From Desulfobulbaceae bacterium (GTDB lineage Bacteria; Desulfobacterota; Desulfobulbia; Desulfobulbales; Desulfocapsaceae): a DNA stretch of 39,717 nucleotides. The stretch spans positions 1 to 39,717 of the forward strand of contig JAABSV010000038.1 of NCBI GenBank assembly GCA_011390165.1, read 5' to 3'. The position numbers were made by a program, and so were the translations under genes. Positions 1 to 39,717 of the stretch are shown here, piece by piece. Positions within the stretch are counted from its first letter, which is position 1. Every line of letters starts with the position of its first letter. The notes under the pieces are model-generated. The model saw only the letters and a program-made list of their open reading frames with translations. It ran no database searches and was not told the origin of the DNA.

Positions 1-228
1 AAGGCAAAAAAAATGACCACAAAAAGATACTCAGGCTGCCTTGAAAATTCGAATTTCCGTTCAAAATAAAGTCGAAAGAAAACAATTTGCCGCAGGCATG
101 TAGTTGATATTCCATGGACAAATTGTTTTCGTTCAACGCAGAGATCGGGCGGAAATACCATTTTTCAAGGTGGCCTTCAGTCATACAAGCAGTTGCATAG
201 AGAGCCGGAACCGCCTGATGGAGGCAAA
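1..228. other. non-coding flank downstream of cooC
   Basis: No credible gene is seen here. This is the 3' flank of the leftward cooC transcript. It is more AT-rich than the genes beside it and contains a 12-bp inverted repeat (listed separately) and a short palindrome around position 50. I see no clear rho-independent terminator for the minus strand, so the operon may continue leftward beyond the window. Confidence 0.5.
78..130. repeat. 12-bp perfect inverted repeat, 29-bp spacer
   Basis: GAAAACAATTTG at 78-89 is matched by its exact complement CAAATTGTTTTC at 119-130. The arms are AT-rich and the loop is long. No run of T follows on either strand, so it is not a classical terminator. It could be an operator for a gene to the left or an mRNA 3' structure. 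The function is unknown. Confidence 0.35.
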
Positions 229-987
229 TCAGCACAGCTTGTAGCTGTCGAGAAGTTTGTCCACCGCCAGCACAGCCGGAGAATCGTCAGGCAGGTCGAG
301 GAGGGAACGACGGGCCATATCGAATTCGAGCAGGGCGGGGTCGTCGGGGATCACTCCGGCAATGGGGATACCGATCTCAGCTGCCTCGGCCAGAAAGGTC
401 TCGCCAAGTTCTGCCGGGCCTCTGGTGACGATGAGGGCAAGCTCCTTGACATCCAGCTTCAGGCCGACAAGCATGTCGTTGATCCGGCGGACCGCCCGCA
501 ACCCACGCAGGGAGTAGTCGGTGACCAGAAAGAGCAGGTCCACCCGGCCGCTGGTCCGACGGCTGAGGTGCTCCATGCCGGCCTCGTTATCAACCACCAT
601 GCAGCGGTAGTGTCTGCTCAGTTTGTCGGTAAAATTGTTCAGTATGTTGTTGACCATGCAGTAGCAGCCCTGACCTTCCTGGCGGCCCATCACCAGCAGA
701 TCGTAGTTGGCGGTTTCGATCAGGGCCTGCTCAACCAGGGTTTCCAGGTAGTTCACCTTGTCCATCCCGGAGGGAATTCCCTGGGGGTCTTTCATATAGG
801 TTTCCCGGATATCGCCGATGGTGGTATCAACCGGTAAGCCGAGTGTTTCTCCGAGATTGCTGTTCGGGTCGGCATCCACCGCCAACACCGGGGCAATCTT
901 ACGACCACTCATGGAGCGGATGACCAGGGCCGCCACCGTAGTCTTCCCTACCCCCCCTTTGCCGGCAAAGGCAATCACTGTACTCAT
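229..987 (-). CDS. cooC: CooC-type carbon monoxide dehydrogenase accessory ATPase
   Basis: A 252-residue P-loop ATPase of the MinD/SIMIBI class. The deviant Walker A motif GKGGVGKTT lies at residues 9-17, with AVDADPNSN near 36-44. A C-Y-C pair at residues 108 and 110 matches the CXC motif that binds nickel at the CooC dimer interface. In this family, ATP-driven dimerisation inserts Ni into the C-cluster of Ni-CO dehydrogenase (CooS/AcsA/CdhA), so a Ni-CODH or CODH/ACS should be encoded elsewhere in the genome. The start at 987 is chosen because AGGAG lies just upstream and the Walker motif then sits at the usual N-terminal position; the frame stays open to 1182 without family similarity. It is the last gene of the leftward cluster, about 210 bases after the HdrB-like gene. 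Assignment is confident; the CODH subtype it serves cannot be told. Confidence 0.9.
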   Translation of the reverse strand: MSTVIAFAGKGGVGKTTVAALVIRSMSGRKIAPVLAVDADPNSNLGETLGLPVDTTIGDIRETYMKDPQGIPSGMDKVNYLETLVEQALIETANYDLLVMGRQEGQGCYCMVNNILNNFTDKLSRHYRCMVVDNEAGMEHLSRRTSGRVDLLFLVTDYSLRGLRAVRRINDMLVGLKLDVKELALIVTRGPAELGETFLAEAAEIGIPIAGVIPDDPALLEFDMARRSLLDLPDDSPAVLAVDKLLDSYKLC

Positions 988-1196
988 AGCAGACTCCTGA
1001 CAGGTGTTACTCTTCACCGGGCTGGCCGGATAAAGAAACGTATCTGTTTGCGGGCACACCACCACCTCGGGCGGCCCGGTTTCGTGTGCAATCGAACAAT
1101 AACCACCATTTTGGGGAAAAAAAGGCAAAACCGCCGCCGCTACCTGGCATGACAGGTTGTCGAGGCCAGGCAGCGGCGGCAAGGGGGAGGTGGAGG

Positions 1197-2180
1197 TCAG
1201 GCGGATGCAGCTGTTTCTCTGGCCTTTTTGATCTTATTGGTCTTATCGGTTTTATCGGCCATTTTAGCCTTTCGGGCAGGTTTTTGTACCGGAACAATGA
1301 GTCGCTGGCGCAGTGCCTCGAGGTCGTCGGCGTTGATGGTGCTGTTTTGAGCGATACCCAGGCTTTCCGTATCAATGCCGAGGCAAAGGCCAAGCAACTG
1401 CGGGTAGAGGAGAACCGGCAGGAACGCGTTAGCGGCGTGATCGGGTGAGGCCGGTAGTTTTTGTTGAGCGGTATCGAGTTGCAGATAGCAATAGGCGCAG
1501 ATCGGTGTGATATAGTGGGCGCCGGCGGCCCGGGCCATGGAGATTTTTTCGCTGAGCAGCGTGTTGGCCAGCGGGTCATTGATACCGGCCAAAGCGGCAC
1601 CACAGCACTCCAGCCGCCCACCCCAGTCGAGGCTGGTCGCCCCGGTCAGCTGCACCAGTTCGTCGCCGATTTTCGGGACAAAGGCATCATCGAAGCCGGT
1701 CAGTCGACGGGGCCGGAGAAGGTGGCAACCGTAGAGAAGAGCGATCTGTAGATCGTCGTAGACCATGGTCAATGCCTTGCGGATCTGTTCCGCCCCCACC
1801 TCCTCGTAGAGAAGACTGAGGTAGTGGCGGATAGTCGCTTTGCCGGAATAGTGAAGCCCCTCTCCGGCGAGAACGGTATTGCAGGCGCGAAGTTGCTCCG
1901 GCCGCTCGGCCATCACCTGGGCCGCCTTGCGGAGACTGGCAAAACAGCAGTTGCAGACCGCCACAATATCACGCCCGCTTCGTTCGGCGATGGCCAGATT
2001 GCGGACGGAAGGGAGGAGGTAGGCCTGCTCGTCGATATTTCGGGCCGGGTAGCCACAGCAGTTGAAATCGGCTTCTTCAACCAGTTCGATGGCAAATTTC
2101 CGGAAGACCGCAGTGAGGGCAGTGGCGTACTGGGGGATGCGGATCGGTATGTTGCAGCCGAGAAAGAGTGCGTAGTTCAT
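1197..2180 (-). CDS. HdrB-like CCG-domain protein (heterodisulfide reductase subunit B type)
   Basis: A 327-residue protein with two complete cysteine-rich CCG domains. The first uses C9, C41-C42, C76 and C79; the second uses C152, C192-C193, C228 and C231. The spacings (31 and 39 residues to the CC pair, then 33-34 to CxxC) fit the HdrB signature, which binds non-cubane [4Fe-4S] clusters that reduce disulfides or related substrates. The C-terminal 25 residues form a Lys/Ala-rich tail unlike the folded domain. The start codon overlaps the stop of the upstream membrane Hdr gene by 4 bases (ATGA), which implies translational coupling and a two-subunit complex resembling HdrDE or DsrMK. The physiological substrate is unknown; no CoM/CoB chemistry is implied in a bacterium. 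Confidence 0.85.
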   Translation of the reverse strand: MNYALFLGCNIPIRIPQYATALTAVFRKFAIELVEEADFNCCGYPARNIDEQAYLLPSVRNLAIAERSGRDIVAVCNCCFASLRKAAQVMAERPEQLRACNTVLAGEGLHYSGKATIRHYLSLLYEEVGAEQIRKALTMVYDDLQIALLYGCHLLRPRRLTGFDDAFVPKIGDELVQLTGATSLDWGGRLECCGAALAGINDPLANTLLSEKISMARAAGAHYITPICAYCYLQLDTAQQKLPASPDHAANAFLPVLLYPQLLGLCLGIDTESLGIAQNSTINADDLEALRQRLIVPVQKPARKAKMADKTDKTNKIKKARETAASA

Positions 2181-3904
2181 GTTTGAGCTCCAGCCTCAAT
2201 AAGGGCACTATTCTTCAGGGTGTAGAAGATATCGCAGAGTTCGACCTGGTTGGGACAGTTTTCCTGGCAGAGATAGCAGGTGGAGCAACTCCACAGCATC
2301 TTCGCCCCCATGGCCAGTTCGGTCTTGCCAATGCCCAGGCTGAAGATAATCTGGTGTGGAAGCATGCCGAGTGCCTCCACAGGGTGCTCGTAACTCCTTA
2401 CCACTGGGCAGATATTGCTGCACCGTGCACAGCTGTAACAGCCGAGATAAGAATGGTTGGCGATGCCGGTGCTTTCGGCTCCGTCCAGCTGGATCGGGCC
2501 AGAGAGGTCGGCGAGTCTTTGAAAACGTTGGCGAAACAACTCTGTCACCTTCTTCAGGGCCTGCAGGTGATCGCCGATCCGGACCTGGGCCAGGGCCAGA
2601 GGGAAGGAAAAATGGCTGAGCAGAGCGCTTTCCGGTGGTCCGTCGGCAAGCAGCTGGTAGCGGGAGTTGACAAAAATTTCCCGCAGGTTGATGCCGGAGG
2701 GGCATATGGTGGTGCAACGGTCACAACTGGTGCAAACGTAGAGACCTTGCTGCATCCTCTTCCAAACTGCGGGATCCTTCTCTTTACCGGCGGCAAATTT
2801 CTGCAGATACTGAACCTTCTCCGAAGGGAGAATGAACTCATTCTGGAAGCTGGCAAAGAACATTGACGATGAGCAGGCAACGCTGCAGGCACCGCAGTGG
2901 GTACAGGCCGACAGACCGATCATCTGCCGGTTGAGGAGGTTCGCCGGTTCCAGAGAGGGGTTTTCACCGCCGGCTCCCCTGATCAGGAGGTTAAGGGGGG
3001 CGGCAATAACGTGGAACATCTTGGCAAAGGGAAGCCAGGCGAGAAAGGCGAAACAGAGGAGGATATGCAGATACCAGAAAAAATTCACCGCTCCGGAGTC
3101 GCCAAGTATGGCTCTGGCCGGAGTGGCCACGCCGGCCAGGGCCATACTGGCAAAGGCATAGCGGTTGGAGACGTGGCACTCAGTGCAAGTTCCCTCGTTC
3201 ACCTCCTGGCCACGGGTTACCTGATCGGCGGCTGGCAGCTGGGGAAAATTGGCTGAGCTGAGGCCGTTCTCGGCAACCCAGAAGGCCTCAAGGGCCAGTT
3301 CATCCTCGTCGTTGGCAAAGGCGGCATATTCTTCCACCATCTCCTGGTAGACGGAGTAGGAGCGAATTCTGCTTCCTTCAAGCACCATTCCGGAGAGGAT
3401 GATGGCGGCAAGAAAGGCGAGAGCCGCCCAGTCGCTGGAATTGCTGCGCAATCGCCTCGTGCGCAGGCGAATTCGTCGAACGACGGCCAGGCCGATACCG
3501 GCCAGGACCAAAACCCCGAAGAGGTTGCGCAAAAAGAGGTAGGGGTTGAGGGTTGACTGGTAGTCAGGGAAAAGGGACTCGGTGATCTGTCCGTCCAGGG
3601 CGTGGAAGAGCAGAAGGCAGAGGAAACCGACGACAATGAGGGTGTGTGCCAGCCAGCGGGAGATGCCCTGGTCGAGAATCCGTTTCTGCAGGAGGGCATC
3701 AACGAGCAGGCTGCGCAGTGCCCGTAGCAGTCTACTGCTGAAAAGTGTTGCCGGGATGGTACGAAGGGCGGCAAGCAAGCGGCGGCCGACAGTGAGCGAA
3801 CTGTCCACCGGAGGGAGCCCCTGGCCAAACCAGGCGGCCAGGCGGTAGAACAGACCAACAGCAAAGACGATCAGGGACAGGGTCAGCGGAAGAGTCAGAT
3901 CCAT
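2177..3904 (-). CDS. membrane-bound cytochrome b/c with two HdrC-type 2x[4Fe-4S] modules
   Basis: A 575-residue fusion. The N-terminal half has about five hydrophobic segments with candidate heme-b histidines; H280 and H298 are 18 apart, as in NarI-type gamma subunits, and H87 and H101 lie in an earlier segment. A C-T-E-C-H c-heme site (240-244) sits in the loop before the last membrane segment. With a cytoplasmic C-terminus this loop would be periplasmic, as heme c attachment requires. The C-terminal half has four CxxCxxCxxxC motifs starting at residues 334, 391, 489 and 540, which is two HdrC units. It is translationally coupled to the HdrB gene and probably moves electrons between quinone or periplasmic cytochrome c and the CCG protein. 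The start at 3904 has GAGGG 8 bases upstream. A GTG at 3970 in the same frame lies inside a terminator-like hairpin and was not used. Confidence 0.82.
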   Translation of the reverse strand: MDLTLPLTLSLIVFAVGLFYRLAAWFGQGLPPVDSSLTVGRRLLAALRTIPATLFSSRLLRALRSLLVDALLQKRILDQGISRWLAHTLIVVGFLCLLLFHALDGQITESLFPDYQSTLNPYLFLRNLFGVLVLAGIGLAVVRRIRLRTRRLRSNSSDWAALAFLAAIILSGMVLEGSRIRSYSVYQEMVEEYAAFANDEDELALEAFWVAENGLSSANFPQLPAADQVTRGQEVNEGTCTECHVSNRYAFASMALAGVATPARAILGDSGAVNFFWYLHILLCFAFLAWLPFAKMFHVIAAPLNLLIRGAGGENPSLEPANLLNRQMIGLSACTHCGACSVACSSSMFFASFQNEFILPSEKVQYLQKFAAGKEKDPAVWKRMQQGLYVCTSCDRCTTICPSGINLREIFVNSRYQLLADGPPESALLSHFSFPLALAQVRIGDHLQALKKVTELFRQRFQRLADLSGPIQLDGAESTGIANHSYLGCYSCARCSNICPVVRSYEHPVEALGMLPHQIIFSLGIGKTELAMGAKMLWSCSTCYLCQENCPNQVELCDIFYTLKNSALIEAGAQT

Positions 3905-3924
3905 GTTGAATGCCCTCAATCCTG

Positions 3925-3973
3925 AAAAAAAACTGGTGAAGGTGACGGTGCCCGTCACCACTATTGTCACCGG
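3925..3973 (-). terminator. rho-independent terminator or attenuator ahead of the membrane Hdr gene
   Basis: Read on the minus strand there is an inner 8-bp stem (GGTGACGG/CCGTCACC, loop GCA). It is enclosed by an outer 7-bp stem (CCGGTGA/TCACCAG, one G-U pair), which is followed at once by eight T residues (complement of 3925-3932). This is a canonical intrinsic terminator shape. It lies 176 bases after the kinase stop and only 20 bases before the ATG at 3904. It therefore either ends the kinase transcript with a promoter hidden in the hairpin, or acts as an attenuator between the two halves of the cluster. Confidence 0.65.
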
Positions 3974-4148
3974 CTGGAACTCAGCGGTCGGGGAAGAATG
4001 GTTCCGCCGGTGATTTCTCTGACAAGATGTGGATTGGCCAAAAAATATACCGGTTTTTTCCCGGGGCGTCGAGCAGTCTTTGCCCAGGCATCAGATATAT
4101 TGATCCTCTCTATCTGCTGCTCGCCGCTGTTCCGGTCGGCAAAGTTGT

Positions 4149-5684
4149 TCAGCCGATGGCCATGAAATGGTATTCGTTGCCGGCCGGCTCTTCCGGCAGT
4201 TCCAGGAGAATCGTGGTACCCTGGGGACCGGTCTCCTTGATGGAGATCCGGCCGTGGTTCTCTTCCATGATTCCATAGGCCATGCTCAGGCCGAGGCCGG
4301 TACCCTTGCCGACCTCCTTGGTAGTGAAAAAGGGATCAAACACCTTCGACAGATTCTCCTGGGGGATGCCGCCACCGGTGTCTGTCACCTCGATATAGGC
4401 CCTGCCGGCACCCCGGTCGCGGTAGGTCTTCAGGGTCAGGGTACCGCTCCCCTCCATGGCATCGAAGGCGTTGATAATCAGGTTGATCAGGACCTGACAG
4501 AGCTGGTTCTTGTCGGCATTGATCATGATCTGGCAGTCGTCGAGTTCCTTGACGATTTTGACGTTCATAAACAGCTTCTGGTCGCGGATCAATCGGAGGC
4601 TTTCGCCAACCAGATTGTTGAGGAAGAAGACATCCTTGGATGGGCGGGTCTGCCGGCTGTAGGCGAGCAGGTTCTTGACGATCTCCTTGCAGCGTTCGGC
4701 ATCTTCAAGGATGTAGTTGAGATTGCTGGCCAGGGGGTGGTCACTGGCCAGCTTCTCCTTCATCAGGTTGCCGTAGAGCAGGATGCTGGTGAGCGGGTTG
4801 TTGATCTCATGGGCGACACCGGCCGAGAGGCGACCGAGGGAGGCCAGTTTTTCCGACTGGAACAGCTGGCTTTCTGCCTCTTCCAGCTTTTTCTGTACCA
4901 ATTGTTTTTCTCGCAGATCGTTGAAGATGGCTGCTGTCGCTGCTTCCTTCCCCCCCTCGTAGATGATTGCCGCGGTCATCTCCACCGGAATCTCTTCGCC
5001 GGTCTTGGTGATGATGTTGACCTGGGTGCTGGGCAGTTTGCCTTTTTCACCGATGTTTTCGTCGCGCAGTTTGCGCATGATCTCGCGGGCCACTCCCGGG
5101 GGGTAAAAATCTTCGATGTTGATCAGATTGGCATCGTGTACCGTGTAGCCGAACAGCTCCTCGGCCGCCTTGTTCATCAGGATGATCTCCCCCTTACGGT
5201 CGGCAGCAAGAATACCGCTCACCGAACTCTGTACCACCTTGTCGATCAACTGTCTTACGTCGCTGTATTTCTTTTCGAGGTTTTTGACTTTGGTGATGTC
5301 ACGCAGGCTTTCAATGACATATTTTACCTCGCCGCGATCGCCAAAGATCGGCGAGAAAACCCTTTCCTCCCAAACCTCTTCGCCATCGTGGTCAAGAACC
5401 TTGTGGACCACCGATTGGGTGTTGCCGTGGCGGAGCACCCGGTGCAAGGGGCACTCAGGGCCACGACAGGAGGGTTTTTGCATCGACCGGGCGTGGGGGA
5501 ATATCTCTTCGCAGGTCCGGCCGATGATTTCTCCTGCCCAGGTCTGGTTCCGTTCGTAGAACTTGGCGTTGGCAGCGAGGATGGTTCGGTCCGGTTTGAG
5601 AATGAGGGTAGGAAAGGAGAGGGCGTCGAAAACCCGTAGCCGCCAGTCGGCATCCTTATCCTGATAGAGGTTGCAGTCGCTCAT
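4149..5684 (-). CDS. soluble PAS-PAS sensor histidine kinase
   Basis: A 511-residue histidine kinase without membrane segments. There are two PAS domains (about 20-130 and 150-260), then a HisKA helix with the phospho-acceptor H292 in AHEINNP, then a HATPase_c domain with an N-box ([12 protein letters not shown], about 400-412), the G1 box DTGGGIP and the G2 box [13 protein letters not shown]. The first PAS carries cysteines at 58, 73 and 78 (CRGPEC), which might bind a metal or sense redox state; that is inference. The gene follows the two ACT-domain genes by 25 bases and, with the CheY-like protein further upstream, forms an evident two-component system inside the methyl-branch/Hdr cluster. 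The signal could be cytoplasmic redox state, CO or an intermediate, but the sequence does not say which. Confidence 0.92.
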
Positions 5685-5709
5685 TGGCGGAGCTCCGAAA
5701 ATCGGTGGT

Positions 5710-6264
5710 TCAGACGGCGGTGGGGATGAGAAAGGTCCGGCGCAGCAGTTCTATTCCGGCTTCAGCCAGCTGGTCGGACAGCACCAGGTACATGCTGGTA
5801 CCGGCACAGGCGGAGAGCAGTATTGGTATTTCCCCTTCGGCCAAAGCGGAGAAGGCAACATCGGCGATGCCATAGCGGTCTTGGAAGTGGGGGCCATGCA
5901 GGAAGAGCACGGCCACCGGTGTCCTGACCAATAAGCCTGTTCTGGCCTCATCGCCCGCTATGCCGGAGCTGTTGAGGACCGATTCCAGGGTCGAGACAAG
6001 GGTGGGCTGGCTTATCTGGTCGAAGAGGAGTTGCAGTTGAAAGCGGTCGTCACCGCTGTACTGGCCAGTCACCAGATCGAATCGGTGGCAGTCGATGGGG
6101 AGGGTGGCAAGGCACCGCCCCAATTCGCCACAGGCCTGGCCGGCCAGATCAAGGGTGGCCAGGGAGAGGCCCCGGCGCAGGGTTATTCCGTATACTTTGA
6201 CCCGCTCTTCCCGGTAGACGGCAATGGTCTCGACGTATCCCCCGCCCGGGTTTGCACCACTCAT
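5710..6264 (-). CDS. ACT-domain protein (second of a pair)
   Basis: A 184-residue protein with two ACT-like halves. The C-terminal part (about 120-180) has the pattern FLHGPHFQDRYGIADVAF, then an A-L-A-E-G-E-I-P-I-L step and a final Y-L-V-L strand. This matches the aspartokinase-type ACT domain, where Gly-Ile at the helix start marks the ligand-binding edge. The N-terminal half repeats a similar beta-alpha-beta pattern. It has no catalytic domain. The start overlaps the stop of the upstream ACT gene by 4 bases and the histidine kinase follows 25 bases later. Inference: it is a small-molecule-binding regulator working with the kinase and response regulator. The ligand is unknown; the exact family was not recognised beyond the ACT fold. 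Confidence 0.7.
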   Translation of the reverse strand: MSGANPGGGYVETIAVYREERVKVYGITLRRGLSLATLDLAGQACGELGRCLATLPIDCHRFDLVTGQYSGDDRFQLQLLFDQISQPTLVSTLESVLNSSGIAGDEARTGLLVRTPVAVLFLHGPHFQDRYGIADVAFSALAEGEIPILLSACAGTSMYLVLSDQLAEAGIELLRRTFLIPTAV

Positions 6265-6764
6265 CCCGACAACTGTTCGACCCGCAGCGTCTGGCGAAAG
6301 GGGGCATGGTTGCCGGGGAGGCGGAGGAACATCTGCAGGTCGGCGGCAATCTCGTCGAGCAGGATGAAAGTGGTGTTGATGGCAATGGCTGAAATGGAGG
6401 TACTCAGCGAATGGATCGGGTTGCTCAGCAGGGCAAAACGGTTGAGCAGCAGGCCAATCAGCGCCAGGCTGTTGTTGTGGGGAAAGATGGTGATGGTCCC
6501 CACCCCGGTGGTGATTTCCAGCCGCGTCCGGTCAATAGCGGGCAGGCCGAGGAGCCGCTGCAGATCGGCAAAGTCCTGACGGCGGACACAAAGAGAGGTA
6601 CGGTCCCCATCGCCGGGGCCGCCGTAGCAGAGAAAGGGCAGGTTGAGGGCAGCGTCAGCTATGGAGCGGAGCAGTCGGACGGTTGCCGAGCCGCTGATCT
6701 GCAGATGAACCAGCTCTTCGCTGAACTTGATGCCGCCGATGGAAATCTTCTGCCCTGAATCCAT
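6261..6764 (-). CDS. ACT-domain-like protein (first of a pair)
   Basis: A 167-residue protein that begins with a beta-rich stretch resembling the edge strands of ACT repeats. It contains a clear second ACT-like unit (about 80-150: TTGVGTITIFPHNN, SLALIGLLLNRFA, then a beta strand and ATTFILLDEIA-like end). It has no enzymatic motif, no membrane segment and no signal peptide. It is translationally coupled to the following ACT gene (overlap 6261-6264), so the two probably form a hetero-oligomer. A GAGGCGG ribosome-binding site lies just before the ATG, immediately after a strong hairpin that separates this gene from the response regulator. The ACT call is weaker than for its partner. The role is probably ligand sensing for the two-component system. 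Confidence 0.62.
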   Translation of the reverse strand: MDSGQKISIGGIKFSEELVHLQISGSATVRLLRSIADAALNLPFLCYGGPGDGDRTSLCVRRQDFADLQRLLGLPAIDRTRLEITTGVGTITIFPHNNSLALIGLLLNRFALLSNPIHSLSTSISAIAINTTFILLDEIAADLQMFLRLPGNHAPFRQTLRVEQLSG

Positions 6765-6782
6765 GCCGCCTCAACTGTGGCT

Positions 6783-6814
6783 GCAACCCCCTTTGCCAAA
6801 GCAAAGGGGGTTGC
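6783..6814 (-). promoter_or_regulatory. perfect 13-bp intercistronic hairpin
   Basis: GCAACCCCCTTTG at 6783-6795 is exactly complementary to 6802-6814, with a 6-base loop. It fills the 58-base gap between the response-regulator stop and the first ACT start. No T-run follows in the direction of transcription, so it is more likely an mRNA processing or stabilising element, or a Rho/pausing site, than an intrinsic terminator. It could set different expression levels for the response regulator and the genes downstream. Confidence 0.6.
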
Positions 6815-6822
6815 AAGGGTGA

Positions 6823-7206
6823 TCAAAGATTGTCCCTGACGATCTCCATAAGTTTGTCGAGATCGATGGGTTTGGGGACAAAGTCGTCGGCGAGGGTGGT
6901 CTTTCCCCCCATATGGGTGTAGTTGGTCGATTTGATCGCCTCGGTCACCGCAGTCAGGAGGACGATGACGATATCCTTGTACTCCTCGGAAGTCTTCAAC
7001 TCGTCGCACAGGGTGTAGCCATCCTTGCGCGGCATCATCACATCGAGGATGATCAGGGCGGGGCGTTCTTCCTTGATCCGGTCCATGGCTTCCAGGCCAT
7101 CGTAGGCCTTGGCCACCCGGAAATTCTCGCTGGCCAGCTTCATGGCGACCATCTCCACGAGATCGGTATCGTCATCCACCACAAGAATCAGTTTGTTTTC
7201 GCTCAT
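6823..7206 (-). CDS. CheY-like single-domain response regulator
   Basis: 127 residues forming only a receiver domain. The acidic pocket is D11-D12-D13, the phospho-acceptor is D55 (IILDVMMP), the switch residue is T85 and the conserved lysine is K112 (PKP). There is no DNA-binding or enzymatic output domain, so the output must be by protein contact, for example with the ACT proteins, or by phosphorelay. A TGGAGGA ribosome-binding site precedes the ATG. It lies between metF and the ACT/kinase genes, all on one strand, which suggests that the kinase encoded at 4149-5684 is its cognate partner. Confidence 0.93.
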   Translation of the reverse strand: MSENKLILVVDDDTDLVEMVAMKLASENFRVAKAYDGLEAMDRIKEERPALIILDVMMPRKDGYTLCDELKTSEEYKDIVIVLLTAVTEAIKSTNYTHMGGKTTLADDFVPKPIDLDKLMEIVRDNL

Positions 7207-7278
7207 ATCGGCTCTTCCTCCAGCTGCTGTAGTGGTTGTAAATAGTGGCGTAATCAGGAGTTCCCATCAGTTCTTTTT

Positions 7279-8202
7279 TTATACCTGAGGTCGCGGGAGA
7301 AGTCCTGCCTTTTCGCAAATTTCCTTGACTATTTCTTCCCATTCGATTGCCATGATATGAAAGCCGGCGACCCCTTCTACCTGTTTCAAGCGTTCAATGG
7401 TCTCGACACAGATGGCAACACCCTCTTCGGCCTGTTTTTCCTTGGGTACCGAGGCCATCCGGTCGACAATCGCCTGGGGCACGTCCATCCCCGGTACCTT
7501 CTTGGCCATGTATCTGGCGGCACCAAGGGACTTACAGGGGGTGACCCCGGCGAGGATGTAACACTTCTTGTGCAGACCTTTGGCTCGTACCCCATCCATC
7601 CACCGTTCGAATTTTTCGACGTTGAAGATGCACTGGGTCTGGATGAAGTCGGCCCCGGCGGCAATCTTCTTGGCCAGTCGCATTACCCGCAGTTCGAAGG
7701 GGTCGGCAAAGGGGTTGGCGGCGGCGCCGATGAACATCTTCGGTGCCCCTTTCAGTTCAGCCCCTCCCTGGAAGATGCCTTTGTCACGCATGTCGCGAAC
7801 CATCTGGATCATCTGGATTGAATCGATGTCGTGGACGTTCATCGCCATCGGGTGGTCGCCGAATTTGGTGTGGTCGCCGGAAAGGCAGAGCATGGTATCG
7901 ATGCCCAGGGCATAGGCACCGATGATGTCGGCCTGGATTGCCAGGCGGTTCCGGTCGCGGCTGGTTACCTGGAAGAGTGGGTTCAACCCTTCCTGCTTGA
8001 TGATCGTTGAAGCGGCAAGACTCGACATGCGGACCATCGCCGTCTGGTTGTCGGTAACGTTAATGGCGTCGACCACCCCTTTGAGATACTTTGCCTTCTC
8101 TCGGACCTTGTCAGGCAGGGCGCCCCTGGGGGGACCACATTCCGAGGTAACCGCCAGATGTCCTGCCGCTAATATCTTTTCCAGTCTGCTTTCAGTTTTC
8201 AT
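7279..8202 (-). CDS. metF: methylenetetrahydrofolate reductase (MetF, canonical copy)
   Basis: A 307-residue TIM-barrel flavoprotein that reduces 5,10-methylene-THF to 5-methyl-THF in the methyl branch of the Wood-Ljungdahl pathway. Residues matching those of E. coli MetF are visible: the acidic residue in TSECGPPRG (Glu28), the Asp in LCLSGDHTKFGD (Asp120) and the Gln in FIQTQCIFN (Gln183). The start at 8202 overlaps the metV stop by 4 bases (ATGA), with AGAGGA upstream; the longer open frame to 8475 only shadows metV. With MetV, HdrA and MvhD it should form a MetFV-Hdr-type complex in which FMN in MetF receives electrons through MetV. Whether the flow is bifurcating with NADH or ferredoxin, or is run in oxidative direction, cannot be read from sequence. 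Confidence 0.93.
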   Translation of the reverse strand: MKTESRLEKILAAGHLAVTSECGPPRGALPDKVREKAKYLKGVVDAINVTDNQTAMVRMSSLAASTIIKQEGLNPLFQVTSRDRNRLAIQADIIGAYALGIDTMLCLSGDHTKFGDHPMAMNVHDIDSIQMIQMVRDMRDKGIFQGGAELKGAPKMFIGAAANPFADPFELRVMRLAKKIAAGADFIQTQCIFNVEKFERWMDGVRAKGLHKKCYILAGVTPCKSLGAARYMAKKVPGMDVPQAIVDRMASVPKEKQAEEGVAICVETIERLKQVEGVAGFHIMAIEWEEIVKEICEKAGLLPRPQV

Positions 8203-8867
8203 TCTGCCAGATCCTCTCTGATAATCTTTCTCGGGCCGCTGCCGCCAGCCGGTCGCCAGTCTTTTGCCGGCATAATGTCCAGATACCGTTCCGTCTGCCC
8301 CAGGGCCTTCAGCCGGTCCCAGATCAGTTGCCAGACACAGTCCACATCGTCGCTGATTTCGCAGTGGCCGCCGGTGGAGCCGCCACAGGGGCCGTTCATC
8401 AACTGTTTGGCGCAACGGGCGATGGGACAGATACCACCGGTGACACCAAGCAGGCAGTTCCCGCAGCCCTGACAACGCTCCGCCCAGACCCCCTGTCGTT
8501 CCGAGGCGCCCATGAACTTGGTGTTGACCGCCGGGAATACCGGTTTGTCACGAAACCGTCCGGCCAGTTGCTGCACCCCGCAACCACAGGCCATGGACAT
8601 GATGGCCTCAGCCCCGTCCAGCATCGGGACCAGTTCCTCGACGTATTCCGGGTCGCACTGCCGTTCCAGGGTGTGCTGGCGGATCTCGATGTTGCTGCCG
8701 CTCTTCAACAGGGCCATCTGCAGGCCCGAGGCGAGGAGGCCGACCTCCTTACGGCCACCGGCGGCGCAGACGGTGACGCATTCGTTGCAGCCGAGCAGGA
8801 GGATCCGTTTGTAGGGTCGGATGAATTCGATTAACTCTTCCAGAGGTTTTCGTTCAGCTGTGATCAT
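8199..8867 (-). CDS. metV: MetV, Fe-S/zinc partner of methylenetetrahydrofolate reductase
   Basis: 222 residues, rich in cysteine, of the family annotated as the C-terminal domain of bacterial methylene-THF reductase. The N-terminal half has GCNECVTVCAAGG; the middle has MACGCGVQ; the C-terminal third has CQGCGNCLLGVTGGICPIARC and then NGPCGG and HCEISDDVDC. These ligands fit the MetV fold with [4Fe-4S] clusters and a zinc site. MetV carries electrons to the flavin of MetF and stabilises the MetFV complex in acetogens. The gene is coupled to metF by a 4-base overlap and follows mvhD by 44 bases. Identification is confident from the cysteine pattern and the partner genes. Confidence 0.9.
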   Translation of the reverse strand: MITAERKPLEELIEFIRPYKRILLLGCNECVTVCAAGGRKEVGLLASGLQMALLKSGSNIEIRQHTLERQCDPEYVEELVPMLDGAEAIMSMACGCGVQQLAGRFRDKPVFPAVNTKFMGASERQGVWAERCQGCGNCLLGVTGGICPIARCAKQLMNGPCGGSTGGHCEISDDVDCVWQLIWDRLKALGQTERYLDIMPAKDWRPAGGSGPRKIIREDLAE

Positions 8868-8911
8868 CGTGGTTTACTCTCCTTGGTGGGCAGGCAACAG
8901 CGCCGCAGTGG

Positions 8912-9334
8912 TTAGAGGGCGGTTGCCGTGCGGATCGGGCTGGGGCCCAGGGCACGGATTTTCTCGGTAATTTCAGTGGCGGTCTGGGCGAAACGCTGTC
9001 CCATGCCGGCAGAGATCATCACCATCTCCAGCCGTTCGCTCTCGATACCGATCTCTTCAAGATAGTTCTTGACGTAGGCGATTCGCCGGGCGGCACGTTC
9101 GTTACCATTTTTGAAATGGCAATCACCTTCCAGGCAGCCAGCTACATAGACCCCATCCGCCCCCTTTTCGAAGGCCTTGATGATGTGCAGGGCATCCACC
9201 TTGCCGGAACAGGGGACACGGATGATCTTGACGTTTGCCGGATAGGGCAGGCGCTGGCTGCCGGCCATGTCTGCGGCGGTATAGGCGCAGTAGTGGCAGC
9301 AGAAGGCGACAATGACCGGTTCAAATTTTTCCAT
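8912..9334 (-). CDS. mvhD: MvhD-like [2Fe-2S] electron-transfer subunit
   Basis: 140 residues of the MvhD family, the small [2Fe-2S] protein that links hydrogenase or other input modules to HdrA. Key features are FCCHYCAY (C12, C13, C16), RVPCSGK (C42), AGCLEGDCHF (C67, C72) and a KNYLEEIGI helix; spacing and length match family members of about 140 residues. The ATG overlaps the hdrA stop by one base (TAATG), so it is coupled to hdrA. In MetFV-HdrABC-MvhD complexes it is proposed to pass electrons between HdrA and MetFV or an outside partner. No hydrogenase genes are present in the window, so the electron donor or acceptor is open. Confidence 0.92.
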   Translation of the reverse strand: MEKFEPVIVAFCCHYCAYTAADMAGSQRLPYPANVKIIRVPCSGKVDALHIIKAFEKGADGVYVAGCLEGDCHFKNGNERAARRIAYVKNYLEEIGIESERLEMVMISAGMGQRFAQTATEITEKIRALGPSPIRTATAL

Positions 9335-12300
9335 TATACTGGTATCCTTTCAAAGAGTTGTTCGACTTTGGCAAGAATTCTGTCGTCTTCAAACTGCATC
9401 AGCTGGATTGCCTTGGCCGGACATTCGGCAACGCACATGCCGCAGCCGTGGCATTTGGCCGGATCAATCTCCGAGTAGCCGTCGGCGTTGATGAAGGGGA
9501 CGCCGAAGGGGCAGGCCCGGACACAGATGAGACAGGCGGCGCAGAGTTTGCCTTCAACCCTGGCGGTGGCGGCCCCGAGGTTGATGGCATCCCGGGCAAG
9601 CATGGTCTGGGCCCGCGAGGCGACCGCGTTGGCCTGGCTGATGCTCTCCTTGATCAGTTTTGGAGAATGGGCGGTGCCGGCAACGAAGAATCCAGGTACC
9701 GGCAGGTCCACCGGTCGCAGTTTGACGTGGTCCTCGAGGAAAAACCCGTCCGCCGTCCGGGGCAGTTTGAAGATCATCGCCAACTCCTCGCTGGAGTCGG
9801 CATCGCTGACCATGCCGGTACTGAGGCAGAGGGCGTCGGCGACAACGGTCAGTTCTCGACTGAGGATCGGGTCGTAGAAACTGACCTCCACCTGGTCACC
9901 GGCGGTGGTGGCAACCGGTGGCCGATCAAGGCTGTAGCGGCTGAAGATCACACCCTTTTCCCGGGCCCGCTGATAGTACTCCTCGTGGAAGCCGAAGGTC
10001 CGCATGTCCCGATAGAGGATGAATATCCGCGCCTCCGGGTTGATTTCGAGAATCGCCAGGGCGTTCTTGATTGCCGCCTGGCAGCAGATCCGCGAGCAGT
10101 TGGGATTTTCCGGAACCCGGCTGCCGACACACTGAATCATCACGACGTTGTCCCACTGCCGCACCGTCTCCGGCTGGTCAGTGAGAAATTGCTGGGTTTC
10201 AATCTGGGTACGAACTGCCGGCGACTGATCAAGGAGATAGGTGGCCGGCCGGTTCGCCATCGCCCCGGTGGCAAGAATGGTGATACCGTGTTCCAATTGG
10301 CGGTAAAACATCTGTGGTCCGCTCTGCATGCCGGTCTTGAACATTCCCGGCATGCCGCTGTGATCAACCACCAGGGCCCGGGTGAACACCTGAATTTTCG
10401 GGTGCTTTTCCACCCGTTCGATCAGTTTGCCGACAAAGTCCCGGATATCACCGCCCTCGATGGTTTTTACCAGTTTCCTGGCCATTCCACCCAGTTGCGG
10501 GCTCTTTTCGAGGAGATAGAGCTGGAATCCCTGGTCGGCCAGTTGCAGGGCCGCGGTCATTCCGCTGACCCCGCCGCCCACCACCAGGATGTTCTTGTTA
10601 ATGGGCAGGCTCTGGTCGCTGAGCGGCTGTGCCTTGACCACCGCCGCCACGGCCATGTGTAGGAGATCCCGGGTCTTGCTCAGCGCTTCGGCTGGTTTGC
10701 CGGAATGTACCCAGGTGGACTGATCGCGGATATTGGCAATTTCCAGCAGGTACTTGTTGATCCCGGCCCGGGCCAGCAGTTCCTGAAATTTCCCCTGGTG
10801 GGTGCGCGGCGAACAGCCGCCGATGACCACCCGGTTCAGGCCCTCATCGACAATGGTCTGGCGGATATTGTCCATGGAGAGACGGCTGCAGCCATGCCCC
10901 TCCGCCTTGGCGACCACCACGTGGGGGAGGCGGGCGGCATCTTCGACCAGGCTGGCGACATCGATTACCCCGCCAATATTGTCGCCGCAGTCGCAGATGA
11001 AGACCCCGACCCGGGGCTCTTCACCGCTCACATCCCGCTCTCTGGGCAGTACTGCCTCCTCATCGTCGGGGATTTTCCTGGCAGCGGGGAGGTCGGCACC
11101 GGCCATACAGGCGGCGGCACTGCCCTGAACCATGGTTTCCGGGATGTCTTTTGGGGCTTCAAAGGTGCCGGCAACATAGATTCCCGGTACCGAGGTCACC
11201 ACTGGGTTGAAGATATCGGTCACCGGGAAGAAATCGGCATTCATCTCGATACCGGTTTCCGCCGCCAGCCGGCGGCTTGCCGCCGAAGTCTTGAAGCCGG
11301 TAGCGAGAACCACCATGTCAAACTCTTCGGTGATCTGGGTGGTGCTGTCATCGACAGTGTAGGTGATGGACAAGCCGTCCGCCCCCTCGGGCTGGACAAT
11401 GGAGTGGGGTCGACTGCGCAGGAAGCGGACGCCGCAGTCGTTTTTTGCCCGGTTGAGGTAGAGTTCGTAATCCTTGCCGAAGGTCCGCATGTCCATATAG
11501 AAAATGGTGGTCTCGATGTCCTCCTGGAAACGTTCCTTGGTGACCATCGCTTCCTTCAGGGCAAACATGCAGCAGGCGTGGGAACAGTAGGCACCAGCCC
11601 CCTTCTGCAGTCCGCGGGAGCCGATACACTGGATCCAGGCCACCTTCTTTGGCTGCTGACCGGTTGAGGGGCGGAGCAGTCGGCCGGCGGTTGGGCCGGA
11701 CGCGGAGAGAATCCGCTCGTATTCCAGGCTGGTTACCACGTCGGGAAAGGAGCTGTAACCGAGATAGTCGAGATGGCTCGGGTCAAAAAGTTCTGCCCCC
11801 GGGGAAAGGACGATGGCGGCACAGCCGACTTCCCGGGTGGTGGTGATGTCATCCGGGTTGATTGCCCCGGCCGGACAGACCGCCACCAAGGCTTGTACAT
11901 CCGTGCAGCTGGCCAGATCGATGGAGAAGGCCTGGGGGGTGGCCTGTGGGTAGCGCATGCAGGTCGGGGCGCGATGGTCCAGGCCGGCATTGAATTGGAC
12001 ACATTCCGGGAATGCCTGCAGACATTCGCCGCAGGCGGTGCATTTCTCCAGATTGATATAGCGTGGGGCGGTCTGCAGGCTGACGGTGAAATTTCCCTTG
12101 CTCCCCTTGACCGCTACCACCTCTGTCATGGTCATCAGTTCGATATGCTGCTGGCGACTGCCCTCGGAGAGGTGAGGGGAGAGGGTGCAGAGATCGCAGT
12201 TGTTGGTCGGAAAGGTTCGGTCGAGCTGGGTCATCAGGCCGCCGATGGTGTGGGCCCGGTCAACCAGAATGACATCCTTTTCCGCCTCGGCCAGGTCAAG

Positions 12301-12381
12301 GGCCGTCCGGATCCCGCCAAGACCGCCACCGACAACCAGTACCTTGTTCTTTTGGCTTTGCAAGCGAGTTGAGTTCTGCAT
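9334..12381 (-). CDS. hdrA: HdrA-like flavoprotein, two HdrA modules in tandem
   Basis: 1015 residues. Two FAD-binding Rossmann motifs are visible: VVGGGLGGIRTALDLAE (about 16-32) and VVGGGVSGMTAALQLAD (about 600-616). The first module contains an unusual Cys insert (C114, C117, C120, C127, then C159 and C169) and YCSHACCMF (C266, C270, C271). The C-terminus ends in two ferredoxin motifs, CAACLICVRACP and CHGCGMCVAECP. HdrA carries the FAD that splits electrons in flavin-based bifurcation. The long form with a second HdrA-like half is the type found with metF, metV and mvhD in acetogens and sulfate reducers. The residue often replaced by selenocysteine in some HdrA proteins is encoded as Cys here; the frame has no internal UGA. 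Start at 12381 with AAAGG seven bases upstream. Confidence 0.93.
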   Translation of the reverse strand: MQNSTRLQSQKNKVLVVGGGLGGIRTALDLAEAEKDVILVDRAHTIGGLMTQLDRTFPTNNCDLCTLSPHLSEGSRQQHIELMTMTEVVAVKGSKGNFTVSLQTAPRYINLEKCTACGECLQAFPECVQFNAGLDHRAPTCMRYPQATPQAFSIDLASCTDVQALVAVCPAGAINPDDITTTREVGCAAIVLSPGAELFDPSHLDYLGYSSFPDVVTSLEYERILSASGPTAGRLLRPSTGQQPKKVAWIQCIGSRGLQKGAGAYCSHACCMFALKEAMVTKERFQEDIETTIFYMDMRTFGKDYELYLNRAKNDCGVRFLRSRPHSIVQPEGADGLSITYTVDDSTTQITEEFDMVVLATGFKTSAASRRLAAETGIEMNADFFPVTDIFNPVVTSVPGIYVAGTFEAPKDIPETMVQGSAAACMAGADLPAARKIPDDEEAVLPRERDVSGEEPRVGVFICDCGDNIGGVIDVASLVEDAARLPHVVVAKAEGHGCSRLSMDNIRQTIVDEGLNRVVIGGCSPRTHQGKFQELLARAGINKYLLEIANIRDQSTWVHSGKPAEALSKTRDLLHMAVAAVVKAQPLSDQSLPINKNILVVGGGVSGMTAALQLADQGFQLYLLEKSPQLGGMARKLVKTIEGGDIRDFVGKLIERVEKHPKIQVFTRALVVDHSGMPGMFKTGMQSGPQMFYRQLEHGITILATGAMANRPATYLLDQSPAVRTQIETQQFLTDQPETVRQWDNVVMIQCVGSRVPENPNCSRICCQAAIKNALAILEINPEARIFILYRDMRTFGFHEEYYQRAREKGVIFSRYSLDRPPVATTAGDQVEVSFYDPILSRELTVVADALCLSTGMVSDADSSEELAMIFKLPRTADGFFLEDHVKLRPVDLPVPGFFVAGTAHSPKLIKESISQANAVASRAQTMLARDAINLGAATARVEGKLCAACLICVRACPFGVPFINADGYSEIDPAKCHGCGMCVAECPAKAIQLMQFEDDRILAKVEQLFERIPV

Positions 12382-12408
12382 TGTTACCTTTCTTTTTCAC
12401 AGGTTAAG

Positions 12409-12473
12409 CAGGATGGTGACACACTTGAACCGGTTCCTTCGCCATCCTGGTGCGGACTACACCGTTTTCGGTG
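12409..12473 (-). promoter_or_regulatory. intercistronic hairpins between metF2 and hdrA
   Basis: The 131-base gap between the second metF and hdrA holds two inverted repeats. CAGGATGG (12409-12416) pairs with CCATCCTG (12442-12449) and encloses the palindrome GAACCGGTTC. CACCG/CGGTG closes a TTTT loop (12460-12473). Neither is followed by a T-run on the minus strand. They may protect or process the mRNA. The call rests only on visible complementarity. Confidence 0.4.
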
Positions 12474-12512
12474 GTTCCTCTTGAACAGCTCTCTTCGCCG
12501 GGATCAGCCGGC

Positions 12513-13385
12513 TCAGAGCTGTGCCATGTCGAGGATTGTCGGCAGTTTATGCTCCCAGCCAAGGGTCTGGATGACAACCCCCTGGCAGCTGTCACGCAGG
12601 GTCTGCACGGTTTCACCGGCGATTTTCAACCCCTCCTGTTCCCGGTCGGAGGATTTACGGATGCGGCGGATCAGGTCGTCGCCGATCCGGGCGCCGGGGT
12701 CGGAGTTGGCGATATACTGGGCAATGGCCAGGGATTTCAGGAGAAAGACGGTGGCGAGTACCGGTACGCCGAGACTTTGGGCGGCCTTCAGGAAGGAGGC
12801 GGAGAGTTGTGGGTCAAAGATCGGCGGGGTGACGATGTAGGTGGCACCGGCTGCCACTCTGGCCCGGGCACTGTCAAGGGCGGTGGCCATCTCCTCGTCG
12901 TTGCTGAACGGGCTGATCGCCGTGCCGATGGAAAAATCGGGGGCCCCGTCGAGATCAAAGCCACTGATATCCTTGCCTTCCTGCAGTTTCTTCAACGCCT
13001 CGATCAGGCCGATCTCATCAAGGTCGTCGACGACCTGCGCGTCACTGTGGTCACCATCAGCCATTTCGGTACTGTTGGCAACGATGATATTTTGTACTCC
13101 GAGGACATGGGCGGCCAGGGCATCGCCCTGCAGGGCCATACGGTTGCGGTCGCGGCAGTACATGTGGATGATGGTCTCCACCCCCTGCTGTTGGAGGAGG
13201 ACTGCGCCGGCAAGGGCACTCATCCGCATGATGCCGTTGTCCATGTCTGGGACAACCACGGCGTCCACTCGTCCCTTCAACCGTCGCGCATCGTTGACCA
13301 GCCTGGAGATATTGACCCCTTTCGGGGTGTGCATTTCGGCCAGAACAGCGAACTCTTTTGCCGCTAATCGTTTTTGAAAACTCAT
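12513..13385 (-). CDS. diverged MetF-family protein (second paralogue)
   Basis: 290 residues with the MetF TIM-barrel pattern (AEMHTPKG near residue 16, YCRDRNRMALQGDALAAHVLG near 75-95). It is clearly distinct from the canonical copy at 7279-8202. The catalytic acid equivalent to Glu28 is kept (VLAEMHTP). The loop holding Asp120 reads VANSTEMADGD instead of LSGD. The folate-contact Gln183 region reads IVTPPIFD, so Gln is replaced by Pro. This suggests weak or no methylene-THF reductase activity and a role as a flavin or structural subunit, or a different pterin substrate; that is inference. It lies between the Hdr selenoprotein and hdrA, so it probably belongs to the same complex. The ribosome-binding site GGAGGG lies 11 bases before the ATG. 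Confidence 0.8.
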   Translation of the reverse strand: MSFQKRLAAKEFAVLAEMHTPKGVNISRLVNDARRLKGRVDAVVVPDMDNGIMRMSALAGAVLLQQQGVETIIHMYCRDRNRMALQGDALAAHVLGVQNIIVANSTEMADGDHSDAQVVDDLDEIGLIEALKKLQEGKDISGFDLDGAPDFSIGTAISPFSNDEEMATALDSARARVAAGATYIVTPPIFDPQLSASFLKAAQSLGVPVLATVFLLKSLAIAQYIANSDPGARIGDDLIRRIRKSSDREQEGLKIAGETVQTLRDSCQGVVIQTLGWEHKLPTILDMAQL

Positions 13386-13407
13386 GGGTTTCTTTTCCCT
13401 CCAAGTC

Positions 13408-13462
13408 AGAACATGAGCAAAACCTGCTCAGAACATGTTCGGAACATGTTCGGAACATGCCG
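13408..13462. repeat. array of GAACATGTTC-like palindromes, 11-bp period
   Basis: Three adjacent 11-mers (agaacatgttc 13430-13440, ggaacatgttc 13441-13451, ggaacatgccg 13452-13462) repeat at one helical turn. A fourth partial copy lies at 13408-13419, beside a GAGCA/TGCTC hairpin. Two copies contain the full palindrome GAACATGTTC. The array fills the 106-base gap between the Hdr selenoprotein and the second metF. It may be a regulator-binding array or an mRNA structure. No binding protein is known to me. Confidence 0.6.
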
Positions 13463-13491
13463 GTTTCAAATGGGCCCCGGCCACCGCTTTC

Positions 13492-14811
13492 CTACAGGGC
13501 GGTTTCGGGGTGAAAAACATCGACATCTTTCAGGTCGTCACCAAGGTAGGCCCGTTCGTTGGGCCCGAGAATGCCGAGGGAAAGACAGATCAGCGTCCAG
13601 ATATGGACGGTGCCATAGCTTCCGCCGAAGTGGTGGGCGACGTCATGGACCTGGGCATGGCAGTTGTGACAGCCGGTGATACAGTAATCGGCACCGGTGG
13701 CAATGATCTGGTCGAACTTGACCTTGCCGTAGGTCCGGCGTGCCTCGGTATAACCGGACTGGAGGAAGCCACCACCGCCGCCGCAACAAAAGTTGTTCGA
13801 CTTGTTGGGGGTCATTTCGATCACATTCTCTTCGCCGACCACCGAACTGATCACAAAGCGGAGATCATCGGCGATCACATCGCCAAAGCTCTTCCTGACA
13901 ATCTGACAGGGATCCTGAACGGTAAACTTGATCTTGCGTTCCCGGTTCCACTCCGAACTCACCTTCAGACGGCCTTCACGGATCCATTTGGCGTAATAGG
14001 TGTAGATGGAGGCAACCTCAAACTTATGCTCGATATTGAATTTTTTCAGTCCGGCCCGGACTGAGAAGGTGATGTGGCCTCATTCCGTGTTGAGAAAGAC
14101 CTTGCAGCCGAGTTCATCGGCCTGTTTTGCCGAGACGCGGGTGACCCGCTCCCAGCATTCGTTGTCGGCGAGGAAGAGGCAGTAGTTTTCAGCCGCCCAG
14201 CCCTTGCTGCCATAGGTCCAGTCGACGCCGGCAAGATGGAGGATCTTCCACAGCGGCACCATCTCGTCCGGTTCAGTTACCGGTTCGCGGGAATTCTGGT
14301 TGAGAAAGAAAAAGGCTCCTGGCTTGTCGACGGGGGCCTCCATCTCGGCGAATTCGGGCTGGGAATCGCGATACTCTTCCAGTACATCCTGGACGACAAA
14401 GACAAAATCATCCGGCGCGGTGCCCATGGCACTGTTGGAGTCGTTGCGCAGAGCCATATCACACGATTTGACGATCCCCGAGGGGCGGGTCTCCCGAGGC
14501 CACTCCGCCCGGGCATTGTAGACCAGTTGCGGGATATCAATTTTCATCGGGCAGACATAGACGCAGCGCTGGCACATTGTGCACATCCACACCCACGGCG
14601 ATTTGACGGCTTCCTCATCGAGCCCCATGGCGACCATGCGCAGGAACTTGCGGGGGTCCATATCCTCAAGACCGGTCGCCGGGCAGCCCGAGGCGCAGGC
14701 ACCGCAGGTGAGACAAAGCTGCAGATTACCACCATCAGGGATGATCCCCTTGGCCTTGTCGAGAAAGGAGCTCTGTTTCTTTCCTTTGATTTTGACGGTA
14801 CTTTCTGACAT
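13492..14811 (-). CDS. HdrC-HdrB fusion (HdrD-like) Fe-S protein, probable selenoprotein
   Basis: One 439-residue product if the in-frame TGA at 14080-14082 is decoded as selenocysteine (residue 244). The N-terminal HdrC part has two [4Fe-4S] motifs, CLTCGACASGCP (from C33) and CTMCQRCVYVCP (from C77). The C-terminal HdrB/CCG part has C302, C342-C343 in FCCGGGGG, and CITGCHNC (377-384). The UGA falls in L-N-T-E-U-G-H, exactly where related Fe-S oxidoreductases have Cys in an E-C-G-H motif. The frame continues without a start signal and with family sequence on both sides. A SECIS-like hairpin follows 16 bases after the UGA. The gene is first in the cluster and would be the thiol/Fe-S output of the HdrA-MvhD-MetF complex. 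Read instead as a true stop, it would give a truncated HdrC (243 aa) and an orphan CCG fragment. Start at 14811 has AAGGA upstream. Confidence 0.85.
14047..14082 (-). promoter_or_regulatory. UGA codon plus bacterial SECIS-like hairpin
   Basis: On the minus strand the UGA (14082-14080) is followed after 16 bases by CAGTCC-GGGCC-GGACTG (14063-14047), a 6-bp perfect stem that can be drawn with 7 bp and a 3-base loop. Flanking UUCU/AAAA bases extend it with one mismatch. The apical loop starts with G and lies about 22 bases from the UGA, inside the spacing range known for SelB-bound bacterial SECIS elements. The fold was judged by eye only. Confidence 0.65.
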
Positions 14812-15717
14812 TGGTCTGGTTCCTTTTTCCTGTCCAGTTACGAATAGTTGTCGGTGGTTACCAGTAGGTTTGAATGGTTCTGGTTTCTTGGCCTGTTTGA
14901 AAACGGGGGTGGATGGTTCCCAGCGGCCGGTGCAGGGTACGAAGGCCCTACCCCTCGCTGGCCGGTGTTACGCATCGAACTGGCGGGCAATCTCCTCCTT
15001 GTTGGTATTAATATCCCTGTCTGGGCGGGTCTGTTCGGCAAGAGTTGTTCAATTGGCCCGGGATTGGGTGCAGATTGGGATGCCGGGTTGGAAAGCTGTC
15101 AAGCTGGCAAAATAGCAAATTGGCAAAATAACGAACTGGCAATTTGGCCAACTGACGATGAAACTGATACGGGGATGCTGCCGGTGCGGCACATGCCATG
15201 AGGGGGGGCAGGTAGGAAGGCAGCCCATGGCGGGGCCGGATGGCAGGTGTGGACGCATCCCGACCTGCTGTATTGTAGCAGCCACGAATGTACAAGTCGC
15301 TATATTAAAAGTCAATCTCCGAAGCTGTCGGCAACCCTCCTGGCAAAGGACCTGAATCGCCTTCGGGCCACGCTGTACCTTCTCCCGGCATGCTCGGGAA
15401 TCTATTGTTTTTAACTGGTTAAGGGGGCGGAACTGCAGGCGGAAAGGGTTAAGGGAGGGGAAAAACATGCCTATCAGTAATACTGTCGTTTGCTCCGACA
15501 ATTATTGATACTCGGGCGACGGCCTGGTTCGGGAGGTGCTGCTACCGACGTCCACCACAAGGGCTGCTCTGTTGCCTGGGGTCGCCATGGAGAATGGCTG
15601 GAGAAAATCGATGCGATGCGGTATTCTTCTCAGCTACTGACTGTCGCGCTTTGCGGTTGTTCCCCATCGGGCCGCGGGCAAGCGGATACCCCGATAAACC
15701 TTCGCCTAGAGCTGCCT
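14812..15717. other. long gene-poor region between divergent clusters
   Basis: About 900 bases between the leftward Hdr cluster and the rightward moxR group. Several open frames exist (up to 150 codons), but none shows family-like sequence, a good start signal or composition like the neighbours. The region must contain promoters for both directions; I could not pick a convincing sigma-70 or sigma-54 pair. It carries a short tandem repeat (15105-15152). Confidence 0.55.
15105..15152. repeat. three imperfect 16-bp tandem repeats
   Basis: Units tggcaaaatagcaaat, tggcaaaataacgaac and tggcaatttggccaac lie head to tail at 15105, 15121 and 15137. They are AT-rich inside a GC-rich neighbourhood, in the divergent intergenic region. 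They may be a regulator array or a slippage product. Confidence 0.55.
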
Positions 15718-16560
15718 ATGCAACCGTTTTCCTTTCGTGGGTCCAATAGATATGTCCTGGATCCGGAACTGGCCAAAATTGTCAATATCTCCATAAGCCT
15801 GGAGATGCCGCTGTTGCTCAAGGGTGAGCCCGGTACCGGCAAAACAATGCTTGCCCACGCCATTGCCGACTCCTTGCAGATGCCTCTTTTGGTACTGAAC
15901 GTCAAATCGAGCATGAAACTGGTGGAGGCCCTCTACCAGTACGACACCCTGACCCGCCTCAATGACAGCCGCTTTGCTGATTCCGGTCGCGATGTCGGCA
16001 ATATACGGGACTATATCCGGATGGGCAGAATCGGTCAGGCCTTTACCGCCTCAACCCGCACGGTGCTCTTAATCGATGAGATCGACAAGGCGGAAAGCGA
16101 ATTCCAGGATGACATGCTTGATGTCCTGGACCAGATGCAGTTTGACATCATTGAGACCGATGAAACCATTCGCGCTGTGCACCGACCGGTGATCGTCATC
16201 ACCTCCAATGCCAAGAAGGATCTTTCCGACCCCTTTCTCGGTCGCTGCAATTTCCACCATATCGCCTTCCCCGAAGCGAAGATGATGGCCGAGATCGTCG
16301 CCCTCCACTATCCCGATCTCGACAGCCGCCTTGCCACTCAGGCCATCGACACCTTCTATCAGCTTCGTGAAGTCGAGGGGATCGAAAAAAAACCGGCCAC
16401 CCGCGAGCTGCTCAACTGGCTCCGGGCCCTGGCCATGGATGCCGATTTTGGCGATGGCGCACGGTTAGGTCGGGAACTGCCCTATCTCGGCGTGCTTTGT
16501 AAAAAGAGTGGCGACCAGCAGCGTGCTGCCGCCGGTCTGCGCAAAAAGGGATTTTTTTGA
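15718..16560 (+). CDS. MoxR/CoxD-like AAA+ ATPase
   Basis: 280 residues with Walker A GEPGTGKT (36-43), Walker B VLLIDEIDKAE (about 115-125), a sensor-1 Asn in VITSNAKKDLSDPFLGRC and a C-terminal lid. This is the MoxR family, in which a AAA+ ATPase works with a VWA protein to activate or assemble metalloenzymes; CoxD with CoxE of Mo-Cu CO dehydrogenase is one example. The VWA/CoxE-like gene follows 21 bases later, completing the pair. The start at 15718 puts the Walker motif at the usual distance; the frame is open to 15490, but the upstream part has no family similarity. The client enzyme is unknown. The neighbouring C1-pathway genes make a corrinoid, Ni or Mo enzyme plausible, by inference. 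Confidence 0.88.
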   Translation: MQPFSFRGSNRYVLDPELAKIVNISISLEMPLLLKGEPGTGKTMLAHAIADSLQMPLLVLNVKSSMKLVEALYQYDTLTRLNDSRFADSGRDVGNIRDYIRMGRIGQAFTASTRTVLLIDEIDKAESEFQDDMLDVLDQMQFDIIETDETIRAVHRPVIVITSNAKKDLSDPFLGRCNFHHIAFPEAKMMAEIVALHYPDLDSRLATQAIDTFYQLREVEGIEKKPATRELLNWLRALAMDADFGDGARLGRELPYLGVLCKKSGDQQRAAAGLRKKGFF

Positions 16561-16581
16561 TTCCGCCCCGGGGGCTGGTCG

Positions 16582-17772
16582 ATGTTCAGTGAACTCTTCT
16601 ATCAGCTCCGGCAGGCGGGGGTGGCGGTCAGTCCCACTGCCTTTCTCACCCTGCAGCGGGCCGCCGACCGCGGGTTGATCAACTCCCTTGCCGACCTCTA
16701 TGTTGCCGCACGGGCGATTCTGGTGAAAAGCGAGAACTCTTTCGACCTCTATGACCAGGTGTTCGGCATGGTGTATGGTGGTGCCGAGTTGCCGGGTGGC
16801 GACCAGCAGGGTGTTGATCTGCTCGCCGAGAGCATGCTCGCCGAATGGCTGCGTGAACCACGGCAACTGGCGACAATGCTGGGAGTTGACGAGAAGGCCT
16901 TGCACGCCTTATCGCCCGAGGCGTTGCTGGCCTATTTTACCGAGCGGCTGCGGGAGCAGACCGGTCGTCATGACGGTGGTGGCAAGTGGATCGGCACCGC
17001 CGGCCACTCGCCGGTTGGCCATTCCGGCGTCCACCCTGGCGGTATGCGGGTCGCTGGTCGTTCGCAGGGAAAATCGGCAATGCAGCTGGCCGGCGAGCGG
17101 CGGTACCGTGACTACGCCGCCGACCGTGTGCTTGGTGCTGCCACCCTGGCGGCGGCCCTGCAGCGTCTCCGCCTGCTTGTTCCCCGGGGGAGGAGAGACC
17201 GGTTGGATGTCGATGGCTCGGTGGCCGCAACGGTGAAAAACTGCGGCGAGATCGAACTGCACTTCACCAGAAGGGTGGTTGATCGGCTGCAGGTGATTCT
17301 CGCCTACGATAATGGCGGCTGGTCGATGGAGCCGCACGTTGCCATGGTTCAAAGCCTTTTTGCCTCGGCTAACCGGCTGTTCCGCGAGGTGAGGAACTAC
17401 TACTTCCACAACACCGTCTATGACCTGCTCTGGGAGGATCCCGGCCGCTGCCGAAGGCCGGTGCCGGTGGCGCATCTAGCCACCTTCGACCGGGAGAGCT
17501 GTCTGATCCTGGTGGGGGATGCCAGTATGGCCCCATACGAACTGCTGGCCGCCGACGGTTCGTTGTATGCCTTTGAGCGGAGTGGCCGCCCCTCAATCGA
17601 GCAGCTCCGCTCTCTGGTCGACACCTTCCCCCGGACGATCTGGCTCAACCCCGTGCCGGAAGGGTTGTGGCCTAGGACGAGGACTATTCAGCTCATTGCC
17701 GCCATTGTCCCCATGTTTCCTCTCAGTGTGGATGGTCTGGAGCGGGGGGTGGCGGCCCTGATGCGTCGTTGA
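16582..17772 (+). CDS. CoxE-like von Willebrand factor A protein
   Basis: 396 residues. The N-terminal half is helical, followed by the family hallmark linker RHDGGGKWIGTAGHSPVGHSG (split here for reference: residues about 133-153), then a VWA domain. The MIDAS-like motif is altered: LAYDNGGWSMEPH (about 239-251) replaces the usual DxSxS, as is common in this CoxE subfamily. The C-terminus has an L-V-G-D-A-S-M strand and an IWLNP step typical of these VWA domains. It pairs with the MoxR ATPase just upstream (21-base gap), suggesting a chaperone complex for a metalloenzyme. There is no signal peptide, so it acts in the cytoplasm. The family call is confident, the client is not. Confidence 0.87.
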   Translation: MFSELFYQLRQAGVAVSPTAFLTLQRAADRGLINSLADLYVAARAILVKSENSFDLYDQVFGMVYGGAELPGGDQQGVDLLAESMLAEWLREPRQLATMLGVDEKALHALSPEALLAYFTERLREQTGRHDGGGKWIGTAGHSPVGHSGVHPGGMRVAGRSQGKSAMQLAGERRYRDYAADRVLGAATLAAALQRLRLLVPRGRRDRLDVDGSVAATVKNCGEIELHFTRRVVDRLQVILAYDNGGWSMEPHVAMVQSLFASANRLFREVRNYYFHNTVYDLLWEDPGRCRRPVPVAHLATFDRESCLILVGDASMAPYELLAADGSLYAFERSGRPSIEQLRSLVDTFPRTIWLNPVPEGLWPRTRTIQLIAAIVPMFPLSVDGLERGVAALMRR

Positions 17773-17924
17773 CTTGGTGCCGGGGACAAAGAGATGTGCA
17801 CAGGAGAAGGCACGCCTCGGCAGGAAAATAAAAAATTGGGTGACAAAACCGGCCCGGCGGGTATGTTGCGCCGCCTGACCCGTGCCACCCCACGACCTTT
17901 CACCCCAGATCTGAGGGAGTACCC

Positions 17925-18992
17925 ATGTCGCCATTCCAACCGCAGTGCCGTCCTCTGCTCATCGGCAGTCTTCCACTGACCGACCACCAGGCTGCCACCG
18001 AGCTGATCTTCTCTTCCACCCCGGAACTGCCCCTTTGGCCGCAGTTGCCCCGCCATCAGCGAGAGGGGATGGTGCGGCAGTACGCCGCCGGTATGCCGGG
18101 CCTGGTGGAGCGGGAGGGGAAGATCTTTGTTGATACCGCCGCTGCGACCTTTGCCGACGAACTGCTTGCCTTCTACGAAGAGTACCTGGAGGTGAGTGGC
18201 GATTCCGGCCGCCTGGACGGTTCCCGTTTTGTGCTCAGCCCGGAGGACGCCCCCGGCCTCTATGCCCTCTTCGCTGCGGCCAGGGGGCGTAAGGAGTCGA
18301 TCCTCGCCCTCAAGGGGCAGAGTACCGGGCCGGTCACCTTTACCACCAGTCTGGTCGATGAGGCGGGCCGGGCAATCTTTTATCACGATGAACTGCGTGA
18401 TGCGGCGGTCAAACTGCTGGCCCTGAAGGCCCGCTGGCAGGCTAGGGAGATGGCGGCAATCCGACCCCGGCCGATTATTTTCTTTGATGAGCCGGCCCTT
18501 GCCGGAGTCGGTTCATCGGCCTTTATCACCATCACCGGCGAGTCGATCATCGCCTGTCTTGAAGAGGTCTATGCCGGGGTCAGGGCAGAAGGCGGTTTGA
18601 CCGGCGTCCATGTCTGCGCCAACACTGAGTGGCCGGTTCTTTTTGCCTCCGGGGTGGATATCGTCAACTTTGATGCCTACGGCTATTTCGACAAACTGCT
18701 TCTCTTTCCGGAGCAGCTGCGGCAATTTTTTGCCGGTGGCGGCATCCTCGCCAGTGGCATAGTGCCGACCGCCCCGGAGTCCATCGATCTGGAAGGTGTC
18801 GATTCCCTGGTTACCCTGTGGCTTGACCAATACCGCCGGTTGCAGGAGATCGGCATTGCCGGCGAGTGTATCTTTGCCCAGACTCTGATCACCCCCAGTT
18901 GTGGCACCGGAGCCCTCTCTCCGGCTCAGGCCGATCGGGTGCTGGAACTGACCAGGGAGGTTTCGGCAAAGATCAGGACTCTTCTCGGCTGA
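17925..18992 (+). CDS. MetE-like/UROD-fold protein, candidate core methionine synthase
   Basis: 355 residues, about the length of the C-terminal catalytic half of MetE and of the compact core-MetE enzymes, with no N-terminal MetE barrel. Zinc-ligand candidates match MetE: H229 and C231 in GVHVCANTEW, and C326 in TPSCGTG. FFDEPAL (about 186-192) matches the conserved DEP segment. Core-MetE proteins in Wood-Ljungdahl organisms take the methyl group from a methylated corrinoid Fe-S protein rather than from methyl-THF-polyglutamate. The nearby metF/metV/cooC cluster fits this role, but the corrinoid partner is not in the window. The start at 17925 has GAGGGAG upstream. A 152-base leader precedes the gene, in which I could not recognise a riboswitch. 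It overlaps the convergent GIY-YIG gene by 20 bases at its 3' end. Confidence 0.75.
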   Translation: MSPFQPQCRPLLIGSLPLTDHQAATELIFSSTPELPLWPQLPRHQREGMVRQYAAGMPGLVEREGKIFVDTAAATFADELLAFYEEYLEVSGDSGRLDGSRFVLSPEDAPGLYALFAAARGRKESILALKGQSTGPVTFTTSLVDEAGRAIFYHDELRDAAVKLLALKARWQAREMAAIRPRPIIFFDEPALAGVGSSAFITITGESIIACLEEVYAGVRAEGGLTGVHVCANTEWPVLFASGVDIVNFDAYGYFDKLLLFPEQLRQFFAGGGILASGIVPTAPESIDLEGVDSLVTLWLDQYRRLQEIGIAGECIFAQTLITPSCGTGALSPAQADRVLELTREVSAKIRTLLG

Positions 18993-19332
18993 AGCAACCG
19001 GCAGGAGTATCTTCTGCCGTCCCGGCCGTCACCGACAGGAGGAACTGACTGACCAGCCGGCGCTTTGCCGGCGGCGAGAGCTGTTTGATCCGGTACTCGC
19101 GGCAGGCGGCGGCGGATCGATCCGCCACCGCCTCGCTGTAGACCAGGGTAACCGGCTGCCTTGCCCTGGTATAGCGGGCGCCCCCTTTAACCGAGTTATG
19201 TTCGCGAAGCCGGCGCTTCAGGTCGGTGGTGATCCCGGTATAGTACGAGCCATCCCGGCAGCGGAGGATATAGACATGCCAGGCAGGCTTCGGCAAAAAC
19301 CGTTTTTCGGGCGTGTCGCTGGCTTGCTGCAT
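18973..19332 (-). CDS. GIY-YIG nuclease-superfamily protein (UPF0213 type)
   Basis: 119 residues from the ATG at 19332; an in-frame ATG at 19422 would give 149 residues with an unconserved N-terminus. The core has WHVYILRCRDGSYYTG followed by ITTDLKRRLREHN, then a Tyr/Arg-rich segment and CREYRIKQLS. This matches the single-domain GIY-YIG proteins with the Tyr, Arg and Glu of the active site. Such proteins are small, common and mostly uncharacterised; DNA repair or nuclease activity has been shown for some. It lies alone on the minus strand, overlapping the end of the MetE-like gene and divergent from tatC. Confidence 0.8.
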   Translation of the reverse strand: MQQASDTPEKRFLPKPAWHVYILRCRDGSYYTGITTDLKRRLREHNSVKGGARYTRARQPVTLVYSEAVADRSAAACREYRIKQLSPPAKRRLVSQFLLSVTAGTAEDTPAGCFSREES

Positions 19333-19465
19333 CTCTTCACCGCCAGGGAGTTGTTGCAAAGGGGGGCGGAAAATGGTATTGCCGAGCTTGGTATTGCCTG
19401 TGGGGCCGGGAGCGCATGCCACGATTCTCTCAGCAGGCCTCTTTCACCTCTGCCGAATATGCCAG

Positions 19466-20271
19466 ATGAACAATCCGAGTGGTAGCGAAACTTTTGCAAA
19501 ACAGGCCTTGACTGACCACCTGCGGGAGCTTCGTTCCTGCTTGATTGTCTCCTTTGTCTCTGTTTTTATAGGGTTCTGTATCTCCTACACGGTCATTCGT
19601 CCGATTGGCAGCTGGTTTTTCCGGCCGCTCACCGAAGTGCTCCCGGTCGGCACCACCCTGATCTTCACCTCTTACCAGGAAGGGTTTTTTTTTATCTGAA
19701 GCTCGCCCTGGTCTGCGGTATTCTCCTTGCCAGCCCGGTCATCTTTTCCCAAATCTGGCGTTTTGTCGCACCAGGCCTCTACAGCCATGAAAAACGGGTG
19801 CTGATCCCGTTCTCGCTCCTCTCCTCGTTCTGTTTTGTCGGGGGTGCCGCCTTTGGCTACCTGGTGGTCTTTCCTCCCGCCTTCAAGTTTCTGGTGGGGT
19901 ACAACAACGAGTTCCTCACCTCGCTGCCGGCGGTGGGTGAGTACTTTTCCCTCGCCACCCGTCTTCTTCTGGCCTTTGGGGTGATTTTCGAGATGCCCCT
20001 GTTCATGGTCTTCCTCGCCCGGATGGGAATGGTCAGTGTCACCTTTCTGCGTCGTCACCGCAAGTACGCCATTCTCATTAATTTCATCATTGCCGCTATC
20101 CTCACCCCCACCCCGGATGTGGTCAACCAGTTAATGATGGCGGTGCCGCTGGTGGTCCTCTACGAAATAAGCGTTGCGGCGGTGTGGGTGTTCGGCGGAC
20201 CGGGGGAGCGTGGCGCCGACCTGAGCCCCGGCTCTGCAGAACCTGCCGACAGCCCTGACAAGCAAACCTGA
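19466..20271 (+). CDS. tatC: Sec-independent translocase TatC, apparent -1 frameshift
   Basis: Twin-arginine translocase membrane subunit in two frames. The first frame (19466-19699) encodes ALTDHLRELRSCL, the TatC N-terminal signature, and the first membrane segment. It stops just after a run of nine T (19685-19693). The second frame (from 19693) continues with YLKLALVCGILLASPV, IWRFVAPGLYSHEK and LTPTPDVVNQL, all TatC landmarks. Adding one T gives E-G-F-F-F-Y-L-K, colinear with the family, and a product of 268 residues. So the break is either a homopolymer base-call error, a recent mutation, or transcriptional slippage on T9. No tatA/tatB is beside it. It would be needed to export folded cofactor-bearing proteins. 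Confidence 0.8.
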
Positions 20272-20384
20272 CTGGCATTCTTCACTGGCCTGGGGTATAA
20301 CTTGGGCTGTGACTATGTCAACAGTCCCGTAGCGGCAGAATCGGTTTTCGGGACACCCAATGAGAGAAGATGTGGAGGTGGATA

Positions 20385-21656
20385 ATGGCTGCTCGTGGAG
20401 AATTTGACCGACTGATTGAAATTGGCCGACCGCCAAATATTGTCAAACGATTTCCCCATTCCCGTGCCCTGATCGTCAGCGGCAAGGTGGTTGACCAGGC
20501 CCTGGTGGCCAAGGGAGGGGCGATGACCATTGCCGCCAATGGCCGCAACACCCTGGTGATCCGCGGTGCCCTGCAGGCGGCCGAGCGGGCCGAGGCCACG
20601 CTGTTGATTGAAATCGCCCGTTCGGAATGCAACTATTGTCCGGTCAATTTTTATAATATCGCCCTGCACGTCGATGCGATCTGCAACGAACTGGGGATAA
20701 CCATTCCGGTGGCGATCCACGCTGACCATTATGGAATCAAGAGTGAGGCTGACCTGCCCTATGCCAGGATGGAGATTCCCTCGATGTTTGAGGCGGGTAT
20801 AACCTCCATCGCCGTTGATGCCTCGCATATGCCCGACGATCGCAACCTGCTGGCCAATATCGAGTTGAACGGCTGTATTCCCGCCTGGGCTGGTCTGGAA
20901 ACGGAAGTGGGTGAGATCAAGGGGGATCAGGGCCTCTCCAATGTTGCTGATGCCTCCTTTCTGATCAAGGGGCTCAATGCTCATGGTATCTTCCCCGACT
21001 GGATCGCCCTCAACAACGGCTCATCACACGGCTTGGAGGCCAGTGGCCAGGGAATCCAGGTGGAGTTGACCGCCGCCATCCATAAGGCCATCGCCCCCTA
21101 TGGGGTCTCCGGGGCCCAGCATGGCACTTCCGGCAACAATTCGGATAAATTACGGGCAATAGCCGCCCAGACCAAAACAACCAAGGCCAATGTCGCCACC
21201 GCCCTGCAGATGGTCTCCTGGGGGGTAGAGGTGAACGATTACGGCAACGCCATTCTCGACAGTGATGGAAATTTCATCAAAGTTGCCGACCGGGGGGTTT
21301 CTGCCGAGTGCTGGGAGAAAATGACCGCCTATGCGGCCGGCAAGGGGTGGCGGGGTGGGAACTTCAAGAATCTCAATCTCCCCATGGACAACCTGCTCCT
21401 CGCCCAGCCGCGGGAGATCCGCGAGCGGATGAGCAAGGGGGTGGAGGAGTTTGTCTACGGCATGCTCACCCGGGTCTTCAACGCCGAGGGGAGTGCCGCC
21501 CATGCCCGGGAACTGCTGCTTCGGGCCGGCAGTCACGATCTCGGGGCAAAGGGCCGACCACTTGAGGACGTGGCGGAGTGGACGGCGGCAAAGATCCGGG
21601 AACGGGCCAGTACCCTGGATGTCGACAAGGGGCCGGAAGGTGATTTTGATGACTGA
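20385..21656 (+). CDS. class II fructose-bisphosphate aldolase family protein
   Basis: 423 residues. The metal-binding and catalytic segment IHADHYG (about 111-117), SIAVDASHMPDDRN, GLETEVGEIKGDQG, IALNNGSSHGLE and GAQHGTSG correspond in order to the zinc aldolase landmarks (TDH, DGS/DAS, the GGEEDG loop, H-G-x-x, HGGSG). The protein is longer than the usual 280-360 residues, mainly through a C-terminal extension (after about 330) containing a helical segment, NLPMDNLLLAQPREIRERM. Substrate choice between fructose-1,6-bisphosphate and a related ketose phosphate cannot be settled. Two FBPase-type genes at 36395-39211 suggest a gluconeogenic setting. The start at 20385 has GGAGGTG upstream. The stop overlaps the epimerase start by 8 bases. 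Confidence 0.83.
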   Translation: MAARGEFDRLIEIGRPPNIVKRFPHSRALIVSGKVVDQALVAKGGAMTIAANGRNTLVIRGALQAAERAEATLLIEIARSECNYCPVNFYNIALHVDAICNELGITIPVAIHADHYGIKSEADLPYARMEIPSMFEAGITSIAVDASHMPDDRNLLANIELNGCIPAWAGLETEVGEIKGDQGLSNVADASFLIKGLNAHGIFPDWIALNNGSSHGLEASGQGIQVELTAAIHKAIAPYGVSGAQHGTSGNNSDKLRAIAAQTKTTKANVATALQMVSWGVEVNDYGNAILDSDGNFIKVADRGVSAECWEKMTAYAAGKGWRGGNFKNLNLPMDNLLLAQPREIRERMSKGVEEFVYGMLTRVFNAEGSAAHARELLLRAGSHDLGAKGRPLEDVAEWTAAKIRERASTLDVDKGPEGDFDD

Positions 21657-22683
21657 TTCCGGTTCCTTTCCCATCAACAGGGTGCTGATAACCGGTGGCG
21701 CCGGTTTTATCGGCGCCCACCTCGCCCAGCGGCTGATCGCCGATGGGATAGAGGTGGTTGCCCTGGACAATCTCAACGACTATTACGACCCGCAGTTGAA
21801 GCGGGATCGGATGGCAGCCCTGACCCAGGGACCCTTGTTTACCCACGTCAACCTCGATCTGGCTGACCGGGAGGGGGTTGCTGCCCTCTTCCGGGCGCAG
21901 CGCTTCGAGGTGGTGGTCAATCTGGCGGCGCAGGCAGGAGTACGCTACTCCCTGGTCAACCCGCACGCCTACGTCGACACCAATCTGGTTGGCTTTGTCA
22001 ACATTCTCGAGGGGTGCCGCCATTCTGGAGTCGGCCACCTGGTCTATGCCTCCTCCAGTTCAGTGTACGGGGCGAACACCAGAATGCCCTTTTCGGTCCA
22101 CGATAACGTCGACCACCCCGTCTCCCTCTATGCCGCTTCGAAGAAGGCCAATGAACTGATGGCCCATACCTACAGCCACCTGTTCGGCCTGCCCACCACC
22201 GGGCTCCGATTTTTTACCGTCTATGGGCCCTGGGGACGTCCCGATATGGCGCTCTTTCTCTTTACCCGGGCAATCCTTGCCAACCAGCCCATAGAGGTGT
22301 TCAACAACGGTGATATGGAGAGGGATTTTACCTATATCGACGATATCGTCGAAGGGGTGTACCGGGTGATCCACCGGGTACCGGGCGGCGATCCGTCCTG
22401 GAATGGCGACCACCCTGACCCCGCTTCTTCTGCTGCCCCCTACCGTCTGTACAATATCGGCAACAACAACAAGGAGAAGTTGCTCCGCTACATCGAGGTG
22501 CTTGAGAAGTGCCTGGGCCGAAAAGCGGAGATGAATATGCTGCCTATGCAGCCGGGAGATGTTCGGGCCACCTATGCCGATGTCGATGATCTCGTCCGGG
22601 ATTTTGACTACCGTCCAGGCACGACGCTCGAAGTCGGTATAGCCGCCTTTGTTGACTGGTACCGGAAATACTTCCGTCTGTAG
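21649..22683 (+). CDS. NAD-dependent nucleotide-sugar epimerase (UDP-glucuronate 4-epimerase-like)
   Basis: 344-residue extended short-chain dehydrogenase. NAD-binding TGGAGFIGAHLAQRL near residue 14; LDNLNDYYDPQLK, which resembles UDP-glucuronate epimerases; the catalytic Ser in YASSSSVYG; and Tyr-Lys in YAASKKANE. GLRFFTVYGPWGRPDMA and ERDFTYIDDIVEG are also typical of UDP-glucuronate 4-epimerase / CapI-like enzymes acting in surface polysaccharide synthesis. Translationally coupled to the aldolase gene by an 8-base overlap, with GGAAGG upstream of the ATG. It is followed by a good terminator, so it ends this transcript. The exact sugar is uncertain. Confidence 0.88.
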   Translation: MTDSGSFPINRVLITGGAGFIGAHLAQRLIADGIEVVALDNLNDYYDPQLKRDRMAALTQGPLFTHVNLDLADREGVAALFRAQRFEVVVNLAAQAGVRYSLVNPHAYVDTNLVGFVNILEGCRHSGVGHLVYASSSSVYGANTRMPFSVHDNVDHPVSLYAASKKANELMAHTYSHLFGLPTTGLRFFTVYGPWGRPDMALFLFTRAILANQPIEVFNNGDMERDFTYIDDIVEGVYRVIHRVPGGDPSWNGDHPDPASSAAPYRLYNIGNNNKEKLLRYIEVLEKCLGRKAEMNMLPMQPGDVRATYADVDDLVRDFDYRPGTTLEVGIAAFVDWYRKYFRL

Positions 22684-22716
22684 GCAGTCGTCAGCAAACA
22701 ACCCACTGCTCTTCTG

Positions 22717-22748
22717 CCACCGGTTTCCGAACCGGTGGTATTTTTTTT
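22717..22748 (+). terminator. rho-independent terminator after the epimerase gene
   Basis: CCACCGGTT (22717-22725) pairs perfectly with AACCGGTGG (22730-22738) around a TCCG loop and is followed by TA and eight T. It points rightward and lies between the convergent epimerase and dxs genes. The reverse strand has no T-run beside the stem, so it probably serves only the plus-strand transcript. Confidence 0.9.
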
Positions 22749-22768
22749 GCCGACAGGGCCGGCAGCAC

Positions 22769-24685
22769 TCAACGAGCAACCAGCCGTTCGGCTGCCTGGA
22801 CAATGGCCGGAGTGTCAAGCTGGCTGTTCTGCCAGAGAATCTTCTGCGGCCCATGTTCCATGAAGCTGTCCGGGTGGCCGAGCAGGCAGGTCTGTATGCT
22901 GTAGAGGCCACGACCGCTGAACAGTTCCAGGATGGCACTGCCAAAGCCACCGGCCCGCACATTGTCTTCTATGGTAACCACCCGGCCAGTCTCTGCCGCC
23001 CAGTGGCAGATCAGTTCGGCATCAAGAGGCTTGATGAATCGCGGGTTGATCACCGCCGCCTCGATACCTCGTCGGGCCAGATCTTCGGCGGCTGCCATCG
23101 CCGGTTGAACCCGGTTGCCCACCGGCAGCAGGAGGATATCCCGGCCGGGGCGGAGCAGAACCCCCCGGCCGATTTCCAGTTTTTCCAGGCTGTCCAGGCT
23201 CTCGGCGAGTGCCACGCCAAGGCCGGCGCCGCGCGGATAGCGCAGAGCCACCGGGCCGTTGTGGTAGATGGCGGTGAAAAGCATCTGTTGCAGGTCCGCC
23301 TCATCTGCCGGCGCCATCAGCACCAGGTTAGGGATATAGCGGAGAAAAGAGAGGTCAAAAACCCCGTGGTGGGTTGGGCCATCGTCACCAACCACGCCAG
23401 CCCGGTCTATGGCCAGGGTGACCGGCAGGTTGGGTATGCAGATGTCATGGATTATCTGGTCGAGGGCCCGCTGGAAGAACGTCGAATAGATCGCCACCAC
23501 CGGGCGGAGGCCCTCGCAGGCAAGACCGGCACTGAAGGTTACCGCATGTTGTTCGGCTATGCCGACGTCAAAGAAACGGTCGGGGAAGGCCTCGGCGAAC
23601 CTTTTCAGGCCGGTTCCGGAAACCATCGCCGCCGAGATGGCCACAATCTTCTCGTCACGGTGGGCCAGGTCGGCGATGGTGTCGCCAAAGACCTTGGTGT
23701 AACTGACCAGCCCCTTGCTGGGGTGCGGCTGGCCGCTGATCAGGTCAAAGGGGCCGATACCATGAAAGATATCCGGATTTTTCTCCGCCGGCGGATAACC
23801 CTTGCCCTTGCGGGTGAGGACGTGGATCAGCATCGGACCAAGGCTGTTGTCGCGGACAGTCTCCAGGGTTTCCAGCAGATCTTCCAGGTTGTGGCCATCC
23901 AAGGGGCCGACATAGTTGAATTTGAAAGCTTCGAACAGCATTCCGGGGGTGAAGAAACTTTTGAAACTCTCTTCACTTTTTCTCAGAATATTGAGGATAT
24001 TTTCCCCGACATCAGAGTCCTGCAGCTTCTCGACCAGGTGGGCCTTGACCCGGCTCATTGTTTTTCCGCTCAGTTTCCGGCTGAGAAAGCTGGAGAGGGC
24101 ACCAACATTGGGAGAGATCGACATCTCGTTGTCGTTGAGAATTACGATCAGGTTCTTGTCGAGGTGACCGGCCTGATTGAGGGCCTCGAAGGCCAGGCCG
24201 GCAGTCATCGAACCATCTCCGATCACCGCTATTGCCCGGTGCTGGTCGCCACGGAGCGCTTTGCCCAGGGTCATGCCAAGGGCTGCCGATATGGAGGTGG
24301 AACTGTGTCCGGTTTCAAAGGCGTCGTAGGGAGACTCGTTCATTTTCGGGAAGCCGCTCATACCTTTGTACTGTCTGAGGGTGGCAAACTGTTCCCGTCG
24401 GCCGGTGAGAATCTTGTGGGCGTAGGCCTGATGACCGACATCCCAGATCAGTTTGTCATGGGGGGTGTCAAAGACGTAGTGGAGGGCGAGGGTCAATTCT
24501 ACCACCCCGAGGCTTGGCGCCAGGTGGCCACCGGTGCGGGCAACGGTCTCGACGATCACTTCGCGGATATCCTGGGCCAGTTCGTAGAGTTGGGGTACGG
24601 TCAGCTGGCGCATGTCGGCAGGTGAATGAACCCTCTCCAGCAGGGTTGCCGGCTCGGTGGGTGAATTTGGCTGTGGTCTAGTCAT
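22769..24685 (-). CDS. dxs: 1-deoxy-D-xylulose-5-phosphate synthase
   Basis: 638 residues, full length for DXS, which joins pyruvate and glyceraldehyde-3-phosphate with thiamine diphosphate at the first step of the MEP isoprenoid pathway. Visible: HLAPSLGVVELT (51-62), DVGHQAYAHKILTGR, the GDGSMTAGLAFEALNQAG thiamine-binding motif (156 onward), DVGIAEQHAVTFSAGLA with the catalytic Glu, and DRAGVVGDDGPTHHGVFDLS. It follows ispA by about 160 bases in an xseB-ispA-dxs order common in bacteria, so isoprenoid precursor and prenyl-diphosphate synthesis are encoded together. No anomalies seen. Confidence 0.97.
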   Translation of the reverse strand: MTRPQPNSPTEPATLLERVHSPADMRQLTVPQLYELAQDIREVIVETVARTGGHLAPSLGVVELTLALHYVFDTPHDKLIWDVGHQAYAHKILTGRREQFATLRQYKGMSGFPKMNESPYDAFETGHSSTSISAALGMTLGKALRGDQHRAIAVIGDGSMTAGLAFEALNQAGHLDKNLIVILNDNEMSISPNVGALSSFLSRKLSGKTMSRVKAHLVEKLQDSDVGENILNILRKSEESFKSFFTPGMLFEAFKFNYVGPLDGHNLEDLLETLETVRDNSLGPMLIHVLTRKGKGYPPAEKNPDIFHGIGPFDLISGQPHPSKGLVSYTKVFGDTIADLAHRDEKIVAISAAMVSGTGLKRFAEAFPDRFFDVGIAEQHAVTFSAGLACEGLRPVVAIYSTFFQRALDQIIHDICIPNLPVTLAIDRAGVVGDDGPTHHGVFDLSFLRYIPNLVLMAPADEADLQQMLFTAIYHNGPVALRYPRGAGLGVALAESLDSLEKLEIGRGVLLRPGRDILLLPVGNRVQPAMAAAEDLARRGIEAAVINPRFIKPLDAELICHWAAETGRVVTIEDNVRAGGFGSAILELFSGRGLYSIQTCLLGHPDSFMEHGPQKILWQNSQLDTPAIVQAAERLVAR

Positions 24686-24846
24686 TTGCGTTTCAATAGG
24701 GCAGACGTTGAGGGTACCCCCCAGATGGTAAGCATCAATGGTGTTCTGGCAGTGGGAAAAGAGATCCTTCAGAGATCTTTGTCAGAAGATGCTCTGTTAT
24801 CGGTACGGCAGGATTACCCGGGCCGTGACCGGGCAGGGGACAGAAT

Positions 24847-25767
24847 TCAATGGCTTCGAGTGAAAACGTATTCGGCAAGGGCGCGGAGCGGTTCCGCCCT
24901 TTGGTCGAAACCGGCCAGGGCGGTGATCGCCTCGTCCACAGCCTGACGGGCCAGGCGTCTGGTTTGCTCAACCCCGAAGAAGGCTGGATACGTGGCTTTG
25001 CCCCGCTGGCTGTCGGATCCTGCCGCCTTGCCAAGGGCCTCGGTGGTTGAGGTGGCGTTGAGCAGGTCGTCGACAATCTGAAAGGCCAGACCAAGCTTTT
25101 CCCCATAGGCGAGCAGCTGGCCGGTCTGTTCTGTTGACGCCCCGGCGCCGATGGCCCCGACATGCAGAGAAGCAGTGATCAGGGCTCCGGTTTTGCTGCG
25201 GTGGATGGTTTCCAGTACGGAAAAGGGAAAGGTACTGTTCTCTGTGGCGATATCCAGGGCCTGCCCGCCAACCATGCCCTGAGAGCCGGCTGCCCTGGCG
25301 ATACTGTGGATGATGGCCAGCCGCCGTCCATCGCTGAGCTGGTACCCCCCGGTGCTGACAGATGGGCGGCTGAGCAACTCGAAGGCCCAGGTCAGCAGAC
25401 CATCACCGGCAAGTATCGCCCCGGCTTCGCCAAAGAGGATATGGTTGGTGGGTTTACCACGCCGGAGATCGTCGTTGTCCATCGCCGGCAGATCGTCGTG
25501 GATCAGCGAGTAGGTATGGATGCACTCGAGGGCACAGGCCACCGGCAGGAGCGTGTCGTGGCAGCGGCATGAATCGGCCACCGCTTCGCCGGCGGCCAGG
25601 CAGAGAATCGGGCGAAGGCGTTTGCCGCCGACCAGTAGGCTGTAGCGCATCGCCTCGAAATGGTGGTGGAACGGTCCCTCGGCCGGGGGGAGGGCAGCCG
25701 CCAGTGCCGTTTCAACAAGTTGGCGGCGTTCGTTAAGATAGCTCTCGATTTCCACTTTCCTGTCCAT
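24847..25767 (-). CDS. ispA: polyprenyl synthetase, farnesyl/geranyl diphosphate synthase type
   Basis: 306 residues. The first aspartate-rich motif is in [17 protein letters not shown] (about 92-108) and the second in [12 protein letters not shown] (about 233-244). GGKRLRPIL (about 47-55) and KTGALITAS are also typical. It condenses IPP with DMAPP or GPP to make C10-C15 allylic diphosphates for quinone and undecaprenyl synthesis. Its first 35 bases overlap the end of xseB, which suggests coupling, and dxs follows. Chain length (C15 versus C20) cannot be fixed by eye. Confidence 0.93.
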
Positions 25768-25978
25768 CGAAGGGGACTGCCTCGAGGTTGCCGTCTTTTT
25801 CCAGCAGAATCTCTACCCTGGCTCGTGCCTCGGCCAGTTGTTCGCTGCAGAAGCCGGCCAGTTTGATTCCTTCGTCAAATTTTTTCAGGCTGTTTTCCAG
25901 GCTCAGGCTGCCATCCTGTAACTCTTCGGTGATCTGCTCCAGGCGGGCAAGAGCGGTCTCAAAATTTTTTTTCGCCAT
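25733..25978 (-). CDS. xseB: exodeoxyribonuclease VII small subunit
   Basis: 81 residues, the normal size for XseB. The pattern [20 protein letters not shown], followed by [19 protein letters not shown] and then a helical tail ([12 protein letters not shown]), matches the two-helix hairpin that binds XseA. AGAGGAG precedes the ATG at 25978; the frame is open to 26104 but the extra residues are not family-like. It is first in the xseB-ispA-dxs run. xseA is not in the window. Confidence 0.93.
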
Positions 25979-26438
25979 TTTTTCTCCTCTGCCAGCCGAG
26001 ACGCCGGGATGGCTACCGGCCATACCGGCCCTAACCGTGTTCACCGGAAACCCATGTCCGCCAGAAGCCCATGTGCACCCGGCCAGGCCACCCCACGGAG
26101 CCAACTCTAGCCGCCGGCCTGCCGGAACAAACCTGGAAAACTGGATGAATGGTTACAGATCCGGGTTGTGCAGGCTTTAGCCGCAGAGCGGTGAACGATT
26201 GTCTGCCAGCCGGCCGCCGTCCGGAACAGGCCCTGTCGCCTGGATAGTCAGGGCAAGAACCTTGCCTTGTGGGAAATTTCCGGCTAGTACTAGGCGTCTG
26301 GGAGGCCAGTCGATTGACCACCAAGAGAGCATATCCAGATGAAAAATGCATCACTATTCGACCAGCCCAACCAGTGATCGGCGTGACGATGCCGGAAAAG
26401 GGCGGGGCGGCAGAGAACAATGATTGCAAGGGAGAAGA
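25979..26438. other. divergent intergenic region between xseB and xerC
   Basis: About 460 bases with no credible gene. It should contain the promoters for xseB-ispA-dxs (left) and xerC-hslVU (right). A small hairpin GGCAAG-AAC-CTTGCC is seen at 26252-26266. I could not identify convincing -35/-10 pairs. Confidence 0.5.
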
Positions 26439-27392
26439 ATGCGCGAGGCTCTGGAAGGATTCAGCCGCTGGCTGGAGACGGAAAAAGGATACTCACCCCA
26501 TACGGTGAGCGGTTACCGCCACGATCTGCTGGAATTACTCACCTCTTTGCCTGCACCATTGCCGCCGGCAGAGATCACCTCCGGCCATATCCGTCGCTAT
26601 GTGGTCACTCTGCACGGGCACAACAGTGCGGCAACTGTTTCCCGCAAGCTCTCAGCTTTACGTACTTTTTTTCGTTATCTGCGCCGAATCGGGCAAATCA
26701 GTGCCGACCCGCTGATGGGTATCGTCGGACCGCAGGTGGGACGTTCGATACCGGTATATCTCACTGTCGACGAAACCTTTGCCCTCCTGGAAGCACCTGG
26801 CAGCCAGGATCGCCATATGCTCCGTGACCGGGCGATGCTGGAGGTGCTCTATTCGACCGGCATTCGGGTGTCGGAGATGGTGGCAGTGGATCTTACCGAT
26901 CTTGATTTGAGTGAGCAAGTGCTTAGGGTACGCGGCAAAGGTGAGAAGGAGCGGCTGGTACCGGTGGGAGGCCCGGCCCTGGATGCCGTGGAAAACTGGC
27001 AGGGACCTCGCCGTCGTCTGTTAACCGACCGGGCAGGCCGGGGCAGGCCTTGTGAGATGCAGGCCCTGTTTCTTAACGGACAGGGGGGGAGGATCACCAG
27101 TCGCAGTGTTGAACGCCTGGTCAGAATGTACGGAGAAAGGATTGGTCTCAGCCAGATTGTCACCCCCCATTCTCTGCGCCACTCCTATGCTACCCATCTC
27201 CTTGAGATGGGTGCAGACCTTCGTTCTGTGCAGGAGCTTCTCGGTCATGCCACGCTTTCGACCACCCAGCGCTACACCCACCTCACCCTCGACCATCTCG
27301 CCGATGTTTATGACCGGGCCCACCCATTAAACGCCAGGAAGGAGGATGCAGAAGGCGACCAGGCTGCATTTGTCCCCCAGCACAAAAAATGA
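26439..27392 (+). CDS. xerC: tyrosine recombinase XerC
   Basis: 317 residues with an N-terminal SAM-like core-binding domain (EGFSRWLETEKGYSPHTVSGY) and a catalytic domain. Active-site residues: R143 (STGIRVSE), K167 (RGKGEKER), H244 and R247 (HSLRHSYATHLLE), H270 (LLGHATLSTTQ) and nucleophile Y279. It resolves chromosome dimers at dif with XerD and FtsK. It is the first gene of xerC-hslV-hslU, an order also known in other phyla (for example codV-clpQ-clpY), which argues for the housekeeping recombinase and against a mobile-element integrase. GGGAGAAG precedes the ATG. Confidence 0.93.
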   Translation: MREALEGFSRWLETEKGYSPHTVSGYRHDLLELLTSLPAPLPPAEITSGHIRRYVVTLHGHNSAATVSRKLSALRTFFRYLRRIGQISADPLMGIVGPQVGRSIPVYLTVDETFALLEAPGSQDRHMLRDRAMLEVLYSTGIRVSEMVAVDLTDLDLSEQVLRVRGKGEKERLVPVGGPALDAVENWQGPRRRLLTDRAGRGRPCEMQALFLNGQGGRITSRSVERLVRMYGERIGLSQIVTPHSLRHSYATHLLEMGADLRSVQELLGHATLSTTQRYTHLTLDHLADVYDRAHPLNARKEDAEGDQAAFVPQHKK

Positions 27393-27404
27393 TGGCAGCA
27401 AACC

Positions 27405-27935
27405 ATGAAAATTCGTGCAACAACAATACTTGCCGTGCGGCATCGGGGCCAAGTGGCCATTGCCGGTGACGGCCAGGTTTCTTTCGGCAACACCGTGATG
27501 AAACACCAGGCCCGGAAAATCCGTCGGCTGTTCAATGATCAGGTAATTACTGGTTTTGCCGGGGCGACGGCCGACGCCTTCACCCTCTACGACAAACTGG
27601 AGCAGAAACTGGAACAGTACAAGGGTAATCTGCTCAGGTCGGCTGTGGAATTGGCCAAAGAGTGGCGAACCGATAAATATCTCCGCCGGCTGGAGGCAAT
27701 GCTGATCGCGGTGGACGCCAACCACTCCCTGCTCCTCTCCGGCAGTGGTGATGTCATCGAGGCGGACAAGGGTGTGCTGGCCATTGGTTCAGGGGGGCCC
27801 TATGCCCAGGCGGCAGCCCTGGCCCTCATTGCCCACAGCGACCTCGATGCCGAGGCGATCTGTCGGGAAGCACTGGCAATTGCTGCTGATATCTGTGTCT
27901 TTACCAATACCTCCATTATCGTGGAAACCATCTGA
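27405..27935 (+). CDS. hslV: ATP-dependent protease subunit HslV
   Basis: 176 residues of the bacterial proteasome-like peptidase. Thr6 in [15 protein letters not shown] is the expected N-terminal nucleophile after processing. [22 protein letters not shown] and [14 protein letters not shown] are strongly conserved, as is [16 protein letters not shown]. It forms a double hexamer capped by HslU. The stop and the hslU start overlap in TGATG. xerC ends 12 bases upstream. Confidence 0.97.
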
Positions 27936-29338
27936 TGGCTGCTCTCTCCAATACCCCTAAAGAAACACTCGCTGAACTGGATAAATTCATTGTCGGCCAG
28001 GCAGATGCCAAGCGGTCGGTGGCCATTGCCTTGCGCAACCGCTGGCGACGCCGACAGGTGGAGCCGCCACTTCGTGACGAGATCGCCCCGAAAAACATCA
28101 TCATGATTGGCCCCACCGGGGTCGGTAAGACCGAGATCGCCCGCCGTCTGGCCACCCTTGCTCAGTCTCCCTTCATCAAGGTGGAGGCATCCAAATACAC
28201 CGAGGTGGGCTATGTCGGCCGTGATGTCGAGTCGATGGTTCGTGACCTGATGGAACTGGCGGTGAATATGGTCCGGGAGGAGGAAAAAAGCCGTCTTGAA
28301 GGGGTGGCAGCGGCCAATGCCGAAGATCGGATACTCGATCTGCTCTTACCTCAAGGATCAGCTTCCCATGGCAACAGTGGACCGGAGGGGGGGGGCTCGT
28401 TCACTTTTAGTGGCACCGATTTGCCGGCCCGTCTTAAACCTGCGGGAGATATTTCCACCCGGGAAAAATTCCGCCAGATGCTTCGCGACGGCAAGCTTGA
28501 CGAGCGTGAACTTGAAGTGTCGCTCAGCGATACGAAGTCGATGCCGATGGTCGAGATCATGACCACTTCCGGGATGGAGGAGATGCAGAGTAGTTTGCAG
28601 GATGCCTTCAGCAAGCTCTTTCCCCGCAAGAAGAAAAAGACCCGCATGAAGGTTCCGGAAGCCCTTGAGGCGACCAGAAAGGAGGAGATGGAGCGGCTGG
28701 TGGATATGGACCGGGTGGTGAAGGAGGCTCTGCGTCGCAGCGAAGAGTCGGGGATCATCTTTCTTGACGAAATCGATAAGATTGCCTCCCGCCATGGTGG
28801 TGGTGGCCATGGCCCGGATGTTTCCCGGGAGGGGGTGCAGCGCGACCTTCTGCCCATTGTCGAGGGGGCGACGGTGAGCACCAAGTACGGCATGATCAAG
28901 ACCGACCATATCCTTTTTATCGCCAGTGGCGCCTTCCATCTCAGCAAACCCTCCGACCTGATCCCGGAACTGCAGGGGCGTTTTCCCATCCGGGTTCATC
29001 TTCACCCATTGGGGCAGAAGGAGTTCGTGCGGATTCTTACCGAACCGGAAAATGCCTTGATCAAGCAGTATGTGGCACTGATGGCCACTGAAGGGGTGGA
29101 ACTGGAGTTCACTGACGAGGCGATCGAGGAGATCGCCGCCATTGCCGTCGAGGTGAACGAGAAGACCGAGGAGATCGGTGCCCGCCGACTGTACACGATC
29201 ATGGAACGGGTGCTCGATACCCTCTCCTTTGACGCTTCCGAGCGGCAGGCGGAACATTTTGTCGTCACTGCCGACTATGTCCGCGAACAGTTGTCAGCAA
29301 TAGTCAAGGATCACGATCTCAGCCGCTATATTCTCTGA
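27935..29338 (+). CDS. hslU: ATP-dependent protease ATPase subunit HslU
   Basis: 467 residues, AAA+ Clp/Hsp100 family. Walker A GPTGVGKT (59-66), the [14 protein letters not shown] pore-loop region (about 90-103), a variable I-domain (about 110-240), Walker [12 protein letters not shown] (about 275-285), and a C-terminal DLSRYIL tail that docks into HslV. Unfolds substrates for HslV in the cytoplasm. The gene starts within the hslV stop codon, so the subunits are coupled. Confidence 0.97.
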
Positions 29339-29454
29339 GAGAAAGGGTGGCAGGAAGAGGAGGAGAACCGGTGTTGCGAAAATTCTTTCAAAACAGAGGA
29401 GACGCTGCCGGGAGAAGGGCTGACGTGGGGCAGGTGCGAGGGATTGACCCGTCA

Positions 29455-29943
29455 ATGAACTACTGTCCCGGCTGTGCCGACGAATTCCGGCCTCGGGTGG
29501 ATTACTGCCCGCTCTGCCGGCTTCCCTTGCGGGGAGGGGAGGAGGTGCTGGCCGAGGCAAAGGCGCGGGAAACGCAACTGGCGGCACGGAGTATGGTCCT
29601 TATCCCCGGTGAGGAACTGGTACTCCTCCGCCAGGCACCAATTCTCGAGTTAAAGGGGCTGCGACAGCTGTTGGCCAGAGAAGGGATCCCGGCTCTCCTG
29701 AGCAGTGACGAGGCCGGTTGCGGTCGAGGTTGTGGCGGAGCAGGTGTCCAACTGCTGATTCGTGAAGCCGACATTTCCCGGGCTACCAGAATCCTGGCAC
29801 GGGAATTTCTCGCCGATGAAGAGAATGAGGCTACCGCTACGGTATTGGTTGACCAGAGTGTGGAAACCCTCTGTCCGGCCTGCCAATGCCGTTTTCCCAC
29901 CAGTGTCGGAGCCTGTCCGGAGTGCGGCCTCTGTTTCGGCTGA
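29455..29943 (+). CDS. zinc-ribbon protein with a DUF2007-like domain
   Basis: 162 residues. CPGCADEF and CPLCRLPL near the N-terminus make one zinc ribbon, and CPACQCRFPTS and CPECGLCFG at the C-terminus make a second. In between, ELVLLRQAPILELKGLRQLL, then REGIPALLSSDE and VQLLIREADISRATRILARE match the small DUF2007 (putative signal-transducing) fold. The frame begins with a GTG at 29347, but the ATG at 29455 starts directly before the first zinc ribbon. It lies 116 bases after hslU and may share its transcript. Function unknown. Confidence 0.7.
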   Translation: MNYCPGCADEFRPRVDYCPLCRLPLRGGEEVLAEAKARETQLAARSMVLIPGEELVLLRQAPILELKGLRQLLAREGIPALLSSDEAGCGRGCGGAGVQLLIREADISRATRILAREFLADEENEATATVLVDQSVETLCPACQCRFPTSVGACPECGLCFG

Positions 29944-29982
29944 GAGGGATACCCGCGGTTGAGCACCGAGAGCGGACAGACC

Positions 29983-32900
29983 TCAGCCCGGAGAGGTTCC
30001 AATGCCTTTGCCGTTGCCGTTTTCCCACCGTTTCTTTCGTACCTCGCTCTGAATCGTTTTTTTGGCAAAAGTCACAGCCCGGTAGTTGAGGACCTCCTCG
30101 AGGCTGTCGGTAAACTGACGGCAGGGGCGGATGGTCAGGTCTTTGAGAATTTCCACATCCACCTCTCCCCGGCCGGGAAAGTGCAGGGTAAGAAGGACCG
30201 GGCAGGAGCCGTGGTAGCTGTAGAACACCTTTTTCATTTTCTCCAGTTGCTGCCTGGAGAGGCGTCCGGTCTCCAGTTTTACCCGTGCCGCACTGGTGTA
30301 TTTTTCCCGCGCATCACTCAGGCTGTCGACACTGTCGGCAATAATCTTCGGACCCCTTTCGTCTTTCTGTACCGTGCCGAGAACCACCACCGGTTCGGTG
30401 GTGCCGAGAATCTCCTCACAGCGGCTGTAGACCTCCGGAAAGACCACCACCTCAACCGACTCGAAGAGGTCCTCGACGGTGAGAAAAGCCATTGGTTCAC
30501 CCCGCCGGGAGCGGTGCTTCTTGCAGTTTCGAATAAGTCCACCGATCCGCACCGGTTGTTCCTCGCCCCACTCCGCCAATCCCTCGATGGGACAGTCGAC
30601 CACCGTGTTTAACTCCTGGAGGATGTCGTCCAGGGGATGGCCGGTGATATAGAAGCCAACTGTCTCCTTCTCCAGGGCAAGTTTCTTCCGCTCCTCCCAT
30701 TCCGGAATGTCGGGCATGGCGATTTCAGAAGTCTCCTTTTCTCCCGGAGCCACCGGAGTAAGAGAAAAGAGAGACAATTGGCCACTCTGCAGATCACGCT
30801 GGACCGCCTTTGCCTGCTCCATTATTATGTCGAGAACGGCGAAATACTGGGAACGGCGGTAGCCGAGAGAGTCAAAGGAGCCGGATTTGATCAGGCTTTC
30901 GATTACCCGGCTGTTCACTCGGCGGGAATCGACCCGGTTGCAGAAATTGCTCAGCGAGGTGTAGCGGCCGTTTTTTTCCCGCTCCTCAATGATCGAGTCA
31001 AGGGCCGCCTCACCGACATTTTTCACCGCCGCCAGGCCAAAACGGATCCGGTCACTGATCACCGTGAAATCCTTGATGCTCTCATTGATATCCGGCGGGA
31101 GAACCTCGATGGCGTGTTCCCGGCATTCGTTGATGTAGAGGACCACCTTGTCGGTGTTATTCATGTCGCAGGAGAGCAGGGCGGCCATGAACTGCGGCAT
31201 GTAGTGCGCCTTGAGATAGGCGGTTTGGTAGGCGACCAGGGCATAGGCGGCGGAATGGGACTTGTTGAAACCATAGCCGGCAAATTTAGCCATGAGATCG
31301 AAGATGTGTCTGGCCTTGTCGGCGGGGTGGCCGTTTTTTTCCGCCCCGGCCTGGAATTTTTCCCGTTCCTGGGCCATCTCTTCCTCGTTCTTCTTGCCCA
31401 TGGCCCGGCGGAGGATATCGGCATCGCCCAGAGAGTAGCTGGCGAGGATGTTGGCAATCTTCATCACCTGTTCTTGGTAGACGATTACCCCGTAGGTCTC
31501 TTCCAGCACATCCTTGATTTCCGGAAGGGGGTAGTTGGGGAGTCGCCGACGGTGCTTGGTCTCGACGAAATCGTCTACCATCCCGGAGTCCAAAGGACCG
31601 GGACGGTAGAGGGCCACCAGGGCGATCAGGTCACTGAACTGTTCCGGGGCCAATTTGACCAGGAGTTCCCGCATGCCGGCACTCTCCAGTTGGAACACCC
31701 CTTGCGAATCTCCATGGCAGAGCAGGTCGTAGGTCTTCACATCGTCCATGGGGATGGTATCGATGTCCAGGTCGATGCCGATATCCTTTTTGATGTGCTT
31801 GATTGTCTTGTCGATCACCGTAAGGGTCTTCAGGCCGAGAAAATCAAATTTGATCAGGCCGGTCATTTCGGTGTGCTTCATGTCGTATTGGGTCAGGGTC
31901 TCCTCGTTGCTTCCCCGGCAGGTGGGCAGGTAGCGGGTCATTGGCCCGGGAGAGACCACCACCCCGGCGGCGTGGGTGGAGGTGTGCCTGGCCAGCCCCT
32001 CGAGTGTTTTCGAGACACTGAGCAGCTCAGCAATGCGAGGATCGGCATCGGCTGCCTCTTGCAGCTTCGGCTCCTCCTGTATGGCTTTTTTGATCGTCAT
32101 TTTCAACTGTTCAGGCACCAGCTTGGCTACTTTGTCAACCTCCCCAAAAGGAATGTCCAGCGCCCGGCCGACGTCGCGGATCACTCCCCGGGCCTTCATT
32201 GAACCGTAGGTAACAATCTGGGCCACATGCTCGGCACCACCATATTTCTGGCGGACATAGTCGATCACCTCCCCCCGTCGCTCCTGACAGAAGTCGATGT
32301 CGAAGTCGGGCATCGACTTCCTCTCGATGTTGAGAAAACGCTCAAAGATCAGACCATAGGGGATCGGGTCGATATTGGTGATCCGCATGGCGTAGGCGGC
32401 AAGACTCCCGGCCCCCGAGCCACGACCGGGCCCGACCGGGATAGAACGGTCCTTTGCCCAGTTGATGAAGTCGGCGACGATGAGAAAATAGGCGGGGAAG
32501 CCCATCTTGGTGATCACTCCGATCTCGGTTTCGAGGCGGGCAGCGTAGAGTTCTTCTTTGTCGGGGTTGAAGGTGCCGGCCCGGCGCATCTCGCTGAAGC
32601 GGATCTTCAGGCCATCCCGGCATGCCCTGGTGAACATCGTGTCGAGGGTTTCTCCCTCGGGCACTGGAAAGTTTGGGAAGTAGTAGTCACCAAAGTTGAT
32701 GTCGAGATTACAGCGGTCAACGATTTCGCGGGTGGTGGCAATCGCTTCCGGACACCAGGCGAAACTCTCTGTCATCACCTCCGCTGATTTGAAGTACAGT
32801 TGATCAGTTTTGAAACGGAACCTTTTCGGGTCGTTGATTGTTTTGCCTGTCTGGATGCAGAGCAGCAGTTCGTGGGCATGTGCCTCCTCCGGGTTGAGGT

Positions 32901-33525
32901 AGTGGCAGTCGTTAGTGGCAACCACCTTGATCCCCAGTTCACCACCAAGTCGGAGCAACCCCCTGTTGACCTTCTGCTGCTCGGCAAGGCCATTTTCCTG
33001 AATCTCGAAATAGAGCCGGTCGCCAAAAATATCCTGCATTTCCAATGCTTTTAATCGCGCTCCGCTGAGGTCGTCGCGGCCAATCCGAAAAGGGACTTCG
33101 CCGTGCAGGCAGGCGGTCATGGCGATAATGCCGGCGTTGTACTGCCGCAACACCTCCATATCGATCCGCGGTTTGTAATAAAATCCCTCAAACTGGGCGA
33201 TACTTGCCAACTGCATCAGGTTTTGGTAGCCGGTGTGGTCCATGGCGAGCAGGACGATGTGGTAGGCGATCTGTCCATCCACCGCCTTTTTCAGACGCAT
33301 GTCCTGCGGGGCAACGTAGAGTTCGCAGCCGACGATGGGTTTTATCCCGGCCTTTTTGGCCTTGGCATAAAATTCCAGGGCGCCGTACATTGCTCCGTGG
33401 TCGGTGATGGCGACACTGTCCATCCCGTACTCCTTACACTTGTCAAGGAGATCGGGTATCCTGATGGCGCCGTCAAGGAGGCTGTACTGGGTGTGGACGT
33501 GAAGGTGGGTGAATCCTCTGCTCAT
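29983..33525 (-). CDS. dnaE: DNA polymerase III subunit alpha
   Basis: 1180 residues, full-length DnaE. N-terminal PHP domain (FTHLHVHTQYSLLDGA, residues 6-20; AITDHGAMYGALEF, 39-52). Palm active-site aspartates in PDFDIDF (D407-D411), preceded by VGPGRGSGAGSLAAYA (364-379). The fingers/tau-binding regions follow, then a tandem HhH segment and an OB-fold near 1000 (VRIGGLIRNCKKHRSRRGEP). The replicative polymerase of this chromosome. It is convergent with the zinc-ribbon gene (39-base gap). No promoter could be fixed upstream. Confidence 0.98.
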   Translation of the reverse strand: MSRGFTHLHVHTQYSLLDGAIRIPDLLDKCKEYGMDSVAITDHGAMYGALEFYAKAKKAGIKPIVGCELYVAPQDMRLKKAVDGQIAYHIVLLAMDHTGYQNLMQLASIAQFEGFYYKPRIDMEVLRQYNAGIIAMTACLHGEVPFRIGRDDLSGARLKALEMQDIFGDRLYFEIQENGLAEQQKVNRGLLRLGGELGIKVVATNDCHYLNPEEAHAHELLLCIQTGKTINDPKRFRFKTDQLYFKSAEVMTESFAWCPEAIATTREIVDRCNLDINFGDYYFPNFPVPEGETLDTMFTRACRDGLKIRFSEMRRAGTFNPDKEELYAARLETEIGVITKMGFPAYFLIVADFINWAKDRSIPVGPGRGSGAGSLAAYAMRITNIDPIPYGLIFERFLNIERKSMPDFDIDFCQERRGEVIDYVRQKYGGAEHVAQIVTYGSMKARGVIRDVGRALDIPFGEVDKVAKLVPEQLKMTIKKAIQEEPKLQEAADADPRIAELLSVSKTLEGLARHTSTHAAGVVVSPGPMTRYLPTCRGSNEETLTQYDMKHTEMTGLIKFDFLGLKTLTVIDKTIKHIKKDIGIDLDIDTIPMDDVKTYDLLCHGDSQGVFQLESAGMRELLVKLAPEQFSDLIALVALYRPGPLDSGMVDDFVETKHRRRLPNYPLPEIKDVLEETYGVIVYQEQVMKIANILASYSLGDADILRRAMGKKNEEEMAQEREKFQAGAEKNGHPADKARHIFDLMAKFAGYGFNKSHSAAYALVAYQTAYLKAHYMPQFMAALLSCDMNNTDKVVLYINECREHAIEVLPPDINESIKDFTVISDRIRFGLAAVKNVGEAALDSIIEEREKNGRYTSLSNFCNRVDSRRVNSRVIESLIKSGSFDSLGYRRSQYFAVLDIIMEQAKAVQRDLQSGQLSLFSLTPVAPGEKETSEIAMPDIPEWEERKKLALEKETVGFYITGHPLDDILQELNTVVDCPIEGLAEWGEEQPVRIGGLIRNCKKHRSRRGEPMAFLTVEDLFESVEVVVFPEVYSRCEEILGTTEPVVVLGTVQKDERGPKIIADSVDSLSDAREKYTSAARVKLETGRLSRQQLEKMKKVFYSYHGSCPVLLTLHFPGRGEVDVEILKDLTIRPCRQFTDSLEEVLNYRAVTFAKKTIQSEVRKKRWENGNGKGIGTSPG

Positions 33526-33701
33526 GGTTTGCTCTCTCTGCTCGCGTAATGGCGTTTACCGCCGGGAAGGCCCCGACAGCCAGGCGACAGCATAGTGGTT
33601 TTTCGGCCACCATGCAACCGCGATGGCGGTATTCTCTCGGCAATTCAGGGTCAACCCCGGCAGGGCTTTGCCCCCACTGCCAGTCCGGCAGTGAATTGTG
33701 T

Positions 33702-33731
33702 TTGCAATTCTGATAAGATTTACCCTATAGT
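33702..33731 (+). promoter_or_regulatory. candidate sigma-70 promoter for the DUF4388 gene
   Basis: TTGCAA (33702-33707), an 18-base spacer, then TATAGT (33726-33731), five of six matches to the -10 consensus. The predicted start would be about 60 bases before the ATG at 33797. The region is locally AT-rich compared with its surroundings. Judged by eye only. Confidence 0.4.
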
Positions 33732-33796
33732 GAACAGGCCGGCAGGGAAGGGGGTTCTCTGCCGGGTGGCAACCGTGATGAAGGGGCGACACGCAG

Positions 33797-34324
33797 ATGG
33801 AGCACCAGCCGGCTGCCGGCATTTCCCTGCAGGGAAATATCGGTGATATAGAACTCAACACCATTTTTCAATTTTTTGATTATGCAGCCCTTTCCGGGGA
33901 ACTCCGGGTGGAGGGGCGCAACAACAGCGCCCTTTTCTTCTTCCAACGGGGGATGCTCGTCTTTGGTACCCTGCAGACCAACCGAAAAAGATTGGGGTTG
34001 CTTCTCCTTGAGTCGGGACTGGTAAGCAGGGAGAAGCTGATTGATGCCCTGCGCTTCCACGCCCTGGAGGGGCGCCGGACCCGGCTTGGCGATATCCTGG
34101 TGCAGCGGGGGCATCTCACTGCCGCCGATCTAGGCGAAGTTCTCAAGGCCCAGGCCAAGGAGGCTTTTTTTGAGACCCTGGCCTGGAAGCAGGGGATGTT
34201 CTTCTTTTCCGTCGACCGTAGTCCGGGAAAGGAAGAGGTCCTCTTCAATGAACGGATCGACCATCTCCTTCTTGAAGGGATTGTCCGGATGGACGATGCC
34301 GCCTCCGACTCCGGGGAGAGTTAA
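33797..34324 (+). CDS. DUF4388 (PATAN-type) domain protein
   Basis: 175 residues. The N-terminal part, SLQGNIGDIELNTIFQFFD, then LSGELRVEGRNNSALFFFQRG and VFGTLQTNRKRLG, follows the DUF4388 pattern (a small beta-alpha module found alone or with GTPases and response regulators). The remainder, LLLLESGLVSREKLIDALRFHALEG, LGDILVQRGHLTAADLGEVL and FFETLAWKQGMFFF, is the helical repeat usually following it, similar to the T2SS-E N-terminal helical domain. Members are linked to gliding, polarity or type IV pilus control in some bacteria. It is convergent with motA, ending 2 bases from the motA stop, and has its own promoter candidate. Function unknown. Confidence 0.72.
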   Translation: MEHQPAAGISLQGNIGDIELNTIFQFFDYAALSGELRVEGRNNSALFFFQRGMLVFGTLQTNRKRLGLLLLESGLVSREKLIDALRFHALEGRRTRLGDILVQRGHLTAADLGEVLKAQAKEAFFETLAWKQGMFFFSVDRSPGKEEVLFNERIDHLLLEGIVRMDDAASDSGES

Positions 34325-34326
34325 GC

Positions 34327-35178
34327 CTATTCCCCGGCCTCTGTTTCTTTTTCCGCAGCCAACCGTCGTTCCCGCTCAATGTTGAACCGCTCGCGAATCT
34401 TGGCATAGGGGACCAGGGTGGTCTCCCGTTCCGATGGGGTGAGGAAGGATTCCAGCTTGGTCTTCAAGACCACGGGATTCATTTCCGAGTTGATGGCGAT
34501 TACCCCCTCCATGATGATCTTCTGAAGGAGCAGTTCATGGTTGGTCCGCTCCCGGATGGTGGCGGCAAAAGGGAGAAAAAAGAAGTTAGAGAAGATCAAC
34601 CCATAAAGGGTCGAGGTAAGGGCAATGGGGATCGCTCTGAGAATCACCGAGGTGTCGCCGATGCCACCAAGCATGGTGATCAGTCCGACCACCGAACCGA
34701 TGATTCCAAAGGCAGGAAAGTAGTCGGCAATGGCGCGCAGGGCCCGTTCCGTATCCTCCCGACGTAAACGAAAAAAGTACATTTCGGTACTGAGAATGTC
34801 GCGGATTTGGTCGATTTTATAGCCGTCCACCAGGCACCCCAGGGCCCGGCGGAGAAAGAGCACGGTGGTTTCGTTCTCCTGGTGCTGGAGAGTGAGAATT
34901 CCGTCCATCCGCGAGCGGATGGAGAGATCAATAAGGATCTCGATGATCTCTGTCTCCTTTTTGATCGGCCGCCGGTAGGCAGTGACAAGAACCTTGAAGA
35001 CGTTGCGCAGCTGCTCGAAGCGGAAGCTGATCAGGGTGGCCGAGACGGTACCGCCAAGGACAATCAGGAGGCCGGAGATATTGAGGTAGAGGCTCAGATT
35101 GCCGTGGATGACAAAACCGACCAGAAAGAGGGCGCTGCTGAGGAGCAGGCCGTTCAGGGTTTTATTTTTCAGGTTCAT
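34327..35178 (-). CDS. motA: MotA/PomA-family stator protein
   Basis: 283 residues with four hydrophobic segments (about 8-28, 30-48, 152-174, 180-202). GGTVSATLISF and then ADYFPAFGIIGSVVGLITML and AIPIALTSTLYGLIFSN match the MotA pore helices, while the cytoplasmic loop holds the charged LRRALGCLVDGYKIDQIRDIL region that contacts FliG. It forms the ion channel with MotB, encoded 9 bases upstream on the same transcript. H+ versus Na+ use is not clear. No other flagellar genes are in the window. Confidence 0.9.
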   Translation of the reverse strand: MNLKNKTLNGLLLSSALFLVGFVIHGNLSLYLNISGLLIVLGGTVSATLISFRFEQLRNVFKVLVTAYRRPIKKETEIIEILIDLSIRSRMDGILTLQHQENETTVLFLRRALGCLVDGYKIDQIRDILSTEMYFFRLRREDTERALRAIADYFPAFGIIGSVVGLITMLGGIGDTSVILRAIPIALTSTLYGLIFSNFFFLPFAATIRERTNHELLLQKIIMEGVIAINSEMNPVVLKTKLESFLTPSERETTLVPYAKIRERFNIERERRLAAEKETEAGE

Positions 35179-35187
35179 AGGCGGGGG

Positions 35188-36345
35188 TCAGTTGAGATTG
35201 TCCGTCGTTGCCGGTACGGGATTGGGCAGTCGTTTGGAGATGATGATTTCCACCCTTCGGTTGCGGGCCCGGTTATCAGCTGTGGTGTTGGGGAAAAGTG
35301 GACGGTAGGAGGAGTAGCCGCTGACCACGAATTGCATCGGGTCCATACCGGTCTCATCAATCAGAAAACGGGTGACGGTACTCGCCCTGGTCACCGACAG
35401 TTCCCAGTTGCTGTCAAAGCGGTTGGAGCGCATCGGGACATTGTCAGTGTGGCCGACAACGTTAATCATGTACGGTGTCTGGCGGATCACTGCCGCAACC
35501 TGCCGCAGTGATTGTCGGGCGTCCTGGGAAAGGTGGTTTTCGCCAAGGGCGAAGAGGAGATCACTGGTCAGGATGATCCGCATGGTTTTGTCGGGGACGA
35601 TGTCGATGGCGGCAAACTTCTCCAGATTGCCGCTCTCCAGGGCATCGCGGCCAAGAGCGAACATTTCGACAAAATCTTCACCAGCGACCGGGGTCGGCGG
35701 TGTCGACAGGAGGGGGCGTGGTTCAAGGATATCACCTTCGGGGGGTGGCAGCAGGTCGGCCTGCAGTTGAGGAGGCCGCTCATCGGACTCCTTGACGACG
35801 ATGGCTACCTGGACACTTTCCCGTGGAGTGCCGGCACTCCCCTCTTTTTCCTCCCCTCCGGAGGGGGTGTTGTCGGGGACGGCTGTCGAAGTCTCTGCAT
35901 CCTGGTCTTTGGCCGAAGGAATGGGGAGAGGCGCCACCTTTGGTATCTTGCCACCGGAGATCAGTGGCAGGCCCGGGGAGATCGGGGCAAAGGGAAAGGC
36001 GGCGCCACTGCTGTCCAGAGTCTGCAGGGCCTCACTGGTATCACCGCCAATGATCTCCGGTGTCGGTTCGCCGAGAAATTCCTGCTGCGCTGTCTGGTAG
36101 ACGAACATCGATAGAAAGAGGATAAACATGGTCATCATCAGGTCTGACCAGGCAATGGACCAGTGCGATGGCCGGGGCATCGGTGAGGCAAAGGTAGGTT
36201 CTTCGGCTGGGGTTGCTGTACTACCGGGAAAGCGCCGCTCGAGTTTCAGGGCCTGGTCAGGATAGCGGTTCCCCGGTATTCTTGCGGTAAACCGGGACAA
36301 CTCTTCCGGCCAGGATGGGGGGGGAGAGGAGGGTTGTTCCGTCAT
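35188..36345 (-). CDS. motB: MotB-family stator protein, OmpA-like
   Basis: 385 residues from the ATG at 36345. A single membrane segment at about 61-83 contains the proton-carrying Asp (D68 in WSIAWSDLMMTMFILF). A long Pro/Ser-rich periplasmic linker (about 90-260) is followed by an OmpA domain with VVGHTDNVPMRSNRFDSNWE and NRARNRRVEI, which binds peptidoglycan. The linker and N-terminal tail (about 60 residues before the membrane segment) are longer than in E. coli MotB. No clear ribosome-binding site is seen before 36345; an in-frame start at 36459, overlapping glpX, is possible. Confidence 0.86.
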   Translation of the reverse strand: MTEQPSSPPPSWPEELSRFTARIPGNRYPDQALKLERRFPGSTATPAEEPTFASPMPRPSHWSIAWSDLMMTMFILFLSMFVYQTAQQEFLGEPTPEIIGGDTSEALQTLDSSGAAFPFAPISPGLPLISGGKIPKVAPLPIPSAKDQDAETSTAVPDNTPSGGEEKEGSAGTPRESVQVAIVVKESDERPPQLQADLLPPPEGDILEPRPLLSTPPTPVAGEDFVEMFALGRDALESGNLEKFAAIDIVPDKTMRIILTSDLLFALGENHLSQDARQSLRQVAAVIRQTPYMINVVGHTDNVPMRSNRFDSNWELSVTRASTVTRFLIDETGMDPMQFVVSGYSSYRPLFPNTTADNRARNRRVEIIISKRLPNPVPATTDNLN

Positions 36346-36394
36346 GGCTGCGGCCGGTACCTGGTGCACAGTTGGGAAGAGTGGCTGGCAGGCA

Positions 36395-37342
36395 TCAGAA
36401 AACCGGCTTGAAGTCGAAGAAGTGCCTGGTTTCCAGTTTCCGCCGGGTACGTGTCTCACCCCTGGCTACAAAGGAGGTGGTGATGGCGCCGTTAGCGGTG
36501 AAACGAACACCTTCCAGAAATTCCCCGTCGGTAATGCCAGTGGCGGCGATGGCGACCTCCTTGCTCCTGATCAGGTCCTGGGCGCGGAATATTTTCTCGA
36601 AATCATTGATCCCGTGGCGGCTGGCCTCCCGCTTGTCACGATCATTTTCGTAAAAGATCTTCCCTTCAATATACCCACCCAGGCAGCTGATGGCGGCGGC
36701 GACCATCACCGCTTCGGGGGCGTAGCCATAGCCAATATAGATATCCGCTTTCTCTCCGGTGATGGCGGCCAGACAGCCGGAGACTTCACCCTCGTCGATC
36801 AGCTTGATCCTGGCCCCGCAGCTGCGAACTTCGTGGATCAGCTGTTTATGGCGGGTCTGGTTGAGGATGCAGACCGTCACATTCTCGGTGTATTTTCCCA
36901 GTGCCCTGGCCACCCGTTTGACGTTGATGATCGGCGGCTGATTGATGTCTATCACCTCACCCACCTCCGGCCCGACAACCATCTTGTACATATTGAGATT
37001 CGGAACCGACTGGATGGAACCGGGCCCGGCAATGACGGCAAAGGAGGTTGAATTGTTTTTGCCGTCGGCGGCAGAGCGGTAGGCTTCCAGGGCGATGGCC
37101 ATGATGTCGGACTTCTCCGTTCCTCTGCCGATCACGGCCGGTAACTGAAAGGCCTCAGGGCGGAGAAGGAAGCGGTCGTTGATCAGTGTTCCGGCGATAT
37201 TCAAGCGGTTCAAGGTCTTGGTAATCGCCTTCCTCGTCTGGTTCAATATGTCGATATGGTCACCGAGCCCCTGCAGACGGGCGGCAGTCAAGGCGGCTAT
37301 CTCGGTGGCACGGACGATTTCCATCCCATAGTTGATATCCAT
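36395..37342 (-). CDS. GlpX-like class II fructose-1,6-bisphosphatase homologue, metal site degenerate
   Basis: 315 residues that align along the whole length with GlpX (VRATEIAALTAARLQGLGD, then ALGKYTENVTVCIL, GYAPEAVMVAAAISCLGG, FSATGIT-like AIAATGITDGEFLEGV). However, the GEGE-x-DEAPML loop is replaced by NDRFLLRPEAF, so Glu57 is lost. The DPIEGT motif reads IALEAY, losing Asp85 and Thr90; Glu88 and the Glu of APEAV remain. It probably lacks normal phosphatase activity. It lies 9 bases downstream of a class III FBPase with intact motifs and so may be a regulatory or structural partner. The alternative is a changed substrate. Confidence 0.78.
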   Translation of the reverse strand: MDINYGMEIVRATEIAALTAARLQGLGDHIDILNQTRKAITKTLNRLNIAGTLINDRFLLRPEAFQLPAVIGRGTEKSDIMAIALEAYRSAADGKNNSTSFAVIAGPGSIQSVPNLNMYKMVVGPEVGEVIDINQPPIINVKRVARALGKYTENVTVCILNQTRHKQLIHEVRSCGARIKLIDEGEVSGCLAAITGEKADIYIGYGYAPEAVMVAAAISCLGGYIEGKIFYENDRDKREASRHGINDFEKIFRAQDLIRSKEVAIAATGITDGEFLEGVRFTANGAITTSFVARGETRTRRKLETRHFFDFKPVF

Positions 37343-37351
37343 GGCGCTTCT

Positions 37352-39211
37352 CTAGTCGAGGGTTGTGACCGGTGGCAGGGCCAGACCATTCTGTTCAGCA
37401 CATTCCATCAGGTGGTGGATGATCCGGTCCCGCTCCTTTCTCAGGGTTTGGCCGGCTATTGTATCCTTGATCTTCATCGGCTGCGGGAACTCATCAATCA
37501 ACTCGATGTCGAGGGGGGCGGACTCAAGCTTCCTCGCCGCCTCCTTGATCTCGTCGGGGGTGGGGAGAATGATCCCATAGAGCTGGTGTGGGGTGTGGAC
37601 CAGGGAATGGCCGCGGTTGTAGTAGGCTGCGGCAAAACCACCGTCAACGTTGATCGCCACCCCGTCGTCACTGGCCATTTGCACACCTTTACGGTAGTTT
37701 ACCGGCGTATGGCCGAAGATGACCCGTTTGACGCCAAATTCGTCCTGCATTTTTTTCTTAAATGTTGCGCTCTGCATGTTTTCCCGCCAGTAGAGGCTCC
37801 GTTCGGCGTGGGTCTCCTTATCCTTGAGGAAATACCGTTCAAAGGTTTTCATTGCGTGTTTCCCGAAAAAGGGCGACTTCGGCCCACACCAGAGATAGAA
37901 GAAGAGGGCCTGATCATCGGCCTGCTGTGGCTTTCCCTGGAGATACCTGCTTCCCACCCGGTCGATTGTTTCCTGGATGAAGGCCAGCAGGTGCTTCCCC
38001 TTTCGGCCGAGAAACTCCTCAAACTCGCCGTCGGCAGTAGATGGGACAAGAGCGTGAATATTCAAAAAATTGTTTTGGATATGGTAGGTTTTGCCCTTCT
38101 CGAAGAGAAAGCGGAGCAGTCGGCGCAGTCGGCTGTTGGTGGTAAATTGTCGACAGAGATCGGCGATGATCTCCTCCTCTTCCGGTGAGAGACTGGTGGG
38201 GTTGTGGTGGTCTATGGTCGGGAAGTGCTGGTCGTTGAGGGGGGCGGTTTCGCCACTGGCGAGCATTCGGGCAAGTTTGTCCAGCCAGAGACGTGACTCC
38301 ATCTCGTATTGCGGAAAACTTCGGATGGTTTGTTCCTCGCACTTGAATTGGATCACCGCCAAAGCCTTTTCCATCGAGCGGCCCTTGCTGGTCTGTGCCT
38401 TGAAGTTGCCGGTAACCTGTTCGACCGGGTAGGTACGTTCGGCAAATTCGGCCAGGCGATCGCTATCGAAGCGAAGACGGTCAAGAAATTTGAAATGGTC
38501 GTAGCGGCAGGTGATACGCAGGGCCTCCGCTACCAGAGAACGGTTACCCGAGGCCGCCCCCATCCAGAGGATGTCATGATTTCCGTAGACATAGTCGACC
38601 ATCTCCCGGTAGAAGTGGGAGGAGAGAATCCGGAGGATCTTGTCCGGTTGCGGGCCACGGTCGAAGACATCCCCCAGGACCTGAATACGGTCGAGCAGGA
38701 CCTGGCGGATGGCATGGGAAAGGTGGGCAATAAGCCGGTCGGATATCACCTTCTCTTCGAAGATTGGATCGGGCACCGGTAGGCCGGAGAGGAGCCGGTT
38801 GATAACGTCGCGGAATTCGGGCCTGAAAATTTCACTGCCGTGGGAGCGGATATTGGTCAGTTTGTACTTGAGCACCGCCACCAGGCAGAGGATGACATCC
38901 TGCATGTCCATCTGGATAATATCGTCAGGCAGGAAGTGGCCTTTGCGGATTATTTTGGTCAGATACTGAATCTTTTCTGAACTGAAGGTGCTTGGCAAGG
39001 CCTCCCGGCAGGTTTGGTAAAGCATACCGAAGCGGCCGCGGAGGATGGATTTGAATCGGTCTCCCTCGCCGTGCAGGTCGCTGATCCATAGGGTTGTGGG
39101 GATGTTTGACTGCAGTTCCATTTCAATTTCCAGCAACTTGCTGGCGAGAGTATCAATCTCGCTTACCCGTATCTTTGCCACCTGTGGTTGCGGATCATTG
39201 TTCGTAGCCAT
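37352..39211 (-). CDS. fbp: class III fructose-1,6-bisphosphatase (Firmicutes-type Fbp)
   Basis: 619 residues, near the 640-670 usual for this family. The calcineurin-like metallophosphatase motifs are in order: [10 protein letters not shown] (D45, H47, D51), [12 protein letters not shown] (about 198-209), [11 protein letters not shown], and GHTPVNYR with a later [11 protein letters not shown]. It hydrolyses fructose-1,6-bisphosphate to fructose-6-phosphate in gluconeogenesis. It is first on a minus-strand run fbp-glpX-like-motB-motA. The ATG at 39211 is preceded by AGGTGAGG. Class III Fbp is best known in Firmicutes and sporadic in other anaerobes, so lateral origin is possible but not shown. 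Confidence 0.92.
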
Positions 39212-39717
39212 GGCCTCACCTGGGAAAAGCTTCTCGAGGTGTCAGGAATGCGGGCAACACCTCTGTCTGGCACGGAAAAATTCATTGTACCCTGCCAATA
39301 TAGCAAACTCTGCGGCATTACACCAGTTCGAAGACCGTAAAGGGGGAGGCAGACGCCAGAAGCCAGAGGACAGATGATAGATGATAGAAAACAGAAACCA
39401 GACACGAGCAGATTTTGTTCTGATTCCGGAAGTCGTAAGCGCGTAGATTAGTCCGTAATCTAAGCAGCAAACAGCGTACGGCTGCCGGGATGTGGTTACA
39501 AAGCTGGCGGTTGGTAACCGGACAGGTAGAGCGGGGCAGGTGGGTAGAACCGGCCCCGCGCCCACCTGGATTCCGGTCAGATGATGTAGGGGCGACCGGC
39601 GCTCGCCCCAGGTGGGCAACGCAGGTGACGACACCGGTTTTGCCGGGACAACCGCAATCTGGGCGATACCGATCCATGGGCGACCGGCCGGTCGCCCCTA
39701 CGGTTACCCTGTAGGTC
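39212..39717. other. non-coding right end of the window
   Basis: About 500 bases with no credible gene. Around 39345-39405 is a purine-rich, low-complexity stretch (cagaagccagaggacagatg-like). From 39560 onward inverted repeats dominate (listed below). This looks like an intergenic repeat-rich space upstream of fbp. Confidence 0.55.
39586..39701. repeat. REP/BIME-like element with 14-bp terminal inverted repeats
   Basis: GTAGGGGCGACCGG (39586-39599) is exactly complementary to 39688-39701, enclosing a 116-bp unit. Inside, GGGGCGA/TCGCCCC (39589-39595 and 39603-39609) forms a hairpin, and 39678-39697 is a 20-base perfect palindrome (GGGCGACCGG and its complement). A GCCCACCTGG/CCAGGTGGGC pair (39560-39569, 39608-39617) overlaps the left end. 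This is the structure of paired REP palindromes, or of a short MITE. Confidence 0.65.

Follow-up and report, generated by a model that had tools for sequence, protein, structure and literature searches.

A predicted selenocysteine-containing HdrC-HdrB fusion protein encoded with MetF, MetV, MvhD and HdrA in a Desulfobulbaceae bacterium

A gene for an Hdr-type Fe-S protein in a Desulfobulbaceae bacterium is interrupted by an in-frame UGA, raising the question of whether this codon ends translation, results from error or decay, or is decoded as selenocysteine (Sec), and, if decoded, to which enzyme the Sec residue belongs. We investigated the stretch of 39,717 nucleotides that carries the gene, referred to here as the window, computing UGA conservation, Cys/Sec exchange at one alignment column, the SECIS element, sel genes, the operon and the alignment of cluster ligands. 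Feature coordinates are collected in Table 1.

Table 1. Features of the Sec gene and of its conserved neighbours in the window
Feature	Coordinates	Strand	Remarks
Predicted Sec-containing HdrC-HdrB fusion (HdrD/GlpC-type Fe-S oxidoreductase)	13492..14811	minus	439 aa read through
HdrC-like part, residues 31-102	14506..14721	minus	two CxxCxxCxxxC cubane [4Fe-4S] motifs, C33-C43 and C77-C87
UGA codon 244, predicted to be read as selenocysteine	14080..14082	minus	context N-T-E-U-G-H
Bacterial SECIS hairpin	14046..14064	minus	8-bp stem, GGC loop, starts 15 bases past the UGA codon
CCG domain, residues 297-388	13648..13923	minus	Pfam PF02754 E 4.1e-11
Second MTHFR-domain protein (MTHFR2), possibly degenerate	12513..13385	minus	Pfam MTHFR E 1.1e-19
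HdrA, 1015 aa, HdrA2-like, double	9334..12381	minus	NF040770 829 bits, below cut-off 1100
MvhD (FlpD) with Cys	8912..9334	minus	Pfam FlpD E 8.6e-53
MetV (MTHFR C-terminal / DUF5981 protein)	8199..8867	minus	Pfam PF12225 E 2.4e-37
MetF, methylenetetrahydrofolate reductase	7279..8202	minus	Pfam MTHFR E 2.9e-42 on the longer listed ORF; start set by eye at MKTESRL
Response-regulator receiver protein	6823..7206	minus	named by eye; last gene of the conserved order

The sequence-only reading placed the gene at 13492-14811, and these coordinates hold, but the coding strand is the minus strand, with the ATG at 14811 preceded by the ribosome-binding-like AAAAGGAA and the end at 13492; the frame on the plus strand is a different one and does not represent the gene. 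The claim that an HdrC-like and a CCG/HdrB part share one frame was borne out, as the 439-codon read-through is interrupted solely by the TGA at 14082-14080, and its translation confirms the N-T-E-U-G-H context reported for codon 244. The protein has the HdrC arrangement of two [4Fe-4S] motifs, the eight cysteines of which are invariant in a 45-row alignment, and TIGR03290 (HdrC) matches residues 31-102 with an E value of 8.7e-15 and 55 bits, below its cut-off of 160. The CCG domain provides C302, C342, C343, C381 and C384 as ligands of a predicted noncubane [4Fe-4S] cluster, and the TGA is situated between the HdrC and CCG domain matches, outside the latter. No NCBIfam model passes its own cut-off for the Sec protein, the nearest being TmcB and HmcF (156 bits each, against cut-offs of 735 and 750, respectively); the cut-offs for DsrK (106 bits against 400) and E. 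coli-type GlpC (39 against 278 and 34 against 280) are likewise not reached.

The UGA is conserved without exception in the close relatives of the gene. A scan of relatives with one genome per species found 332 loci, the best 80 of which were kept as the named loci, and TGA occupies column 244 in 80/80 of these best 80 of 332 as well as in 29/29 further relative loci (L024-L052), the 109 matches representing 87 distinct DNAs with exactly one in-frame stop each. The sequence-only reading had named independent reads with TGC or TGT as refutation; independent assemblies, cultured strains included, have TGA in 109/109 matches and never TGC or TGT. Desulforhopalus singaporensis DSM 12130 and Desulfofustis glycolicus DSM 9705 are two such cultured carriers of the TGA. 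A search of 193 genomes, including that of the window, gave the same picture: all 38 near-full-length matches listed at at least 82% identity, among them the window's own gene, have one TGA, while two of three fragments at this identity have one TGA and the third stops short of codon 244. Residues E243, C/U244, G245 and H246 are invariant in all 45 aligned proteins. A pseudogene or a sequencing error, with TGA in place of a lost TGC or TGT, is hardly conceivable, since, although some paralogues have Cys at column 244 and one base change yields TGA, the same codon recurs in every one of the 109 matches and purifying selection acts on both sides of it.

Two coupled genes, one HdrC-like and one HdrB-like, with a real stop at the UGA and a restart downstream, would be in keeping with the existence of HdrB and HdrC as separate subunits elsewhere. 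The statement that the TGA is not followed by any start codon having a ribosome-binding site was nearly right, yet a GTG is present at 13962 (codon 283, 39 codons past the TGA) with GAAGG approximately 10 bases upstream. However, codons 245-282, between the TGA and this GTG, are conserved as protein, with an amino acid identity of 0.863 and a pN/pS of 0.185 compared with 0.178 before and 0.169 after in 69 distinct orthologues, an equal constraint at the protein level that is not accounted for by a second, independently started gene. Furthermore, TAA or TAG never substitutes for TGA in the 109 matches, the Cys paralogues are HdrC-HdrB fusions lacking any stop, and a hairpin following the UGA is under selection, making coupled genes very improbable. 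TGA conservation, codon constraint and hairpin selection thus lead us to reject a pseudogene, a sequencing error and coupled genes alike.

The conserved hairpin after the UGA, TCAGTCCG-GGC-CGGACTGA at 14064-14046, is a bacterial SECIS, an element on which the sequence-only reading was silent, and its loop and distance to the UGA fit those of bacterial SECIS elements; searched with Rfam at the gathering threshold, the window gave no match, SECIS included. Pairing was evaluated in 123 TGA sequences, corresponding to 89 distinct 48-mers, in which a mean of 7.78 of the 8 positions are paired (8 in 70 sequences, 7 in 18 and 6 in one). Synonymous codon re-draws following family usage (1000) gave a mean of only 4.75 pairs with a maximum of 5.20 and an sd of 0.14, which understates the true spread as the sequences are related, indicating that coding alone does not explain the hairpin. 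Pairing fell to 1.2-3.9 pairs across the 123 sequences once the 3' arm was shifted by 1-3 bases. Compensatory changes are observed at three pairs, GC to AT at 21-33, TA to CG at 22-32 and GC to TA or AT at 25-29, and in distant paralogues the stem is preserved although its sequence differs (CAACCC/GGGTTG). Synonymous divergence is also lowered across codons 245-282, with a pS of 0.555 compared with 0.742 before and 0.746 after, as expected of an RNA element.

Absence of sel genes had been named as a further refutation; the genome has all of them, tRNA-Sec, selA, selB and selD. The tRNA-Sec, with anticodon tca, is located at the best Rfam match (70.4 bits against a cut-off of 47), a search which by itself is weak, as a second match in this genome (47.2 bits) is a tRNA-Ser according to ARAGORN and 5/14 control genomes pass the model. 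Matches to selB (333 bits, cut-off 242), selA (575 bits, cut-off 268) and selD (372 bits, cut-off 125) exceed their cut-offs, which two, one and two of the 14 controls pass, respectively; the selA match spans profile positions 80-454 only and ends at the end of its stretch, and selD itself contains one TGA. Among 13 genomes searched, selA was found in 12, and the exception, G076, has a copy of the gene with one in-frame TGA. Reassignment of UGA to Trp is ruled out by the presence of a tRNA-Trp with anticodon cca and by Cys at column 244 in some paralogues. Combined, the reading of codon 244 as Sec is a well-supported interpretation of this gene from its sequence and that of its relatives.

Sec and Cys exchange at column 244 among the further homologues and paralogues. 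Twenty further homologues, fetched for being more distant or for having no TGA and including two paralogues from the window's genome, have TGA in 12 cases and TGC in eight, and the first own-genome loci, counted by the best match per locus, have two TGA and three TGC. The TGC loci L015 and L021 are one gene, and a second match in L115, a more distant paralogue, has TGT. Homologues lacking Cys at this column, the remaining refutation named in the sequence-only reading, are not what is seen: column 244 holds either Cys or Sec, and its codon in paralogues is TGA, TGC or TGT. Survival of the SECIS in Cys paralogues was considered and rejected, as 9/10 Cys sequences retain only 3-5 of the 8 pairs; the mean over the ten, two of which are the same gene, is 3.8, and consensus folding of nine Cys sequences gave no hairpin at the SECIS position. 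The tree requires four Sec/Cys changes; its program warned that long branches meet in the deep part, and we therefore assign no direction to these changes.

One Cys version, L138:7325-8512, lies within an otherwise Sec branch, has kept its HdrA-MvhD neighbours and comes from a genome (G034) that has selA. It is likely to represent a recent Sec-to-Cys change, and its hairpin, alone among the ten Cys sequences in having 6 of 8 pairs, may be a fossil of that change. The idea that Cys replaces Sec only after loss of the Sec machinery was not borne out, since G034 still has selA.

The position of U244 with respect to the Fe-S clusters was addressed by comparison with known structures. An AlphaFold model of the Sec protein has a mean pLDDT of 88.1, and its best structural match in the PDB is mycobacterial EtfD, with a TM score of 0.67 by query length, followed by HdrB chains; phmmer against the PDB at E 0.001 detected HdrB and HdrC chains only, and neither DsrK nor HdrD. 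In EtfD, the noncubane cluster D2 is liganded by Cys637, 672, 673, 709 and 712 and by His583, according to the extract available, and in HdrB the bridging cysteines of the clusters (Cys81, Cys234) are displaced by substrate in the same extract (PMC13083937). In a profile alignment with EtfD, residue pairs being counted by eye, C302, C342, C343, C381 and C384 align with the five D2 cysteines and H246 with His583. U244 aligns with Cys581, a ligand of cluster D1, while the other D1 ligands, Cys503, 538 and 584, align with G165, W198 and I247. HdrB contains two CCG domains with five Cys each; here there is one CCG match, and the first CCG half is degenerate, its ligand positions being G165, W198, U244 and I247. 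The proposal that Sec replaces a CCG cysteine holds in part, as U244 is not among the five of the intact domain but is the sole ligand position left in the degenerate first half. By this alignment a single noncubane cluster is predicted, with the site of the second one taken by U244 alone, which precedes the histidine ligand of that single cluster by two residues.

Genes for MTHFR2, HdrA, MvhD, MetV, MetF and a response regulator follow the Sec gene downstream on the same strand, so that the Moorella-type gene set (MetF, MetV, MvhD, HdrA and HdrB/HdrC functions) is present in one cluster; no separate HdrB/HdrC pair was seen between 6.8 and 14.8 kb of the window. Related stretches were searched over their whole length and on both strands for homologues of the window's proteins, at E 1e-15 and 40% coverage. 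The order Sec gene-MTHFR2-HdrA-MvhD-MetV-MetF occurs in 30/80 named loci, 24 of which add the response regulator only. An MTHFR-type gene (MetF, MetV or MTHFR2) is found in 55/80 named stretches, HdrA or MvhD in 57/80 and either group in 60/80; for full-length stretches the MTHFR-type figure is 28/34. The remaining 20/80 have no Met or Hdr neighbours within their stretch, 15 being shorter than 17 kb and five being full 17-kb stretches, which places some orthologues outside this operon.

The 20 further stretches were author-chosen and are not independent, and two of those with a Cys copy span only 9.0 and 4.2 kb. In this set HdrA and MvhD accompany 12/12 TGA copies and 1/8 Cys copies, that of L138, and MetF/MetV accompany three copies only (L146, L147 and L152), all of them TGA. 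Thus, 9/12 TGA copies have HdrA and MvhD in the absence of MetF, indicating that Sec associates with HdrA-MvhD more than with MetF, and in these author-chosen, non-independent stretches selenocysteine tracks the HdrA-MvhD partnership. Two copies from the window's genome, with neighbours named by eye, differ in surroundings: a Cys copy (62%) adjoins glycerol kinase, GlpA and GlpB, and a Sec copy (35%) adjoins a hydrogenase protease, HdrA and hydrogenase genes, so that the name 'GlpC' suits one branch only. As an additional observation, the 35% Sec paralogue at L134:7490-8941 has an N-terminal stretch resembling a helix-turn-helix by eye (SQLAEEFGVHRNTIRNWINSG) fused to HdrC-HdrB.

These neighbourhoods bear on whether the Sec protein is instead a shared HdrD/GlpC-type module that can dock on more than one kind of HdrA-MvhD assembly, with the MetF neighbourhood as just one such setting. 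The TGA copies with HdrA and MvhD alone, the 5/34 full-length stretches lacking any nearby Met or Hdr gene and, by eye, the location of other copies beside GlpA/GlpB, HdrL or hydrogenase genes would fit such a module, but the recurrence of the complete six-gene order in the named loci, together with the retention of the same partners in rearranged orders (for example HdrA-MvhD-Sec gene-MetV-MetF or MetV-MetF-HdrA-HdrA-MvhD-Sec gene), argues for a dedicated association, and we regard the shared module as unlikely.

Several features of the surrounding DNA were also recorded. Between the Sec gene and MTHFR2, at 13406-13460, an array of 11-base repeats includes two exact GAACATGTTC palindromes (13431-13440 and 13442-13451; 0.04 expected in the window), possibly a regulator binding site or an iteron-like array. 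Alignment of MTHFR2 with MetF shows SGD changed to NST and TQ to TP, at FAD/folate contact positions, and no PDB chain was matched by MTHFR2 at E 0.001; from its sequence, MTHFR2 may be a structural pseudo-enzyme. In related stretches L053-L132, in-frame TGA is seen in HdrA (TNDC[AS]M-U) in 14/81 alignment pieces and in MvhD, mostly as CCxY-U-GY or G-U-HFGDCH, in 22/63, at positions where the window's own HdrA and MvhD have Cys. Sec in MetF was rejected, as in all seven matches containing a stop this codon falls beyond the gene, where the alignment ends. A second electron-transfer cluster is encoded on the same strand at 229-3970 by CooC-like (by eye), HdrB-like and QmoC-like genes, the QmoC-like protein having two dicluster ferredoxin parts; around the Sec gene in the named stretches this HdrB-like gene is found in 1/80 and the QmoC-like gene in 0/80.

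Taken as a whole, we consider it probable that the gene encodes a genuine selenoprotein of the UGH family, with a SECIS-decoded UGA-244, which takes the part of HdrBC in a complex with MetF, MetV, MvhD and HdrA and presents Sec to a sulfur substrate at a cluster. Complex formation, the position of Sec at the cluster, the direction of electron flow and the substrate are what we infer, the complex of MetF, HdrA and MvhD with the Sec protein being inferred from operon conservation. The UGA would be decoded as Sec through the SECIS hairpin just downstream, and the product would serve as the HdrBC arm of the complex. Electrons would pass between the folate-bound C1 unit at MetF/MetV, MvhD and the HdrA flavin, and next through the two cubane clusters of the HdrC part to the single noncubane [4Fe-4S] cluster that the CCG domain would bind. 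Sec244, occupying the place of the second HdrB/EtfD cluster beside this noncubane cluster, may act with it in forming or cleaving a bond in a sulfur substrate, one half going to the Sec and the other to the cluster. The substrate would probably be a protein with a disulfide or trisulfide, for instance DsrC; DsrC as the acceptor is a guess by analogy with the proposal made for FlxABCD-HdrABC in the part of the source that we draw on (PMC5296606). Alternatively, by analogy, the acceptor could be the quinone pool, a link proposed for Thermacetogenium in the portion of that report consulted (PMC6895022). A selenium-dependent hexaheteromeric MTHFR, in which the acceptor is handled at one noncubane [4Fe-4S] cluster and one selenol that replace the two-cluster disulfide site of HdrB, is a tentative extension of this reading that we hold to be rather less than an even prospect.

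Annotation that treats every UGA as a stop would split or truncate this C1-pathway subunit in these sulfate reducers. Should the Sec arm indeed be part of the MTHFR complex, it would mark the binding place of the electron acceptor of the Moorella-type MTHFR, offer a chemical handle on that acceptor through selenol trapping and tie C1 metabolism to the selenium supply; if the selenium-dependent MTHFR is real, C1 oxidation or reduction would be selenium-dependent in many sulfate reducers. Sec/Cys paralogue pairs within one genome constitute a natural test of the contribution of selenium to noncubane-cluster enzymes. The points of interest are the branch in the MTHFR operon, the strict conservation of the UGA, the association of Sec with HdrA-MvhD and the possibility of one cluster plus Sec.

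The selenoprotein family itself is already known, and the assertion that Sec-containing Hdr-type or Fe-S oxidoreductases occur in deltaproteobacteria is upheld by the UGH family and HdrD4 in the literature. In the sections of the published reports available, a 2026 review lists the 'Fe-S oxidoreductase-like protein' with motif UGH as a high-confidence predicted selenoprotein family (PMC13188914), five GlpC selenoproteins and an operon glpC-hdrA-frhD-frhG-frhA are given (PMC1794560), an Fe-S oxidoreductase is among 34 putative selenoproteins (PMC8318568), and five Sec genes are named for Desulfococcus multivorans, none of this kind within that section (PMC5109826). The window gene has the U-G-H motif with UGA, a SECIS downstream and Sec-decoding genes in its genome, and so resembles the 'GlpC' Fe-S oxidoreductase-like selenoprotein (PTHR43551, UGH) in its UGH Sec and deltaproteobacterial family. 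A paralogue in the same genome (G000:C47), with E-U-G-H and near hdrA and hydrogenase genes, resembles the glpC-hdrA-frhD-frhG-frhA operon, whereas the window gene is 35-37% identical to it and accompanies MetF/MetV and a second MTHFR rather than hydrogenase. What appears to be new is the MetF-operon branch, in which a predicted Sec HdrC-HdrB fusion takes the place that HdrBC has in the Moorella-type MTHFR and shares a conserved operon with MetF, MetV, MvhD, HdrA and another MTHFR-like gene; searches of the open-licence literature found no mention of a selenoprotein as the HdrBC arm in an MTHFR cluster, which is not proof.

HdrD4 of Desulfobacterium autotrophicum HRM2 contains selenocysteine, HdrD corresponding to HdrC plus HdrB, as described in the passages available (PMC2702500). 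By this description, the window protein is like HdrD4 in being of HdrC+HdrB type, with HdrD4 having no transmembrane part, and in containing Sec; it differs in that MetF of strain HRM2 is grouped with other Wood-Ljungdahl genes, those passages (PMC2702500) stating no link between hdrD4 and MetF. With EtfD and the two-cluster CCG proteins HdrB and HdrD, the Sec protein shares the fold and the five Cys and one His of a noncubane cluster, but its first CCG half lacks cluster ligands save the Sec position. EtfD has a membrane part, by the description available, and none is apparent in the Sec protein, the 439 residues of which are filled by the HdrC-like and HdrB-like parts. The nearest enzyme complex, as far as the published extracts describe it, is the MTHFR of Moorella thermoacetica, a hexaheteromeric MetFV-HdrABC-MvhD with an unknown second acceptor or reactant, and an HdrC-HdrB fusion within a MetFV-HdrABC-MvhD-type cluster is described for marine Chloroflexi in one of these sources (PMC9012536, PMC5736913, PMC6085437). 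As in Moorella, MetF, MetV, MvhD, a double HdrA and HdrB/HdrC functions are clustered, here known from genes; unlike that complex as described, HdrB and HdrC are fused into a single polypeptide that has just one CCG cluster site and a predicted Sec, and an extra MTHFR-like gene accompanies the set.
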